This document shows, piece by piece, positions 1 to 64,000 of a stretch of DNA of 64,000 nucleotides. The stretch lies in assembly GCA_018970085.1 (NCBI GenBank), contig JAGWXD010000002.1, forward strand, positions 62,001 to 126,000. The letters are read 5' to 3'. Both the position numbers and the translations under genes were made by a program. The notes below the pieces were generated by a model that ran no database searches, was not told where the DNA came from, and saw nothing but the letters and a program-made list of their open reading frames with translations. The first letter of the stretch is position 1. Each line of letters begins with the position of its first letter. The DNA comes from Cyanobacteria bacterium REEB459 (lineage in GTDB: Bacteria > Cyanobacteriota > Cyanobacteriia > Phormidesmidales > Phormidesmidaceae).

Positions 1-2274
1 AGCCCAGGGACACCGCAGACTCACAGAGCGGTGGCAGACCCTGGGTAGTTCGGTCAAGATTGGACCCAGCGATCGCCCCTGCACTGTCAACATCTCCAAC
101 AATTTGGCAATGCAGAACATAGCATCAAAGCCGGGATGGAGCTTGGGGAAGATAAATCCCATTTCGCCGCTGCCCCCCAACACCACGTTTGCATTAGTCT
201 GACAGGCTTCCATCAGGGCCGTAGGATTCGCCTTAGTGCGAATCACCTGACCGTCATGGCGGCGGGCGATGTCTTCAACCGCACCAGAGGTCTGCACCGG
301 CACTACAATGGTGCCGCGGGGATGGTATGTTAGCATCATATGAGCCATCAGGGCAGTCAGCGTATCACCCCGTATCGGTGAGCCCACCTCATCCACCAGA
401 ATCAACTGCTCCCCATTGGCCAGCACCTGGGCCCCAAAGGTGGCCTGCAGGGCTTGAACTACCTGACCCAACTGCACCAGCATGGTTTCCCGCTCTTGCC
501 TGGAGAGGGCCGCTTTACGTAAACTGGCATTGAGAACGACGGCATCGCAATTAAACTTACTGAGAATTTGAGGCAGCACCGCTCCCGATACGGCATAGAC
601 GTAGTCCACCACCAGCTTGGCCTGGCTATTAGCAACTAAGGTCAGGTTAAGATGCTGCTCAAAGGCGGCTGCATAGGTAGAAATGGCCTGGGAAATAGGG
701 GTCACCGTACCAATTTCATCGATCGCAGCCCGGCGTAAATCCTCCTTGAAGTAGGCCGCTTCAATTTTTTTCTCGCGGCCCTTAGATAGATCAATGCCAT
801 GCCCATCAAAGAACTCAATGAGCACATGGTCAGCCCGGTCGGGATGGAGCCGCACGTGAATGCCGCCCACCACATCCATGGCCAGAATTACACTGCGGGC
901 TACAGGAATAGCCGTTGACTCCAGGTTTTGGACGTGCACTCCCACCGACATCAGCCCGGCGATTAGCGATCGCGACACCATTCGAGAAATACTCCGTTGA
1001 TCTCGCGATACGGTCACCCGGGAGCCCGGTCTCAGGGTTGAGCCAAAGGCTGCCCCCAACTTCACTGCAAACTCTGGAGTAATGTCAATATTAGCCAGTC
1101 CAGCCACGCCCCGCTGACCAAACAAATGACGCTGGGCCATCGAGCCCCAGATCAAATTGATATTTAAAGTCGCCCCCGGTTCAATTTGCTTGCTGGGCCA
1201 AACCCTCACCCCAGGGCTAATGTGAGCCTCTTCTCCAACCGTAGAGAGAGAACCAATCACGACACCTTCTAGGACACTGGCCCGGCGGGCAATCTGCACA
1301 CCACGACCAACGGTACAGGCGCGCAGATGGGCTTCATCACCGATAGTAGCCCCACTCCAGATAATCGGGCGCTTCAGGTCGGCATCACTGCCGACGGTGA
1401 CATTGTCTCCAATAATGGTCCCAGCCTCCAGGATAGTTCGGGCTCCAACTCGACAATTTCGGCCAATTAACACCGGTGGGTGAATCTCGGCGGAAGGATC
1501 AATTTGACTATTCTCCCCGATCCACACCCCGGTTCTGACTTCTGGGTAGCCGTACTCCAGGCGAACCTGACGGTGAAGGGCGTCATACTGAGCCTGACGG
1601 TAGGCCTCTAAATGTCCCACATCGCACCAGTAACCCTCCGCTACGTAGCCGTAGACCGGTTCTGCCTGAGCCAGTAACCGGGGAAATAGGTGCTGGGAAA
1701 AATCAGACTCCTGGTTGTCCGGCAGGTACCGTAGCACCTCGGGCTCAAGAATGTAGGTGCCTGTATTCACCGTATCGGAAAAAACTTCACTGGCGGAGGG
1801 CTTTTCTAAAAATTGCCGTACCCGCCCCTCTGAGTCAATAATCACAACTCCAAAGTCAAGGGGATTAGGCACCCGGGTCAGTACCAGGGTTGCCTTGGCG
1901 GCCCTATGCTGATGAAACTGAATCGCCGCCTTCAGCTCAAAGTCTGTGACGCTATCGCCACTAATCACCAAAAATGAGCTATCCAGGAGATCGGCAATAT
2001 TTTTAACGCAACCGGCAGTGCCTAGGGGTTGATCTTGCTCAACCACGTAGGTAATCTGAACGCCAAAGTCCTGACCATCTTGAAAATAATCCCTCAAGGT
2101 ATCCGGCAGATAGTGGAGGGTAATAATAATTTCCGTAATACCATTGCGTTTCAACAACCGGATAATATGCTCGGCAATAGGACGATTTAGAATCGGAACC
2201 ATAGGTTTAGGCAAGTCACAGGTGAGGGGCCTGAGTCGAGTGCCTGAACCACCAGCCATGAGCACTGCACGCAT
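1..2274 (-). CDS. Mannose-1-phosphate guanylyltransferase / phosphomannomutase-like fusion (3' end outside window)
   Basis: The ATG lies at 2272-2274 and the frame stays open to base 1, giving 758 residues with the C-terminus cut off. The N-terminus reads MRAVLMAGGSGTRLRPLT, the nucleotide-binding loop of sugar-nucleotide pyrophosphorylases, followed by a GTAGCVKN motif. Next come left-handed beta-helix hexapeptides (IGRNCRVG, IGDNVTVG), then a phosphohexomutase-like half (SRDQRSISRM, then DVVGGIHVRLHP). This order is typical of the roughly 840-residue fused NDP-sugar pyrophosphorylase of cyanobacteria. It probably supplies GDP-mannose or a related activated sugar for envelope polysaccharide. 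The mutase half lacks an obvious TASHNP serine loop in the visible part, so mutase activity is uncertain. It is transcribed away from the small gene at 2348. Confidence 0.9.
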   Translation of the reverse strand, partial: MRAVLMAGGSGTRLRPLTCDLPKPMVPILNRPIAEHIIRLLKRNGITEIIITLHYLPDTLRDYFQDGQDFGVQITYVVEQDQPLGTAGCVKNIADLLDSSFLVISGDSVTDFELKAAIQFHQHRAAKATLVLTRVPNPLDFGVVIIDSEGRVRQFLEKPSASEVFSDTVNTGTYILEPEVLRYLPDNQESDFSQHLFPRLLAQAEPVYGYVAEGYWCDVGHLEAYRQAQYDALHRQVRLEYGYPEVRTGVWIGENSQIDPSAEIHPPVLIGRNCRVGARTILEAGTIIGDNVTVGSDADLKRPIIWSGATIGDEAHLRACTVGRGVQIARRASVLEGVVIGSLSTVGEEAHISPGVRVWPSKQIEPGATLNINLIWGSMAQRHLFGQRGVAGLANIDITPEFAVKLGAAFGSTLRPGSRVTVSRDQRSISRMVSRSLIAGLMSVGVHVQNLESTAIPVARSVILAMDVVGGIHVRLHPDRADHVLIEFFDGHGIDLSKGREKKIEAAYFKEDLRRAAIDEIGTVTPISQAISTYAAAFEQHLNLTLVANSQAKLVVDYVYAVSGAVLPQILSKFNCDAVVLNASLRKAALSRQERETMLVQLGQVVQALQATFGAQVLANGEQLILVDEVGSPIRGDTLTALMAHMMLTYHPRGTIVVPVQTSGAVEDIARRHDGQVIRTKANPTALMEACQTNANVVLGGSGEMGFIFPKLHPGFDAMFCIAKLLEMLTVQGRSLGPILTELPRVCHRSVSLRCPWA

Positions 2275-2347
2275 AGGGTTTCCTGAGCAAAGCAAGGCGA
2301 CCTTGCTATTGTAGAAGATAGATAACCCCTGGTGATAGGAGGAGACT

Positions 2348-2530
2348 ATGGGTACCCTGATGGCCCTGATCGTGATGGTGGTGTACGGTGGCGGTGCCTG
2401 GAAGTTCTGGACTGGCTTTGATCGCACCAACTTTACCCAGGGTAGGCTGCCCCTTACCCTGTTGTGGCCTATGTTTCTGGCCTTTAACAAAGCCTATCGA
2501 GAAAACTTTAGCCGGGCTTTAAAGGGATGA
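2348..2530 (+). CDS. Small conserved-type membrane protein, 60 aa
   Basis: This short frame starts at an ATG preceded by a strong ribosome binding site (GGAGGAG, 5-11 bases upstream). It has one hydrophobic stretch at about residues 4-24, then a polar part and a second weakly hydrophobic patch (LLWPMFLAF, 38-46). Its stop overlaps the start of the next gene in an ATGA arrangement, so the two are almost certainly co-translated. No family function is recognised. It resembles the small single-pass proteins found in many cyanobacteria, and the coupling suggests it works with or near the adjacent methyltransferase. Confidence 0.7.
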   Translation: MGTLMALIVMVVYGGGAWKFWTGFDRTNFTQGRLPLTLLWPMFLAFNKAYRENFSRALKG

Positions 2531-3225
2531 ATCTACCGACCGTCGATCCATCCCCCTGGGCAGGTCAGCTGCAGGCGGTAACCCAACGCTACGATCGCGA
2601 GTTTTCTGGTGAGGCCGTTCACCTCCCCCCCGAAGTAGAAGAAATGCCCATCTTTCAAGAGTGGGTCAGTGGTCGCCTCACGCCTCGCATAGCATCGCCA
2701 TTCTGGGAAGCGGTTAAACCCCAGCGTCGCCACCAATGCCTGGATATTGGCTGTGGTGTTAGCTTTTTAATTTACCCCTGGCGCGATTGGGATGCCTGTT
2801 TCCATGGTCATGAGATCAGTTCGGTAGCCTGCCGAGCGCTGACCGCCAGGGGGCCCCAATTAAATTCCAAGTTATTTAAGGGTATGCGGCAAGCTGCGGC
2901 CCATCGCCTTGACTATGAGGCCCAATCCTTTGACCTGGTGATCGCCACCGGAGTCAGTTGCTATTACCCAATTGACTACTGGGATGGAGTGTTGTCCCAG
3001 GTGAAACAAGTCCTGAAACCAGAGGGTTGGTTTATCTTTGACGCCCTTAATCCCGAGGCCCCCCTGGCGGAAAGTTGGGCTATTTTAGAAACCTATCTGG
3101 GGGCTGAAGTCTTCCTCACCGACCTGGCCCAATGGCCGGCTGTGGTTAAAGGCAACGACGCACGGGTAGTCTCCCACCGGGACTACGACCTATTTCGTCT
3201 ATTTAAAGTGAGCTGGAATGGATAG
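2527..3225 (+). CDS. Class I SAM-dependent methyltransferase, 232 aa
   Basis: The sequence carries the standard Rossmann methyltransferase signatures: motif I CLDIGCGVSF at residues 71-80, an acidic residue ending strand 2 (HGHEIS, E96), motif II FDLVIATG at 135-142 and a VLKPEGWFIFD segment at 162-172. These identify an S-adenosylmethionine-dependent enzyme of the cyanobacterial soluble type. The substrate cannot be read from the sequence. The start overlaps the stop of the 60-aa membrane protein by four bases, so the two form a coupled pair. A spacer of about 110 bases separates it from the aminopeptidase downstream. Confidence 0.8.
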   Translation: MNLPTVDPSPWAGQLQAVTQRYDREFSGEAVHLPPEVEEMPIFQEWVSGRLTPRIASPFWEAVKPQRRHQCLDIGCGVSFLIYPWRDWDACFHGHEISSVACRALTARGPQLNSKLFKGMRQAAAHRLDYEAQSFDLVIATGVSCYYPIDYWDGVLSQVKQVLKPEGWFIFDALNPEAPLAESWAILETYLGAEVFLTDLAQWPAVVKGNDARVVSHRDYDLFRLFKVSWNG

Positions 3226-3333
3226 GTTGGGGGTGCCGGTGCCTGGTCCTATGGCTCAGGTTAAAACGATGATTCAGTTCCTCAGGTTTAGCTAAACTGA
3301 TGGGATTAATCACACCTTAAGGATGTAGTCCCT

Positions 3334-4686
3334 GTGAGTTCCATTCCCATCTACCTGATCACGCCAGCGGATCTGGCCCAGCACCACGCCGATAGCCAGG
3401 CCTGGGCCGCGGCTACTGGATTTAAAGCCGAGGCCAATACGGTCTGTCTGGTGCCAGGGGCAGGGGGACAACTGGCTAAGGTGCTGGTGGGCCAGCCAGG
3501 AGCGATCGACACCTGGACCCTGGGAGCCTTACCCCATAGTTTACCGACCCAGGCCTATCACCTGGCCCAACCCTGGGACCGAGAGTTGGCGACTAAGCTC
3601 TGGCTGGGGTGGCAACTGGGAACATACCGCTTTTCGGTTTATAGACGAGATCCAAGGCCTGCTGTGGCTCAACTACTACCGCCTGCCGCCGCTGACCAGG
3701 CCTACGTTAATCAGACCGTCACGGCGACCACCCTGGTGCGCGATCTGATCAACCGCCCAGCGGGGGATATGGGGCCAGAGCACTTAGAAGCGATCGCCCA
3801 GCAACTGGCAGATACCCATGAAGCCAATCTGGCTGTCATTCGAGGGGAGGATCTAATCATCCAGAATTACCCCCTCATCCACGGAGTAGGACGAGCCAGT
3901 CACCAACTTCCCCGGCTGCTAGATCTGGGGTGGGGCGATCCGGACGCACCCCGCGTAACCCTGGTGGGTAAGGGAGTTTGCTTTGATACCGGCGGCCTTG
4001 ATATCAAGCCCAGTAGCGGCATGAAACTGATGAAGAAGGACATGGGGGGCGCTGCCAATGTGCTGGGGCTGGCCACTATGGTGATGGGCTTACGGTTACC
4101 CCTGCGGCTACGGGTCCTGATTCCAGCAGTAGAAAACAGTATCGCCGGCAACGCCATCCACCCTCTAGATGTCTTACCTTCGCGGCGAGGACTGACGGTG
4201 GAAATAGGCAATACCGATGCAGAGGGACGGTTGGTCCTGGCCGATGCGCTGTGGGAAGCCGGGGCCGACAACCCGGCCCTGTTGGTGGATTTTGCCACCC
4301 TCACCGGAGCTGCCCGAATTGCCCTTGGCACAGAGCTACCTGCCTGTTTTTGTAACCATAGTGAAACCCTGCAAAGGTTATTAGCCTGTGGCCTTCAGGT
4401 AGACGATCCGCTCTGGTCTCTGCCCCTGCATCAGCCCTATCGGCCCATGCTAGACAGCAAGGTGGCCGATCTCTCTAATATTTCCGATAGCAGCTATGGC
4501 GGTTCTATTACCGCTGCCCTCTTTCTCCAGGAGTTTGTTCGACCCACCATTCCCTGGGTACACATTGACCTGATGGCCTGGAATATCCGTAATCTCCCTG
4601 GTCGGCCCGAAGGTGGAGAAGCGATGGGCATGCGGGCGGTATTTGAACTGATCCGCCAGTGGCTAGCCAGCCTGGCCACCCCCTAA
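3334..4686 (+). CDS. M17 leucyl aminopeptidase family metallopeptidase
   Basis: A 450-residue cytosolic peptidase that removes N-terminal residues using two metal ions. The M17 metal and catalytic residues are all in place: K213 and D218 (GKGVCFDTGG), D236 (KKDMGGAAN), and D295, E297 and R299 in the NTDAEGR signature. The N-terminal third is divergent from the usual PepA of about 490 residues, so it belongs to the shorter leucyl-aminopeptidase-like branch and may be a second M17 enzyme in this genome. The start is GTG at 3334, the only sensible start upstream of the conserved region. A perfect 12-base palindrome, GTTTAGCTAAAC, lies at 3286-3297 in its leader. The likely role is peptide turnover. 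Confidence 0.88.
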   Translation: MSSIPIYLITPADLAQHHADSQAWAAATGFKAEANTVCLVPGAGGQLAKVLVGQPGAIDTWTLGALPHSLPTQAYHLAQPWDRELATKLWLGWQLGTYRFSVYRRDPRPAVAQLLPPAAADQAYVNQTVTATTLVRDLINRPAGDMGPEHLEAIAQQLADTHEANLAVIRGEDLIIQNYPLIHGVGRASHQLPRLLDLGWGDPDAPRVTLVGKGVCFDTGGLDIKPSSGMKLMKKDMGGAANVLGLATMVMGLRLPLRLRVLIPAVENSIAGNAIHPLDVLPSRRGLTVEIGNTDAEGRLVLADALWEAGADNPALLVDFATLTGAARIALGTELPACFCNHSETLQRLLACGLQVDDPLWSLPLHQPYRPMLDSKVADLSNISDSSYGGSITAALFLQEFVRPTIPWVHIDLMAWNIRNLPGRPEGGEAMGMRAVFELIRQWLASLATP

Positions 4687-4865
4687 GGAAACCTGAGCTA
4701 TCCTGGGGCAGGTGTAGCCCTAGCCGATATCCCCCTGGTGGTGCAGGCCTCTAGCTGCAGCAACCTGGCCGTTTCTAGATTTTCGCCGCGATTGTCATCG
4801 AGGATCTAGGCAGAATCGCCACTCCCCCGTAGACTGAAGCTAGGCTTAGGCAGGAATAGGGGCAT

Positions 4866-6314
4866 ATGGATATTCTTTTTGTGGCGGCGGAAGCAGCACC
4901 CCTGGCCAAGGTGGGCGGTATGGGGGATGTGGTGGGCTCCCTGCCCAAGGTGCTGCGCCGGATGGGGCACGATGTCCGAATTTTAATCCCCTACTATGGG
5001 TTTCTCTCCGATAAAGTCACCATACCGGCTGAGCCGGTATGGCAGGGCAATGCCATGTTTAACGACTTTGCCATTTACCAAACGATGTTGCCGGGGTCTG
5101 ATGTTCCCCTTTATCTGTTTGGGCATCCTGCCTTTGATCCCCGCCGGGTCTACGCTGGCGAAGATGAGTTCTGGCGGTTTACATTCTTTGCCAATGGGGC
5201 AGCGGAGTTTGCCTGGAATTATTGGAAACCCCAGATTATTCACTGCCATGACTGGCACACTGGCATGATTCCGGTTTGGATGCACCAATCTCCTGAAATC
5301 AGTACGGTGTTTACCATTCATAATCTGGCTTATCAGGGGCCCTGGCGCTGGCAGTTAGAGCAGATCACCTGGTGTCCCTGGTATATGCAGGGCCATAACA
5401 CCATGGCAGCGGCGGTTCAGTTTGCAGATCGGGTCAATACCGTTTCTCCGACCTATGCCCGTCAGATCCAGACCGCTGACTACGGTGAAGACCTGGAGGG
5501 TCTTCTATCCTTTGTTAGCGGTAAGCTCAGCGGTATTCTCAATGGCATTGACCAGGAGGTCTTTAACCCCGGGGTCGATAAATATATTGTCAAGCCCTTC
5601 ACTGCCGACAGCTTGGAAAATCGTCGCGCTAATAAGGTGGCCATCCAAGAGGAATTGGGACTAGAGGTGAACTCTAAGGTCTTTTTAGTGGGTTTGGTGG
5701 GGCGACTGGTGGAGCAGAAGGGGCTGGATTTAATTCTGCAAATCCTCGATCGCTTTCTTGCCTACACCGATGCCCAGTTTATTTTGCTGGGTACCGGCGA
5801 TCGCTACTACGAAACCCAACTATGGCAGATGGCATCTCGCTATCGCGGCCGCATGGCTACCTACCTACTCTATAGCGAGGGGTTAGGTCGGCGGATTTAC
5901 GCTGGCGCCGATGCCTTTCTGATGCCGTCTCGATTTGAGCCCTGTGGGATTAGCCAACTGATTGCCATGCGCTATGGCTGTATCCCCATTGTGCGCCGTA
6001 CTGGCGGCCTGGTGGATACGGTTCAGCATCACGACCCAGAGTTGCAGACAGGCACCGGCTATTGCTTTGACCGCTACGAGCCCTTAGACCTGTTTACCTG
6101 CTTGATCCGAGCCTGGGAAGGATACCACTATAAAGATGCCTGGCTAGGGTTGCAGCAGCGGGCTATGGCCCAGGACTTTAGCTGGGCTAAGTCGGCGGTG
6201 GAATATGTCAAGCTCTACAGTGACATGCTGGGGATCAACTACCGCGATCAACTGGGGCCCCTACAGGTGCCTGGGGCTCTGAGCGATCGCCTGGAACCCC
6301 TGACCCAGGGCTAG
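4866..6314 (+). CDS. glgA: Glycogen synthase (ADP-glucose)
   Basis: A GT5-family glucosyltransferase, 482 aa, that extends alpha-1,4-glucan chains from ADP-glucose. The diagnostic [14 protein letters not shown] motif begins at K15, the residue that contacts ADP-glucose. Other hallmarks are HCHDWHTG near residue 118, the [13 protein letters not shown] donor-site motif, and the C-terminal block [17 protein letters not shown] followed by [10 protein letters not shown]. The full length matches bacterial GlgA. The ATG follows AGGAATAGGGGC. The stop codon lies inside an inverted repeat (6301-6328) that probably ends the transcript. malQ at 53.5 kb is another glycogen-metabolism gene in the window, but it is not linked. 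Confidence 0.96.
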
Positions 6315-6328
6315 AAAAGCCTGGGTCA
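6301..6328 (+). terminator. Hairpin at the end of glgA
   Basis: Inverted repeat TGACCCAGG ... CCTGGGTCA with a short loop, including the glgA stop codon. There is no following T-run, so it may act as a stabilising 3' hairpin rather than a classical intrinsic terminator. Confidence 0.45.
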
Positions 6329-6418
6329 ACCGGCTAATCAGGCTGGTTTTGGCCTACCCTGGGGCCTCCTCAGCCCGTCCCTATCGGTGTACCGCTGCCT
6401 ACCCCTGTTTTCTCTGCC

Positions 6419-7135
6419 ATGGCTCGCTATTTGCAAACTCGTTGGTGCTACCGATGCGTTGGTTTGGCCAGCCTGGTCAGTCTCGTCAGTCTGATGGCGG
6501 GCTGTAGCCTCTGGGCACCGGATCCAGGGTCGGTCCCTTTCCTGCCCCTACCAGAGACCTCGGCCCCGCCGCCGCCGCCGCCTGGCTCCTTTCTGGGTCA
6601 ACTTTCCCCAGAACACACCCATCAACTAACCAGCTTGGGAATTGCCGTGGTCGTGCCTGGGGTGGTTTCCCCTGATTTTCAAGTGATTGACGTGCGGGTC
6701 GACCACCGCGATCAGGACCAGGGTTACGCGGTGATATACCGCAACCCACAGCGACACTGCTTTGGGGTAGAATTTGCCCGGGGCGAGGTTACCGATCCTC
6801 CGCCTACCCAAGCAGTTGTGCCAATTCGCCCGCCTCTATTTGAGGGCCAACCCTATGATCTGCACTACGGTAGGTTTAAAAATCTCCAACTCCAGCCCCG
6901 CTCAGCTGAGTCTAACCTCTACAGCGATTGGCTGAGGGGGGCTTCAGGGGCCTATCGGTTGGTGGGGGCGGCCTATATCAGAGAGCGGTTTCCGGCCCTG
7001 GGTGACTGTCAGGACGTGGCTCTCCAGACAGCGGTTAAATTGGTAGAATCCTTTACCTTGCTGAGCGCCGCCCCCCAGGGAGATGGGGTCAAGTCAACGC
7101 CCTCAGCAGGCGATCGCGGATTTCCAGGGCCGTAG
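6419..7135 (+). CDS. Putative lipoprotein, 238 aa, function unknown
   Basis: The N-terminus has basic residues, a hydrophobic core (VGLASLVSLVSLM) and a lipobox-like MAGC ending at C29, so the protein is predicted to be lipid-anchored in the periplasm. A run of six prolines near residue 50 forms a flexible linker. The remaining part is a mixed alpha/beta sequence with two cysteines (HCFGVEF and GDCQDV) that could form a disulfide. No family is recognised. The 3' end overlaps the converging FAD oxidase gene by 47 bases (7089-7135), so the last 15 codons are antisense to that gene. Confidence 0.65.
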   Translation: MARYLQTRWCYRCVGLASLVSLVSLMAGCSLWAPDPGSVPFLPLPETSAPPPPPPGSFLGQLSPEHTHQLTSLGIAVVVPGVVSPDFQVIDVRVDHRDQDQGYAVIYRNPQRHCFGVEFARGEVTDPPPTQAVVPIRPPLFEGQPYDLHYGRFKNLQLQPRSAESNLYSDWLRGASGAYRLVGAAYIRERFPALGDCQDVALQTAVKLVESFTLLSAAPQGDGVKSTPSAGDRGFPGP

Positions 7136-8210
7136 CCGGAGCTAACAATACCCCATTACGGTAGTGGCCGGTAGCCAGCCAGATATTGGTAAATCCTGCC
7201 AAGGGTTGAATCACTGGGGCCGCCTGATGTTGGGGCCGGGGCCGGAGGCCAAACCAGCGATCGCTGATCTGAGCTGCCCCCAACCCTGGACAGTAGGCAA
7301 TCACCCCGGCAATCACCTGATCTAGCTGTTCCGCCTGGGGCAGCAGAGCAACCGGGTTGGCAAGGTCAGCCGTGGGGGGAAACTCAACGCTCGCCCCAAC
7401 CCAGTAGGAACCCTGACCCAGGGGCACCAAATGCCGATCATGAGCGTTGATAACGGGTTGAAAATCAGGCTGGCCCAGAGACTGAGGCAGCTCCAGGCGA
7501 GCTCCCTGGCCCAATACCGGGCCCAGGGCCAGGGGGGCTTGCAGGTGCTGGGTGAGGGGTAGGCTGCCCAAACCCGCCGCCAATACCACGCCATCGGCAG
7601 GGTAGCGGTGCCCACAACTGAGAACGGCGGTACAGCCCTGGCCAGCCTCCCCAGCAACGGTCTCAAACCCCTGCACTGATTCGCCCCAGACAACCTGGGC
7701 TCCCTGGCGGCAAGCCCCAGCCACCAGGGCCTGGGTTAATTGCTGGGGATTGACCTGAAAATCCTGGGGTGAGTAGATCGCCGCTAAGGCATCTCCTGGA
7801 TCCAGGTGGGGGCAATAATCGCGTAGTTGGGCAGGGGACCAGATATCTAGCCGGTATCCCTGGCGCTGACGGTGCTGTTGCAGCGATCGCCAACGCTCCA
7901 GGCGATCAGCCTCAAAGCAGAGGTTGACAATGCCCTGGGGGTTACGCTGAATGCTCTGGCCAGTCAGAGACTCTAATTCGGGTAATAGCTCTTGATAGCG
8001 TTCCAGGCTTTGCTGCCGCAACTGCCAATGACGACCCCGCACTCGCTGGCTACTGACCGCCATAGCAATCCCCAGAGCCGCAGCGGTAGACCCACTGCCA
8101 GGGGTGTGCCGATCCAGCAGCAGCACCTCAAAGCCTGGGCAGCGACTGACCTCGTAGGCAATGGCAGCACCCACCACACCACAGCCAACGATGACAATGC
8201 GCTGCACCAT
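7089..8210 (-). CDS. FAD-dependent amino acid oxidase, ThiO/DAO-like
   Basis: A 373-residue D-amino-acid-oxidase-fold flavoprotein. The dinucleotide-binding motif IVIVGCGVVGAAIAYE starts at residue 5, followed by an acidic strand end (LLLDRH). The C-terminal FAD-contact block reads RWFGLRPRPQHQAAPVIQPL, then WLATGHYRNGVLLAPATA. This pattern fits glycine oxidase (ThiO), which makes dehydroglycine for thiamine, or a related amino-acid oxidase. Many cyanobacteria have ThiO fused to ThiG; no ThiG domain is present here. The start lies 10 bases after the psbQ stop on the same strand, so read-through from psbQ is likely. The substrate is not settled. Confidence 0.75.
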   Translation of the reverse strand: MVQRIVIVGCGVVGAAIAYEVSRCPGFEVLLLDRHTPGSGSTAAALGIAMAVSSQRVRGRHWQLRQQSLERYQELLPELESLTGQSIQRNPQGIVNLCFEADRLERWRSLQQHRQRQGYRLDIWSPAQLRDYCPHLDPGDALAAIYSPQDFQVNPQQLTQALVAGACRQGAQVVWGESVQGFETVAGEAGQGCTAVLSCGHRYPADGVVLAAGLGSLPLTQHLQAPLALGPVLGQGARLELPQSLGQPDFQPVINAHDRHLVPLGQGSYWVGASVEFPPTADLANPVALLPQAEQLDQVIAGVIAYCPGLGAAQISDRWFGLRPRPQHQAAPVIQPLAGFTNIWLATGHYRNGVLLAPATALEIRDRLLRALT

Positions 8211-8220
8211 GGTCTGCCCC

Positions 8221-8664
8221 CTAGGCAGTGGGAATCAGACTCAAAAAGCTATCAAAATCATCCAGGGCATTACGGTACTCCTGGCCAGCCAGCACCTGTT
8301 GACCATTGGTAGCGGCCTCATCGAGGCGCTCTAGATGACTGTAGATTTCCTTAGCCAGGGCTTCTGCCTGGGGTTGATCTCGTACCAGTAAACTTGCCGC
8401 CAGCCGATTGACCCGGGCTCGTAGTTCACCCATAGGCCCGTGAATAAAGCTCTGGACATTGACCCAGTCTTGTTTTTGAATGTACCCCTGCAGCTCTGGA
8501 AAGCGATCTCGCAGGCTCTCCACTCCGCCCCGGTACAACTCTACCCGTTGCAAGATTTCAGGGGTATAGGTGGGCGGTGCCTTCACGGTTGGACCACCGC
8601 AGGCTATTAGGCAGGTGGCTAGCACCGCCACTACTATGGCCAATAGAGGTCTGAAGCGTCCCAT
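8221..8664 (-). CDS. psbQ: Photosystem II protein PsbQ (CyanoQ)
   Basis: A 147-residue lipoprotein of the lumenal side of photosystem II that stabilises the oxygen-evolving complex. A signal peptide ends at a lipobox LIAC (C22). The mature part is a four-helix protein with the CyanoQ pattern: YTPEILQRVELYRGGVE, RFPELQGYIQKQDW, FIHGPMGELR, and a closing NALDDFDSFLSLIP. The length matches the family. A clear intrinsic terminator for the upstream folP transcript sits at 8717-8741, so psbQ probably has its own promoter in the roughly 50 bases between that hairpin and the start. The FAD oxidase gene follows 10 bases downstream. Confidence 0.92.
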   Translation of the reverse strand: MGRFRPLLAIVVAVLATCLIACGGPTVKAPPTYTPEILQRVELYRGGVESLRDRFPELQGYIQKQDWVNVQSFIHGPMGELRARVNRLAASLLVRDQPQAEALAKEIYSHLERLDEAATNGQQVLAGQEYRNALDDFDSFLSLIPTA

Positions 8665-8716
8665 GATTTCCCTTCCTAAAACTATCGATTTTTATCACCT
8701 GGCTGGCTGGGTCTAC

Positions 8717-8741
8717 TAAAAAATGACCGCTGCTAGCGGTC
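8717..8741 (-). terminator. Intrinsic terminator of folP
   Basis: On the minus strand: GACCGCT-AGC-AGCGGTC (7-bp perfect stem at 8725-8741) followed directly by ATTTTTTAG. It lies downstream of folP and upstream of psbQ, so it separates the two transcription units. Confidence 0.8.
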
Positions 8742-8814
8742 CAGATCAGCCCAGAGACCTAACCCCCAAGGCGGACCCCAGCCCAACCTAGCCGACCCTA
8801 GCCTATTCTACGCC

Positions 8815-8869
8815 GGCTGGGGCAGGTTCGGGCAGGGTTTGTGCAGGGGACCCGGGGCTCGCCCCAGCC
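8815..8869. repeat. Long-loop inverted repeat downstream of folP
   Basis: Perfect 9-base arms GGCTGGGGC (8815-8823) and GCCCCAGCC (8861-8869) enclose a GC-rich loop. It lies between the folP stop and the T-rich terminator at 8717, so it may add structure to the folP 3' end. Confidence 0.4.
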
Positions 8870-8903
8870 AGCGGTGACCGGAGGATCAGGGATACTAGGC
8901 CTG

Positions 8904-9794
8904 CTAACTGACTCCATCGCCCCGAGAAGAACGCCAGAGGGCATCAGCCATCCGGCAAACATCGTACATTTCAGCGCCGTCATGAACTCGTAGCCCATCG
9001 GCTCCCCCGGCAATGGCGGCACAGCAGGTGGCAGCCGTGCCCCAGACCCGTTGCTGCGGATCGGGTTGGTCCAGTACCCAACCAATGAAACTTTTGCGCG
9101 AAGGACCAACCAGAATAGGACAGCCTAGACTGCGAAATCGGGAGAGATGGCGCAGAATCTCCAGATTTTGAGGATAGGTTTTGGCAAAGCCCAAACCCGG
9201 ATCAATAGCTATCCGGTGGGGTGCGATGCCCGCTGCCCGGGCAGCCCCTAGCTGTTGCGCCAGAAACCGGTAAATGTCCCCGATTAAGTCATCGTAGTCG
9301 GTGAGCTGTTGCATGGTGGCAGCAGTCCCCCGCCGGTGCATCAAAATAATCGGTATCCCCAGATCGGCTACGGTGGCCAGCATGGCCGGATCGGCTGTAC
9401 CGCCAGAAATATCATTTACCAGATCGGCCCCGGCTCCATGGGCAGCCCGGGCGACGATCGCCCGGGTCGTATCTACAGAAATAATCGCCTGGGCCAGGCG
9501 AGGGTCGGGGTGGCGACGCAAGCTCTCAATCACCGGAATCACCCGCTGTAGCTCTTCTGTTTCAGAGATATCCAGGGCCCCAGGGCGGGTTGATTGGCCC
9601 CCTATATCGAGGATATCCGTACCATGGGTAATTAGGTGGTGGGCCTGGGTCTGGGCCGCCAAGGGGTCTAAAAATTGACCCCCATCACTAAAACTGTCGG
9701 GGGTAATATTGAGAATACCCATCAGGTAGGTACGACTGCCCCAGATCAACGGGCGATCGCGAATAACCCAGGCGGTAGGCGATAGATCTGACAT
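8904..9794 (-). CDS. folP: Dihydropteroate synthase
   Basis: A TIM-barrel enzyme of 296 aa that joins p-aminobenzoate to the pterin pyrophosphate in folate synthesis. The two loop signatures are present: MGILNITPDSFSDGG at residues 25-39 and DIGGQSTRPGA at 63-73. Also seen are the VNDISGG segment, the substrate-binding GLGFAKTYPQN, and GPSRKSFIG near the C-terminus. No other folate gene is adjacent. It lies 60 bases downstream of cobN on the same strand, so the two could share a transcript. A strong terminator follows at 8717-8741. Confidence 0.95.
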   Translation of the reverse strand: MSDLSPTAWVIRDRPLIWGSRTYLMGILNITPDSFSDGGQFLDPLAAQTQAHHLITHGTDILDIGGQSTRPGALDISETEELQRVIPVIESLRRHPDPRLAQAIISVDTTRAIVARAAHGAGADLVNDISGGTADPAMLATVADLGIPIILMHRRGTAATMQQLTDYDDLIGDIYRFLAQQLGAARAAGIAPHRIAIDPGLGFAKTYPQNLEILRHLSRFRSLGCPILVGPSRKSFIGWVLDQPDPQQRVWGTAATCCAAIAGGADGLRVHDGAEMYDVCRMADALWRSSRGDGVS

Positions 9795-9854
9795 CGATAG
9801 TTCTTAGGTTAGGCCGACAATTGAGATTGTAGGGGTTAGGCCGCCGACTCACCA

Positions 9855-12800
9855 TTAGCCCCCATCCCCTGGCTGGCCGGTCTGGGTTTCCAGCCAGGCC
9901 TCGGCTCCATGGGCAATCTGTCGCAGCGACTCCAGTAAAATCGGATCGGGGCTGGCCCAGAGTCCTCGCTGCTGGGCTTCCAACAGCCGCTCCGCCATAT
10001 CCCGCAGGGCCCAGGGATTGGCTTGATAGACAAACTCCTGCACCGCAGGGTCGATCAGATAAGCCTGGGCAATGCCTTCGTACATGTGGTCAGCAACGCA
10101 GTTGGTAGTGGCATCGTAGGCAAACAGGTAATCTACGGTGGCAGCCATTTCAAAGGCCCCCTTGTAGCCGTGGCGCATGACCCCCTGAATCCACTTGGGA
10201 TTGACTACCCGCGACCGGTACACCCGGTTGATTTCCTCCCGCAGTGATCGCACTCGGGGGCGATCGACAAGGGCATTATCGCCAAAGTAGGTAGGCACTG
10301 GCCGCCCTTGCAAGGTGCGGCTAGCCACGCTCATCCCCCCCTGGAACTGGTAGTAATCATCGGAATCCAGCAGATCATGTTCACGGTTATCCTGGTTATG
10401 CAAAATCACTTGCAGGTTCTGTAACCGTTGTTCAAAGGCCTCGGCCGCCGCCGCCCCTTCCCCCCCTTGACCGTAGCCATAGCCACTCCAGTTCAGGTAG
10501 GCACGGGCTAGATCGGCATCGGTAGTCCAGTTTTGGGATTCTATTAACCCCTGCAGCCCGGCTCCGTAGGCCCCTGGCTTAGAGCCAAAGATGCGATAGC
10601 TAGATCGCCGCCGGGCCTGGTCGGGGGTTAATCCCTGCCGTTGCCAATCCAGGGTTTCCTGGTGTACTCGGTGGGCCAGGGGATTTTGGTCCGCCGCCTC
10701 TGTCAGGGCCGCCACCGCTCCGACCGCCTGATCAAATAGGTCAATCAAATTGGGAAAGGCATCTCGAAAAAAGCCAGAAATCCGTAGGGTCACATCTACC
10801 CGGGGCCGCCCCAGCCCACTGAGGGGCAAAATCTCAACGTCCACCACTCGCCGGGAGGGACCATCCCACACTGGCCTGACCCCAAGCAGGGCCAGGGCTT
10901 GAGCGATATCATCACCGCCGGTGCGCATGGTGGCCGTGCCCCACACTGACAATCCCAGGGTTTGGGGGTACTCACCGTGGTCCTGGGTATAGCGATCGAT
11001 AAGGGCAGCAGCGGCCCGACGGCCTACATCCCAGGCGGTTTCTGTGGGTATGGCGCGAATATCAACAGAGAAAAAGTTTCTCCCCGTAGGCAACACCTCC
11101 GGCCGATTACGGGTAGGGGCCCCAGCCGGGCCACTGGGCACATAGCCCCCCGCCAGGCCGTGGAGCAAATAGGTGATTTCGTTCCGGGTTTGACCCAGGG
11201 CCGGCAGGAGGGTGCCATGGATCCAGCTCAGTTCGGCTGCTAGTATCGGATCGCCAGGCGGAGTATACCCCTGAGGGTCCACCAGGATCAGCTCCACCTG
11301 CCGGGCGGCCTCCTGTTCCAGGGCCTCCACCCCATCTCCAGCGATGCGCCAGGGGGGTAACCCCGGCGGGGATAGCCAGGGGGTGGCCGGATCAACGGTC
11401 AAGGGGTCGAAATCCAGCCCCCAGAGCTGGGCGATGGCTCGGGTTAGACCCTGGCGACCAGGGCCGGGGTGGCGGGCAATGGCCAGAATTAAATCTCGCA
11501 ACTGCCGCCCCTCGGGACAACGACCCAGGATATGCAGCCCGTCTCGAATCTGGGCTTCCTTCAGTTCGCATAGGTAGGTATCTAGACGGGGCAGCAGGGC
11601 CGGTAGGTCTGGGGTTTGAGTTGGCACGGGAGTAGATAGATCAGCCACGACATGGGTGGTGGCAAGCAGCTGCCAGAGGCGATCGCTAATCGCCGACAGG
11701 CGGCTGGGGTCAAGGCTTTGGGCTTCGTAGTATTCATCCACCAGAGCTTCTAGCTGTTGCAGGGGGCCGTAGAGTTCTGCCCGGGTCAGCGGCGGGGTGA
11801 GGTGGTCAATAATCACCGCCTGGGCCCGGCGCTTGGCTTGGGCACCTTCCCCTGGGTCATTGACAATAAAAGGGTAGAGGTGGGGCAGGGGACCCAGCAC
11901 TACCTCTGGATAGCATCGGGCAGAGAGGCCCACCCCCTTACCGGGCAACCATTCCAGGTTGCCATGTTTGCCCACATGGATGATGGCCTGGGCCCCAAAC
12001 TGGTGGCGTAGCCACAGGTAAACCGCTAGATAGCTATGGGGGGGGACCAGGTCAGGGCAGTGGTAGTTGAGGCTGGGGTCTAGATCATAGCCGCGGCTGG
12101 GTTGAATCGTCAGAAATACGTGACCACACTGTAGCCCGGGGATAGCAAAGGCTGCCGCCTCCCCCAGGGCCACGGCAGGGTCTCCCCAGCGCTTTAAGAT
12201 AGAGTCTTTGACTGGCTCCGGCAGAGTCTGAAAATAGGCTTGATAGTCTGCCAGAGAGAGGGACTGGCGCACCAGTCGGGGGGCGATTCCCGCCTGATCG
12301 GGGGTGACTCCTGCCGTTAACCATTGAATTAGCTGGTGGCCGTCTTGGGGCAAGGGGCCCAGGTGGTAGCCCTCCTGTTGCAGGGCATGCAAAATCTCAA
12401 CGGTACTTTGGGGGGTATCTAGCCCTACTCCATTGGCCAGACGCCCATCTCGGTTGGGGTAATTGGCCAGCACCAGGGCCAGGCGACGATCTCTGACAAC
12501 GGTCTGGCGCAGACGGGCCCAGGCCACCGCCAGATCAGCTACAAAGTCGATGCGATCGGTGAGTGGCTGGTAGGTGACCACATCGGTTTGCAGGGCAGCA
12601 TGCCGCTGACTAGTCGCCTTAAAGGAGACGGCCCGAGTAATAATGCGGCCATCCACCTCCGGTAGGGCAACATTCATGGCGATATCACGGGGGCTAAGGC
12701 CCAAGCTGCGATCGTTCCAGGCCCTCTGACTATCCCCGCTCAGAATCACCTGCAGTACTGGCACCGCTAGCCTCTGCCACAGGGTCAGGTGGGGCCCAGC

Positions 12801-13604
12801 CAGTTTGGCCAGGGCAAAGCTCGTGGTATTGAGTAGCACCCCAACTTCTTGACCCTGGGGAGACTGGAGCAGCTGCTCTAGCTGCTGTTGCACCTCAACT
12901 TCTTGCAAAGAGGAAAGGTAGATCGCTAGGGGTTGGTAGCCCCGCTGGCTAAGGGCAGCGCAGAGGCTATCAATAGGAGCCGTGTTACCGGCCAGGTAGT
13001 GGGCCCGGTAGAACAAAATACCCATAACACCCTCTGCCCCGGGACCAAACTGGCTACAAGGATACAGGCCAACCCGGGGAATCGGTTGGGGCGGTGGCGG
13101 TTGGTAGGTGGTTTGAAACAGGCGATCCCACAGCCAGGCTAAGCCATGGGCCAGGTTATCTACCCCGCCCTCGTTCAGGTAACGCCACAACTGGTTAGCC
13201 ACCCCTAGGGGCACAGTGGAGTGACTGATCAGGTCTGGGGCGGGGCGATCGTCTCCGGGTAGTACAATCAGCGCGGCTTGGGTTGCTGCTGCTACTTCCT
13301 TCACGACCTCCAGACCGTAGGGCCAGTAGGCCCTGCCTCCCAGGATCCGGAGAATAATTAATCGAGCCTGGCTCAGCACCGTTTCAGCATAGTGATCGAT
13401 GCTGAGCTGTTGTTGCAACTGTAACAGATTAACCGCTCGCACCTGGGGAAACCCTGGCGGCAACCGATGGTGGGCCAGGGCCAGCGTCTGAATTTCAGTA
13501 TCGGCGGCAGTTAAAAATATAATGGCAGCGGGGGACTGTTCCACCGTAATCAGCCCTTCGGTCTCGGGAGTCCAACCCCCAGGGATAGTAGCCAGACGAT
13601 GCAT
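9855..13604 (-). CDS. cobN: Cobaltochelatase subunit CobN
   Basis: A very large protein (1249 aa) of the CobN/magnesium-chelatase H family. It binds the corrin ring (hydrogenobyrinate diamide) and, with ATPase subunits, inserts cobalt. The family block HVGKHGNLEWLPGKGVGLS, the segment FIVNDPGEGAQAKRRAQA and the C-terminal DNREHDLLDSDDYYQFQGG with its tail are typical. LEWLPGK rather than LEFMPGK, and the length, favour CobN over ChlH. The frame can be opened at a TTG at 13628, but ATG at 13604 begins MHRLATIPGG and is the better start. No CobS/CobT lies nearby; cyanobacteria are thought to use ChlI/ChlD-type partners. A second corrin gene, cobM, is at 46.8 kb. No cobalamin riboswitch was seen upstream. 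Confidence 0.9.
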   Translation of the reverse strand: MHRLATIPGGWTPETEGLITVEQSPAAIIFLTAADTEIQTLALAHHRLPPGFPQVRAVNLLQLQQQLSIDHYAETVLSQARLIILRILGGRAYWPYGLEVVKEVAAATQAALIVLPGDDRPAPDLISHSTVPLGVANQLWRYLNEGGVDNLAHGLAWLWDRLFQTTYQPPPPQPIPRVGLYPCSQFGPGAEGVMGILFYRAHYLAGNTAPIDSLCAALSQRGYQPLAIYLSSLQEVEVQQQLEQLLQSPQGQEVGVLLNTTSFALAKLAGPHLTLWQRLAVPVLQVILSGDSQRAWNDRSLGLSPRDIAMNVALPEVDGRIITRAVSFKATSQRHAALQTDVVTYQPLTDRIDFVADLAVAWARLRQTVVRDRRLALVLANYPNRDGRLANGVGLDTPQSTVEILHALQQEGYHLGPLPQDGHQLIQWLTAGVTPDQAGIAPRLVRQSLSLADYQAYFQTLPEPVKDSILKRWGDPAVALGEAAAFAIPGLQCGHVFLTIQPSRGYDLDPSLNYHCPDLVPPHSYLAVYLWLRHQFGAQAIIHVGKHGNLEWLPGKGVGLSARCYPEVVLGPLPHLYPFIVNDPGEGAQAKRRAQAVIIDHLTPPLTRAELYGPLQQLEALVDEYYEAQSLDPSRLSAISDRLWQLLATTHVVADLSTPVPTQTPDLPALLPRLDTYLCELKEAQIRDGLHILGRCPEGRQLRDLILAIARHPGPGRQGLTRAIAQLWGLDFDPLTVDPATPWLSPPGLPPWRIAGDGVEALEQEAARQVELILVDPQGYTPPGDPILAAELSWIHGTLLPALGQTRNEITYLLHGLAGGYVPSGPAGAPTRNRPEVLPTGRNFFSVDIRAIPTETAWDVGRRAAAALIDRYTQDHGEYPQTLGLSVWGTATMRTGGDDIAQALALLGVRPVWDGPSRRVVDVEILPLSGLGRPRVDVTLRISGFFRDAFPNLIDLFDQAVGAVAALTEAADQNPLAHRVHQETLDWQRQGLTPDQARRRSSYRIFGSKPGAYGAGLQGLIESQNWTTDADLARAYLNWSGYGYGQGGEGAAAAEAFEQRLQNLQVILHNQDNREHDLLDSDDYYQFQGGMSVASRTLQGRPVPTYFGDNALVDRPRVRSLREEINRVYRSRVVNPKWIQGVMRHGYKGAFEMAATVDYLFAYDATTNCVADHMYEGIAQAYLIDPAVQEFVYQANPWALRDMAERLLEAQQRGLWASPDPILLESLRQIAHGAEAWLETQTGQPGDGG

Positions 13605-13806
13605 GGGGTAGAACCTCAGCCGCAGCAAATCTGAAGGAACTCTAGTGTTAGTTGGGCACTCTGCTCAGCACAGCTACTATAGAAGATAACTCCGAAGTAA
13701 TCCCAGTGTTGTTAAACCTGTAAACAGCATTGGTCTGAGATATCAACTATGGTTTACTACCTAACCACCCAGCGGCGTTGGACTGGCCCAGCCCCGGTAA
13801 AGACCT

Positions 13807-16077
13807 ATGGCTAGGGTGGCACCTGACGGTGCTCAGCAGATTATCTCTACAGCCGTACTTGACCACCTGGGCCCATGGTTAAAAGCCTACGGCCACCGGG
13901 CTAATCTAACTCTGCTGACAGAGGCTGAGTGGCCAGTTTCCCTGGGGGATTACCAGCAGTTCTGGTGCCTGGCAGGATCTTCCTTGGCCTTGGTAATCAC
14001 CGTAGAACGGCAGTCATCGCCAGGGGAACTGGCCATGGTCCAGATGTTAACCACCCATAGGGCCGTAGATGGGTGGTTAGAGAGGTTGCAAGCTACCCTG
14101 GCTGCCGACCAACTGCCAGCTATGTGGGCAACCCTACGCCGTAATCTGGGGGAAACCAGCCCCGCTGCCCAGGCCGAATTCATGCTGGCCTGGTTAGAAT
14201 TTTGCGCCCAGGCTAGCCAGAATAGCACCTGTGAGCCGGTCCAGGCCAGGTTAGATCAGCAGCTAGAGCGCAGCTTACTGCTGAACCAGGTAGTGACCAA
14301 GATTCAAGGGAGTTTGGATCTATCGGTGATTTTACAAACCACGGTGGCAGAAGTGCGAGAGTTTTTACAGGCCGATCGCCTGTTGATCTATCAGTTTGAA
14401 CCGGGGCCAGGCCATCATCCCGCTCAGGATTGTCACCCTGAAGCCGCCTGGAAACATCCCAGCCGATCACCAATAGGGAAAGGGGCTGAGGGTTATATTG
14501 CCTACGAGTCCCTGGCCCAGACTGACATCCCTTCGGTATTGCATCACTCCGAGCAGTATTGTTTTAATAAACTCCCCGGTGGGTGCGATCGCTACTGGCG
14601 GGGAGAAACCCTGGTGGTAGAAGATGTCATCAGCACCTATAGCCACATTCCCTGTCTGAGCAAATTTCTACAGCAGGCCGGGGTTAAATCTAAGCTAGTT
14701 TCCCCGATCCTGGTGGGACACCATCTATGGGGCCTGCTGATTGCCCATCAATGCCAGCACCAACGGCACTGGCAGCCCTGGGAAGTCGAGTTTCTTAGAC
14801 ACATTGCCGAACATTTAGCCATTGCCATTAACCAGGCCCAGCTATACCAGCAGTTACAGCAACAAACTCAAAATCTGGAAATTTGCGTGGTTGAACGCAC
14901 TCAAGACCTGCGGGATGCTCTGGTGGCAGCCCAATCGGCAAATCGGGCTAAGAGTGATTTTCTGGCCACCATGAGCCACGAATTACGGACGCCTCTGACC
15001 TATATTATTGGCATGTCCGCCACCCTGCTGCGCTGGTCCTTGGGGGATTTAAGCCAGCGTCAACGAGACTACCTGACTACCATTCACACCAGTGGTGAGC
15101 ATCTGCTGAGTATCATCAACGATATTTTAGAAGTCTCTAAGGTTGAATCTGGCCGCGTCACCCTGGAGTTGCGTCCCTTTTCCCTCACCTCTTTGAGCCG
15201 ACAAAGTATAGACGCCTTCAGGGCAGAGGCCATCGGTCGGGGAATTGACATGAGTTTAGATTTAAAACTTGCTCCAGATCAAGATGACTTCGTCGCCGAT
15301 CCCCGGCGGGTGCGACAAATTCTCAGCAATTTGCTCAGTAACGCCGTCAAGTTTACTCCCGACCGGGGCAAGGTCATCCTGCGGGTGCGGCGAGACCACC
15401 ATGGGGTAGTTTTTCACGTTGAAGATACCGGCATTGGCATTCCTGAAACAGCTCAGGCCCTTTTATTTGAAAAGTTCCAGCAACTTGGCAATGTGCGTCA
15501 ACGCGAGTACTCGGGCACTGGGTTGGGGCTAGCCCTGACCCAGCAATTAGTTGATCTCCATGGGGGCTCTATTAAGGTAATCTCCCATGTGGGGGTAGGC
15601 TCGGTATTTACCGTTAGACTGCCTCTCCACCCCTTGCCTGAGGCTGTCTCCCCACCCACCCCCTCAGGGAAAGAACCGGTTGGGGGGCGAATTGTACTGG
15701 TGGAAGAAAATGAAGAAACCGCTAATTTGATTTGCGATATGCTCACCGCAGCGGATTACCAGGTGATCTGGGTGATGGATGGATCTCGAGTCCTTGATCA
15801 AATAGATCTGCTCCAACCGGCTGCCCTGATTCTTACCCTGGATCTAAGCGATGGGGATAGCTTCGAAATGATAGGGGCACTGCGGCAGAAAGTCAGCTAT
15901 TTGAGTTTAAAGATTCTAGCCCTGGTTGACCCCCAGATTGCCGGACAAGGGGACCGGGCCCGCCAGTCGGGAGCTACCGATACCCTTGATAAACCGGTTG
16001 ATCCTAAACAGTTGGTGTCTATGGTTAATCACCTGATGAGCAGCACCGTTTTAGAGCTAGACAGCCAGGAGACCTAA
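13807..16077 (+). CDS. cikA: Circadian input histidine kinase CikA-like (N-domain, GAF, HisKA/HATPase, pseudo-receiver)
   Basis: At 756 aa, this is almost the length of Synechococcus elongatus CikA, with the same domain order. An N-terminal region (1-150) is followed by a bilin-type GAF (about 165-345, ending LWGLLIAHQC), then HisKA with the phospho-acceptor H391 (MSHELRTP), then HATPase with N508/N512, DTGIGIP at 540-546 and GTGLGLAL at 570-577, and a C-terminal receiver-like domain (629-742). In that domain the phospho-acceptor Asp is replaced by T677, while the Lys (DKP) remains, so it is a pseudo-receiver as in CikA. C283 in the GAF aligns with the chromophore cysteine of cyanobacteriochromes. 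The likely role is resetting the Kai clock and acting on SasA/RpaA signalling. The next gene starts 4 bases after the stop. Confidence 0.82.
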   Translation: MARVAPDGAQQIISTAVLDHLGPWLKAYGHRANLTLLTEAEWPVSLGDYQQFWCLAGSSLALVITVERQSSPGELAMVQMLTTHRAVDGWLERLQATLAADQLPAMWATLRRNLGETSPAAQAEFMLAWLEFCAQASQNSTCEPVQARLDQQLERSLLLNQVVTKIQGSLDLSVILQTTVAEVREFLQADRLLIYQFEPGPGHHPAQDCHPEAAWKHPSRSPIGKGAEGYIAYESLAQTDIPSVLHHSEQYCFNKLPGGCDRYWRGETLVVEDVISTYSHIPCLSKFLQQAGVKSKLVSPILVGHHLWGLLIAHQCQHQRHWQPWEVEFLRHIAEHLAIAINQAQLYQQLQQQTQNLEICVVERTQDLRDALVAAQSANRAKSDFLATMSHELRTPLTYIIGMSATLLRWSLGDLSQRQRDYLTTIHTSGEHLLSIINDILEVSKVESGRVTLELRPFSLTSLSRQSIDAFRAEAIGRGIDMSLDLKLAPDQDDFVADPRRVRQILSNLLSNAVKFTPDRGKVILRVRRDHHGVVFHVEDTGIGIPETAQALLFEKFQQLGNVRQREYSGTGLGLALTQQLVDLHGGSIKVISHVGVGSVFTVRLPLHPLPEAVSPPTPSGKEPVGGRIVLVEENEETANLICDMLTAADYQVIWVMDGSRVLDQIDLLQPAALILTLDLSDGDSFEMIGALRQKVSYLSLKILALVDPQIAGQGDRARQSGATDTLDKPVDPKQLVSMVNHLMSSTVLELDSQET

Positions 16078-16081
16078 CCTG

Positions 16082-16492
16082 GTGTCAGAGGCTACTCGTC
16101 TATTTGTCTATGGCACCCTGAAGCCGGGGGAGTGGGGCTTTGAGCAATGGTGTGCAGGTCGAGTTACCGCTCTGGCCCCAGCGATCGCTCTTGGTCGCCT
16201 ATACCATCTTGCCCTGGGGTATCCAGCCCTCTGTCTAGAACCTGGCTGGGTCCAGGGGGTAGTACTGAGCCTGCCCACTACCCTACTGGCGACCCTAGAC
16301 AGCTTTGAAGGCTATGACCCCCACCAGGCTCAACAAAGCGAGTACCAACGACAGTGGCAACCCATCTACCATTGTGATCTCACCCCCTTCACCTGGGCCT
16401 GGCTATACACTATGACCCAGGATCGAATCCAAGCCCTGGGGGGAGAGTGGCTACCCCAGGGGATTTGGAGTCAATCTCAAGGTCGAGGGTAG
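16082..16492 (+). CDS. Gamma-glutamylcyclotransferase-like (AIG2/BtrG fold) protein
   Basis: A 136-residue protein with the family opening LFVYGTLKPGEWGF at residues 7-20, and a catalytic-type glutamate in LATLDSFEGYDP. It ends after the short barrel expected for the GGCT/AIG2 fold. Members release 5-oxoproline from gamma-glutamyl amines or peptides; the true substrate here is unknown. The start is GTG at 16082, 4 bases after the cikA stop, which indicates a shared transcript. The 3' end is close to the cruP-like gene that follows; an in-frame GTG (16447) of that gene would overlap, but its better start is at 16558. Confidence 0.75.
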   Translation: MSEATRLFVYGTLKPGEWGFEQWCAGRVTALAPAIALGRLYHLALGYPALCLEPGWVQGVVLSLPTTLLATLDSFEGYDPHQAQQSEYQRQWQPIYHCDLTPFTWAWLYTMTQDRIQALGGEWLPQGIWSQSQGRG

Positions 16493-16557
16493 CCCCAATT
16501 GACACCAGCCTTGCCCCCTGCCAATCCCAACCCGGTCCAGCCCCAAGAGGAGTTCCC

Positions 16558-18117
16558 ATGACCTGCCTGAGCGAGTTAATGCTAGAGGGATTACCCGGCC
16601 ATCCCCTCCAGGCCCTGGCCAAAGCCGATCAGCTCTGGCATCAGTACCGCAGCGGACCCACTCCCCAGCCGCCGGTCATTCAAGTCAGCCCCGATCGCCT
16701 CAGTCAGGTTGACTGGGATGTGATTATCGCTGGGGGCACCCTGGGCTTATTACTGGCGGTGGCTCTGGTCCAGCGGGGGTGGCGAGTAGCCCTGGTTGAG
16801 CGGGGGCAGTTGCGGGGACGGGACCAGGAATGGAATATTTCTCGAAGAGAGTTAGAGACTCTGGTGCAACTAGGGATACTCCATCAGGCTGAGCTAGAAC
16901 AGGCCATCTACAGCGAATATAACCCTGGTCGTATTCAGTTTCTAGGTAGTGATCCGATTTGGGTCAGAGATGTGCTGAATGTGGGGGTCAGCCCGGCCGT
17001 GTTGCTAGATCAGTTAAAGACAACATTCCTGGCAGCAGGGGGCTACCTGCTGGAGCAAACCCCCTTCACTGCAGCCACCATCCATCCTAACGGCGTCCAG
17101 GTCCAGGCCAGGCCACCCCTATCTGCCCGACTGCTGGTAGATGCCATGGGTCACACCTCGCCTATGGTTCGTCAAGCCCGCGCTGGTCAGAAACCCGATG
17201 GTATCTGCCTGGTGGTCGGAACCTGTGCCACAGGCTTTGAGCCTAACACCAGCGGCGACTTGCTGGTATCGTTTACTCCCCTGCGACACCAGTGCCAGTA
17301 TTTCTGGGAGGCCTTTCCGGCTCGAGACGGTCGTACTACCTATCTATTTACCTACCTGGATGCCGACCCCCGCCGTTTAACCTTGAGCCAACTATTTGAG
17401 GATTACTGGCAACTACTGCCTGACTACCAAGGCGTCGCCCTGGCAGACCTGAAGATTAAACGCGCTCTATTTGGCTGTTTTCCCTGCTATCGCCAGAGCC
17501 CCCTGCGCTATCCTTGGGGTCGCACCCTGGCGGTGGGAGACAGCAGTGGTCAGCAGTCACCCCTGAGCTTTGGAGGCTTTGGTGCTATGGTTCGTCATCT
17601 ACATCGCCTGACCAGCGGCATCGACGAAGCCTTGACCTGGGACTGTTTAGGGTCCAGAGCCCTCGGGCAGTTGCAAGCCTATCAACCAAATTTAGCGGTT
17701 ACCTGGCTGTTCCAGCGAGCCATGGGGGCAGGGGTCGACCAGGTGATTGCCGATCAGCACATCAACACCCTCTTAGGAGCTATTTTTAGCGATATGGCAG
17801 GTCTGGGACCAGGCACCTTAACCCCCTTCCTCCAAGATATTGTGCAGTTTCCTGCCCTTACCCGGGTTTTATTAACCACCGCTGTCAACCACCCGGGTCT
17901 AATTGCCCAAATTATTCCCCAAGTTGGCCTAGACACCCTGGTCAAATGGCTAGGTCACTATGGTAGTCTAGCCAGCTACAGTGGGCTGGCTAGTTTAACC
18001 ACCCCCCTCACCTCTGTGGATCAGATTTTGCCCCCCTTGGGCCGTTACTATTTGCATCGCTGGATTGATGCCCTACGTTATGGCAGTGGCCAGGACTATC
18101 ACCGCAGCCATGGTTAA
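16558..18117 (+). CDS. cruP: CruA/CruP-type lycopene cyclase-like FAD oxidoreductase
   Basis: A flavoprotein of 519 aa with an N-terminal VDWDVIIAGGTLGLLLAVAL nucleotide-binding segment (residues 52-71), then LVERG. A second flavin-contact region reads GRTLAVGDSSGQQSPLSFGGFG. This pattern is characteristic of the CruA/CruP family found in cyanobacteria, green sulfur bacteria and plants. The shorter length and absence of extra C-terminal parts suggest CruP rather than CruA. CruP has been linked to carotenoid protection against oxidative stress rather than to proven cyclase activity, so the reaction is uncertain. An ATG at 16558 preceded by AAGAGGAG was chosen over the GTG at 16447, which would overlap the previous gene and add a low-complexity leader. 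Confidence 0.75.
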   Translation: MTCLSELMLEGLPGHPLQALAKADQLWHQYRSGPTPQPPVIQVSPDRLSQVDWDVIIAGGTLGLLLAVALVQRGWRVALVERGQLRGRDQEWNISRRELETLVQLGILHQAELEQAIYSEYNPGRIQFLGSDPIWVRDVLNVGVSPAVLLDQLKTTFLAAGGYLLEQTPFTAATIHPNGVQVQARPPLSARLLVDAMGHTSPMVRQARAGQKPDGICLVVGTCATGFEPNTSGDLLVSFTPLRHQCQYFWEAFPARDGRTTYLFTYLDADPRRLTLSQLFEDYWQLLPDYQGVALADLKIKRALFGCFPCYRQSPLRYPWGRTLAVGDSSGQQSPLSFGGFGAMVRHLHRLTSGIDEALTWDCLGSRALGQLQAYQPNLAVTWLFQRAMGAGVDQVIADQHINTLLGAIFSDMAGLGPGTLTPFLQDIVQFPALTRVLLTTAVNHPGLIAQIIPQVGLDTLVKWLGHYGSLASYSGLASLTTPLTSVDQILPPLGRYYLHRWIDALRYGSGQDYHRSHG

Positions 18118-18130
18118 CATCAGACTTGCC

Positions 18131-18505
18131 CTAAGGTTTGGTGGCCGGCGACACTGGTAAGGGGGCCTGACCCTGGGTGGACTGGCCCTTCAAGACCTGC
18201 TGTTGCTGTTGACGAAAGCTAGCGGCCTCTGATGACATGCGATTCTGATGCTGGTGACTAAAGTCAGATAGGCTCATATCATTCATCAGCACCGCCCGGT
18301 GGATTAAATCGAAGGGAGACGAGCTTTGGCCAAACAACCCATTACCCGAGTCAGCACTGGTAAAGCCAGTGTTGGGATCCACAACGGGTTCAGCCCTGGG
18401 ATCAGTGCTGGCAGACTGGGCCAGGGCAACTGGGGTAAGGGCTACCAGGGTTGCCATGGCCACAGTTGCAGCCCAAAGACTTGACAGTTTCAACGGGTGA
18501 ATCAT
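18131..18505 (-). CDS. Small secreted protein, 124 aa, unknown function
   Basis: A signal peptide (MIHPLKLSSLWAATVAMATLVALTPVALA, shown by its basic start, hydrophobic core and ALA-type cleavage site near residue 29) precedes a polar, Gln- and Ser-rich mature chain with QQQQQ. No recognised domain is visible. Translation is supported by AAGGAGG placed 7-8 bases before the ATG. It converges on the cruP-like gene with 13 bases between the stops. An inverted repeat AAGGGTCT-N16-AGACCCTT (18558-18589) lies in its upstream region and may be an operator or a 3' element of the exporter genes. Confidence 0.7.
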   Translation of the reverse strand: MIHPLKLSSLWAATVAMATLVALTPVALAQSASTDPRAEPVVDPNTGFTSADSGNGLFGQSSSPFDLIHRAVLMNDMSLSDFSHQHQNRMSSEAASFRQQQQQVLKGQSTQGQAPLPVSPATKP

Positions 18506-18557
18506 CCTAGACCTCCTTGGAAGTACAGTAGTGTGCCAACCGGGTTGGCTAATGTTG

Positions 18558-18589
18558 AAGGGTCTCCACTATAAAGACTTTAGACCCTT
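18558..18589. repeat. Inverted repeat upstream of the secreted protein gene
   Basis: Perfect 8-base arms AAGGGTCT (18558-18565) and AGACCCTT (18582-18589), centres 24 bases apart, spanning the likely promoter region of the gene ending at 18131. Confidence 0.45.
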
Positions 18590-18637
18590 AATAAGGTTCC
18601 ACAATGCTATCAATGCAGCCCTCAAGCCAGGCCGAAA

Positions 18638-19555
18638 TCAGGCCATGCGCTGACGTAATAGGGGTTGAATCAAGGCCAGAGATCCGGCACAAAAAATCGT
18701 TAAAACTACCCCGCAGGCTGCCAAGGATACATTAAAAAAGGGCGTTTGAAGTACCAGGCTACTCCAGCTCCAATCAGGGTGAAGGTAAACATAGCGGATA
18801 GGTTCAATGGCGTAGGTAAGGGGATTAAAGCTAGCCACTATCTGCAACCAATGGGGCATAAAATCAAGGGGTACCAGGGCCGTACTGGAGAACAGCAGGG
18901 GCAGGTTAGTGACAAAAATCACGGCGATCAGTTCAATATGACCCGGTAGGGCAAAGGTGAGTCCCAGGCTGAGAGCGGTTACCCCCAACACTAACGCCAT
19001 CACAATAGCTAATACCAACACTAGGCCCAAAAAATTGGGCAACCCTGCCCCCAGCAGGGCACTAAGGCTAAGGATGGCAGCGGTTTGCAACAGACTCAGG
19101 CTGGCAATAAATAGAGCCGAGGCAACCACGATGGAATAACGAGAGGCCAAAGGGGCCACCAGAAAACGATTGAGAAACCCAAACTCGCGATCAAACATGA
19201 CGGGCAAGCCGGCATTCAAAGCGCCCCCAAAGGCGGTAAAGACAATGATGCCAGCCCCTAAAAATTGCCCATAGTTGCGACTCTCGCCAAATAAACCGGC
19301 GGGGACATTTTGAAAAAGAGCCCCAAACAATACCAGCCAGATCAAGGGTTGGACTACCCCTGCTACCAGGGTGGAGGGACGTCGCTGCAATTGAATAAAC
19401 AAGCGCTGGGTCATGGCCAGGGTTTCTTGCCAGAAATCTCTCCAGTCGGGTCTGGCGGTCTTGGCCAGGCTCTCTTTCCAAGACTGTATGGCGGCGCTGT
19501 TGAGGGCAGCAGCACCAGCTGAATTAGACAGTGGAGTCGGTAAAGTCGTACTCAT
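18638..19555 (-). CDS. ABC-2 type exporter permease (DrrB-like)
   Basis: An integral membrane protein of 305 aa. A cytoplasmic N-terminal part is followed by about six hydrophobic helices (first PLIWLVLFGALF; then YGQFLGAGIIVFTAFGG, SIVVASALFIASLSLL, LGLVLVLAIVMALVLGV, LIAVIFVTNLPLLFSS and a last helix near the C-terminus). The loop MFDREFGFLNRFLVAPLASR is the family's typical coupling region. The gene begins 10 bases after the stop of the ATPase gene at 19566, so the two form a two-component exporter like DrrAB. The cargo is not known; drugs, lipids or polysaccharide are the usual candidates. Confidence 0.85.
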   Translation of the reverse strand: MSTTLPTPLSNSAGAAALNSAAIQSWKESLAKTARPDWRDFWQETLAMTQRLFIQLQRRPSTLVAGVVQPLIWLVLFGALFQNVPAGLFGESRNYGQFLGAGIIVFTAFGGALNAGLPVMFDREFGFLNRFLVAPLASRYSIVVASALFIASLSLLQTAAILSLSALLGAGLPNFLGLVLVLAIVMALVLGVTALSLGLTFALPGHIELIAVIFVTNLPLLFSSTALVPLDFMPHWLQIVASFNPLTYAIEPIRYVYLHPDWSWSSLVLQTPFFNVSLAACGVVLTIFCAGSLALIQPLLRQRMA

Positions 19556-19565
19556 GATCTTGGGT

Positions 19566-20591
19566 TTAACCTCCCTTCATAGCCTGTTTCTTTTCTCGTT
19601 TTAAATCTCGCTGACCTACCGCTGCCAGTTCGGCATCGATCAGCGTGCGACCAGTGGCAGCTAGATAGACATCGTCTAGACTGGGGCGAGATTGGGAAAT
19701 ACCAAAGATGGGTAAACCCGCTGTCGCCATGGTCTGTTGCACCAAGGTTAGGGCCTCGGCCTGGCGATCGACCAGCAGATTCAAAGAATTGCCCTGGGCT
19801 GCATTGATAATTACATCCTGAACACAGGGGAGATGGGCGAGCAGCAGCCTGGCGGTCTCAGCCTCAGCCGGAGTCGTAAATTCCTGGAGTCGCAGGGTGA
19901 TGCGATCGCCCCCCAGTTGATCCTTGAGCTCAGCGGGTCGTCCCGCCGCAATCACCCGACCTTGATCAATAATTCCCACCCGGTTGGCCAGGGTGTCGAT
20001 CTCCTCCAGGTAGTGGCTAGTGATTAAAATGGTGGTACCTGCGGCCCTGAGTTGGCGTAGAAAGGCCCAGACAGCTGAGCGAGTTTCAATATCGAGGCCG
20101 ACGGTGGGTTCGTCTAGAACCAGGACATCGGGTTGGTGCAGCATACCCAGAGCCAGATCCAGACGCTTCTTAATCCCTCCCGAATAGGTACCAGTCTTTT
20201 GATCGGCCCACTCCTCCAGTTCTAGCAGTTGAATCATCGCCTCAATCCGCTGCTGAGCCAGGGGGCCGGGTAGATGGTAGAGGGCCGCTTGCAAGCGCAT
20301 CAACTCACGCCCGGTTAGCACTTTATCGAGGGCGACCTCCTGAGCGATGTAGCCCAGATGCTGGCGTACCCGTTGGGGCTGAGTTAAAACCGGTATCCCC
20401 ATAACTTCAACCCTGCCACTGTCGGGAGTGGCCAGAGTACAAACACAGCGAATAGTCGTGGTCTTACCGGCACCATTGGGGCCAAGCAAACCAAAAATTT
20501 CTCCAGGTTCGATGGTCAGGGACACATCTTGGACCGCTTGAACCGGCCCGTAGGTTTTTTTTAAATGTTTAATCTGAATTGCGGCAACCAT
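19566..20591 (-). CDS. ABC exporter ATP-binding protein (DrrA-like)
   Basis: A 341-residue ATPase with Walker [11 protein letters not shown] near residues 38-47, the signature TYSGGIKKRLDLALG, Walker B VLVLDEPTVGLD and the switch His in LITSHYLEE. The C-terminal third is the DUF4162-type extension typical of DrrA. It sits immediately upstream of the ABC-2 permease in an operon and powers export. Upstream there is an extended -10-like element TGTTATAAC on the minus strand at about 20627-20635, a plausible promoter. The signature motif begins S-G-G-I, as in this subfamily. Confidence 0.88.
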   Translation of the reverse strand: MVAAIQIKHLKKTYGPVQAVQDVSLTIEPGEIFGLLGPNGAGKTTTIRCVCTLATPDSGRVEVMGIPVLTQPQRVRQHLGYIAQEVALDKVLTGRELMRLQAALYHLPGPLAQQRIEAMIQLLELEEWADQKTGTYSGGIKKRLDLALGMLHQPDVLVLDEPTVGLDIETRSAVWAFLRQLRAAGTTILITSHYLEEIDTLANRVGIIDQGRVIAAGRPAELKDQLGGDRITLRLQEFTTPAEAETARLLLAHLPCVQDVIINAAQGNSLNLLVDRQAEALTLVQQTMATAGLPIFGISQSRPSLDDVYLAATGRTLIDAELAAVGQRDLKREKKQAMKGG

Positions 20592-20756
20592 GGGTGAGAG
20601 CCAGCACTACAAGGGTTAGATTGGTTATAACACTATTCTAAAGCTGATCACGGCTAAAGCTAATCACAGGGGCTGGCAGTGGCCAGACTAGGCTATGGGG
20701 GACTGCCCATTCTGAGGTAAAGGCAGTTGGGGCCCTAGGTCTCAGTCTCGATCGCA

Positions 20757-21215
20757 CTAGCGGCGGCGAATTGGTAGCAGGCGAGCAACTGGCACCTGGT
20801 AAAACTCCGCCATTAACCAGGCCACCATCAGGCCATGGCTGATCACGGTTAATCCGGCCCAGGCCCAGCTGACGCTTCCGCTTGATTCTAAGGGAGGAAA
20901 GAGGTAGGCGGCTAGAGCCACCAGGCCGGCTGGACAGATCACCAAGACCAGGCTGAGGAGAACCAGGGAGAGGGGGGAGAACTGGGGCTGATGGTGCAGC
21001 GATCGCCAGCGCTGTCCTTGCCAGCGCCAGCCCTGGGCAGGACTGACATCCAGACGATAGAGGGCCTGCTGCTCTAGATTAAGGGCCAAAATTCGCTGAC
21101 ACCGATCGCAGCCGTAGGCCTCCATCAGCACCATAGGTTGCAGTCGACCCTGCCAGCAAACGGGACAGGGATAGAATTGGGCGGTCCAGGGCGGCCCAGC
21201 CGCACTCCCCACCAT
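20757..21215 (-). CDS. Small membrane protein with a zinc-ribbon-like head, 152 aa
   Basis: The N-terminal half contains CPVC (about residues 18-21) and CDRC (about 35-38), a four-cysteine pattern of a small zinc ribbon. The second half has two hydrophobic helices (SPLSLVLLSLVLVICPAGLV and a helix near WAGLTVISHGLMVAWLM), so the ribbon probably faces the cytoplasm. No named family is recognised. The start follows the stop of the gene at 21218 by two bases, which implies translational coupling with that single-pass protein. A joint role at the membrane is inferred only from this arrangement. Confidence 0.65.
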   Translation of the reverse strand: MVGSAAGPPWTAQFYPCPVCWQGRLQPMVLMEAYGCDRCQRILALNLEQQALYRLDVSPAQGWRWQGQRWRSLHHQPQFSPLSLVLLSLVLVICPAGLVALAAYLFPPLESSGSVSWAWAGLTVISHGLMVAWLMAEFYQVPVARLLPIRRR

Positions 21216-21217
21216 CC

Positions 21218-22000
21218 CTAGCGCTGCCCCAAGATCAGGCCAGCCCCTACGGACCGCCGGTAGTCGCGATTGCCGTAGGTCAAAATGATTTGGGGTTCAG
21301 CCCCAGACAGATCTACCATTTTAAGGCGGACCCGACCGCCCCATAGGGTTTCCCCCAGCTGCACCCGACGACCAGCGGGCTGGCCGGGCTCAGTCACCAT
21401 CACACTGACCTGGGACCCCACCTGGGCAATCCCAGTGATAATTAGTTGATCAGCCCAGTTAGCAGCGGTGGTCGTGACCCTGGCATCGGCTGCACCGGCG
21501 CTGATCACCGGTGGTAAGGCAGTCTGCGGAGCAACCACCGGGGCAGATGGCAGCCCAGACAAAATCGCGGCAGGGTTGGCTAAGGGTAGGGCTGGACCAC
21601 TGGAGGAGGCAGACAGGGGCCCATTCAGGGTATTACTACCCGGGGCCAGAATAGATCTGAAGGGATCAACCCGACCCGTGGCCACCGTCGTCAGCCGGGC
21701 TGCAGGCGGAGTGGATAACAACAATGCAGGATCGGCTAGGGCTGAGGAGGAAGCAGAGAGCAGGTGAGGCCGAAATAACGGCTGCGATCGCTCCGGTTTA
21801 GCCGATTCAGAGTCTACCTGGCTAGCCAGTCCCCCAGGGGCATCCGGAGTGAGAAAAACGTTTAGAGCCGATCCCCCCAGCGCCGCCAGCCCAGTCGCTA
21901 CCCCCAACCCCAGATAGATAAATCGTCGCCGCCGAGCAGGCGGCAAGCAGAGGCGAATCGCTAAATCAGCCTTGCTTACGCAGTTAGAACAATCCCTCAT
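21218..22000 (-). CDS. Single-pass membrane protein with a PilP/GspC-like C-terminal domain, 260 aa
   Basis: A short cytoplasmic head (with CSNC near the start) is followed by a basic patch RRRR and one hydrophobic helix (FIYLGLGVATGLAALGGSALNV). A long Pro/Ala/Ser-rich linker leads to a C-terminal beta domain (LIITGIAQVGSQVSVMV ... GETLWGGRVRLKMVDLSGAEPQIIL). This layout recalls inner-membrane alignment proteins of type IV pilus or type II secretion systems, but the similarity is only by pattern. The frame opens at TTG (22015), but ATG at 22000 is preceded by GGAGATGATCCA and is preferred. It is coupled to the zinc-ribbon protein downstream. Confidence 0.6.
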   Translation of the reverse strand: MRDCSNCVSKADLAIRLCLPPARRRRFIYLGLGVATGLAALGGSALNVFLTPDAPGGLASQVDSESAKPERSQPLFRPHLLSASSSALADPALLLSTPPAARLTTVATGRVDPFRSILAPGSNTLNGPLSASSSGPALPLANPAAILSGLPSAPVVAPQTALPPVISAGAADARVTTTAANWADQLIITGIAQVGSQVSVMVTEPGQPAGRRVQLGETLWGGRVRLKMVDLSGAEPQIILTYGNRDYRRSVGAGLILGQR

Positions 22001-22161
22001 TGGATCATCTCCCAAGGGTTTTTCCTAACAATAGCTGACTATGGGAAAAATGGTCCATTCTCAGGCAGCCAGGGTCCTAGGGTCGAGCCCAGAAGGGCTG
22101 AACATGGTCCTAGATTGGGGCTTTATATCCCTAGCGAGCCGGGGGCATCCTATTACCCGGG

Positions 22162-22392
22162 TTAAACCGTCCCGGATCCTGACTCAGCCCTAATCGATAA
22201 GGCCTGAAGCCTGAGCAAGAGCACGTCAATTTCAGCCTGGAGATGGAGCAGTTGCACCTGCTGATCAGCGGTGTAGGGTAGGCTTTGACCACCCGTTGAC
22301 TCAGAACTATCCGATCTGGCCGGCAGGATGGCTGTAGAGGAGGTAGACCGGAGGGACTGCCATGCAGCAGAGTTCAAACTATCGGTTGGCAT
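22162..22392 (-). CDS. Short hypothetical protein, 76 aa
   Basis: An ATG-started frame with a Ser-rich first half and a helical heptad-like second half (VQLLHLQAEIDVLLLRLQAL), which predicts a short coiled coil. It is positioned alone between the membrane protein at 22000 and the thrC leader. No function is recognised. The leucine-spaced helix and clean intergenic placement favour a real gene, but it is short and could be chance. Confidence 0.5.
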   Translation of the reverse strand: MPTDSLNSAAWQSLRSTSSTAILPARSDSSESTGGQSLPYTADQQVQLLHLQAEIDVLLLRLQALSIRAESGSGTV

Positions 22393-22602
22393 ATTTTTAA
22401 GAGAGCATCATAGGAAATTGTACTCAGCTAGCAGGCTAAGCTATTTTGGTGCTGCTGTCTAGAGGGTGATTTTGCTGAGAGGGCGGGGCTGGGTTAGGGG
22501 ATCTAAATACCACAGCCGCAGCTTGAGACAGCTAAGAGAAGGCTAGACAGGACTCAGCCGTCGGAAAGGAGACCAATTTTCGCTAGAATCAGCATAATTT
22601 CT

Positions 22603-22632
22603 GTGCTTCCGGGGGCCTAAACCCCAAAGCAC
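22603..22632 (+). promoter_or_regulatory. Hairpin in the thrC leader
   Basis: GTGCTT (22603-22608) pairs with AAGCAC (22627-22632), and GGGG with CCCC inside, giving a compact stem-loop that ends 21 bases before the thrC GTG start. This could be a cis-acting leader element; no known riboswitch class is recognised. Confidence 0.4.
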
Positions 22633-22653
22633 CTATTCATCCCAGCATCCACT

Positions 22654-23787
22654 GTGACTACCAGTTTTACCCCTTCCTCCTTTGGTAACAGCGCCGCTGC
22701 CCTGCGGCTGCCGACCCATTCGGCCCCGGGCACCCAGCCCTGGCCGGGGTTGATTGAAGCCTACCGTGATTACCTACCGGTATCTGAGCAAACACCGATT
22801 ATTACTCTGCGGGAGGGCAATACACCCCTGATTCCCATGCCGGCCCTGGCCCAACAGGTAGGCCAGGGGGTGCAGGTTTGGGTCAAGTACGATGGCCTTA
22901 ATCCCACCGGCAGCTTCAAGGACCGGGGCATGACTATGGCCCTGTCTAAGGCCAAGGAACAGGGTGCCGAAGCTGTCATCTGCGCCAGTACCGGTAATAC
23001 CTCAGCGGCGGCGGCGGCCTACGCTCGACGGGCGGGTATGCGAGCCTTTGTGCTAATTCCCGATGGCTATGTAGCCGTCGGCAAGCTGGCCCAGGCCCTG
23101 CTCTACGGGGCAGAGGTGCTGGCCATTCAGGGCAACTTTGATACGGCCCTGGAACGGGTACGGCAGTTGGCTCAGGACTATCCCCTAACCCTGGTTAATT
23201 CGGTGAATCCCTTTCGCCTCCAAGGTCAGAAAACAGCGGCCTTTGAAGTGGTCGATAGTCTGGGAGATGCCCCTGATTGGTTATGTATTCCCGTGGGTAA
23301 TGCGGGCAACATTACCGCTTACTGGATGGGCTTTTGCGAGTATCACCAGCGCGATCGCTGTAGTCGCCTACCCCGCATGATGGGCTTTCAAGCGGCTGGA
23401 TCGGCTCCCCTGGTCAATGGCCATGTGGTCAAGGACCCCCAAACCCTGGCCACTGCCATTCGCATTGGCAACCCGGCTAACTGGCAGCGGGCAGAAGCGG
23501 TGCGAGACGCCAGCCAGGGCAGCTTTACCGCCGTTACCGACGAGGAAATTCTGGATGCCTACCGCCTCCTGGCCCTGGAAGGGGTATTTTGCGAACCTGC
23601 TAGTGCGGCCTCCGTTGCCGGACTACTTAAGGTTAAGGACCAGGTACCGGCTGGGGCCACTATTGTTTGTGTCCTTACCGGTAATGGGCTGAAGGATCCA
23701 GATACTGCCATTACCCATAGCCAGAATCAGGTAAAGGGGGGGCTGAGTCCAGATCTCCAAACCCTGGCCACCGCCATGGGATTTTAG
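22654..23787 (+). CDS. thrC: Threonine synthase
   Basis: A PLP-dependent enzyme (377 aa) that makes threonine from O-phosphohomoserine. The PLP lysine is K89 in [11 protein letters not shown]. Other class features are the [15 protein letters not shown] phosphate-binding loop region, [13 protein letters not shown] (as IPVGNAGN), and [11 protein letters not shown] at the C-terminal side. The length matches the short bacterial/cyanobacterial form. Translation starts at GTG 22654; a GC-rich hairpin lies directly upstream at 22603-22632. It stands alone, with genes on both sides on the opposite strand. Confidence 0.95.
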
Positions 23788-23809
23788 CCTACCCAGGCGA
23801 TGCCTGAGC

Positions 23810-24439
23810 TTACTGACGCAGGCGTCGCAGCCAACCCATGCCTATCCCTACTCCCACCAGGACTAGGCCTGCTAGAACCCACCCAATTCCCCTCGTGCTG
23901 CCAGCCTCAGGGTTGAAGGGCGGGGTAGAGGACGGCTGCATCTGGGACCCTGACTCTGGCTTGGTCAGAGGCTGTGGGCTAGGCCCCGCCGCTACCGTGA
24001 CCGGGTAGCTGAGTTCAAAGGTTTTAAAGGATCCATCTCGTCGGGGAGTACCCTGGAAAACCAGGGTATAGGTGCCTACCCCTGGAAAGGTAAACTCTGT
24101 TCCAGGAATACCCTGGTAGTGGCCGGTGGCGATGGGCTTCAGGGGGGGCTTGGCAATGGGGGCGGGGCGGGGCGGGCTATAGATAGTCAGGGAACACTTG
24201 CATTCCTCCAGGGGAATCAGGGCTCCGCCAGGATGGGTCAGGGCGATCCAGATCAAGGTGGAGGACTGGGCCTTGGGGGTATCGTTGGGTTCGAGGTGCA
24301 GGGTACCGCCAACACTATCGGTGACTTTTAACTGGTGGGCAGCGACTGGCCAGCTCAAGCAAGCCCACCCCAGCACCAGTGTCAGGGTCTTGATCCTCAA
24401 TCCGGGGGCGATCTCCGGGTTAGGGCGGGGATGGTCCAT
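23810..24439 (-). CDS. Periplasmic membrane-anchored protein, last gene of the SafE operon
   Basis: A 209-residue protein with an N-terminal signal (hydrophobic TLTLVLGWACLSWPVAAH, cleavage after about residue 34), a beta-rich lumenal domain and a C-terminal helix (WVLAGLVLVGVGIGMGW) with a basic tail. The mature part begins HQLKVTD and holds a CKC pair (EECKCSL) that could bind metal. The domain resembles the general fold of copper-handling or FixH-like periplasmic proteins but no family is certain. Its start overlaps the SafE-like gene by 20 bases, so the two are co-translated. A role in metal handling with that protein is an inference from context. Confidence 0.65.
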   Translation of the reverse strand: MDHPRPNPEIAPGLRIKTLTLVLGWACLSWPVAAHQLKVTDSVGGTLHLEPNDTPKAQSSTLIWIALTHPGGALIPLEECKCSLTIYSPPRPAPIAKPPLKPIATGHYQGIPGTEFTFPGVGTYTLVFQGTPRRDGSFKTFELSYPVTVAAGPSPQPLTKPESGSQMQPSSTPPFNPEAGSTRGIGWVLAGLVLVGVGIGMGWLRRLRQ

Positions 24440-25631
24440 AATATTTTTCCAGCGATAGTAATTGCCAGCATAGCCGCGATCGCACCAGCATGACCCCCAG
24501 CCCCAGTCCGCCCCATAGCCCTAGCTTCCAGAGGCTATCAGAGCTAAAGCCAGGCTGCAGTTGTAGTAGTAAACCATGGACCAGGGTCAGGCCTAAAATC
24601 ACGCTACTGAGGCGGTGTAACCAGGTCCAGCCCCGACCCAACCAGGTCTGGGCTGCGTTGGAACTGGTGAGAACCAAAGGCAGCATCAGGGCTAGAGCCC
24701 CTCCCCCTGCCCCAATGCCCCACTGGTATTGGGGCAGCATAAAGGACAGGGCACGCCAGTCCCCCTGCCAGTTATGGGAGATAGCCTGTAGGGCGTGCAA
24801 CAGAGCCAACCACCAGGCGGCCACCCCCAACCCCCGTCGGTAACGCCGGGGCCAGGGCCAGACCTGGGCCAGGGGACGGGCGATTAAGCTCAGCACCAGG
24901 CACGCCAGACTGCCGTAGGCGGGATAGTTGGGTAGCGTATCGCCGGTACGGGTCAGGGTCACCCCCCCCATCAGGAGGGTCAGCCAGCCCCCCAGGTAAA
25001 ACAATTGACTGCGGCGATCGCGACTCAACCAGCTGGTGGAAAACCCCATGGCTACCATCATCGGCAGCGTCCCCAGGCCAAAGGCCACCATCGTTAGAGC
25101 CCCGGTGCCTAATTGGGTGGTTTCAGCCGCCTTAATCTGGGCCGTGTACAGAAACCCACAGGGAATCAACCCCCACACCAGCCCCAGGGGTAGGGGGGTC
25201 CACCATTGGGGGCGATCGCTAAACGTCTCCATGACTCGGTTGAGGCGCTGACCTAGGTGGGGTTGGGCCAGGGGGTGCAATAGGGGAAAGGGGGGCAGCC
25301 AGCCCGGGCTAATGTGGGTGAGCCCCACCCAGATCAGCAGGATACCCGTTAACCAGGCCATTCCCTGACGCAGGCCACTACCCAGACCCGCCATTTGCCC
25401 ACCGGCCACCAGGACCGACCCGACTGCGCCAATGGCAGCCCCCACCAGGCCATAGCTAATTAAACGCCCTAAATTCAGCAACAGATGAAACCGCAAACTA
25501 GACCAGAGGCTGGCTGATTCCCCCCTGGTAGCCTGCATCGCTAAGACCGCCGACAGCGGACCGCACATGCCCAGACAATGGCCAAAGCTACCTAAGAAGC
25601 CAAGGCTCACCATTAACCACAGATCAATCAT
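24420..25631 (-). CDS. SafE/UreH-type membrane transporter fused to a ferric-reductase-like heme domain
   Basis: At 403 aa, this is nearly twice the usual SafE (UreH_2) length. The first half starts SLGFLGSFGHCLGMCGP (H18, C19, C23), and a matching GLIPCGFLYTA repeat begins near residue 154. This metal-associated six-helix pattern is seen in copper-linked TauE/SafE members. The second half (about 255-385) has extra helices with His pairs H279/H286 (LLHALQAISH) and H339/H352 (WLHRLSSVILGLTLVHG), resembling the heme-coordinating helices of MsrQ/YedZ and ferric reductases. A combined metal-transfer and electron-transfer role is inferred. It overlaps the TPR gene upstream by 8 bases and the periplasmic gene downstream by 20. 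Confidence 0.72.
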   Translation of the reverse strand: MIDLWLMVSLGFLGSFGHCLGMCGPLSAVLAMQATRGESASLWSSLRFHLLLNLGRLISYGLVGAAIGAVGSVLVAGGQMAGLGSGLRQGMAWLTGILLIWVGLTHISPGWLPPFPLLHPLAQPHLGQRLNRVMETFSDRPQWWTPLPLGLVWGLIPCGFLYTAQIKAAETTQLGTGALTMVAFGLGTLPMMVAMGFSTSWLSRDRRSQLFYLGGWLTLLMGGVTLTRTGDTLPNYPAYGSLACLVLSLIARPLAQVWPWPRRYRRGLGVAAWWLALLHALQAISHNWQGDWRALSFMLPQYQWGIGAGGGALALMLPLVLTSSNAAQTWLGRGWTWLHRLSSVILGLTLVHGLLLQLQPGFSSDSLWKLGLWGGLGLGVMLVRSRLCWQLLSLEKYYGPSPP

Positions 25632-26454
25632 GGGGACTGGTCTGGAGGTGTAAAAACCGTTCCAGGGCGCTCACTAGCTGAGGCGGCCAGCGCCGTCCCT
25701 GCCTGACCCAGGCCAGGTCTTTATAGCGCCCGTCTAGCCCCATCACCGCTACCCAGTTACTCTCCGCCTCACCGGGCAGACCAGCATTCCAGAGGGCCGC
25801 CGTTAGAGCCGCTCGGGCGTCGGCAAAGTTGGGGTAGCGCCGGGTCAGGTTGCGAAATTGGCGAATCGCCAGGGCTTTCTCACCCAATTGGTACTGAGCC
25901 AGGCCAACATTAATACGGGCCAGGGCAAATTTAGGATTTAGGTCTACCGCCCTTTGGTAATCAGCCAGAGCAGCAGCCCAGTTCCCCTGGGCGCCCTGGG
26001 CATTGCCACGATTATTGTAGGCAGCAGAGTCATCAGGAGCCAACTCCAGTACCCGATTGTAATCGCCGATCGCCGCCGCCCACTGGCCCAGCCCCTCCCG
26101 GACAGCCCCTCGGTTGAGATAGGGGTCAGGCTGATCCGGAGCCAGGGCAATGGCGCGATCGTAGTCTTCCAGGGCCGCCTCTAAATGGTTCAGGCTAACC
26201 CGCACATTACCCCGGTTACTCCAGAGGGCTGGCTCCTCGGGTAGGTAGTCCAAGAGCTGACTCCAGTACTCCTCCGCCGCTTCAAATTCTCCTGCCTGGG
26301 TAGCGGCGAAGGCTTGCTGACGCAAACCTTGGATGGCCTGAAGAGGTGCCGATGGCTGACCAACCAGAGCCTCAGGGGCAGCGGCCAGAGCCAGACCGGC
26401 GACCCCAAACCAGCACATTAAACTACACCAGACAACCAATCCGGTCCTCAGCAT
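25624..26454 (-). CDS. Exported tetratricopeptide repeat protein, 276 aa
   Basis: A signal peptide (MLRTGLVVWCSLMCWFGVAGLALA) is followed by about five tandem TPR units (approximately residues 45-215). Several match the consensus closely, for example ALEDYDRAIALAPDQPDPYLNRG and AIGDYNRVLELAPDDSAAYNNRG. The C-terminal part holds a Trp-rich stretch (WNAGLPGEAESNWVAVMGL). TPR proteins are scaffolds; several cyanobacterial ones assist photosystem or membrane-complex assembly. It is the first gene of an overlapping three-gene operon with the SafE-heme fusion and the periplasmic protein, so it may be an assembly factor for that complex. Confidence 0.85.
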   Translation of the reverse strand: MLRTGLVVWCSLMCWFGVAGLALAAAPEALVGQPSAPLQAIQGLRQQAFAATQAGEFEAAEEYWSQLLDYLPEEPALWSNRGNVRVSLNHLEAALEDYDRAIALAPDQPDPYLNRGAVREGLGQWAAAIGDYNRVLELAPDDSAAYNNRGNAQGAQGNWAAALADYQRAVDLNPKFALARINVGLAQYQLGEKALAIRQFRNLTRRYPNFADARAALTAALWNAGLPGEAESNWVAVMGLDGRYKDLAWVRQGRRWPPQLVSALERFLHLQTSPHD

Positions 26455-26708
26455 CAGAGAACTCCATCGTTACATAACTCACATAACTCCACTGGCACCT
26501 CTACAGGGTTTCAAAAGCGGGCGATTCTGCTTAGATCCTGCCACAAGTTGCCCGTCCAGGGCAGGGTAAGCAGGCATTCTGCCTGGTTTCGCCCCAATCA
26601 ACCTAGGGATAGCCATCACTACGGGTGACGAATTTTGATGATTAGGATTTAATAGGGGAAAACCTCGATTCAATTGGGGCTAATGTCGGTTAACCCTCAG
26701 AGCATGCT

Positions 26709-27254
26709 ATGGCTAATCCTAATTTATCGCCAGAGGTGGTCTCAATTTTCAACCTATTGAGGGAATACAGCTTTGATCTCGACCACTATGCTGGCGAGGT
26801 GCTGATTAACCAGTGGATTCAGACCTTTGGTTACCGCTGGGTGAGTACGGCTGTCACCGAGGCTCTCTACCAGGGGCGCTATAAGATTATTTCCGTAGAT
26901 CATATTCTGCACCTGTGGCAACGGCGAGGTCAGCCCATTCGTCATTTTAGCCGGGAGTTTGAATCGATTATCCTGGGTCAAACCCTGCTTGCTGTCTCCC
27001 CCTATGAGGAGACCGCCGCCGATGCCAGGGATAACTGCGCCGCCGAGATCATCCCACTGGCGGCCAGCAGCCTCCGGCAGCAGCAGCCATCCGCCCGCCA
27101 GGGCTCGATCCCAGATTTTCGTCCGGTCCTGCAAAACCTTACCCCCGCAGGGGTTAGCCCCAGAGAGGTAATTCCTCCCTTTGTACCGCTGATGCAGCCT
27201 TCAGGTCTGCATCAGCGCCTGAGTTCGGTGGTACAAGCCGTACTAGAAACCTAG
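26709..27254 (+). CDS. Conserved-type hypothetical protein, 181 aa
   Basis: The N-terminal 95 residues look like a compact helical domain (SPEVVSIFNLLREYSFDLDHYAGEVLINQWI, then VDHILHLWQRRGQP). The remainder is Ala/Gln-rich and probably disordered, ending in a short helix (LHQRLSSVVQAVLET). No enzyme motif or membrane segment is present. Cyanobacterial genomes often carry proteins of this shape with unknown roles. It reads in the same direction as the unknown gene at 27329, which starts about 75 bases downstream. Confidence 0.7.
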   Translation: MANPNLSPEVVSIFNLLREYSFDLDHYAGEVLINQWIQTFGYRWVSTAVTEALYQGRYKIISVDHILHLWQRRGQPIRHFSREFESIILGQTLLAVSPYEETAADARDNCAAEIIPLAASSLRQQQPSARQGSIPDFRPVLQNLTPAGVSPREVIPPFVPLMQPSGLHQRLSSVVQAVLET

Positions 27255-27328
27255 GTCAAGTCGGCCTACCAGGGATTGCTATTGAGAGCGCCAAAGCATA
27301 CACTAAGGTAGTACTGACGAACTTATCT

Positions 27329-27805
27329 ATGGTTAGTTATACCCTGGCCCAGAGTCCTGAAGTCGTATTAGCAGTGCCCGGTAAAGATTCTCCTAAAACT
27401 CGGGAGAAAGCGATGGATCAACTCATGACAATGTTAGATCAAGGTAAACTGAAGACAACTCTGGCAGATGGCTTTAGTGCTCAACAACTGGTAGAGGTGC
27501 AGACCCCGGCTCCCTCTGAGGCAACGGCCCGACAGGAAGATGCGGTGGTACAGGCGATTCAAATTTTGCATCAGCTAGCTACCCTGAAGGTCAAGGTTCA
27601 AGATTCCCGCGACGAAGCCCTCAGGGTCAGAGCTCTGGTGGATTTGCTATTTAGCGATGAGCCCATCAGCGAAACCCAACTGGGACAACTTAAGGACGGC
27701 TTTAAGGTGCTGAAGTCCTTTGCCCAAAGTAACCTGCGGTTTCGAGAGGCCCGCGACCAAGCGGAGACTGCTCGCCAATTACTGGATGACGCCCTGGGCA
27801 GCTAA
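27329..27805 (+). CDS. Conserved-type hypothetical protein, 158 aa, helical
   Basis: A soluble, charged, mostly alpha-helical protein. Residues 75-158 form long amphipathic helices (AIQILHQLATLKVKVQDSRDEALRVRALVDLLF, then LKDGFKVLKSFAQSNLRFREARDQAETARQLLDDAL), suggesting a helical bundle or coiled coil. There is no catalytic motif. The gene is followed 16 bases later by the converging queA stop. It may share a transcript with the 181-aa gene upstream. Function not recognised. Confidence 0.7.
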   Translation: MVSYTLAQSPEVVLAVPGKDSPKTREKAMDQLMTMLDQGKLKTTLADGFSAQQLVEVQTPAPSEATARQEDAVVQAIQILHQLATLKVKVQDSRDEALRVRALVDLLFSDEPISETQLGQLKDGFKVLKSFAQSNLRFREARDQAETARQLLDDALGS

Positions 27806-27820
27806 GGGGGTTGGGCTTCA

Positions 27821-28933
27821 TTAGACCCCGTCGACTTGAGGCTCAGCCTCCGGCGGTGGGGCAGTGGCTTCGGGTAAAATTACCATGGCATCGCCAAAGG
27901 AATAAAATCGATAGCCTGCCTGAATTGCCTGATCGTAGAGCTGAAGCAGCCGCTCTCGGCCAATCAGGGCACTCACCAGCATTAGCAAACTGGAGCCAGG
28001 CAGGTGAAAGTTGGTAATCAAGCCATCAATCACCCGAAACCCATAGCCAGGGTAAATAAAGAGATCGGTCTTACCCTGCCAGGCCCCTAATTCACCCCCT
28101 TGGGCAGCTGCCTCTAGGGCCCGTACAACCGTCGTACCCACAGCAATTACCCGGTTTCCCCTGGCTTTGGTGGCCCTGATCTGTTCCACGGTACTGGCTG
28201 GCACATCAATCCACTCGCCGTGCATGGCGTGGTCCAAAATATTATCGGTCTCTACCGGGCGAAAGGTGCCAACCCCAACATGGAGGGTAATCAGGCACCG
28301 CCCGATACCTTGAGCCGCCAATTGCTCAAACAGGCGATCGGTAAAGTGGAGTCCCGCCGTAGGAGCAGCTACCGCCCCTGGCAATTCGGCATAAATTGTC
28401 TGGTACTGGTCTGGAGTCGTCCGTCCTGCCTCAATATAGGGTGGGAGGGGTACCTCACCTAGATGGTTGAGCAGGTCCTCGAGAGACCTGCTCTGAGTAG
28501 GTTCGAACTCCAGAATGCGGCCGTTAGTCTCGGTATCGGTGGCGATCACCCGAGCGGTTAACTCTGGGGTAGGAGACTGCTGGCCGAAATAAATCGTTGC
28601 CCCAGGTTGGAGTTTTCGTCCTGGGCGCACCAGGGCTAGCCATTGGTGACTTGATCTTTCCTCTAGTAGGAGGACTTCGACCCGCGCCCCTCCAGCTTTG
28701 CGTCCCCGCAATCGGGCGGGAATCACCCGGGTATTATTCAGCACCAGCAGGTCCCCTGGCTTGAGCCACTGCGGTAAGTCACGAAAGTAGCTATGGTGAT
28801 GACTCTGGCTAGAATTAATCACCAGTAACCGAGAAGCATCCCGAGGGCTAACGGGAAACTGGGCAATCTGTTGGGGCGGCAAACAGTAGTCATAGGCTGA
28901 TAAAGAATAGTCTGGGGCAGAGCGATCAACCAT
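27821..28933 (-). CDS. queA: tRNA preQ1(34) S-adenosylmethionine ribosyltransferase-isomerase
   Basis: A 370-residue enzyme that transfers the ribosyl part of SAM onto preQ1 at tRNA position 34, forming epoxyqueuosine. Clear family blocks: [19 protein letters not shown] at the N-terminus, [35 protein letters not shown] and [19 protein letters not shown]. The length agrees with the 340-370 of the family. It stands alone: an intergenic stretch of about 350 bases precedes it and an unknown gene converges on it. Confidence 0.96.
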
Positions 28934-29280
28934 GGGCTAGAACCAATTCAAATGTCTGAAACTTGCCTAAGCTCAATTTAAAGTAACTCAGGTCTTAGCG
29001 GCCAAGGTTAGCCAGAGATCGAACAGACTTGACTTGCCAGATTAGGTCTTAAGGTGAGCTATTGATCTCAAGCATGGACTATCAACTAGGCGCAGAGACC
29101 CCAGCCCCTTTAGGGTTGAGCGATCAACTCTGGCCTCAGGGTTCTGGCTCCAATTCCACTGAACAGAACAGTCACCAGATTGGGGAGATACACCCAGGCG
29201 GAGTCGGGGGATATACCCCTAAGCAGGGCCCCCGACAAATATGACAATAGAGGATATAGTGACTGATTCTAAGGTTCACG
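28934..29280. other. Intergenic region with hairpin
   Basis: Between the divergent queA and the 128-aa gene. A GC-rich stem GTCGGGGG (29203-29210) / CCCCCGAC (29229-29236) lies 45 bases before the latter's start and probably falls in its leader. A TATAGT hexamer just after it is a possible -10. A 60-codon frame at 29062-29244 has no ribosome site and is not called. Confidence 0.4.
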
Positions 29281-29667
29281 ATGGAATATACCTACTATCT
29301 GGCTAACGCCAGCTTAACCCTTCGCATTGTCGAACATCTGCTAGCCTGCCCTCACCTTCCCCTGGAGTTTATGACCGTTATTCACCAAATTGACGGTTGG
29401 GTGATTCGCGTTAAGCTGGAAGCCATAGCTGAAGCAGTCAGGGAAGACCTGCGAGCTTACCTGAATGAACTGGGAGTTGCCTACGATCCGGGTATGCGGG
29501 TGCGAACAGCGCTTTGGGCTCTAGAAATTGGCCAGGCTCCAGTGGATGTGATGCGCCATTACCAGGTGGCCATTGTGTCCCACGGTAAGCCAGATCGCGA
29601 AGATATTGAAGCGTTTCGTCGTCAGTTTGTGTTGGGGTTGGGCTACTGCCCCGAAACCCTGGCCTAA
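29281..29667 (+). CDS. Conserved-type hypothetical protein, 128 aa
   Basis: A small soluble protein. The first part alternates strand and helix (YTYYLANASLTLRIVEHLLACPHLPLEF), followed by a long helix rich in Glu and Arg, then a Val-rich strand (YQVAIVSHGKPDRED). No catalytic motif, membrane helix or signal peptide is seen. The 5' side carries a GC-rich hairpin at 29203-29236. It converges on cysE with 33 bases between the ends. Function unknown. Confidence 0.7.
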   Translation: MEYTYYLANASLTLRIVEHLLACPHLPLEFMTVIHQIDGWVIRVKLEAIAEAVREDLRAYLNELGVAYDPGMRVRTALWALEIGQAPVDVMRHYQVAIVSHGKPDREDIEAFRRQFVLGLGYCPETLA

Positions 29668-29700
29668 GACCGGTCCTGGGCCGGTTAGCCCGGAGTTAGA

Positions 29701-30423
29701 TTAAATGCCTGCCCCATCCAGAAATTGCTCAATGGTAAAGTCGGCCAATCGGTGATGGTTAAATCGCTCTGGACGTAGAGACTGAGGCTGTTCTTGGGCC
29801 AATCCCCTAACCTCCTGTTCCAGTGCCTCTATGCGATCCACAAGCAGGCGAATCACCTGCGCCTCAGAATCAGGCAACCGTCCGTGCTCTAGAGGTTCCG
29901 GGCGATCGCCAGCCGGATAGACGATGCGTCCAGGAATACCCACCACCGTACAGTTAGAGGGCACCTCCCGCAGCACCACCGAGCCAGCCCCAATTCTGAC
30001 GTTATGACCAATCTGAATATTGCCCAAGACCTTGGCTCCGGCCCCTACCACCACGTTATCACCCAGGGTAGGATGGCGCTTACCGACCTCTTTGCCGGTT
30101 CCCCCCAGGGTAACGCCCTGGTAAATCAAAGCATAGTCACCGATGATTGCAGTTTCTCCAATGACGACCCCCATACCGTGGTCAATAAAAACACCGCGAC
30201 CGATGGTAGCCCCAGGATGAATTTCAATGCCGGTGAAAAAACGGGCCAGATGGGATAACAACCGGGGCACCACAGGCAGCCCCAAATGCCAGAGCCAGTG
30301 GCTAAATCGATGGATGACCAGGGCATGGAAGCCAGGGTAGCAGGTTAATACCTCTAACCAGTTGCGGGCAGCAGGATCCCGCTCGAAAACAATCCTAAAG
30401 TCAGTGACCAGGGTTGTAAACAC
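29701..30423 (-). CDS. cysE: Serine O-acetyltransferase
   Basis: A 240-aa enzyme that makes O-acetylserine from serine and acetyl-CoA, the first step to cysteine. The opening [19 protein letters not shown] is characteristic of CysE. Hexapeptide repeats of the left-handed beta helix follow ([37 protein letters not shown]), with the catalytic region H-G-M-G and the loop [21 protein letters not shown]-terminal helical extension past residue 185 may mediate oligomer contacts. Translation starts at GTG 30423. It is upstream of the bactofilin gene by position, but that gene precedes it in transcription order (both minus strand). Confidence 0.94.
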
Positions 30424-30492
30424 TACGTCTGATGAAAAAGTTGAAAATTATTCTTATCCTAGCGTGAGACCAGCGCCATCGGGAGAATAGAA

Positions 30493-30894
30493 TTATGGAT
30501 TAGGGCTACCATAGAGCTCTGGCACTGGGGCAGCTGAGGGTAAAGCTGCCTGAGCATCGTGGGTTTGAATATAGCCAGTGTAGTAAGCTCCCGATTCGAT
30601 TTGAATAGAACCAGCCACCACATCGCCCTCAATGCGAGCCGTAGGGCCCAGGCTGATCTTGTCGACCACCGATATTTTGTCAGCCTTGAGAGTGCCCTGC
30701 ACGATTAGGTTTTGGGCTTTGACCTCGGCTCCTTCCACCACACCGGTAGCAGAAATCTCCAGATCGCCTTCTACCTCAACTGAGCCGTAGACCATACCGT
30801 CTACCCGCACCATACCTTTTGCCAGGAGTGATCCGGAAAGCTCTGTTTTTTGACCTAAATAGGTCAATAGGGGGGTTGATTTGGGTCGAAACAT
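30493..30894 (-). CDS. Bactofilin (polymer-forming cytoskeletal protein)
   Basis: A 133-residue protein with a central right-handed beta-helix of short repeats (LLAKGMVRVDGMVYGSVEVEG, then VEGAEVKAQNLIVQGTLKADKI, ARIEGDVVAGSIQIESGAYYTG) flanked by short flexible ends, which is the bactofilin plan. Such proteins self-assemble into filaments on the inner side of the membrane, with roles in cell shape, motility or localisation. It is 69 bases from cysE on the same strand. Its 5' side faces a 500-base intergenic region with an AAAAACC/GGTTTTT inverted repeat (30949-30969). Confidence 0.88.
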   Translation of the reverse strand: MFRPKSTPLLTYLGQKTELSGSLLAKGMVRVDGMVYGSVEVEGDLEISATGVVEGAEVKAQNLIVQGTLKADKISVVDKISLGPTARIEGDVVAGSIQIESGAYYTGYIQTHDAQAALPSAAPVPELYGSPNP

Positions 30895-31050
30895 AGATCA
30901 CCAGGATGACGACAGGGACACAAACTGCTGGTGCCGTTGGCTAGGCCGAAAAACCAATGTAAGGTTTTTGGGCCCGGGGTGGGCGCCTTTTAGATCTATC
31001 CTTGAATCATGCCAGACCAAGCCCTATATCGGTCAGCCCCAGGCGGCCAC

Positions 31051-31070
31051 GGCGATAGTAGGCGATAGTA
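31051..31070. repeat. Perfect tandem 10-mer
   Basis: GGCGATAGTA appears twice in direct succession in the region upstream of the HCP gene. Confidence 0.8.
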
Positions 31071-31107
31071 ACTGAGGGCTTATAACTTGAGTCACTGGCG
31101 GCTGACT

Positions 31108-31133
31108 ACAGAAGTTGCAAACAGAAGTTGCAA
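31108..31133. repeat. Perfect tandem 13-mer
   Basis: ACAGAAGTTGCAA occurs twice in direct succession, 38 bases after the 10-mer duplication and about 270 bases before the HCP start. Confidence 0.8.
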
Positions 31134-31398
31134 AAACTTTTAATAGCATACCCCATCAGCAAATCCTAAGAAACCTTGAAGATTTTCTATCTCCTTTAAA
31201 AAATCAGGGATCAATATAAAAGGACAAAAAACACTCTGAATATTAGAGTTTTAGATTATTGAGTCGATTTTTGAGATCTATAAGGCTATCACTAATCCCT
31301 TCTCTAGGGTAAGGGAGGAAGACCTTTTAGCTCAGGAAATTCGCCACTGCCAGAGCTGCCTCTGTAGTGTATTACCCCTTCCCGCGAGGACTCTTGCC

Positions 31399-31860
31399 AT
31401 GGTTACTGTGACTGCCTGTACTTCCCTTCAAGCTGACCTGGCTGCCTTTCAAGCTAGCGATGTTGATGCTCGCTTAAACATCATCTGGCAGGCTCATCAG
31501 GGGGTGGGGCAGGCCCTGGCAGCGAGTTTGCCCGTAGCCCTTTTTTCCCAGTCTGCCCAACTGCTATTCCGGCAGTTCAGTCAGATCCGCCAAGATGATC
31601 AGCGGGCGGTTTTACGAGATATTCTAGCCGGGGCCGACACCCGCTTTACCCAGGCCTATAGAAGGCTTAATATCAATACAAAGTTGGTCTTTTGGCACCG
31701 GCTCTTGGCAAGTCAACCATTACATTTCTGGTGTGGCTGCGGTGGTTTAAACCCTGACTACATAGCTCTGCTGATCCGTTTGCAGCGGATGGATCTACAG
31801 GAACAACTGAATTTTTTGCGGCAGGCCCTGGCTTCAGCGGCGCCGCGATTGCCTGGTTGA
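31399..31860 (+). CDS. Helical carotenoid protein (OCP N-terminal domain homologue)
   Basis: A 153-aa, all-helical protein that aligns by eye with the carotenoid-binding domain of orange carotenoid protein (OCP): IIWQAHQGVGQAL to the OCP first core helix, LAGADTRFTQAYRRLNINTKLVFWHRLL to the ADTPICRTY ... FWYQL region, and the C-terminal LNFLRQALASA. W30 and W99 match the OCP ring-contact tryptophans (W41 and W110, from memory), while the matching tyrosines (Y44, Y111) are His (H33, H100). Stand-alone members (HCPs) quench singlet oxygen or act in photoprotection. There is no OCP C-terminal domain. It stands apart from its neighbours and follows an AT-rich leader. Carotenoid binding is inferred, not shown. 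Confidence 0.78.
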   Translation: MVTVTACTSLQADLAAFQASDVDARLNIIWQAHQGVGQALAASLPVALFSQSAQLLFRQFSQIRQDDQRAVLRDILAGADTRFTQAYRRLNINTKLVFWHRLLASQPLHFWCGCGGLNPDYIALLIRLQRMDLQEQLNFLRQALASAAPRLPG

Positions 31861-31928
31861 CCACTTCGGGTATTGGCGGCTGAGTTTAATTACAATTCAG
31901 GGATCTACCTTGTCTATATGTCTAGTTT

Positions 31929-32912
31929 ATGTGCCTAATTTATGTCGATCACCTGACCAAGCGCTATCAAGTGGCGACCAAGGCCAGTGGTCTGGGGGGT
32001 ACCGTTAAACACTTCCTCAATCGCCAGTATCGTAATATCGAGGCGGTACGGAACGTTTCTTTTCAGATTAATAAGGGGGAAGTGGTGGGTTTTCTAGGAC
32101 CCAATGGAGCTGGCAAAACCACCACTTTGAAAATGTTGACCGGTCTGGTTCATCCTTCTGCTGGTATTGCCAGGGTAGGTGAGCACATTCCCTTTCAACG
32201 GCAGACCGCCTTTCTCCAAACCATCACCCTGGTGATGGGGCAAAAGCAACAACTCTTATGGGATTTACCCGCCCTTGACTCCCTCCGGATTAATGCCGCT
32301 ATCTACGGGTTATCCGACCAGGTTTTTCGCCAGCGGGTAGGGGAATTAACAGAGATGTTAGCGTTGCAGGGAAAGCTAACCCAACCGGTGCGTAAACTCT
32401 CTTTGGGAGAGCGGATGAAGGCGGAAATGATGGCGGCTCTGCTGCATCGTCCCCAGGTACTATTTCTAGATGAACCCACCCTGGGTTTAGACGTAAACGC
32501 CCAGGTGGCGGTCCGTAATTTTTTACGAGACTATAACCAGCGCTACCAGGCGACAATTTTGCTCACCAGTCATTACATGGCAGACATTACGGCCCTTTGT
32601 CAGCGGGTTTTGCTGATCCACCAGGGGCAGCTGATCTACGATGGCAATCTAGAGCAACTGCTGGGTCGGTTTGCTCCCTATCGGCAGGTGACTGTGGAAC
32701 TAACCAGCATAGCTCAGCCCCAGGCGTTAGCTTCCTACGGCGAATTAGAGACCCTAGAGGGGTGTACGGCTAGTTTAATTGTGCGGCGTGACCAGCTCAC
32801 CCAGACCGTTAGTCGCCTGTTGGCAGATTTTGACATCCAGGATTTAACCGTCACCGATCCACCGGTCGAGGAAGTTATTGGTCGGGTCTTTCAAGCCGGA
32901 AGTGTGGATTAA
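31929..32912 (+). CDS. ABC transporter ATP-binding protein, no permease adjacent
   Basis: A 327-residue ATPase with Walker [14 protein letters not shown] (57-64 core), the signature [17 protein letters not shown], Walker [13 protein letters not shown] and TSHYMADI as the switch region. The extra insert before Walker A ([19 protein letters not shown]) and the C-terminal extension place it with the ABC-2 exporter ATPases, which normally precede one or two permeases. Here the next gene is aroC on the other strand, so the partner must be elsewhere. The stop overlaps the aroC stop through a shared TTAA (32909-32912). The cargo is unknown. Confidence 0.85.
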
Positions 32913-34021
32913 CCTGGTTCACCAGCTTCTAGGGGGAGCAGTTCACATTGGCCGTGGTGACGTAATAGATGGTCGCAGAGCACTAGGGCCGCCATCGCTT
33001 CTACCATCGGTACGGCCCGGGGTAAAACACAGGGATCATGGCGACCCTTGGCTGCTAGTACTGTGGCCGACCCGGTGGTGGTCACCGTATTTTGAGCTTT
33101 ACGAATGGTGGCAGTGGGCTTAAATGCCACCCGCATAATAATGTTTTCACCGTTGCTAATGCCGCCCTGGGTGCCCCCTGATCGGTTGGTGTGAGTTCGC
33201 AGTCTACCTTCGGCATCGGTGTAAAACTCGTCGTTGTGTTGACTACCGGTGAGCAGGGTGCCAGCGAAGCCAGACCCGATTTCAAAACCTTTGCTAGCTG
33301 GTAAAGATAGCATTCCCTTGGCCAGATCGGCTTCGAGTTTGTCGAACACAGGGCTACCCAGCCCTATAGGTACCTGGCGAGCCACACACTCGACTACCCC
33401 GCCAATGGAGTCTCCCTGGTCTCGAATGGCCTCGATCCGGTCGATCATGCGCTGGGCTACCTCCCCATCGGGACAACGCACAATCGTACTTTCTACCTGG
33501 GCTAAACTAACCGTATCCGGATCAATGCTGGCTTCAATATTCTGAATACGCTTGACGTAGCCAATAATCTCTACTCCAGCCACCTGCCGCAAAATCTTTT
33601 TAGCGATCGCCCCGGCGGCAACTCGACCAATGGTTTCTCGGGCTGAAGATCGCCCACCCCCCTGATAGTTGCGAATGCCATATTTGGCATCATAGGTGGC
33701 ATCGGCATGGGACGGACGATAGGCAGTTGCGATTTCGCTGTAGTCCTGGGGACGGGTATCTTGATTTGGCACCAGCAGAGCAATGGGGGTACCCAGGGTT
33801 TGCCCCTGAAAGACCCCTGAGAGGATCTGGCAACGGTCTTGTTCTTGGCGCGGAGTAGTAATCTGACTCTGGCCGGGACGGCGGCGGTCCAGGTCGGCTT
33901 GAATCTCGTCGACGCTCAAGGGTAGCCGGGGAGGGCACCCATCTACCACAACCCCTACGGCTCCCCCATGGGACTCGCCAAAGGTGGTAATCCGAAACAA
34001 ATGCCCAAAGGTATTACCCAT
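32909..34021 (-). CDS. aroC: Chorismate synthase
   Basis: A 370-residue FMN-dependent enzyme that converts EPSP to chorismate at the end of the shikimate pathway. The signature [16 protein letters not shown] is near the N-terminus. The family blocks [47 protein letters not shown] and a late [14 protein letters not shown] segment are intact. The length fits. The converging ABC ATPase gene overlaps the end by four bases. Its products feed trpC (42.75 kb) among others, though they are not linked. Confidence 0.97.
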
Positions 34022-34073
34022 AAACCAGCGCTGTCAGACTAACGGTTTACCGATCCTACCCCTTCTGCCCCCC

Positions 34074-34988
34074 TTAAGAACTGCTATTTAGGTGCAAATA
34101 ATAGCGCGGGTTAACCGCCTCCCCCTTGCGATAAATACCATAGTGCAGATGAGGTCCAGAGGACCGGCCTGTACTGCCTAAATACCCCACCACCTCGCCG
34201 CGATTAATTCGACGACCACTGGTTACCGAGAGTTGAGATAAATGACCATAGAGGGTGGTGTAGCTGGAGTCATGCTTAATTTTGACATGATAGCCATAGC
34301 CACTATCGTAGCTGGCCTCCGCCACCATGCCATCGGCGGTGGCTAAAACCGGCTCACCGACGGGCCCGGCTAGATCCATCCCCTCATGAATTTCGTAGTC
34401 CCCAGTTTCAAAGGGGCTGGGGCGCAGCCCAAATTCAGAAGAAACCTCCAGCTTGCCAGCCAGGGGCTGGCCATTGGGAAAGGCCGCCAGTCGCTTGGCT
34501 TCAGATTTTAAGGTGGCGTCCAGGGAGGGTTTAATGCTGTTACTGATAACCCCATCCAGTCCACTGAGTTTGCGCTGCCCCAGGGCGAAAATAAGTTCTG
34601 GAGTCACCGGTCTAGATACCCCACCCTGGGGAGGAAGGGGCGTTTGATCGGTCCCTGGATCCTGATCTAAGCCTCGACTCGATAGACCCGCCCGACTTTT
34701 AAGATCCTCAATTTCAGCTCCAATTTTATCCAGGTCTGCCAGCACCTGACTGGCGGTATGGGTGAGTGTCTGGGTGCGTTGAGTGAGCTGACTATTGCGA
34801 TAGGTCAGCACACCAATCCACAGGCCTAGGCCGCCTACCCCTAGGGTCAGCCCTAACAGTAGGGCAATCGGGCGCACGTTGAGAGCTAAGGGAGCCTGCC
34901 CTGTTGTGGTAATTAGGACCGTGTAAGACTGAAGCCAGAATTGCCTTAGGGCTAAAGGCCTCTGGAGACTTATTGCTTTTCTCATCAT
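34074..34988 (-). CDS. M23 (LytM) family peptidase, membrane-anchored
   Basis: A 304-aa protein: a cytoplasmic start, one helix (VRPIALLLGLTLGVGGLGLWIGVLTY), a coiled coil (about 70-110), then a LytM domain from about residue 190. The metal-binding set is complete: H and D in HEGMDLAG, and the HLHYG motif near the end. These enzymes cut peptidoglycan cross-links during division or cell-wall remodelling. Two adjacent ATG codons (34988 and 34985) can serve as start; a GTG at 34997 gives three more residues and is less likely. The periplasmic orientation is inferred from the helix. Confidence 0.88.
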   Translation of the reverse strand: MMRKAISLQRPLALRQFWLQSYTVLITTTGQAPLALNVRPIALLLGLTLGVGGLGLWIGVLTYRNSQLTQRTQTLTHTASQVLADLDKIGAEIEDLKSRAGLSSRGLDQDPGTDQTPLPPQGGVSRPVTPELIFALGQRKLSGLDGVISNSIKPSLDATLKSEAKRLAAFPNGQPLAGKLEVSSEFGLRPSPFETGDYEIHEGMDLAGPVGEPVLATADGMVAEASYDSGYGYHVKIKHDSSYTTLYGHLSQLSVTSGRRINRGEVVGYLGSTGRSSGPHLHYGIYRKGEAVNPRYYLHLNSSS

Positions 34989-35232
34989 GGGAGTCACGAT
35001 TCAGGAAATAAAAAGTTGATTCTGAAACCCAGGTAGGATAACCAGTCCTGGGGGGCATTTAGATTAAAGGGTATGAATCAGATATGAATTATAGAGGGAT
35101 CACGCCAATTAGACAATTCAGCCGTTAACCCTAGCGGGTTTACCCCCGGAGCCAGGGGCTTCTATCGGCTTCTGGCGATGTTGCCAGTTGCCCTCTGCTT
35201 TTACACTTAAGATATATATCTGGGAGAGGAAG

Positions 35233-35994
35233 ATGGGATTAACTCTAACCTGGCTGGATAATAATTCCTGGCTGTGGCTGGTGGGCGGTCAACGGATTTT
35301 GGTGGATCCCTGGCTAGTGGGGACCCTGACCTTTGGTAATCAGGCCTGGTTATTCAAAGGTGAACGGGCCTCTGCGCCTCTCCCCGAGGTGATCGATGGG
35401 ATTTTGCTGAGTCAGGGACTACCAGACCACGCCCATGTCCCTACCCTGGCGACCTTAGATCGTGGCATTCCGGTGCTGGGTTCAGCATCTGCCGCTGGGG
35501 TGGCTCGCCGGCTGGGCTACCGCCGGGTTACCCCCCTGCGCCCTGGGGAAAGCGCTACCCTGGGCCAGATCACCATTAAGGCGGTTGCAGGTGCCCCCAT
35601 TGGCCCCACCAGCCAGGAAAACGGCTATATTCTGCGCGATCGCCAAACGGGCCTGAGCCTGTTCTACGAACCCCATGGTTTCCACGGGTCTAGCCTGAGA
35701 ACCGCTGGCCCCATAGAGGTGGTGATTACCCCCGTGGTAGATCTAACCCTGCCCCTGGTGGGCCCCATTATTCGCGGGCGCAATAGCGCCTTGGAGCGAG
35801 TGGAGTGGCTCCAACCTCAGCTATTATTACCAACTGCCGCCGCCGGTCAAACCCTCTACAGTGGATTCTTAGCCAACCTGTTAACCAACCAGGGAACGGT
35901 GACAGAGCTGCAACACCAACTGCAACGTCGGGGCCATGCAACTCAGGTTTTATCTCCTGTAGTGGGGCAGCCAATAGCCTTTCCAGGCCTTTAG
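35233..35994 (+). CDS. MBL-fold protein with altered metal motif, 253 aa
   Basis: A beta-lactamase-fold protein of the UlaG-like type: LTWLDNNSWLWLVGGQRILVDPWL opens as in the L-ascorbate lactonase branch. The position of the usual HxHxDH metal motif reads LSQGLPDHAH, so only the Asp-His part and one later His (HAH) are kept. Later histidines (PHGFHG) could still give a metal site. Many cyanobacteria and plants carry such a protein; the substrate is unknown. The frame opens at 35188 but ATG 35233, after GGAGAGGAAG, is the better start. Confidence 0.75.
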   Translation: MGLTLTWLDNNSWLWLVGGQRILVDPWLVGTLTFGNQAWLFKGERASAPLPEVIDGILLSQGLPDHAHVPTLATLDRGIPVLGSASAAGVARRLGYRRVTPLRPGESATLGQITIKAVAGAPIGPTSQENGYILRDRQTGLSLFYEPHGFHGSSLRTAGPIEVVITPVVDLTLPLVGPIIRGRNSALERVEWLQPQLLLPTAAAGQTLYSGFLANLLTNQGTVTELQHQLQRRGHATQVLSPVVGQPIAFPGL

Positions 35995-36010
35995 ATCAGT
36001 GCCCGGGGAG

Positions 36011-36048
36011 TTCGAGTGTTTCATTATATTTTCTTAAACATTCTCGAA
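36011..36048 (+). promoter_or_regulatory. Dyad symmetry in the psb34 upstream region
   Basis: TTCGAGTGTTT (36011-36021) pairs with AAACA-TT-CTCGAA (36036-36048), leaving a 14-base AT-rich loop. It overlaps a possible -35 (36034) of psb34 and may be an operator or a 3' hairpin of the MBL gene. Confidence 0.4.
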
Positions 36049-36061
36049 CCTTTGCTAAGGT
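36034..36061 (+). promoter_or_regulatory. Possible psb34 promoter
   Basis: TTAAAC (36034-36039) and TAAGGT (36056-36061) with a 16-base spacer, about 30 bases before the psb34 ATG. Weak match to consensus. Confidence 0.35.
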
Positions 36062-36090
36062 AGAAGAAGTTTTAGAAAGGTTTTTTATCT

Positions 36091-36267
36091 ATGCCTTACA
36101 CCACTGAAGAGGGCGGTCGCTTAAATAATTATGCCAGTGAGCCCAAAATGTATGAGGCTGAACCGCCTACTTTGAGCCAAAAACGCAATTACACCATTAT
36201 GGGAGCATTGGCTCTGATGCTGGTGGTTGGGCTGCTGGTAGTGGCCGTTTTCGTCTCTCAAGGCTAG
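36091..36267 (+). CDS. psb34: Photosystem II assembly protein Psb34 (Ssl1498 family)
   Basis: A 58-residue protein, MPYTTEEGGRLNNYASEPKM at the start, then a proline-rich stretch and one membrane helix (TIMGALALMLVVGLLVVAVFV). The opening and the SQKRNY sequence before the helix match the Ssl1498 light-harvesting-like family, which binds photosystem II assembly intermediates (CP47 side) and has been named Psb34. It is very short and easily missed. A dyad-symmetric AT-rich element (36011-36048) lies upstream. A P-loop protein follows 30 bases downstream on the same strand; whether they share a transcript is not clear. Confidence 0.88.
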   Translation: MPYTTEEGGRLNNYASEPKMYEAEPPTLSQKRNYTIMGALALMLVVGLLVVAVFVSQG

Positions 36268-36297
36268 GGTCTCAGAGATAGTAGGTATAGTTGGGGA

Positions 36298-38454
36298 ATG
36301 TCACATCTTTCCCCCCCCTTACCCTCGTCGCTGCCCCTGTGCCAGTGGTGTCAGGGGCCTACCGGCAGCGGCAAAACAGCCTGGCTAATTGATCATCTGG
36401 TGCAATGGCTACAGGCAGCAGGGCCAGACACCTTGGGTCAGGGTCAAGCCCTACTGGTTTTTGCCGCTAATGGTGATAACCGACTCCGCTTGCATGACCG
36501 CCTCACCCCTCGAGTCGCTGGTCCTGTAACGGCTTTAACAACTACTCCGGCAGCGTTTATGCAGGCTGAGGTCACCCTCTTCTGGCCGTTGCTGGTGCCC
36601 TACCTGGGGCCGTTGCCGCAGTTTCCGGTGCAGCTACGACCTGAAAATGAACAAGAATTAGCCACTCGCTTCTGGCAACACATCTGGCCCCAGGGACTGC
36701 CGCCGATTCAGGGCTGGCTGGAGGCCCAAACTATTCGGCGATCGCTGGATTTTTTACAACTGGCCGCCTTTGCGGGGATGGTGGCAGAAGACCTGGTTGA
36801 GCGCTTACCGCAGGGCATGCCAGCAGGCTTTGCCGACACCGCCACCTGGAAAGCTACAGCAGAGGCTCTGGTGGGCTGGCGCGACTGGTGTTTGAGCCAG
36901 AGTCTACTAACCTACGGCGTCATGGGCGAATTATATGGGCGTCATCTACTGCCTCTGCCCCAGTACCAGCACCACTTAATGGCTCGTTTTGCAGGGGTTT
37001 GGGTGGATGATCTAGATGAATATCCGGCCATAACCGCCCGCTGGTTGCAGGTTTTTATCGATCAACACCGTCCCGTTGCCCTGACCTGGAATCCTAATGG
37101 CAAGGTCCGCCTGGGAGTGGGTGCTGACCCTGATTACCTGGAGCAGCTTAAATATCAATGCCAGATTGTAGACCAGCCCACCCACCTCACCCATTCTCTG
37201 GCTGACACCTGGGCAGACCCGGTGGTGGAGTGGGTGACCAACCCCCTGGCCAGCCTCACTGTTGCCGCTGATTTTGACTGTTTTCAGAGTATTCAAACCA
37301 CCTCCAGGGGAGAACTGCTCCGGCAGACCGCGGCAACCATTGGCACAGCCATTGCCAGGGGTGAGGTAAAACCAGGGGATGTAGCCATTATTAGCCCGGG
37401 TCTAGACGAGCTCGCCCGTTACAGCTTGATCGAAATCCTCAGCCGCCAGGGATTAGCCGTCGCCTCCTTGAGCGATCAGCGCCCCCTGATTACCTCTCCC
37501 CTGGTACGTGCTCTACTTACCCTGACCGCCTTTGTTTATCCCGATTTAGGCAAGCTGGTCAGCCCCGCTGCCGTTGTGGAGATGCTGGTGGTCTTGAGTC
37601 AGCGGCGACCAACGCCAGAGCCAGGACCCTGGGTTGAAACCGTTGCGATCGATCCGGCCCGAGCAGGGTTGCTGGTAGACTATTGCTTCGAACCCCGACT
37701 TAGTCAGCCAGAATTGCTACCAGTGGAGTCTTTCGAACGCTGGGACCGACTTGGCTATCGGGCAACCCAGGCCTACAGCCAGCTGCGACAGTGGATTAGC
37801 CAACAGCGGCAACAATGGCAGCAACGGTTAATTCCTAACCCAGTAAGTTTTCTAGACCGGGCAATTCAATACTTTTATAGCGGCGGCTACCATCTTGCTG
37901 CCGATCAACTGACCGCCCTCAGGGAACTGATGGAAACAGCTCAGCACTACTGGCTAGTGGAAAATCGCCTGCGGCAACGGCCCTGGCCCCAGTTAGGGGT
38001 TGATGGCCATCAAACAGAGGTAGAACGATTTATTCACCTGCTGAATCAAGGAACCGTGACGGCCAATCCCTTTCCCGCTGACCCAGTCAACGGGGCTTAC
38101 CAGGGAATTACCATCGCTACCGTATTTCAGTACCGGTTGCAACGGCTGCGGCACCGCTGGCAGTTCTGGCTAGATGCGGGATCGGCCCGCTGGCTGACCG
38201 GTACCGATAATCTATTTGGTTTTCAACTGTTCTTAGATAGCTATGGGGGAGAACCCTGGCGTACCGATCAGGTGGAGGCCCTCCATCGCGATCGCCTGGA
38301 ACGGATTTTGCGTGATCTGTTGGGTCGTACCACCGAGCGGGTCATACTCTGCCACAGCGACCTAGCCGTTACCGGCGAGGAGCAACTGGGACCCCTGCTA
38401 CCCCTGGTAGTGGCGGCTAGCCAAAACAGCCCTTACCAGTCTGACAGCAGGTAA
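36298..38454 (+). CDS. AddB/RecB-like P-loop protein (recombinase family), 718 aa
   Basis: A large soluble protein with Walker A GPTGSGKT at residues 20-27 and a Walker B-like VWVDDLDEY around residue 237. The overall pattern (ALTTTPAAFMQAEVTLF, then a 'GDVAIISPGLDELARYSLIEI' type segment given here only in part, and DQLTALRELME) suggests an inactive or partial superfamily-1 helicase of the AddB or RecB type. It is much shorter than AddB (about 1150) and has no visible nuclease or iron-sulfur cysteines. Cyanobacterial annotations often call such proteins recombinase-like. A DNA repair role is possible but unproved. It converges on murA across an 18-bp palindrome. Confidence 0.65.
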   Translation: MSHLSPPLPSSLPLCQWCQGPTGSGKTAWLIDHLVQWLQAAGPDTLGQGQALLVFAANGDNRLRLHDRLTPRVAGPVTALTTTPAAFMQAEVTLFWPLLVPYLGPLPQFPVQLRPENEQELATRFWQHIWPQGLPPIQGWLEAQTIRRSLDFLQLAAFAGMVAEDLVERLPQGMPAGFADTATWKATAEALVGWRDWCLSQSLLTYGVMGELYGRHLLPLPQYQHHLMARFAGVWVDDLDEYPAITARWLQVFIDQHRPVALTWNPNGKVRLGVGADPDYLEQLKYQCQIVDQPTHLTHSLADTWADPVVEWVTNPLASLTVAADFDCFQSIQTTSRGELLRQTAATIGTAIARGEVKPGDVAIISPGLDELARYSLIEILSRQGLAVASLSDQRPLITSPLVRALLTLTAFVYPDLGKLVSPAAVVEMLVVLSQRRPTPEPGPWVETVAIDPARAGLLVDYCFEPRLSQPELLPVESFERWDRLGYRATQAYSQLRQWISQQRQQWQQRLIPNPVSFLDRAIQYFYSGGYHLAADQLTALRELMETAQHYWLVENRLRQRPWPQLGVDGHQTEVERFIHLLNQGTVTANPFPADPVNGAYQGITIATVFQYRLQRLRHRWQFWLDAGSARWLTGTDNLFGFQLFLDSYGGEPWRTDQVEALHRDRLERILRDLLGRTTERVILCHSDLAVTGEEQLGPLLPLVVAASQNSPYQSDSR

Positions 38455-38552
38455 GGGTAGACAATAGGACCCAGGGGCTGTTGCGCCCCTGGGCGGGCTT
38501 CGCACCGGGCGATGGCTGAAGAAATCCCAGACTTTGCCATCACCCAGGCCGT

Positions 38553-38594
38553 CAGACTAAGGCCAGAGTGAGGGGACACTCTGGCCTTAGTCTG
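38553..38594. terminator. Perfect 18-bp stem-loop between converging genes
   Basis: Arms 38553-38570 and 38577-38594 are exact inverse complements (CAGACTAAGGCCAGAGTG and its partner), loop AGGGGA. No T-run on either strand. It sits between the P-loop gene and murA ends, so it may stop both transcripts. Confidence 0.7.
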
Positions 38595-38611
38595 GGGCCG
38601 CCGTAGGTCCG

Positions 38612-39946
38612 CTATGCTCGGTGCCGGGTGATTTTCGCCCCCAGACGTTGCAACTTACCCTCGAGATTGTGGTAGCCGCGATCGAGGTGATGCAAACCCT
38701 GAATCACCGTTGTCCCTTCTGCGGCCAGACCGGCCAACACCAGAGCCGCAGAAGCCCTCAGATCGGTGGCCATTACCGGGGCTGCTGATAGGCGAGGAAC
38801 CCCATTAATAATGGCGGAGTTACCATTCAAGCGAATATCAGCCCCCATGCGATTCAGTTCTGCAACATGGCGTAAGCGATTTTCAAAGACGGTTTCGCTA
38901 ATTAAACTAGTCCCGTCACCATGGGCCAACAACGCCATAAACTGGGCCTGCATATCGGTAGGAAAACCAGGAAAAGGACCCGTTTGAATAGTGGCAGGAA
39001 GAATTCGAGAACCGGGCTGATACCGTACCTGATTAGGACCCTCAAGCAAAACCTGGCCGCCAATTTCCTGAAGTTTAGCTACGATGGCGGTCAAATGCTC
39101 GGGAACCACAGGAGCCAGGCTAAGGGAGGAGCGGGTAATAGCGGCGGCGACTAAAAAGGTACCAGCCTCAATCCGGTCTGGAATAATTTCATAGTCAGCA
39201 CCATGTAACTCATGTGTACCAACAATGCGAATGGTATTGGTGCCGGCCCCCCGAATTCGACCGCCCATGGCTCGACAGAAATTAGCCAGGTCAATCACTT
39301 CAGGCTCTTGGGCAGCATTTTCAATAATGGTTTCTCCTTGAGCCAGGGTAGCCGCCATCATCAGGGTTTCGGTAGCCCCCACGCTGGGATAGTCAAGATA
39401 GATTTTAGTCCCTCGCAATCGGCCGGTTTGCCCCGGAATATAGGCATGGACTGTACCATGATCGATATGGACATTTGCCCCCATGGCCTGTAACCCCCGC
39501 ACATGTAACTCTACCGGTCGGGCACCAATAGCGCAGCCACCGGGCAGGGGGACCTGGGCCATGCCTGTGCGAGCCAGCAAAGGGCCGATCACAAAGAAAC
39601 TAGCTCGCAGCCGACTCACCAGGTCATAGGGGGCTTGGGTAGTAGTTAGGGTAGGGGAAACAATCTCTAGAGCTTGATCCTGCCGGTTTAGGGTAAGGCC
39701 TAAGGCGCTGAGAACTTCGCCCATGCGGTCAATATCGACCAGGTGCGGAACATTGCGAAGGCGGCAGGGCTGGGAGGTCAATAGGGTAGCTGCCATCACC
39801 ACCAGGGCCGAATTTTTAGCCCCACTAATGGCGACCTGGCCAGATAGAGAACTGCCACCGGTCACCTCAAGAATAGCGTCACCTGTGTCCGCAGTAGTCG
39901 GGGAATTTGATAAATGAATTGAAGTAACGATAGCAGTATCCTCCAC
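38612..39946 (-). CDS. murA: UDP-N-acetylglucosamine 1-carboxyvinyltransferase
   Basis: The first committed enzyme of peptidoglycan synthesis, transferring enolpyruvate from PEP (444 aa in this frame). The catalytic cysteine is C138 in [16 protein letters not shown], matching the C115 loop of E. coli MurA. Also present are [24 protein letters not shown], and the C-terminal [17 protein letters not shown] block. The start is placed at GTG 39946 for lack of an ATG in the N-terminal 30 residues; a GGAGG lies just inside, so a start a few codons later is possible. A large dyad (39969-40034) lies upstream. Confidence 0.95.
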
Positions 39947-39968
39947 CAGCTTATAATCTTAGACAGTG

Positions 39969-40034
39969 CCCAAATTTGACTAGATTCTACCTGAAAGCCT
40001 AACTATCTCTCTACAGATAGATGTCTAATTTGGG
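39969..40034. repeat. Nested inverted repeat upstream of murA
   Basis: Outer arms CCCAAATTTGAC (39969-39980) and GTCTAATTTGGG (40023-40034) pair in 11 of 12 positions; an inner CTATCT/AGATAG stem lies at 40003-40020. Position suits a murA leader or operator. Confidence 0.5.
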
Positions 40035-40158
40035 TTACCGTAAACCACACCAGAATAGCCCAAGTTTTTCCAGGAACAAAATCTTTCTTCAGCACCTTGA
40101 CTGGGATTTCGTTCTAAGAGAAGATGTTAAACTGCGACCTTGGTAGAAGGTCTTACCA

Positions 40159-40242
40159 GCGGAACTGGCGGAATTGGTAGACGCGCTAGGTTCAGGTCCT
40201 AGTGTTTGCAAAAACATCCGGGTTCAAGTCCCGGGTTCCGCA
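40159..40242 (+). tRNA. tRNA-Leu (anticodon CAG)
   Basis: An 84-base type II tRNA. The acceptor arms GCGGAAC (40159-40165) and GTTCCGC (40235-40241) pair fully, with discriminator A at 40242. The anticodon stem CTAGG/CCTAG carries the loop TTCAGGT with CAG, reading CUG codons. A long variable arm (TGTTTGCAAAAACA) and the T-loop GGTTCAAGTCC follow, as in leucine tRNAs. CCA is not encoded. It lies between murA (opposite strand) and the SpoU methyltransferase. Confidence 0.95.
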
Positions 40243-40367
40243 TAATTCAGGTCTAGCCAATCGACGGGTTTTTTACGGCTATGTTTTTCAGGGCTATAGT
40301 GTTTTAGAAAAATAGTCATCTAGAAACACTGTAGGCTTTGTCATCTTCAGCAAAGAGCACTGAGATC

Positions 40368-41159
40368 ATGCTTACCAGCGTGCACAATCCTCTGGTCAAA
40401 GCTATTCGTAAGCTGCATCAGGCTAAGTACCGACGGGAACAGGCCCAACTACTCCTGGAGGGGACCCATGGCATTCAGGAGGCTCTAGCCGTAGCCTGGC
40501 CCCTACAGACGGTTTGCTATACCTCTGCCTGGCAACACCGTTACCCCGATCTGGCGATCGCCCTGGCTAGCCGGGCTGACCAGGTGCAGTTGGTCTCCCC
40601 AGAGGTTCTGCAAGCCCTGGCGACAACGGTTCATCCCGATGGCGTGATTGCTGTTGCGGCTCAGCTCGGCCAGCGAACCAGCCCGGCTAAACCCAGTCTA
40701 GGGCTGGTTTTAGCCGGGTTACAAGACCCAGGCAACCTGGGAACCATAATTCGCACCGCCGTAGCCGCGGGGTGCGATGGTGTATGGCTCAGTCAGAATA
40801 GCGTAGCTGCCGATCATCCCAAGGTGTTGAGAGCCTCCGCGGGTCAGTGGTTTCGCCTGCCCCTGGTGGTTGCCACCAGTCTGGAGCAAACCATCAGCGA
40901 CTGGAGCCAGCAGGGAGTTCAACTGGTGGCCACCGATCCCCGGGCAGAAACCAGCTACTGGCAGGTAGATCTAACCAGGCCGACGGTTTTTTTGTTAGGC
41001 AATGAGGGGGCTGGCCTGGCCCCCGGCTATCGGTACCAGGCCAGCCTGCCGGTGGCTATTCCCATGCAGGGGGCCGTTGAGTCCCTAAACGTGGCGATCG
41101 CCGCCGCCTTACTACTCTACGAGGCCAAACGGCAGCGATACACCTTAGCAAAGAGTTAA
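40368..41159 (+). CDS. TrmH/SpoU family RNA methyltransferase
   Basis: A SAM-dependent 2'-O-ribose methyltransferase, 264 aa. It has an N-terminal substrate domain (NPLVKAIRKLHQAKYRREQ, LLLEGTHGIQEAL) and the knotted SPOUT domain with the three motifs: LAGLQDPGNLGTIIRTAVAAG, FLLGNEGAGLAPG and SLNVAIAAALLLYEA. It most resembles the rRNA or tRNA 2'-O-methyltransferases of the RlmB/TsnR type; the modified site cannot be told. The frame opens at a TTG (40338), but ATG 40368 begins MLTSVHNPLVKAIRKL at the family's usual start. Confidence 0.88.
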   Translation: MLTSVHNPLVKAIRKLHQAKYRREQAQLLLEGTHGIQEALAVAWPLQTVCYTSAWQHRYPDLAIALASRADQVQLVSPEVLQALATTVHPDGVIAVAAQLGQRTSPAKPSLGLVLAGLQDPGNLGTIIRTAVAAGCDGVWLSQNSVAADHPKVLRASAGQWFRLPLVVATSLEQTISDWSQQGVQLVATDPRAETSYWQVDLTRPTVFLLGNEGAGLAPGYRYQASLPVAIPMQGAVESLNVAIAAALLLYEAKRQRYTLAKS

Positions 41160-41317
41160 GAGATTTCTGCCAGTCTGGTCAAAAATGAGGCATGATCAAC
41201 TACAGCATGGATTGCTACTGCCTCAGTGCTATTGCCCCAGGGGATCACCCCTGACCAGCCTGACTGGTGGACCGGCTATGGTCCTGTATTGATATCCTTA
41301 TTTTTCAGGAGCCCGTT

Positions 41318-42754
41318 GTGAGCGACGCATTCGATTACGACCTGATAATTATTGGTGCTGGAGTTGGTGGTCACGGCGCGGCTCTCCACGCCGTTAAATT
41401 GGGCCTTAAAACTGCCATCGTTGAAGCTGATGTCATGGGGGGTACCTGCGTCAATCGGGGCTGCATTCCCTCTAAGGCGCTCCTGGCGGCCTCTGGCCGA
41501 GTACGGGAACTGCGGAATTACCACCATCTTCAGGCCCTGGGCATTCAGGTCGGACCGGTGAGTTACGACCGCGGCACCATTGCTAACCACGCCAGCAAGC
41601 TGGTGAACAAGATTCAGGGCGACATGACCAATAGCCTCAACCGCCTGGGGGTTGACATCCTTAAGGGTTGGGGCCGGGTGGCGGGGCCCCAGCGGGCGGT
41701 CATCTCTACCCCCGAGGGAGACCGTAGCCTCACCGCCCGAGATATCATCCTCTCTCCTGGGTCGATTCCCTTTGTTCCCCCTGGCATTGAGGTGGACGGC
41801 AAAACCGTATTTACCAGTGACGATGCCCTCAAGCTCGATTGGCTGCCAGACTGGATCGCCATCATTGGCAGCGGCTATATTGGTCTGGAGTTTTCCGATA
41901 TTTATACCGCCCTGGGCTCTGAAGTGACCATCATAGAAGCGCTTGATCAACTCATGCCTACCTTTGATCCAGATATTGCCAAGGTGGCCCAGCGGGTACT
42001 GATTACTCCTAGAGATATTGATACCCGGGCCGGGGTAATCGCTAAAACCGTTACCCCCGGTAACCCCGTGGTCATTGAGCTAGCCGATCGAGAAAGCAAA
42101 GAAGTCCAGGAGGTGCTGGAGGTCGATGCCTGCCTGGTGGCCACGGGCCGAATTCCGGCGACCCACGATCTGGGATTAGATCAGGTGGGGATAGCCCTGG
42201 ACCGCCGGGGATTTATTCCCGTTAACGATTATCTGCAAGTACTCCAGGGCGATCAACCGGTTCCTCACCTTTGGGCAATTGGTGATGCCACCGGCAAAAT
42301 GATGCTCGCCCATGCCGCCTCTGCCCAGGGGGTAGTCACCGTCGAGAATATTTGTGGCCACTCCCGCACAGTTAACTACTTGAGTATTCCAGCCGCTGCC
42401 TTTACCCACCCAGAGGTGAGTTTTGTCGGCCTGACCGAACCAGCAGCCCAGGCTAAGGCCGAGGCCGAGGGTTTCGCCATTGATACCGTTAGGAGTTACT
42501 TTAAAGGTAATTCTAAGGCCCTGGCGGAGGGGGAATCCGACGGTTTGGCTAAAGTTATCTATCGCAAAGATACAGGGGAAATTTTGGGGGCCCATATTAT
42601 TGGTCTGCACGCCGCCGATCTGATTCAGGAGGCAGCCAACGCTATTTTTCAAGGTCAAACCGTAACCGCCCTCTCTTTCTGTGTCCACACCCATCCCACC
42701 CTATCGGAGGTGCTCGATGAAGCCTTTAAGCGAGCGGTGGTGGTGTCTGCATGA
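41318..42754 (+). CDS. lpdA: Dihydrolipoyl dehydrogenase
   Basis: An FAD/NAD flavoprotein (478 aa) that reoxidises dihydrolipoamide in the pyruvate dehydrogenase and glycine cleavage complexes. The FAD motif [14 protein letters not shown] is at the start. The redox disulfide is C44/C49 in [16 protein letters not shown]; the NAD motif [11 protein letters not shown] follows, and the C-terminal [13 protein letters not shown] carries the catalytic His. The start is GTG 41318 after CAGGAGCCCGTT; an upstream in-frame GTG (41267) would add 17 non-family residues. The stop overlaps the trpC start (ATGA), so the two are coupled. Confidence 0.95.
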
Positions 42755-43635
42755 GCAACATTCGTCGTCCCCGCCCCCATCCATCTATAGAGATTAAGCA
42801 TCTGCACTATCGGATTCAATCGCCTGAGTCAGAGCCCCGCAACCTACTGGAGAAAATTGTCTGGCAAAAGGAATTAGAAGTAGCCCAAATGCGGGAAAGG
42901 CTGCCTTTAGCAGATCTACAACGCCAGGTGTTAAGTGCGCCTCCGGCTCGAGACTTTATTGGTGCCCTGCGCCAGGCTATCACCCAGCCAGGCTTAATCG
43001 CTGAGATTAAGCGAGCCTCCCCCAGTAAGGGAGTGATTCGGGCTGATTTTGACCCAGTGGAGATCGCCCAGTCCTATGCCCAGCACGGTGCCACCTGTCT
43101 CTCCGTGCTAACCGATAAAGTTTTCTTTCAAGGCGACTTTGAGTACTTAGCCCAGGTTCGCGCAGCTGTCAACCTACCCCTTCTGTGCAAAGAATTCATT
43201 ATCTATCCCTACCAAATGTATCTGGCTCGCCTCAAGGGAGCCGATGCAGTCTTGCTGATTGCCGCCATTCTCTCAGACAAAGACCTACAATACTTTATTC
43301 AAATTGCTAAGGCCCTGGCCATGAGTGTGCTAGTAGAAGTCCATAACCTGGATGAATTAGACCGGGTGCTGGCGATTCCTGGAGTATCCCTGATTGGCAT
43401 TAACAATCGTGATTTAGAAACCTTTACCACCGATCTTCAGACCACTGACACGCTCATCTCAGCCCGGCAAGATACCCTGGCAGCCAGAGACGTTTTAATT
43501 GTCAGCGAATCAGGACTCCACAGCCATCAGGATATTCAAACCGTTGCCAAGGCGGGTGCCAAGGCGGTTTTGATTGGTGAAGCCCTGATGCAGCAATCCG
43601 ACCCTGGCCTTGCTATTCATCAGCTATTTGGTTAA
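42751..43635 (+). CDS. trpC: Indole-3-glycerol phosphate synthase
   Basis: A TIM-barrel enzyme, 294 aa, that closes the indole ring in tryptophan synthesis. It has the family blocks [82 protein letters not shown] and the C-terminal [10 protein letters not shown]. The N-terminal 50 residues (to [16 protein letters not shown]) are longer than in E. coli, as is usual in cyanobacteria. It follows lpdA with a 4-base overlap, a coupling also seen in other cyanobacteria by memory only. Confidence 0.96.
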
Positions 43636-43821
43636 GCTTTCAACCTATTGGTGGTCAAAGTTTTTGCCTGTTATTGTATTGGGCGCAACTTTAAGCAGGA
43701 TCAAAAAAAATTAATCAAGCCTGCCATCGACGGTTTATATGCTGGTTACTGCCAGTGTACATAGGTCTTGACTTAGATCCTTGTCTACTATCTCTTTTCC
43801 TTAACTTATACCTGAACCACC

Positions 43822-44079
43822 GTGGATAAACCAGAAAGATCAGTGTCTTTGCCCGCTCCTGTGCATTACGAGCTTTTGCTCCAGCTTCTAGAGCAACAAA
43901 CTATGGCAGTGACCTACCAAAATCCTCAATTTCGCCAACCCGTCCATGAGCTGATTGTGACGGTTCGCAAGGCCTTCTCCCAACAGCGACAGCTAGAAGC
44001 CCTGTGCAAGCAAGCAAGCCTGGCCGTAGAGTACAAATGGTCAATCAACCAACCGATAGATGAGCTGCCATCCTCCTAA
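43822..44079 (+). CDS. Conserved-type hypothetical protein, 85 aa
   Basis: A small soluble helical protein starting at GTG 43822. It is mostly two helices (VHYELLLQLLEQQTMAVTY, ELIVTVRKAFSQQRQLEALCKQASL). It resembles short cyanobacterial proteins of unknown function (DUF5340-like by memory, not verified). A TTGACT hexamer near 43769 may belong to its promoter. It is followed by a strong hairpin at 44104-44140 and then the converging psaL. Confidence 0.65.
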   Translation: MDKPERSVSLPAPVHYELLLQLLEQQTMAVTYQNPQFRQPVHELIVTVRKAFSQQRQLEALCKQASLAVEYKWSINQPIDELPSS

Positions 44080-44103
44080 TTATTGCTTCAATTAGTCCCT
44101 AAA

Positions 44104-44140
44104 CAGCAAAGGAGGAGCCCCTAAGCAGCTCCTCCTTTGC
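44104..44140. terminator. Strong hairpin between the 85-aa gene and psaL
   Basis: Arms AGCAAAGGAGGAGC (44104-44117) and GCTCCTCCTTTGCT (44127-44140) pair exactly (14 bp) around a 9-base loop. It probably ends transcripts from both sides. Confidence 0.75.
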
Positions 44141-44170
44141 TTGTCTTGAGAAACTAAAGGTCAGGCTCGC

Positions 44171-44653
44171 CTAGCTGTGTCCACCCGTTACTAGATTGGT
44201 TAACAGGGGTAGGTTAGCCGCCAATAGGTAGGCAAAAGTAGCGCCCCCAATACCACCGATTAAAAACCCACCGGCAAACTCACTCCACCCTTCATTGCTA
44301 TCGAACCCAGCCGGGGGGGCAAAGGGAGATGTTGCGCGGGTAACCGCCGGGTTAACCCCGGCTCCAGAATAAATGGACAGGCAAGCCGTCAGAATCACCA
44401 CCAGGGCGGCAGCACTAAGAAGACCGGCCAGTCCAGGAATTTCGGAGTCGCGGAGGGGACCTAGGAGGGCGAAGGGCCCATAGAGCAAGTAGCCATGGGC
44501 CATCCCAATTTCTAAGCCCCGGCGCTGGGGAGAAAGGCCAACTCGGTAAGCGGGTAGATTACCAATAAAGGCTTTGGTGAAGGCCGAAGCATTAATAGGG
44601 GTTTCCAGGTTGCCGATTTGAGGATCACCGGCAGGTTTTATGACATCGTTCAT
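44171..44653 (-). CDS. psaL: Photosystem I reaction centre subunit XI
   Basis: A 160-residue membrane protein that holds the photosystem I trimer together. The N-terminal lumen/stroma part (VIKPAGDPQIGNLETPINAS) leads to LPAYRVGLSPQRRGLEIGMAHGYLLYGPFALLGPLR, the family's hallmark. Two further helices follow: GLLSAAALVVILTACLSIYSG and WSEFAGGFLIGGIGGATFAYLLA. The length and motifs are standard. It lies downstream of psaF and psaJ on the same strand after about 200 bases; a TGGATCG/CGATCCA inverted repeat (44710-44734) is in that gap. Confidence 0.97.
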   Translation of the reverse strand: MNDVIKPAGDPQIGNLETPINASAFTKAFIGNLPAYRVGLSPQRRGLEIGMAHGYLLYGPFALLGPLRDSEIPGLAGLLSAAALVVILTACLSIYSGAGVNPAVTRATSPFAPPAGFDSNEGWSEFAGGFLIGGIGGATFAYLLAANLPLLTNLVTGGHS

Positions 44654-44709
44654 GTAATGCAGTTCTCCAACTCAAACAGTTATCACAGCAAACGTGTGGG
44701 CTATTTTGA

Positions 44710-44734
44710 TGGATCGGTGTGATCTGTCGATCCA
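44710..44734. repeat. Inverted repeat between psaJ and psaL
   Basis: TGGATCG (44710-44716) and CGATCCA (44728-44734), 11-base spacer. Could be a psaJ 3' hairpin or an operator of psaL. Confidence 0.45.
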
Positions 44735-44851
44735 CCCTGGAACCAGTTAGGCTACCCATCAAAACAGAGATACAGAACAGATTCAGGCCAGATTAGCCTG
44801 CCTCTTCAGGTTTTTTTAGGAGCTCAAGCCCTAAAAATAACTCGTTGCAGA

Positions 44852-44974
44852 CTAGGGATGGAGCAGTAAATCTGGGAAAAATCGATTGAACTCAATTAAA
44901 ATTCCGGCGGTAATGACCATCCAGACGGTAGCCAGAACTGGGGCGGTGGACAGATATCTAAGCAGGTTATCCAT
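44852..44974 (-). CDS. psaJ: Photosystem I subunit IX
   Basis: A 40-aa single-helix protein found by reading the minus strand directly, as it is too short for most gene calls. It starts [19 protein letters not shown] and ends in the family's FNRFFPDLL segment, both matching PsaJ. PsaJ binds chlorophyll and steadies PsaF at the edge of photosystem I. It starts 46 bases after the psaF stop on the same strand, the usual psaF-psaJ operon. Confidence 0.95.
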
Positions 44975-45020
44975 GGCGTTCTCTTTAACTGAACAAACAC
45001 AATAGCAAGGCTAGAAAGGT

Positions 45021-45521
45021 CTACCGAGGGGAGACCGTGATTTCGTCGTCCTTGGCAAACATAGCGCCGCTGGCCATATCTTTGAAAGCCGCCAGGGGCC
45101 AGGCAAACCCGCTCAAGGATGACTTCAGAGCCAGAGGTACATCAATGATGATCTCCTTCTCTTCGGGATTTTTGTCCGCCCGTATGGCAATTAAATAGGA
45201 CCGACCGACCCAACCAATCCAACCAGCAATATAGAGAAAGAGCAGGCTAGGAATCAAAAACTCTCCAGCATGGGCCAGATCGCCGTCTACAACCAGGTGG
45301 GGTAGACCGTCAGTACCACAAAGCAAACTGGAGTTGCCATAGAATTCAAATCGAGCCTTAGCCTGGTCTGTAGTAGCGTTGGCCGCCCGCTTCAGGAAAG
45401 CTGGATTCTGACCACAAGGGGTGAGCCCGGCCACATTATCGCCAGCCAAACTAGCGGAGGCCGAACCGGCTATACCAAACCACAGAGCAATAACCAGAGC
45501 TACAGCAAAAAACCGTCGCAT
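45021..45521 (-). CDS. psaF: Photosystem I subunit III (plastocyanin/cytochrome c6 docking)
   Basis: A 166-residue subunit. A signal peptide [21 protein letters not shown] is cleaved before the lumenal domain, which holds CGQNPAF and a second Cys ([17 protein letters not shown]). Two membrane segments ([23 protein letters not shown] and a later short one) follow. PsaF guides electron donors to photosystem I. The frame could open further upstream (45626), but the M at 45521 begins the signal peptide. It is first in psaF-psaJ, with psaL next, and diverges from tsaD. A -10-like TATTAT on the minus strand at 45612-45617 is about 90 bases upstream. Confidence 0.96.
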
Positions 45522-45588
45522 AGAGTGTTCCTTTATTGATCGAAGAAACCCGGGACAATTCGAACAAAGATTAAATTTTTGTGCAAAT

Positions 45589-45616
45589 TTGTCATCCAAC
45601 TTGGTGGTCATATAAT
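45589..45616 (+). promoter_or_regulatory. Promoter of tsaD (sigma-70 type)
   Basis: TTGTCA (45589-45594), 16-base spacer and a perfect TATAAT (45611-45616). On the opposite strand the same bases read TATTAT, a -10-like hexamer placed to serve psaF. Confidence 0.55.
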
Positions 45617-45704
45617 ATCCCGCCACTGAAACCCCCGTAAAGCTAAGATCGCTATGGTGTTTACATCTCTACAAATTTCTCCGGGGGCGGGGGGACTGGC
45701 ATCT

Positions 45705-46748
45705 ATGACAACTATCTTAGCTGTGGAAACAAGCTGTGATGAAACGGCCGTGGCAGTAGTTCGCGATCGCCAGATTCTCAGTAGCCTGGTTTCGTCTCAA
45801 ATCGACATCCACCAACCCTACGGCGGAGTCGTGCCTGAAGTTGCATCCCGGCAGCACGTTGTCACCCTGGCCGCAGCCCTAGACCAGGTTCTACCAGCCG
45901 CCGCGGTGGACTGGGCTGACATTGATGGCGTGGCCGCAACCTGTGCCCCGGGTTTAGTAGGGGCGTTGATGGTGGGCTTAACCACTGGAAAAACCCTGGC
46001 CATGGTTCATCGCAAGCCCTTTCTCGCGGTTCACCATCTGGAGGGCCATATCTACGCCAATTATCTGGCCCACCCCGATCTACAGCCACCTTTTCTGTGT
46101 CTGTTGGTGTCAGGGGGGCATACCAGCTTAATTGGGGTGAGGGGCTGTGGTGACTATGAAACCCTGGGACAAACCCGCGATGATGCGGCCGGAGAAGCCT
46201 TTGATAAGGTGGCCAGGTTACTGGGTCTGGGCTACCCGGGAGGGCCGATCCTTGATCGCCTGGCTCAACAGGGTAATTCTCGTGCCTATGCCCTGCCGGA
46301 AGGTAATATTTCCCTACCAGAGGGAGGATTTCATCCCTATGACTGTAGCTTTAGCGGCTTAAAGACGGCCATGCGGCGGCTGGTGGAAAAGCTTCAAGTC
46401 GAGGGCTGCGAGCCTCTCCCCGGAGCTGATTTAGCCGCTAGTTTTCAGGCTACAGTAGCCCGCAGCCTAACTCGACGGACCATTGCCTGTGCCCTAGATC
46501 ACGGCTTTAACACCATTGCCGTTGGCGGGGGAGTGGCCGCCAATGGGGGATTGCGCCAGCAACTCCAGGCGGCTGCCCAGGACCACCATTTGCGGGTTCT
46601 ATTTCCGCCCCTCAGCCTCTGCACCGATAATGCGGCTATGATTGCCGGCGCGGCCATCGATCACTTTCACCAGGGCCACCGGTCTAACTGGCAGGTAGGC
46701 GCTCAATCTCGCCTTGACCTGAGCCAGGTGATGCAACTCTATAGCTAA
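45705..46748 (+). CDS. tsaD: tRNA N6-adenosine threonylcarbamoyltransferase
   Basis: A 347-aa enzyme that installs threonylcarbamoyl on A37 of ANN-reading tRNAs. The start of the ASKHA fold is [16 protein letters not shown]. The metal histidines are H111 and H115 ([10 protein letters not shown]). Further motifs are [33 protein letters not shown], the [11 protein letters not shown] loop and [12 protein letters not shown] 45705 begins [10 protein letters not shown] at the family start; upstream codons to 45654 are extra. It diverges from psaF, an arrangement also seen in other cyanobacteria. cobM follows 7 bases after the stop. Confidence 0.96.
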
Positions 46749-46755
46749 AGCCGCT

Positions 46756-47640
46756 ATGATCCGGGCAGCCTCTCAAGCTGGTTATTTCCCTATGGTCTCT
46801 GGTCTTTCTTCTGCCCCTGGTCCGGTTGTCGGATTCCCGTCCCTTACCCCTGGAGTTTATATTGTTGGAGCCGGTCCCGGGGATCCTGAACTGTTAACTA
46901 TCAAGGCCCAGCGCCTACTAAGTCAGGCCGATGCGGTTCTCTACGCCAATTCCCTGGTGCCCAAACAAATTTTAGAGTGGGTACGGGCCGATGCCGATCG
47001 CATTGGTACCGCTAACCTCACCCTGGAGGACATCCTGCCCCTAATGATTAAACGGGTGCGGGCCGGACAGGCAGTGGTGCGGTTACAGTCTGGCGATCCC
47101 AGTCTCTACAGCGCTATCCACGAGCAGATGCAGGCTCTGGCAGCCGCGGCCATTCCGTTTGAGGTGATCCCCGGCATCAGTGCCTACCAAGCAGCGGCAG
47201 CCCGGCTGAAGACGGAACTGACAATTCCAGGGCTGGTGCAGTCAATTATCTTAACTCGCATCAGTGGCCGTACCGAGGTGCCCGCCGGGGAAGACCTGGC
47301 CGCCCTGGCGGCCCACCAAACCAGCCTCTGTCTCTACCTCAGTGCTCGCCATGTAGAGGCAGCCCAGGCCCAGCTACTGCTACATTACCCACCCCAGACA
47401 CCGGTGGCAGTGTGTTATCGCTTGGGCTGGCCAGATGAGCAAATCTGGCGAGTTCCCCTGGAGGCCATGGCCGCCCTCACCCACCGCTATGGGTTAATTC
47501 GCACCACCCTGTACCTGATCAGTCCGGCCCTGGGCATGGCCCCCGATGCCGAGATTGCCGCCGCCGCCCAGGAACAGCAGGAGACTCGGCGATCTCGTCT
47601 TTACAATCCTGACCATAGCCATCTATTTCGGCCCTGCTAG
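46756..47640 (+). CDS. cobM: Precorrin-4 C11-methyltransferase
   Basis: A SAM-dependent tetrapyrrole methyltransferase of 294 aa in the corrin ring pathway. The family motif VYIVGAGPGDPELLTIKAQRLL follows a 30-residue leader; VVRLQSGDPSLYSAIHEQ and FEVIPGISAYQAAAA are the second and third conserved blocks. Two starts are possible (46756 and 46792). Its partner gene cobN is 33 kb away, so B12 genes are scattered, as is common in cyanobacteria. It begins 7 bases after tsaD, so a shared transcript is likely. Confidence 0.92.
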   Translation: MIRAASQAGYFPMVSGLSSAPGPVVGFPSLTPGVYIVGAGPGDPELLTIKAQRLLSQADAVLYANSLVPKQILEWVRADADRIGTANLTLEDILPLMIKRVRAGQAVVRLQSGDPSLYSAIHEQMQALAAAAIPFEVIPGISAYQAAAARLKTELTIPGLVQSIILTRISGRTEVPAGEDLAALAAHQTSLCLYLSARHVEAAQAQLLLHYPPQTPVAVCYRLGWPDEQIWRVPLEAMAALTHRYGLIRTTLYLISPALGMAPDAEIAAAAQEQQETRRSRLYNPDHSHLFRPC

Positions 47641-47801
47641 CCACCCCCAGAGCATCACCAGCGAGGGGCTGAGGTAACGGCAGGTCTGGCTCTAGATTTG
47701 TCGCTAAGTCTTTAGCAGATCGATTAGAAATGTGCCCCATACCGGCTGCCAGGATCGTGCAAATGGCCGATCTTTCTCCCTAATCAAGATCAAGTATCCC
47801 C

Positions 47802-47830
47802 TTGCTCCTTTATCATTAAATTGCTATAGG
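47802..47830 (+). promoter_or_regulatory. Possible promoter of the FHA gene
   Basis: TTGCTC (47802-47807), 17-base spacer, TATAGG (47825-47830), ending 22 bases before the GTG start. Confidence 0.45.
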
Positions 47831-47852
47831 AAGAACCCGTGGATACACTGAA

Positions 47853-48158
47853 GTGATCACCCTTTCACTGTTGCACCCTCTCCATAAAACCGCCGTTCAA
47901 AGTTGGGCTTTTGAACAGGAGCCTCTGATTCGCATTGGTCGGGCTACCGATAGCCACGTCATTCTCTATAGTGCGGTAGTATCCAGGCATCATGCTGAGC
48001 TGCACCGAACTGACCAGGGCTGGATGGTCAAAAGTCTGGGGACCAACGGCACCTATCTCGATGGTCAACGCATTACCTGCGTAGCGGTGGAAAACGGTAC
48101 CGTTATTCGCCTGGCCCGTTCGGGGCCCAATATTCAAATCCATATTCAAGATGAATGA
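47853..48158 (+). CDS. FHA domain protein, 101 aa
   Basis: A single forkhead-associated domain that binds phosphothreonine peptides. The hallmark residues are present: IRIGRATDSHVIL, then SRHHAEL and NGTYLDGQRI. Nothing else is attached. Such stand-alone proteins usually pair with Ser/Thr kinases, none of which lies nearby. The start is GTG 47853, after a consensus-like promoter at 47802-47830. A palindrome and a T-run terminator follow within 125 bases. Confidence 0.9.
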   Translation: MITLSLLHPLHKTAVQSWAFEQEPLIRIGRATDSHVILYSAVVSRHHAELHRTDQGWMVKSLGTNGTYLDGQRITCVAVENGTVIRLARSGPNIQIHIQDE

Positions 48159-48216
48159 GGGGTCTCGCCCCCTGCCCCCCAATGGGTCCTCTGAATACAA
48201 TGGGAGATACAAATTC

Positions 48217-48233
48217 CATGCGAATTTCGCATG
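48217..48233. repeat. Perfect 17-base palindrome
   Basis: CATGCGAA-T-TTCGCATG in the FHA 3' region, 25 bases before the terminator at 48258. Confidence 0.6.
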
Positions 48234-48257
48234 TTGCGTCAATCCCTCTCTAGGTAA

Positions 48258-48281
48258 GGTCACTGCGGTGGCCTTTTTTTT
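48258..48281 (+). terminator. Intrinsic terminator after FHA
   Basis: GGTCAC-TGCG-GTGGCC (48258-48273, one G-T pair) followed by eight T (48274-48281). Confidence 0.8.
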
Positions 48282-48283
48282 AG

Positions 48284-48570
48284 CCCGGCAGTATACCTCC
48301 ACGGAGAATCGCCAACGCCAGGGTTCGAGATCGCCCTTAGTGCTCCGGTTCGTTTTATATTAAACTGTTGCAGCTATTTGTATTAGGGTATTGCAGCTGC
48401 TTATATTAGGATTGACTAAACCCCTGAGGGCAGCCTCAACCCGTCGATGGGATGGCTCGTCAGCGGGGCTGGGGCCAACAAAGCCCAGGCTAGTTCAGCC
48501 CTCCGCCTCGCCGGTGTCGCCTCAAAGCTCGCTAGACCCTTGCATTTGCCCTTGATTGGAGGGTTTTTCT
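48284..48570. other. proS upstream region with 23-base periodic motif
   Basis: TTATATTA (48355), TTGTATTA (48378) and TTATATTA (48401) recur at exactly 23-base steps. The last two are part of 20-mers that agree in 17 positions (48368-48387 and 48391-48410). TTGTAT/TATATT with an 18-base spacer could be the proS promoter. No gene in the remaining bases. Confidence 0.5.
48378..48407 (+). promoter_or_regulatory. Possible proS promoter
   Basis: TTGTAT (48378-48383) and TATATT (48402-48407), 18-base spacer, about 160 bases before the proS ATG. It coincides with the 23-base periodic motif. Confidence 0.35.
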
Positions 48571-50382
48571 ATGCGCCTGTCCCAAATGTTATTTGTCACC
48601 CTGCGGGAGGACCCGGCAGAGGCCGAAATTCCCAGCCATAAATTACTGTTGCGGGCTGGCTACATTCGTCGCCTGGCCAGTGGGGTCTATGCCTACCTGC
48701 CTCTGCTCTGGCGGGTACTGACTAAGATTTCTGCCATCATTCGGGCCGAGATGGAGACCACAGGAGCCCAGGAATGTCTGCTGCCCCAATTGCAGCCTGC
48801 GGATCTGTGGCGGGAATCGGGACGTTGGGAAACCTATACCAAGGCCGAAGGCATTATGTTTTCTCTGGTTGATCGACGCCAACAGGAAATGGGATTAGGC
48901 CCTACCCACGAGGAAATTATTACGGCCATCGCCCGGGATATGGTGCAATCCTACCGCCAGTTACCCCTCCATTTGTATCAGATTCAAACTAAGTTTCGAG
49001 ATGAAATCCGTCCCCGGTTTGGCTTAATGCGGGGTCGAGAGTTCATCATGAAGGATGGCTATTCCTTCCATACCGATGAGGCTAGTCTGAGGCAAACCTA
49101 TCAACAGATGTACCGCTCTTATGGGGCGATTCTAAGCCGTTGCGGCCTGGAGTTTCGGGCCGTGGAAGCAGATTCAGGGGCGATCGGTGGTTCGGGGTCG
49201 ACGGAGTTTATGGTGCTGGCCGCTGCCGGGGAGGATGAAGTCCTCTACAGCAGCGATGGTACCTACGCCGCCAATGTGGAAAAGGCCGTATCCCTGCCCC
49301 CGCTGGCGGTACCCTCTGGCTTCAGGGAATTGACTACCCTGGCCACTCCCGATACCGCCACCATTGAGACCCTGACCCAGTTTTTAGGCTGCGCTGCCAG
49401 CCAAATTGTAAAAAATGTGGTGTACCAGGTGCTATTTGATGGCGACCAGACAGTCCTGGTGTTGGTCAGCCTGCGGGGAGACCAGGAGGTAAACGAGGTG
49501 AAGCTGACTAACGAGTTGACTAAGCTGGCTCCCGGCTACGGCGGCACAACGGTATTAGCCTTAACCGTACCCGACCCGGCGGCCCAGGCAGCCTGGGCCG
49601 CCAAACCCCTACCCCTGGGCTACATCGGCCCCGATTTAGAGGATAGCTACATTCAATCTGGCCGGCAGAATATCGCCCCGAGCTTTGTGCGCCTGGTGGA
49701 TAGAACAGCGGCGGACCTCCAGGACTTTGTTACCGGCGCTAACCAGGCAGGTTACCACCGGGTCGGAGTCAATTGGGGCGATCAGTGCCCCCGGCCAGAG
49801 CGGCTGGTTGATATCCGCAGGGCGATGGCCGGTGACCGGGCTTGCCATGATCCTGAGCAACGGCTACAAACGGCTAGGGGAATTGAAATTGGCCACATTT
49901 TCCAGTTGGGTACCAAGTATTCCCAGGCCCTGGGCGCCACCTACACCAGCGAAACCGGTGAGGAACTGCCCCTGGTCATGGGCTGCTATGGCATTGGGGT
50001 ATCCCGACTGGCTCAAGCAGCGGTGGAGCAGTCCTACGACAACAATGGTATTGTCTGGCCAATGGCGATCGCGCCTTATCAGGCCATTGTAGTGATTCCC
50101 AATCTGGGGGAACTGGCCCAGGTTGAAGCCGCCACCCAGCTCTACAGTCAACTCTGGGAAGCTGGAGTTGAAACCCTCTTAGATGACCGCAACGAGCGCG
50201 CTGGGGTTAAGTTTAAAGACGCTGACTTAATTGGCATACCCTATCGTATTGTCACCGGTCGAGCCCTGGCAGAGGGTAAGGTGGAGGTGGTAGAGCGGGC
50301 TAGCGGTAAATCGGAAAACATTGCCCTGGATGCGGTGGTAGCCTGGATCCAGCAACGTATCTTAAATAGCCTTGCCGCCTAG
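48571..50382 (+). CDS. proS: Prolyl-tRNA synthetase
   Basis: A class II aminoacyl-tRNA synthetase, 603 aa, charging tRNA-Pro. Motif 2 and 3 regions appear in the blocks [26 protein letters not shown] and [18 protein letters not shown]. Between them, about residues 225-400, is the editing (INS) domain of the bacterial type, which removes Ala-tRNA-Pro. The anticodon-binding domain closes the chain ([23 protein letters not shown]). The start is ATG 48571 after GGAGG; an in-frame TTG upstream is rejected. The upstream region has a periodic motif. Confidence 0.96.
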
Positions 50383-50424
50383 CTATCCCTGGAGCCGGGT
50401 CTAAGGCCACCCCTGTGGCCAATC

Positions 50425-51474
50425 CTAAGGATAGAAGGTCACCGCGGGCAACCCTAAAGACTCTTCCAGGCCCAACATGAGGTTAAGACATTGGACGGCC
50501 TGGGAGGCCTGGCCCTTCATCAGGTTATCAATGGCTGACATAACAATCACCCGGCCAGTACGGGGATCCACCTCAATGCCCAGAAAACACCGGTTAGTTC
50601 CCCAAGCCCATTTGGTTTGTGGGTAAACCCCAGGGGGTAATAGGGTAATCCAGGGGGAGGAGCGATAAAAGGCGCTATAGATAGTCAGCAGGTCATCCCT
50701 GACCAGGCCAGGGTCCCGCAGAGTGGCATAGACCGTAGAGAGAATACCCCGCACCATGGGAATCAGGTGGGGGGTAAATTGAACGGTGACCTCGTGGCGG
50801 GCCAGATGACTACAAATTTGTTCGATTTCTGGAGTGTGGCGGTGTCGGGTCACCCCGTAGGCGGCTAGGGAGTTGCTGGCTTCTGCCAGGAGCATGGCGG
50901 TTTTGGCCACCCGCCCACCCCCAGAGGTACCAGACTTGGCGTCAATAATCAGGGTTTCGGGCTGGGCTAATCCCTGCTTTAACAAGGGAGCAATGGCCAG
51001 CAAGCTGGCGGTGGGATAGCAGCCCGGGCAGCCCACCAGGCGGGCGCTACGCAGGCGATCGCGAAATAACTCGGGTAAGCCGTAAACCGCTTCTGCCGCC
51101 ACCGTCTGGTCCTGCCGTTCTACCTTATACCAATCGGTGTAAATGGCCAGATTCTCAAAGCGATAGTCCGCTGACAAATCCAGAACCCGACAGCCCTTTT
51201 CTAGTAGGACCGGAGCCATGGTGCAGGCGAGGCCATTAGGTAGGGAAAGAAAGACTACCTGGCAGCGATCGCCAATCACCTCTAGATCCACCGGTTCCAC
51301 CGTGAGCTTAATCTGGTCAGCAAGATGGGGATAGATATCGGTGTAGGGTTGCCCGGCGCTACTGTCGCCCCCCAGGTAGGTCAGTTCCACCGCTGGATGG
51401 TCGCTGAGCAGGCGCACCAGTTGAACTCCACCGTAACCAGAAGCTCCGACGATGCCTACGGAAACTTTCTCCAT
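50425..51474 (-). CDS. argC: N-acetyl-gamma-glutamyl-phosphate reductase
   Basis: An NADP-dependent enzyme (349 aa) of arginine synthesis. The dinucleotide motif [18 protein letters not shown] is at the N-terminus; the catalytic cysteine is C152 in [16 protein letters not shown] later HRHTPEIEQ segment carries the active-site His. An upstream GTG (51483) gives three extra residues; the ATG at 51474 is chosen. It converges on proS with about 40 bases between the ends. Confidence 0.96.
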
Positions 51475-51628
51475 GGATATCACGCCTCTGCCGAGTCAGG
51501 ACTAAGAGCAAACAATAACGAAATCTGGCAAAACATAGCACAGATATTGGCATAACTACCGGAATTTTGCCATTGATAAAGCCAATCCCCCGCTCCTGAT
51601 CAGATTCCTACCCCGGCTAGCTATGACC

Positions 51629-52717
51629 CTAGGCCAGATCGGCAAATACCTGTTGAACCGCTGGGTGGACCAGTTTGCCATGCCTCACATTTAATCCCTC
51701 CGCTAGGCCCCGATCGCTTTGCAGAGCCGCGTCTATGCCCTGGTTAGCCAGTTTTAGCACGTAGGGGGCGGTGGCGTTACTCAGGGCCTGGGTTGCAGTC
51801 CAGGGGACCGCTCCGGGCATATTGGGAACCCCAAAGTGGACAACACCGTACTCTATGTAGGTGGGGTGGCTATGACTGGTGGGCCGTAGGGTTTCAATGC
51901 ACCCCCCCTGATCAACAGCGACATCAATAATGACTGAGCCCGGTGTCATCGCCGCCACCAGATCCCTGGTGACCAGAAGAGGCGCTCGGCGTCCAGGTAC
52001 CAGCACCGCTCCAATTAACAGATCGGCCTGGGGAACCACCCTGGCAATCTGACTAGGGCTGCTGCAGAGCAATTCTACCCGGGAGCCAAACAGGGTCTCT
52101 AGGTAGGCCAGGCGATCTACGTTGATATCGATAATCTGAACTCTGGCCCCCAGGCCCACCGCCATTTTAGCGGCTTCGGCACCAACCACCCCGCCGCCTA
52201 AAATCACCACCAGCCCTGGGGAAACCCCCGGCATACCTCCCAGCAATACCCCCCGCCCGCCTTGCTGGCGTTCTAGATAACGGGCTCCAAACTGGATAGA
52301 TAGGCGACCCGCAATAATACTCATGGGGGTTAACAGGGGCAGCCGGCCAGCACTGGTTGTGACGGTTTCGTAGGCGATCGCCGTCATGCCACTGGCCAGC
52401 AGCGCCTCCGTCAGGGCGCGCTCGGCAGCCAGGTGAAGGTAGGTAAACAGCACCAGGTCAGGACGAAAAAAGTCATATTCTGAGGGCTGGGGTTCCTTAA
52501 CCTTCACCACCAGCTGTTGTTGCCAGGCGATCGCCCGATCTACGACCAGGGTAGCCCCTGCTTGCTGGTAATCTTCATCTTTAAAACCCGAACCCTCTCC
52601 AGCTGAGGCTTCCACCACCACCCGATGGCCTTGTTGGCAGAGACTGTGGACAACGGCCGGAGTTAACCCGACGCGAAACTCCTGGTCCTTGATTTCCCGG
52701 GGAACTCCAATGTCCAT
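51629..52717 (-). CDS. ald: Alanine dehydrogenase
   Basis: An NAD-dependent enzyme, 362 aa, for alanine/pyruvate interconversion. Family signs: MDIGVPREIKDQEFRVGLTP at the start, an AYETV segment, VVILGGGVVGAEAAKMAVGLGA as the NAD motif, and GGCIETLRPTSHSHPTYIEYGVVHFGVPNMPGAVP given here only in part. The length fits. It stands alone, separated from argC by about 155 bases and preceded by a 219-base gap in which nothing else was seen. Confidence 0.94.
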   Translation of the reverse strand: MDIGVPREIKDQEFRVGLTPAVVHSLCQQGHRVVVEASAGEGSGFKDEDYQQAGATLVVDRAIAWQQQLVVKVKEPQPSEYDFFRPDLVLFTYLHLAAERALTEALLASGMTAIAYETVTTSAGRLPLLTPMSIIAGRLSIQFGARYLERQQGGRGVLLGGMPGVSPGLVVILGGGVVGAEAAKMAVGLGARVQIIDINVDRLAYLETLFGSRVELLCSSPSQIARVVPQADLLIGAVLVPGRRAPLLVTRDLVAAMTPGSVIIDVAVDQGGCIETLRPTSHSHPTYIEYGVVHFGVPNMPGAVPWTATQALSNATAPYVLKLANQGIDAALQSDRGLAEGLNVRHGKLVHPAVQQVFADLA

Positions 52718-52936
52718 GGTTAAACCAATGAAAGGACAGTCAATTCACGGCCCCCTTGCCGCCCACCGTCATTATATCGCCTTAGTCTACCGGCTTAAGG
52801 CCTGATTAATCGCTCCAAGTTGGCTCTACCAGAAGGGTCTGGCTCACCTCTAAGGGGCCCGTAAGCCCCTGGTTTCCCAACCGATGTGCTTAGACATTCA
52901 TAGGTATGGTCTATGGGAAAAACTATCCGTCTCGGG

Positions 52937-53386
52937 TTATGCCCCTGGTTGACAACCAGGACGACGACCGTAAAAGCGGTACTGCCAGTAGTCCTGCAAC
53001 ATGCGGTCATGGTCAAAGCAAAGCGGCTGGGGCATATCCCAGGCATGAACGATAGCGATGGTTTTGGCGTCATCAGCAGCCACCGGGTCCCGATTAGCCG
53101 TAGCCAGAAAAACCACACTCAGGGTATGTTGCCGGGGGTCACGGGCTGGATCGGAATACACACCCAACTGCTCAACCAGAGTAACCACCAGCTGGGTTTC
53201 CTCCAGGGCTTCTCGCCGGGCAGCGGTTTCTACCGACTCACCGTAGTCTACAAATCCCCCGGGTAGAGCCCATCCCAGGGGCGGATGAGCGCGCTCAATC
53301 AAGACAATTGGGCGGTGGGGGCGGTGTATCAGTTCAATGATCACATCAACGGTAGGTACTGGATTACGGAAGGAAGCAACAGCCAT
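52937..53386 (-). CDS. NUDIX hydrolase, 149 aa
   Basis: A hydrolase of nucleoside diphosphate derivatives. The Nudix box reads GFVDYGESVETAARREALEE, followed by TQLV, so the usual Gly after EE-x is Gln; all acidic metal ligands (REALEE) are kept. An ADP-ribose or NADH pyrophosphatase role is usual for this length and for the LPGGF-type start, but the substrate is not known. It diverges from malQ; the region between them (53387-53550) contains no further gene. Confidence 0.85.
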   Translation of the reverse strand: MAVASFRNPVPTVDVIIELIHRPHRPIVLIERAHPPLGWALPGGFVDYGESVETAARREALEETQLVVTLVEQLGVYSDPARDPRQHTLSVVFLATANRDPVAADDAKTIAIVHAWDMPQPLCFDHDRMLQDYWQYRFYGRRPGCQPGA

Positions 53387-53550
53387 AGTCGATTGGTTAT
53401 AGCGGGTATAGGTTGATCACAATCACAGATTTAATAACTTTGCCATCGGTCTCAGGGATGATCCTTGGGCTCGGCAAAGAATCCTCTGCTAATCAAATCA
53501 TCAAGCGTCCTTACCGTGCTAAAGTCAACTGGAATCGCACAGGATTGACC

Positions 53551-55086
53551 ATGCCCTTTCCCAGAGCCAGTGGCATTTTATTACATCCCACCTCCCTGCC
53601 AAGCCCCTGGGGAATTGGTGATCTAGGACCTGCTGCCTACGCATTTGTTGACTTTCTGGCAGCCGCCGGTCAGCAACTCTGGCAAATCCTGCCACTGGGA
53701 CCACCGGGCCATGGCAACTCTCCCTACATGGGCTACTCCTCCATGGCTGGTAATCCCCTGTTGATTAGCCTGGATCAACTCTGCGATCGCGGCTGGCTAG
53801 AGCCTGAAGAACTTCAAGACCTGACCGGTCTGCCCGATCAGAGGGTAGCCTTTGACCGGGTCATTCCCCTAAAAACGGCTCTGCTAGAGCGAGCGGCTCG
53901 CCGCTTCCAGGCCAGTGCCTCTGAGGCTGACCAACAAGACTTTGCCCAGTTTTGTGCCAATTGCCACTTCTGGGTAGAGGAGTACGCCTTTTTCATGGCC
54001 CTCAAACATACCTTTGGGGGGGCTAGCTGGAGCCAGTGGGATCACCCCATTGCTCGCCGGCAGCCAAGGGTGCTGCAAGAATGGCGAGAGACCCTCAGCA
54101 GTGATATTTTCTGCCATAAGTTTCTACAGTTTGAATTTCATCGCCAGTGGCGTCACCTCAAGCAGTATGCCAACGATCGCCAGATTCAGATTATTGGTGA
54201 CATCCCTATCTACGTAGCCCATGACAGCGTTGATGTCTGGGCCTTTCCAGAGAATTTTATGATTGACCCGGACACCCTGGCCCCGGCTGAAATGGCCGGG
54301 GTCCCTCCTGATTATTTCAGCGAAACCGGGCAACTCTGGGGCAACCCCATCTATAACTGGAAACAACTACAGCAGGACGGCTTTAATTGGTGGATTCAAC
54401 GCCTCAAGGCTTTACTGGACTACGTGGATTTAATTCGAGTCGATCATTTTCGAGGGCTTCAAGCTTACTGGAGCGTTCCGGCTGGGGAAACGACTGCTAT
54501 CCATGGTGCCTGGGTGGAGGCCCCAGGGGTAGAGCTGTTTGAAACCATTCGGCAAGAACTGGGCAGCCTACCTATTCTGGCCGAAGACCTGGGGTTAATT
54601 ACCCCTGAGGTGGAGGAGCTGCGCGATCGCTTTGAGTTTCCGGGCATGAAGATTCTCCACTTTGCCTTTGGTTCCGACAGCGCTAACCCCTACCTACCCA
54701 TTAACTACGATCGCAATAGCGTGGTTTACACCGGCACCCACGACAACAATACGACCCTGGGCTGGTTTGACCAGCTCTCTGACCATGAAAAAGAGCGCCT
54801 ACTGCTTTACGTGGGCTGCTTTGCTCCAGAGGGTATTCACTGGACAATGATTCGCCTAGCGTTGATGTCCATCGCCAACCAGGCTATTATTCCCCTCCAG
54901 GATTTGCTGGGCTGTGGCAGTGACAGCCGGATGAATAGTCCGGGGCTGTCAGAGGGCAACTGGGAGTGGCGCTACCCCAAGCAGTCCCTGGGCCCAGAGC
55001 TAGCCCAACAACTGCGAGCCTTAACCGAGCTATCTAATCGGGCAGCCCGGCCCCAAGAACCTCTGAACTGGGAAGAGGGAGGCTAA
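53551..55086 (+). CDS. malQ: 4-alpha-glucanotransferase (amylomaltase)
   Basis: A GH77 enzyme (511 aa) that moves alpha-1,4-glucan segments between acceptors. Opening block MPFPRASGILLHPTSLPSPW; catalytic-region motifs are DLIRVDHFRGLQAYW (with the nucleophile Asp), LPILAEDLGLITPEVEEL (acid/base Glu) and YTGTHDNNTTLGWF (stabilising Asp). The ORF extends upstream to a TTG at 53413, but the conserved protein begins at 53551. The recA gene converges 6 bases after the stop. It probably acts with glgA in storage glucan metabolism. Confidence 0.95.
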   Translation: MPFPRASGILLHPTSLPSPWGIGDLGPAAYAFVDFLAAAGQQLWQILPLGPPGHGNSPYMGYSSMAGNPLLISLDQLCDRGWLEPEELQDLTGLPDQRVAFDRVIPLKTALLERAARRFQASASEADQQDFAQFCANCHFWVEEYAFFMALKHTFGGASWSQWDHPIARRQPRVLQEWRETLSSDIFCHKFLQFEFHRQWRHLKQYANDRQIQIIGDIPIYVAHDSVDVWAFPENFMIDPDTLAPAEMAGVPPDYFSETGQLWGNPIYNWKQLQQDGFNWWIQRLKALLDYVDLIRVDHFRGLQAYWSVPAGETTAIHGAWVEAPGVELFETIRQELGSLPILAEDLGLITPEVEELRDRFEFPGMKILHFAFGSDSANPYLPINYDRNSVVYTGTHDNNTTLGWFDQLSDHEKERLLLYVGCFAPEGIHWTMIRLALMSIANQAIIPLQDLLGCGSDSRMNSPGLSEGNWEWRYPKQSLGPELAQQLRALTELSNRAARPQEPLNWEEGG

Positions 55087-55092
55087 CCCGGA

Positions 55093-56151
55093 TTAAAGCA
55101 TATCCTCCTCCAGGTCGTCTTCGCCGGCTTCTACGGTGACGGGAGCACCGTTAATAGCCAGTTTTTCCCGCACCTGGGCCTCAACTCTGGCGGCAAAGGT
55201 AGGGTCTTCCTGCAACCGCACCACGGTGTTGTCCCGGCCCTGGGCAACATTCTCGCCATCGTAGCTATACCAAGCCCCCTTACGGACAATCACCCCGGTT
55301 TGTTCGGCCAGGTCTACCAAACAGCCCAGGGTAGAGATGCCCTGCCCAAAGAGAATATCAAACTCCGCAATGCGGAAGGGCGGAGCCACTTTATTTTTGG
55401 CCACCTTCACCTTAGCCCTAATACCGTATTCCTCTGTACCCTTCTTCAAGGTTTGAATCCGACGAATATCCAGACGAACAGAGGCATAAAACTTAAGGGC
55501 GTTACCCCCGGTGGTGGTTTCTGGGTTACCGTAGGAAACCCCAATTTTTTGCCGCAGCTGATTCAAAAAAATCACTGTACATTGAGACTTACCAATGCTG
55601 CCAGTAATTTTGCGTAGGGCCTGACTCATCAGACGAGCCTGTAAGCCGACGTGGGCATCCCCCATCTCGCCTTCAATTTCTGCCCGGGGTACCAGGGCGG
55701 CTACAGAGTCAATCACCACCACATCAATAGCGGAGGACCGCACGAGCTGATCTACCACCTCTAGCCCCATTTCCCCAGTATCGGGCTGGGACACCAGTAA
55801 CTCGTCGATATTCACCCCTAGAGCCTTAGCATAAACCGGATCGAGAGCGTGTTCAGCATCCACAAAGGCGGCTACTCCGCCAGCTTTTTGCACCTCAGCA
55901 ACGGCGTGGAGGGCAACGGTGGTTTTACCCGAGCTTTCCGGACCGTAGATTTCAATCACCCGCCCCTTAGGCAGCCCACCCCCCAGGGCCAGATCGAGGG
56001 TCAGAGCACCGGTGGGAATGGTTTCCACCTGCATGCGACTAGCTTCTCCCAGCCGCATAATAGAGCCTTTACCAAAGTTGCGCTCAATCTGGTTGAGGAC
56101 CAGGGAAAGTGCTTTCTGCTTTTCGGAAACGTCGTTATTTTTAGAAGCCAT
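55093..56151 (-). CDS. recA: Recombinase RecA
   Basis: The ATPase for homologous recombination and SOS induction, 352 aa. Walker [13 protein letters not shown] starts at residue 70; Walker B region [12 protein letters not shown] follows, then loop L1/L2 segments and the [19 protein letters not shown] block. The C-terminus is acidic ([12 protein letters not shown]), as usual. A dyad GGTTAT-GTT-ATAACC (56187-56201) lies 36-50 bases upstream and overlaps a TATAAC -10-like sequence; no classical LexA site (AGTAC...GTACT) is visible. Confidence 0.98.
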
Positions 56152-56186
56152 GGTTACCTGGAACTGGGAGAAATGGGTAAGTGGGT

Positions 56187-56201
56187 GGTTATGTTATAAC
56201 C
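56187..56201. promoter_or_regulatory. Perfect dyad in the recA promoter region
   Basis: GGTTAT-GTT-ATAACC; on the recA strand it contains TATAAC, a possible -10. It may be an operator. Confidence 0.45.
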
Positions 56202-56402
56202 CCGACCAAGGGCCTCAGGCCTGGCCTGGGGGGTCACCCGGGGCTACGGCTATAGTAAGCCCTAGGTCAAGCCAAAAGTGTAAACTGCCCCGGGCCAAAC
56301 CGCCACTTTACTGACCGGCCCTAAAGGTCTTGCCTTTGCCTACCCAATATAGTACTCTTGAACCATTCAGGCAACCCCCAGTTTTGCAGGAGGACCATGG
56401 TG

Positions 56403-56624
56403 ATGCTTGCCCGCTCCTTAGTTCATGTTTCTGTCTTTCCCGGTTGGATAGCCGGGGTCACCTATCGTCGGGGAGAAGGCTACCGCTGCTGGGTGATTAA
56501 TCCAGACTTTGCGGTTCTCAACGACGGTGAGGTTTACCCCAGCAGCCAGGCGGCGATCGCGGCGGGTCGTTTATTTATTTACCATTCCCTGGAGGTAGAA
56601 GCAGACCGGGGTCAGCGGAGTTAA
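56403..56624 (+). CDS. Conserved-type hypothetical protein, 73 aa
   Basis: A small soluble protein with a strand-rich core (VHVSVFPGWIAGVTYRRGEGY, then VINPDFAVLNDGEVYPS) and a helical end (AAIAAGRLFIYHSLEVE). No motif is recognised. GGAGG at 56389-56393 sits 9 bases before the ATG at 56403 but only 3 before the ATG at 56397, so the downstream one is chosen. It diverges from recA and converges on the 2TM gene through a small hairpin (56642-56665). Confidence 0.65.
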   Translation: MLARSLVHVSVFPGWIAGVTYRRGEGYRCWVINPDFAVLNDGEVYPSSQAAIAAGRLFIYHSLEVEADRGQRS

Positions 56625-56641
56625 GGCAACCGACAACAGCA

Positions 56642-56665
56642 GGGCGGTAAAGACTGAAACCGCCC
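56642..56665. terminator. Hairpin between the 73-aa and 2TM genes
   Basis: GGGCGGT (56642-56648) and ACCGCCC (56659-56665), 10-base loop, between converging stops. No clear T-run. Confidence 0.5.
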
Positions 56666-56692
56666 GTCAACACTACCCGTCAATATTATCCA

Positions 56693-57199
56693 TCAGCCGC
56701 TGAACAGCCGCTGAACAGCACCGTTAAAAGACCGACCCAGGCGTTGTCGCCACTGCCATCGGCGAAATTCTCGATTATAGCTGTACTCATTAGGCCGATA
56801 AATGCGCCAGCCGTCCCAGGTGAGCTTTAAAGCCCAGGGACCAACCACCAGATAAATCAACCAGGTCAGGTAACCGCCTGTGAGTCCATTAAAGATGGTT
56901 AAAAAGCTGGCAAAAATCAAGCCTTGAGCTAATCCATGGTGAAATCGCTGCCGACGGTCTCGATCAAACGCGCTGCGATTGGCCAGGTCATGTTTTTGTA
57001 CCTGCCAGTCCTGCTCTGCCGCCGCCAGGGTAGCCGCAGTAATGCCTAACTCCTCAGCCACCTCTAGCAGCTGATCCCGAGACAGTTCGCCAGAGTCACT
57101 TTGGCGAGCTATGGCGATCTGTAAAATCTGTTGCACATCAGCCGCTGCGTAAAGAAGCTCTCGACCCTCGCCATAGAGCTCGGGGACCCCCTCAGCCAT
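56693..57199 (-). CDS. 2TM domain protein, 168 aa
   Basis: A soluble N-terminal part (VQQILQIAIARQSDSGELSRDQLLEVAEELGI) resembles the helical DUF1707-like heads found before 2TM domains. Two hydrophobic helices (GLIFASFLTIFNGLTGGYLTW and LIYLVVGPWALKLTWDGWRIY) form the 2TM hairpin. The C-terminus is basic and Trp/Arg-rich (REFRRWQWRQRLGRSF). These proteins are found beside sensor or regulatory genes in many bacteria, but the function is unknown. It diverges from the Trypco1 gene. Confidence 0.8.
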   Translation of the reverse strand: MAEGVPELYGEGRELLYAAADVQQILQIAIARQSDSGELSRDQLLEVAEELGITAATLAAAEQDWQVQKHDLANRSAFDRDRRQRFHHGLAQGLIFASFLTIFNGLTGGYLTWLIYLVVGPWALKLTWDGWRIYRPNEYSYNREFRRWQWRQRLGRSFNGAVQRLFSG

Positions 57200-57410
57200 G
57201 GTTCTATCCTTCTATGCCCACTACCACTTATTTTATAGAGAAAATTTAGCCCCCCGTGGACATGGTCCAGGTACGGAAATCCCCATGATCAGGTAGCCCC
57301 CGACCCTGAGCTGGGTCCGGAGGTGAATGGGGGAGAGACCAAATAGCCGAATTTGCAAAAATTGGGTATCCTCAGCTAGGACATCGATACTAACTTGCAA
57401 AGGGTGTACT

Positions 57411-57803
57411 ATGGCTCAATTGATTCCTATCGTCCTGGAAGACGGCACCGAGATCTACATCGAGGCAACAGAAAATGTCGGACCGGCCACAGCTACCCTG
57501 AGCCGGGATGGCGGGGGTGAAACTACCCGTACGACCAAAGGGCTGGGTTGGGACACCACCCAGCCAGGGATGGCTGGGGCTTCTCCCCGGGGTCTTCAGG
57601 GTATGGAGGGCACGATTCGGGCTTATACCCGCTACACCCTGAATGCCTTTAAAGATATGACCGTTGCCCATGTGGACAAGGTAACTCTGGAGTTTGGCCT
57701 CAAAGTCAGCGGCGAAGCTGGCATTCCCTACGTTACTAAGGGTACAGCGGAGAGTAATCTAAAAATCACCGTCGAGTGTTCCTTTGATCGAAAACCCGAT
57801 TAG
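57411..57803 (+). CDS. CU044_2847/Trypco1-type protein, 130 aa
   Basis: A small beta-rich protein starting MAQLIPIVLEDGTEIYIEAT, the pattern of the trypsin-co-occurring domain 1 (Trypco1) or CU044_2847 family as remembered. A flexible Gly/Ser/Thr-rich middle precedes a second beta segment (VDKVTLEFGLKVSGEAGIPYVT, given in parts: VDKVTLEFGLKVS and EAGIPYVTKGT). Such proteins often sit beside trypsin-like peptidases in signalling or defence loci; no such peptidase lies in the window. ATG 57411 was chosen because the conserved start is there; the upstream frame to 57327 adds unrelated residues. Converges on the RRM gene. Confidence 0.7.
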   Translation: MAQLIPIVLEDGTEIYIEATENVGPATATLSRDGGGETTRTTKGLGWDTTQPGMAGASPRGLQGMEGTIRAYTRYTLNAFKDMTVAHVDKVTLEFGLKVSGEAGIPYVTKGTAESNLKITVECSFDRKPD

Positions 57804-57856
57804 GGGCCAACCTAGGTGCCAGGCAAACTCGACTCAAGGGGGGGTGTCCCAGTCAC

Positions 57857-57898
57857 CAAGAGTAGGTATTCAGGTAAAAGGGCCTGAATACCTGCTTG
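57857..57898. terminator. Hairpin between Trypco1 and RRM genes
   Basis: AGGTATTCAGG (57864-57874) and CCTGAATACCT (57883-57893), exact 11-bp stem, with CAAG/CTTG flanks adding pairs. Sits between converging stops. Confidence 0.7.
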
Positions 57899-57917
57899 AT
57901 CTGGCGATTAACTTGAG

Positions 57918-58217
57918 CTAAAAGCTACTGCGGCGGTACTGGCCATTGCCATTACCAGGGCCTGACTGGCTATGATCACGGGGTAGAGCCTTATTCACCT
58001 TCATTTCACGACCCATCCACTCAGCTCCATCCAAAGCCTCAATAACCTTATCTTCCTGCCCCTCAGCGGCCATATCGACAAAGGCAAAGCCACGAGGTTT
58101 GCCAGTTTCTCGGTTCATGGGCAAGCTCACTCGCTTAACAGCGCCGTATTCGTTAAAGACCTGCTCTAGGTCTTCGCGGGTGACATTGTAGGACAAATTA
58201 CCAACATAAATAGACAT
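57918..58217 (-). CDS. RRM-type RNA-binding protein (Rbp family)
   Basis: A single RNA recognition motif of 99 aa with RNP2 IYVGNL (residues 3-8) and RNP1 KPRGFAFV (40-47), plus a short Gly/Asn/Ser-rich tail (SGPGNGNGQYRR). This fits the cyanobacterial Rbp family. Some members are cold-induced, and others help place photosystem mRNAs near thylakoids. The 5' region to 58403 is about 185 bases long and may hold a regulated leader; no clear element was seen. Which Rbp it is cannot be told. Confidence 0.92.
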   Translation of the reverse strand: MSIYVGNLSYNVTREDLEQVFNEYGAVKRVSLPMNRETGKPRGFAFVDMAAEGQEDKVIEALDGAEWMGREMKVNKALPRDHSQSGPGNGNGQYRRSSF

Positions 58218-58403
58218 AGGATTCTCTCCTAAAACAGCATGTACAGCGCATAGACGGAGATGAACCTATGTCGGAAATCGAAATGAAATGCAACAAACGT
58301 AATCTACCGAAAGCTGAACTATCTTTAATCCTAGCATCTGCAAGCACGGTTAATCAGCACTGCTAGATCCTGGGGACGGGTCTTAGCCAAACCCGCAATC
58401 AGC

Positions 58404-58742
58404 TTAGCGCCCTGGTAAAATTGGCTGCTCTACAGCTTGGCGGAAGATTTCTACCTCTTCGCTAAAGTCGATGGGGAGAACAGCCACGACGTTTTCATGG
58501 GGGCGGGGAATAATCACCCAGGTTTCCAGAATGCCTCCGGGGGTATTTTCTGCCGCCTCTACCCCAGCTGCCATGGCGGCCTTGACCTCAGACACATCTC
58601 CTCGAATATTCACCACAAAGCGGGCGCTACCAGCTCGAATATAGCCAATCAGGGTAACCCGTCCTGCCTTTACCATCGCATCGGCAGCGGCCAATACGGG
58701 GGGAAAGCCCCTGGTTTCAAGAGATCCAACTGCCTGTGGCAT
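58404..58742 (-). CDS. ccmK4: Carboxysome shell protein, CcmK4-like
   Basis: A single BMC domain protein of 112 aa. The body reads GYIRAGSARFVVNIRGDVSEV and TWVIIPRPHENVVAVLPIDF, which is typical of CcmK4. The start MPQAVGSLETRGFPPVLAAADAM resembles CcmK3 in its MPQAVG opening. Such hexamers tile the carboxysome facets, and their pores gate metabolites. In most cyanobacteria ccmK3 and ccmK4 are adjacent; here the upstream gene on this strand is an SDR, so no ccmK3 partner is visible. The pore residue set (IRAGSARF) follows CcmK4. Confidence 0.88.
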   Translation of the reverse strand: MPQAVGSLETRGFPPVLAAADAMVKAGRVTLIGYIRAGSARFVVNIRGDVSEVKAAMAAGVEAAENTPGGILETWVIIPRPHENVVAVLPIDFSEEVEIFRQAVEQPILPGR

Positions 58743-58882
58743 TACTGCTCTCCTCAGAAAATCCTGTACGTTGAAAAGCCACTCTATATTGTAGGGGGCG
58801 GCGGTATGAATGGGAAATAGAAGATTCTACAAGAATTCTGAAGTTTTTCTAGAGCCCAGGGCCATCGCTATGCTGAGCCTGC

Positions 58883-59650
58883 CTACCAGGGTAGGGGTTG
58901 ACCATCCCAATTCAAGAAACTGCCGCTATCTTCAGGGTTGAGGCCATCGATAACCGCCATTAACTGAGCAACGGTGCGAGTGACAGGAAATAGTTTATCC
59001 CTGGGTACACCCCGCTGAAAGGGTAGGGAAAGGGAGGTATCGGTAGTACCGGGATGGAGTAATGCCAGGATGGTTTGGGGACTTTTGCGGCCGTATTCGA
59101 GGGCGGCGGTTTTAATCAGCATATTCAAGGCCGCCTTGGAGGCTCGATAGCCGTACCATCCGCCTAGGTGATTATCGCCAATGCTGCCTACCTTGGCGGA
59201 AATCACCCCGTAGACACTGGGCTGGTGATGTTTTAACACTGGCAGTAGATACCTGGCTAGCAGAATACTCCCCGCGGCGTTTACCTGAAAGTACCTCAGT
59301 AGGTTCTCTGGCTGAATTTGCAGCAGGCTCTTTTCTGGCTGTAACTGACTATCGTGGAGTAGACCAACGGCATAAACAGCCAGATGCAGGCGCGGTGTCT
59401 GGCTTTGCAGATGGGCGATCGCATCGGCGACGGTAGCTTCGTCGGTGACATCTAAGGGCAATAGCTTCAGTTTTGTATGGCCCTGGGCCAGAGCCAGTAA
59501 CTCCCCGGCCCGGCTGAGATCACGATAGGTGGCGTAAACCTGATCGAAGCGGGGATCGGCCAGCCAGTGGCGCACAAACCCCAGGCCAATGCCCCGCCCG
59601 GCTCCCACCACCAGGGCTGATGCCTGTTCTAAGGAATCGCCAAAACCCAT
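58883..59650 (-). CDS. Short-chain dehydrogenase/reductase (CsgA/C-factor-like)
   Basis: A Rossmann-fold oxidoreductase of 255 aa: dinucleotide motif ALVVGAGRGIGLGFV at the N-terminus, DVTDEATVADAI, and the catalytic YRASK (in WYGYRASKAALNML). The C-terminal part (PGTTDTSLSLPFQRGVP) is usual for the C-factor branch. The substrate is unknown. ATG 59650 begins MGFGDSL; a TTG at 59674 is rejected. It starts 31 bases after the end of the alpha/beta hydrolase gene on the same strand, so the pair is probably one operon; ccmK follows after 140 bases. Confidence 0.85.
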   Translation of the reverse strand: MGFGDSLEQASALVVGAGRGIGLGFVRHWLADPRFDQVYATYRDLSRAGELLALAQGHTKLKLLPLDVTDEATVADAIAHLQSQTPRLHLAVYAVGLLHDSQLQPEKSLLQIQPENLLRYFQVNAAGSILLARYLLPVLKHHQPSVYGVISAKVGSIGDNHLGGWYGYRASKAALNMLIKTAALEYGRKSPQTILALLHPGTTDTSLSLPFQRGVPRDKLFPVTRTVAQLMAVIDGLNPEDSGSFLNWDGQPLPW

Positions 59651-59681
59651 GGTAAATGACCTTGAGAAGAACAACGAAAGC

Positions 59682-60560
59682 CTAGTGGACCAGTTTTAGA
59701 ATCGTTTCAGAGACCTTTTGGGGCTGCTCTAGCATCGCCATATGGCCACAGTTAGCCAGTTCAATCACCGGACCCAGGGTAGAGCTGGTAGTGGGCAAAT
59801 AGGCGGCTAGATGTTTAACAAACTTGGGGTCCATAATGGCATCCTGGCAACCGGCGAGAAAGTAGGTGGGCTGGCTAAGGCTGGAAACCAACCGGGGTAA
59901 TAAATGCACCTCGGCTTCAGTGGTGGACTCCAGCAATGCCCCTAGGGCCGCTTGGGGATCAGCCTCGACCAAATCTTGCAAGCGCCTGTAGCCCCAGCGA
60001 TAGCCCAGGGGTTTAACCACCATGGCCCGGCTCAATAGCAGGGGCAAAAGAGGTAAATACTTGAGCCAAGGCGATCGCCAGCGGATAATCTGCTGACCGA
60101 CCTGGCGAAACTGTTGAAAGTCCTTCTCGATATAAATACCTCCCCCCGCATTCAGACAGATCACTCCCTTCACCAGTTCCGGAAAACAATAGGCCGTCCA
60201 CAGGGCAATACTCCCTCCTAGAGAATGACCCACCAGCCAGACCGAATCCAACTGGAGCTGATGCAATAACTCTCCTAAATCGCGGGCGTAGGTAGCCAGG
60301 CTATAGGCAGACGGAGAAGACTGAAGTCGGGCGGCAGCAGCAGGAAGGCCCGGTATAAACTGATCTAAGGCAAAACGAGACTGACCAAATCCGCGCAAAT
60401 CATAGGTTAAACAGGTATGGTCTTGACCCAGGCGGCTAAGGATAGGCTGCCAGTATTTGTGGCTTAACAACCAACCATGGATAAACACCAGGGGCAGACC
60501 AGCACCCGCCCTAGTCAATTCATAATAGTGGGGAACCCCAAACACTGTTGTTATCGCCAT
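59682..60560 (-). CDS. Alpha/beta hydrolase, 292 aa
   Basis: An alpha/beta hydrolase fold enzyme: oxyanion-side motif VFIHGWLLSHKYWQPI, the nucleophile elbow GHSLGGSIAL and a C-terminal His in NCGHMAMLEQP. A cap region with basic/hydrophobic helices (WLKYLPLLPLLLSRAM) lies between. Possible esterase or lactonase; the substrate cannot be inferred. It is first in a two-gene unit with the SDR. A 327-base gap separates it from the divergent rpsB. Confidence 0.85.
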   Translation of the reverse strand: MAITTVFGVPHYYELTRAGAGLPLVFIHGWLLSHKYWQPILSRLGQDHTCLTYDLRGFGQSRFALDQFIPGLPAAAARLQSSPSAYSLATYARDLGELLHQLQLDSVWLVGHSLGGSIALWTAYCFPELVKGVICLNAGGGIYIEKDFQQFRQVGQQIIRWRSPWLKYLPLLPLLLSRAMVVKPLGYRWGYRRLQDLVEADPQAALGALLESTTEAEVHLLPRLVSSLSQPTYFLAGCQDAIMDPKFVKHLAAYLPTTSSTLGPVIELANCGHMAMLEQPQKVSETILKLVH

Positions 60561-60887
60561 ACTAGTGATCCTACCCTAACTCTATGGAGTCATGGGAAGT
60601 TGACCTGGCAAGTTTCTTTAAACCCTGGAACCAGAGCATGGCAGCCCACCGGACAAGGGCGGTGGTAAAGGCAACCCCCGTCTGCAGCCGATGCGATCAT
60701 CGAGGTCTAGATCACAATCAAGCGGTACCGGAGTTTGGGGTACCGAACAAGGACTTAGCGCGGATCTCTCGTGCTAAGCTAGAAAAGTTGTCAAAATCGC
60801 ACATCCGGAATTTCGGGTCTGCCAGAGCCGATTGAGGCCTGGTAGCACATCTGGATGGTGGATAAACCCGAGAGGAGACTATTATCA
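60561..60887 (+). promoter_or_regulatory. rpsB leader with two tandem stem-loops
   Basis: In this gap, CGGTACC (60723-60729) pairs with GGTACCG (60739-60745), then ACTTAGC (60753-60759) with GCTAAG (60773-60778). Both precede rpsB by about 110-165 bases and resemble a structured ribosomal-protein leader. No gene was seen in the region. Confidence 0.5.
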
Positions 60888-61673
60888 ATGGCAGTTATTA
60901 CCCTACCTGAATTACTGGAATCTGGGGTTCACTTCGGTCACCAAACCCGGCGCTGGAATCCCAAGATGGAACCTTACATCTTTACCTCCCGCAACGGCGT
61001 TCATATTATCGATCTGGTGCAAACCGCCCAACTGGTGGAGCAGGCTTACGCCTTTACCCGGTCGGCAGCGGAACAAGGACAGCGATTTTTATTCATCGGT
61101 ACCAAACGGCAAGCCGCTGGCATCGTCGCTCAGGAAGCCAGTCGATGCGGCTCCCACTATGTTAACCAGCGCTGGCTAGGGGGGATGCTGACCAACTGGA
61201 CTACGATTAAATCTCGGGCCGATCGCCTCAAAGAACTGGAGCGGATGGAGCAAACCGGAGCGATCGACCTGCGACCCAAGAAAGAAGCGGCGGTGTTCCG
61301 CCGGGAATTAGAAAAATTGCAAAAATACCTGGGCGGTATTAAAACCATGCGACGGGTGCCAGACGTGGCCATCATCGTAGATATCAAGCGAGAATATAAT
61401 GCGGTTTCTGAGTGCCATAAGTTGGGTATTCCCATTATTTCTCTGCTGGACACCAACTGTGACCCAGACCTGGTGGATGTGCCCATTCCTGGTAATGACG
61501 ATGCCATTCGCTCGATTAAACTAATTTTGGGCAAATTAGCCGATGCCATTTATGAAGGCTCCCATGGTGGCCAGGCTAGGGGCAACGAGGACTACGAAGA
61601 CTACGAGGGAGCCGAGGACGATGATTACGGCTACGATATTCCGGCTGCCGATGAAGACGAGGAAGATAATTAG
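60888..61673 (+). CDS. rpsB: 30S ribosomal protein S2
   Basis: A 261-aa small-subunit protein: [22 protein letters not shown] at the start, [14 protein letters not shown], and a [18 protein letters not shown] segment (in part). The C-terminal 30 residues are a tail rich in Asp, Glu and Tyr ([18 protein letters not shown]), longer and more acidic than in E. coli. ATG 60888 begins [11 protein letters not shown] after GAGGAGACTATTATCA; the ORF opens upstream at 60855 but that part is not conserved. It starts the rpsB-tsf unit. Confidence 0.97.
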
Positions 61674-61857
61674 GGCCAGGTCAGGCTTGATCCCATCAGG
61701 GGGTCGGTGCCTATCGCCAGGTCTTGAAAATTTCTCAATATATGGCAAATTTTAGAGGGGCGATGGTCGGAGGTTGCCCCCTATCTGTCCGTGGCCAATC
61801 AATGTCTTTACCTTGACCGTGTTCATACTGACCATAGTGCGTTAGGAGCTTATTACC

Positions 61858-62517
61858 ATGGCAGACATTTCTGCGAAACTCGTTAAAGACCTGCGAGATA
61901 AAACTGGTGCAGGCATGATGGATTGCAAAAAAGCTCTACAAGAAAGCCAGGGAGACCTGGAAAAGGCCGCAGATTGGCTACGCCAGAAAGGTATTGCCTC
62001 GGCTGCCAAAAAAGAAGGGCGGGTGGCGGCCGAGGGATTGGTCGATAGCTATATCCACACTGGCGGTCGGGTGGGTGTATTGGTAGAGGTTAACTGTGAA
62101 ACTGACTTTGTGGCTCGCCGGGAAGAGTTCAAAAATTTAGTCCGCGATGTGGCCATGCAGATTGCCGCCTGCCCCAATGTTGAATATGTACGGGTGAGTG
62201 ATATTCCAGCTGCGATCGTGGCCAGGGAAAAGGAGGTTGAAATGGGACGGGACGACCTGGCCAAAAAACCCCAGGCCATTCGCGAGAAAATTGTTGAAGG
62301 GCGCATTGACAAGCGACTAAAGGAGCTATCTTTAATGGATCAACCCTTCATTAAGGATCAAAATACTTCGATCGAGGAATTAGTCAAGGCCGCCATCGCT
62401 AAGCTGGGAGAAAATATTCAAGTACGTCGATTCTCTCGCTTTGTCATGGGTGAGGGGATCGAAAAAGAAGAGACTAATTTTGCTGAAGAGGTAGCGGCTC
62501 AGGCCGGGAGATCATAA
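61858..62517 (+). CDS. tsf: Elongation factor Ts
   Basis: A guanine nucleotide exchange factor for EF-Tu, 219 aa. N-terminal UBA-like module ([24 protein letters not shown]), the TDFVAR block ([13 protein letters not shown]) and a short C-terminal coiled part. The cyanobacterial form lacks part of the core subdomain of E. coli EF-Ts. ATG 61858 follows TTAGGAGCTTATTACC. The spacer to rpsB is about 185 bases, without an evident terminator, so both are likely transcribed together. Confidence 0.97.
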
Positions 62518-62533
62518 CTCAGGAGCCCAGGCA

Positions 62534-63640
62534 ATGGTCAGGCCGGTGGACATTATTCGCAAAGAGATGGATAGCCTAAACCAGGCTACCCATCAGCTTT
62601 CAGAGGAGTTTAACCGGCTTTATACCAGCTATCTGGACAGCTTGGGAATGGTTTTACGCCGTCAGGTCGTTATGGCGACTTACCATTTGTGTACCCAGGT
62701 GTATCCCGATCGCTTCCTGGCTTTGTCCCTAGATCAGCGTCAGGGGATACAGCGAGATAGTCGCCAGCTAGGTGAGAAGGCTAACACCTGGCTCCAAAGT
62801 CTTCTAGATCCAAGTATCGATCTAGATCTACTGGAACCCTCCGATCAGATGGCTGGAACTGAGGCCCAACTCCCAGAAGGACAATCCCCAGAGGCACCAG
62901 CCGCGCCGATAGGGGAGCCCGATCAGGACTCCCAGGAGATCGCCAGGCAGACATCCAGGGAGTTAAGTGATTTAGAGGAAGACCTGAGGCTGCCTTTGCT
63001 GCTGAAGCGTATGGTAATGGCAGCTCTGGCGGAGGATCTGGGGGAGGATTTAGGCGATCGCCTGTTTGCGGGTGATCACCTTACCCCCACCCGTTTAGCC
63101 AAACACCATATCTTTTTAGAGCAGCAAATCCGTGATTTGTTGCAGCAGATTTCTAAACGAGCCAACCATCTGCTACAGGCGAGCCAGGTGCTCCCCAAGC
63201 TCCCTGACGGAGTTCTCAATGCTGCCTCCGAGGCCGATGTCGGCCCCAGTCGGGGCCGCTCGGTGCCCAACATTCTCAATGTGATGGTGGCCCTGGCCCC
63301 CGGACGGGAGGAAACCCTCCAGCAACGGGTGGAAGAGGCTTTACTAGAAGCAGAAGAAGAAGCAGAAGAAGAAGAAGAAGAAGAAGAAGCGGAGGACGAA
63401 ACAGAGAACCAGGGGGATCGCCAGCAAAGTCCGATGACCCATCTGGCTGCCATTAACCTGCGCCTATCGGACCTGGAATTTAGTGATGTACAATCCTCCC
63501 TCTGGCGAGGAAAATTGCGTACTGCCCTGGGTCAGCTACGCAGGCTGGGTAAGCACTACCAGAAGTTACAGCGGGAACTGGCTATTTCTGAAGCAGAGCA
63601 TGCCTGGCGAGCGATTTGGTACGACGATACAGGGTCTTAG
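62534..63640 (+). CDS. Acidic protein of unknown function between tsf and recG, 368 aa
   Basis: A mostly helical protein without a recognised domain. Residues 1-105 are helical. Residues 105-145 are Glu/Pro/Ala-rich and probably flexible. A conserved-looking helix pair (LRLPLLLKRMVMAAL) is followed by an unbroken run of eight Glu (278-285) encoded by (GAA)8, inside an acidic stretch of about 25 residues. The C-terminus (LAAINLRLSDLEFSDVQSSLWRGKLR, in part) may form a coiled coil. The gene starts 17 bases after tsf and ends 4 bases before recG, so it is in the same operon. Confidence 0.75.
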   Translation: MVRPVDIIRKEMDSLNQATHQLSEEFNRLYTSYLDSLGMVLRRQVVMATYHLCTQVYPDRFLALSLDQRQGIQRDSRQLGEKANTWLQSLLDPSIDLDLLEPSDQMAGTEAQLPEGQSPEAPAAPIGEPDQDSQEIARQTSRELSDLEEDLRLPLLLKRMVMAALAEDLGEDLGDRLFAGDHLTPTRLAKHHIFLEQQIRDLLQQISKRANHLLQASQVLPKLPDGVLNAASEADVGPSRGRSVPNILNVMVALAPGREETLQQRVEEALLEAEEEAEEEEEEEEAEDETENQGDRQQSPMTHLAAINLRLSDLEFSDVQSSLWRGKLRTALGQLRRLGKHYQKLQRELAISEAEHAWRAIWYDDTGS

Positions 63641-63643
63641 GCG

Positions 63644-64000
63644 ATGGCAGCTGACCTGAAACCACCCTCACCGGATTGGTCACGGCTGCAGCGAGCGCTT
63701 TCAGTGGAAGCTGAAAGCGGTTTTAATGACCTGGTTGGTAAGCAGCAAACCTTCAGCCAGTTTTTGCGGGATTGCCTGGCCTGTCCGCCAGGAATTTTAT
63801 CTGCAGAGCAGCAGCAGATTTGGGCAAATTTGGCTGAGCAGTACGATCGCTACGCCGATTTGAGCTTTGCCCACCGTCAGCATCTGGTGGCTAAAACCAG
63901 GCGGCTGCTGCATCATACCCGTCAATTATTAACAACCTACGCCCAAACCCGCCAGGTTGAAGCAGCGGTAGTCAGAGACCAGCCGCGATCCCAGGGGGCG
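63644..64000 (+). CDS. recG: ATP-dependent DNA helicase RecG, N-terminal fragment (cut by window end)
   Basis: ATG 63644 opens 119 codons to the edge: MAADLKPPSPDWSRLQRALS, then VEAESGFNDLVGKQQTFSQFL. This N-terminal region (SRLQRALSVEAE ... GFNDL) is the cyanobacterial RecG extension before the wedge domain. The tsf-unknown-recG order supports the call. The helicase motifs lie beyond the window. RecG reverses stalled forks and branches Holliday junctions. Identification rests on remembered family sequence and order, not on helicase motifs. Confidence 0.75.
   Translation, partial: MAADLKPPSPDWSRLQRALSVEAESGFNDLVGKQQTFSQFLRDCLACPPGILSAEQQQIWANLAEQYDRYADLSFAHRQHLVAKTRRLLHHTRQLLTTYAQTRQVEAAVVRDQPRSQGA

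Follow-up and report, generated by a model that had tools for sequence, protein, structure and literature searches.

The founding paper on the clades of helical carotenoid proteins (HCPs) is that of Melnicki in 2016. For the neighbouring OCP family, the part of PMC9616832 available to us describes Y44 as stacking on the beta2 ring of the carotenoid together with W41 and W110, places Y111, along with G114, among the residues nearest to Y44, and reports that a Y44S substitution blocks photoconversion. A charge gradient set up by R155 and, at the opposite end, by E34 and D35 gives canthaxanthin its dipole, according to the available text of PMC10997198, and HCP4 and HCP5 are distinguished from OCP1 by an Arg at position 60 and a Phe at position 147 (PMC12059629, in the sections available). 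As for how HCPs acquire their pigment, the accessible portion of PMC6123778 reports that membranes do not give up carotenoid to HCP1 or HCP4 in vitro, and its conclusion is that HCPs cannot be loaded without CTDH; the gene for Anabaena HCP4 adjoins a CTDH gene in the same account. Euhalothece, whose genome is reported to lack crtO and crtW, has an OCP and an HCP5 that bind zeaxanthin and beta-carotene and that lower reactive oxygen in E. coli, together with a CTDH that does not bind zeaxanthin (PMC6971039, as far as its available text goes). That same text cautions that the absence of crtO and crtW does not prove the absence of ketocarotenoids.

Here, we analysed a protein of this kind encoded in a 64,000-nucleotide stretch of DNA, the whole of which is referred to as the window, from Cyanobacteria bacterium REEB459. 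The locus comprises the following features:

30493-30894, minus strand: bactofilin, the divergent neighbour of the HCP gene (Pfam PF04519)
31168-31220, plus strand: bipartite element AAGAAACCTTGAAGA-N24-GGGATCAATATAAA, identically spaced in same-genus loci
31399-31860, plus strand: stand-alone helical carotenoid protein (HCP, Carot_N) of 153 aa (open reading frame, Pfam, AlphaFold2 fold match, trees)
31929-32912, plus strand: ABC transporter ATPase, 68 bp downstream of the HCP gene (Pfam PF00005)

The HCP open reading frame starts with ATG, and residues 9-143 of its 153-residue product match Pfam Carot_N (PF09150) at 65 bits, against a cut-off of 25. This was the only Pfam match in the protein, with neither a second domain nor an NTF2 domain detected, and no fitting NCBIfam model was found. 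Having a Carot_N domain without an NTF2-like C-terminal domain, the protein belongs to the HCP family and, at 153 aa, lacks the fused domain that defines OCP, as a preliminary description of this DNA had anticipated in calling it a divergent stand-alone HCP without a regulatory C-terminal domain. An AlphaFold2 model built from 25 aligned sequences (mean pLDDT 81, pTM 0.77) is predicted to adopt the all-helical fold of the OCP N-terminal domain. Its closest solved structure was Anabaena HCP4 with canthaxanthin (PDB 8qx5; Z 19.6, rmsd 2.6, 149 aligned), followed by OCPs, HCP2 and 5fcy; all HCP and OCP structures matched with Z of at least 15.9, versus 4.2 for the next, unrelated row. We take 5fcy, the Anabaena 'Red Carotenoid Protein', to be HCP1.

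Comparison with these proteins revealed both shared and distinct features. HCP4 (8qx5) is the top PDB match in sequence as well as in fold, likewise consists of a single Carot_N domain, and shares with the window HCP the tryptophan pair and the equivalent of R155; unlike it, HCP4 belongs to another clade and has Tyr at both OCP tyrosine sites, Asp35, Arg60 and Phe147. Fremyella HCP2 (6mcj) is also a stand-alone HCP without Tyr at OCP position 111, where it has Leu, but it falls in a separate clade, keeps Tyr at position 44 and has Leu in place of R155. The OCP N-terminal domain (4xb4, 7sc9) shares the fold and the W41/W110 pair, whereas the window HCP has no C-terminal domain to go with it and carries His for Y44 and Y111 and Ala for D35.

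The numbering used for these sites was checked on the Synechocystis OCP sequence (PDB 7sc9) and by alignment, which equates W41, Y44, W110, Y111 and R155 of OCP with W30, H33, W99, H100 and R141 of the window HCP. Thus, both tunnel tryptophans (W41 and W110 in OCP) are present, as W30 and W99, and the preliminary description was right in placing H33 and H100 where OCP has tyrosines. Its further description of both as changes at ring-contact sites holds for H33 but not for H100. Residues were counted in 131 Carot_N rows, a selection rather than a census that consists of relatives and the best phylum matches and includes two duplicates. At position 33, Tyr occurs in 123 rows, Ala in five, and His, Cys and Phe in one each, the single His being that of the window HCP. 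At position 100, by contrast, Tyr (94 rows) is joined by His in 27, Leu in eight, and Phe and Asn in one each. These 27 rows are the window HCP, its 24 same-genus orthologs, a fragment from a further genome of the genus (G021) and one distant protein, L138; His is therefore standard among the full-length same-genus orthologs (24 of 24). These counts mark H100 as characteristic of the clade and H33 as having changed on the branch of the window HCP itself, so the idea that both histidines are private oddities was rejected for H100, while H33 remains private. In addition, H100 is better described as second-shell, because Y44, W41 and W110 are the residues put at the ring in the available part of PMC9616832, with Y111 next to Y44. 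The distant protein, encoded in G052 next to another HCP, has its His in an FWHHL context and apparently arrived at it independently of the window clade.

At the remaining sites, Trp is found at position 99 in all 131 rows, and the W30, W99 and R141 positions are kept in the window HCP and 24/24 same-genus orthologs; the R155 equivalent is kept across the genus but in only one of five family outgroup rows. The D35 position is Cys in 24/24 same-genus orthologs and Ala in the window HCP, which has Asp in place of E34, and Phe and Leu at OCP sites 60 and 147, respectively; Phe at 147 is also present in HCP1 and HCP2. Ala or Cys takes the place of Y44 in four relatives from the same family (L059, L061, L062 and L078). 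Two of these, L061 (from G033) and L062 (from G026), combine Ala at Y44 with Tyr or Asn at W41, and judging from these residues it is doubtful that they bind carotenoid. By homology with Y44 and Y111 of OCP, as described in the text available from PMC9616832, H33 and H100 would lie next to one another. An effect of H33 on carotenoid tuning or quenching, as had been proposed, is plausible by analogy, since Y44S is reported in that text to block photoconversion in OCP; without a C-terminal domain, however, the window HCP has no photocycle of the OCP kind that could be disrupted. In the literature searched, mostly at the level of listings, neither OCP 44 nor OCP 111 was described as changing naturally from Tyr to His.

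To place the protein among HCPs, as the preliminary description had advised, we used two trees. In a 127-row tree, which omits the G021 fragment (L144), L081 and L146 (duplicates of L062 and L061) and L041 (almost the same sequence as L040), the window HCP and 23 same-genus rows formed one group (100/96), and 27 rows with L059, L061 and L062 formed another (100/96). In a 101-row tree, for which a further 30 OCP, HCP4 and clade rows were thinned out, positions 33 and 100 were masked and four PDB references were added, the window's 25-row clade was recovered at 97/85, with 5fcy (HCP1), 6mcj (HCP2), 8qx5 (HCP4) and 7sc9 (OCP1) all outside it. The window HCP forms a long branch in both trees (end branch 0.79-0.92), which makes its own placement less sure. 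The clade is thus separate from the HCP1, HCP2, HCP4 and OCP references, the only named ones compared; as HCP3 and HCP5-9 were not represented, it may be one of the nine named HCP clades or lie outside them. All of its rows come from one GTDB family, a confinement that is provisional because only the best loci were extracted from the phylum search (386 genomes, 134 with a match to the clade profile). A motif of the [L/I]-F-S-Q type between helices 2 and 3 is present in 32 rows out of 135, a count that takes in the fragment and two duplicates; all of these rows are members of the clade, one other member of which (L034) is without it.

An ortholog of the HCP was found in 25/25 same-genus genomes searched, full-length in 24 and as the fragment in G021. 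OCP-length Carot_N frames (at least 300 aa) were detected in 18 of these 25; the seven genomes without one include G006, which has broken-up pieces, and G021, which is 87% complete. In two genomes, G008 and G011, loci L175 (1134-1613) and L176 (1414-1893) retain only OCP residues 160-319 (86% identity), adjoining FRP; they carry an in-frame stop and no N-terminal domain could be detected at either, which suggests that OCP is broken in both genomes while the HCP is kept. A tblastn search of plasmids with the HCP gave no match, and a contig-scan match on a Porphyromonas contig (L002; 49 residues at 37%) was judged spurious and left out.

Six neighbours of the HCP gene were scanned (hexapeptide transferase, bactofilin, ABC ATPase, chorismate synthase, M23 peptidase and a beta-lactamase-fold protein), and they include no photoprotection gene, in agreement with what had been noted for the locus. 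When 13 neighbourhoods of relatives, each 12-16 kb long, were compared, the divergent bactofilin upstream of the HCP gene was present in the window and 13/13, and the ABC ATPase lay directly downstream in the window and 11/13; the downstream set of ABC ATPase, chorismate synthase, M23 peptidase and beta-lactamase-fold genes likewise recurs in 11/13. The ABC ATPase is a possible operon partner. Between bactofilin and hexapeptide transferase, 11/13 neighbourhoods also contain a gene for a protein of about 160-170 aa without a Pfam match (9337-9849 in L148), which is missing in the window. Horizontal transfer of the HCP gene was rejected because gene order (bactofilin-HCP-ABC ATPase-chorismate synthase) is conserved.

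The clade is under purifying selection, with a median dN/dS of 0.11 (118 of 276 pairs, those with dS between 0.05 and 1.5); the printed pairs that involve the window HCP are saturated or undefined. Mean identity to relatives is 47% for the window HCP versus 71% for its counterpart in L148 (G009), as compared with 85% versus 93% for chorismate synthase and 78% versus 87% for the ABC ATPase. Expressed as the ratio of window-to-relatives over L148-to-relatives divergence, the HCP stands at 1.8 and the six flanking genes at 1.4 to 3.9. By these sequence comparisons, the HCP gene evolves fast within a lineage that is itself divergent, and is not specially decaying.

Upstream of the HCP gene, we identified the pattern AAGAAACTTGGAAGA-N24-GGGATCAATATAAA, from which the window copy at 31168-31220 differs by two substitutions. 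It was found in the window and 24/24 same-genus loci, with a spacer of 24 nt in every one although 15-30 nt were allowed, and, in the 14 loci measured, at 122-234 nt from the HCP start and 86-345 nt from the divergent gene. The only other match of the scan (L101) had eight substitutions and different spacing. The looser form of the pattern occurs once in the window against 0.01 expected by chance. The second half extends to other genera of the family: L059 and L061 carry it unchanged and L062 and L078 nearly so, and in these loci an AAGAAA is visible by eye at an offset that is identical or differs by one base. The element was not found in L058, nor in the 600 bases surrounding the G021 fragment. 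A search of 98 other OCP/HCP loci, together 225 kb, did not turn up the exact 14-mer; this set includes three clade members (L081, L144 and L146), and many of its loci have flanks of only 150 bases, so that the upstream regions of many other HCPs fall outside this search.

Present evidence argues against the element being a small RNA. The two Rfam matches listed for it in the window fall short of gathering (21.7 where 54 is required, and 16 where 48 is), and none reached gathering in 12 relatives' loci; there was no covariation (0/6 pairs changed on both sides), the consensus fold had an energy of -2.06 kcal/mol, and a CCCYG/CRGGG stem spotted by eye does not hold in the window. Judged by its conservation pattern, it is probably a DNA element, such as a promoter or operator. 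The HCP gene is a likelier target than bactofilin, because L059 has the second half upstream of its HCP gene and no bactofilin nearby (none was found by tblastn within the 1.5 kb fetched). The only sigma-70-like site in 30880-31960 overlaps the element on the minus strand, facing bactofilin, where 1.0 site is expected by shuffling; a role for bactofilin, or as a shared divergent promoter, is possible.

Turning to the partners of HCPs and the pigment pathway, the genome that contains the window (G000; 3.24 Mb in 102 contigs, 99.84% complete, 3.16% contamination) retains phycobilisome genes: eight matches of phycobiliprotein type are full, and a 1081-aa frame that resembles ApcE contains two partial matches. 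A Carot_N scan of the whole assembly returned the window HCP alone, so that no OCP was detected, and FRP was not found either. In a genus search of 24 genomes with G000 among them, FRP was present in 20 and missing from G000, G015, G017 and G021, and the NTF2 domain (PF02136), which marks the OCP C-terminal domain or CTDH, was matched in 21, the exceptions being G000, G017 and G021. As relatives' single-domain frames of CTDH type obtain only low scores with PF02136 (E 1e-4 to 3e-7), a divergent CTDH could have been missed in the window's genome. Thus, in contrast to the Anabaena HCP4 gene with its adjoining CTDH, this genome has no CTDH that we could find.

The best CrtO score in the window's genome was 104 bits against a cut-off of 1000, and none of its five FA_desaturase hits was CrtW-like, an absence that is less certain than that of CrtO, being judged from the FA_desaturase hits. 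The genome does have CrtR (beta-carotene hydroxylase), at 532 bits with a cut-off of 475, and CrtD, at 762 with a cut-off of 550. Besides these two, the same genome encodes a 551-aa CrtI-family protein (L162, 1453-3105; 537 bits versus 238). Since only 13 of 25 genomes in the genus search pass the CrtO cut-off and some of those without CrtO keep an OCP, members of the genus may use CrtW. Euhalothece offers a parallel, set beside our case by description rather than by sequence: its genome too is reported without crtO and crtW, but its HCP5 gene adjoins CTDH and an OCP is present (PMC6971039, in the text available).

Taken together, the window protein is most likely a soluble carotenoid-binding antioxidant, rather than a photoswitch or a strong phycobilisome quencher. 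In the full explanation we favour, to which we would give an even chance of being right as a whole, the HCP would be a core protein of the genus, passed down vertically, of which the window carries this lineage's version. It would be a soluble, all-helical protein that encloses one carotenoid between W30 and W99 and quenches reactive oxygen, be it singlet oxygen or another species. OCP, FRP and CTDH, the partners it would normally have, would presumably have been lost from this genome, and its ligand, taken up without CTDH, would be beta-carotene or zeaxanthin, because no ketolase was found. H100 would have been inherited with the clade and H33 would have arisen in the window lineage, where OCP geometry would put the two side by side near the beta-ring. 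We infer carotenoid binding from the Trp pair, the Arg at the R155 position and the fold; the ligand's identity, the antioxidant role and any effect of the histidines are likewise inferred. An OCP-type photoswitch is not possible, because the second domain is absent. Counting against this explanation are the conclusion, in the available part of PMC6123778, that loading requires the CTDH that this genome does not seem to have and, at the sequence level, His at a ring contact, the replacement of D35 by Ala and the retention of R155 in just one of the five outgroup rows.

Some of these same observations could instead mean that the HCP no longer binds carotenoid and has acquired a different function, structural or regulatory, connected with the cell-envelope genes around it (bactofilin, M23 peptidase and ABC ATPase); the tunnel might then house some other ligand. 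Y44 is replaced in the window HCP and in the four family relatives with Ala or Cys, two of which have also lost W41, neither CTDH nor ketolase was found in the window's genome, and bactofilin is a constant neighbour. Nevertheless, we regard this as unlikely, given that W30, W99 and R141 are kept in the window HCP and all 24 orthologs and that the nearest fold is a canthaxanthin-bound HCP4. It is more improbable that the HCP replaces the missing OCP as a light-independent phycobilisome quencher like HCP4 or HCP5. The phycobilisome genes, the kept R155 equivalent and the Asp at E34 are consistent with such a role; however, D35, one of the charges that raise the carotenoid transition dipole in the account available from PMC10997198, is Ala here and Cys in the orthologs, sites 60 and 147 are Phe and Leu where HCP4 and HCP5 have Arg and Phe (PMC12059629, in part), OCP is still present in 18/25 relatives that carry this HCP, and zeaxanthin-bound OCP is reported to be non-quenching in the consulted part of PMC6971039. 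Because neither D35 nor the HCP4/HCP5-type residues at 60 and 147 are kept, strong phycobilisome quenching appears less likely on sequence grounds.

We give little credence to the HCP being a carotenoid carrier, as proposed for HCP1. It does consist of a single stand-alone domain, and HCP1 can hand carotenoid to CTDH in vitro (PMC6123778, in its available portion), but no recipient, be it OCP, CTDH or another HCP, was detected in the window's genome. The long end branch and the private H33 might also be expected of a relic decaying after the loss of its partners; we consider this very unlikely indeed, as the frame is intact and in synteny, it has diverged to a degree commensurate with the flanking genes, and the upstream element is retained. 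A more elaborate version of the antioxidant explanation is highly speculative: that the clade is an OCP- and CTDH-independent reactive-oxygen quencher with a dedicated promoter element, the core Carot_N protein of its genus, and that the window lineage adapted to a ketocarotenoid-free cell through an adjacent H33/H100 pair at the ring pocket, which might take up hydroxylated xanthophylls directly or make binding pH- or metal-dependent.

What makes this locus notable is that, in a genome where OCP, FRP, CTDH and ketolase all went undetected, the one Carot_N protein found belongs to a conserved HCP lineage that has an upstream element of its own, and that this protein carries a private Tyr-to-His change at the best-known ring-contact site. 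The presence of an ortholog in every same-genus genome searched, including the seven without an OCP-length frame, suggests that the role of the HCP is separate from OCP-driven phycobilisome quenching, and the upstream element provides a handle on its regulation. If the HCP binds carotenoid, this genome would constitute a natural experiment, with a single HCP, no detectable OCP, FRP or CTDH and probably no ketocarotenoids either, and would offer a direct test of whether HCPs need CTDH loading and ketolated ligands.
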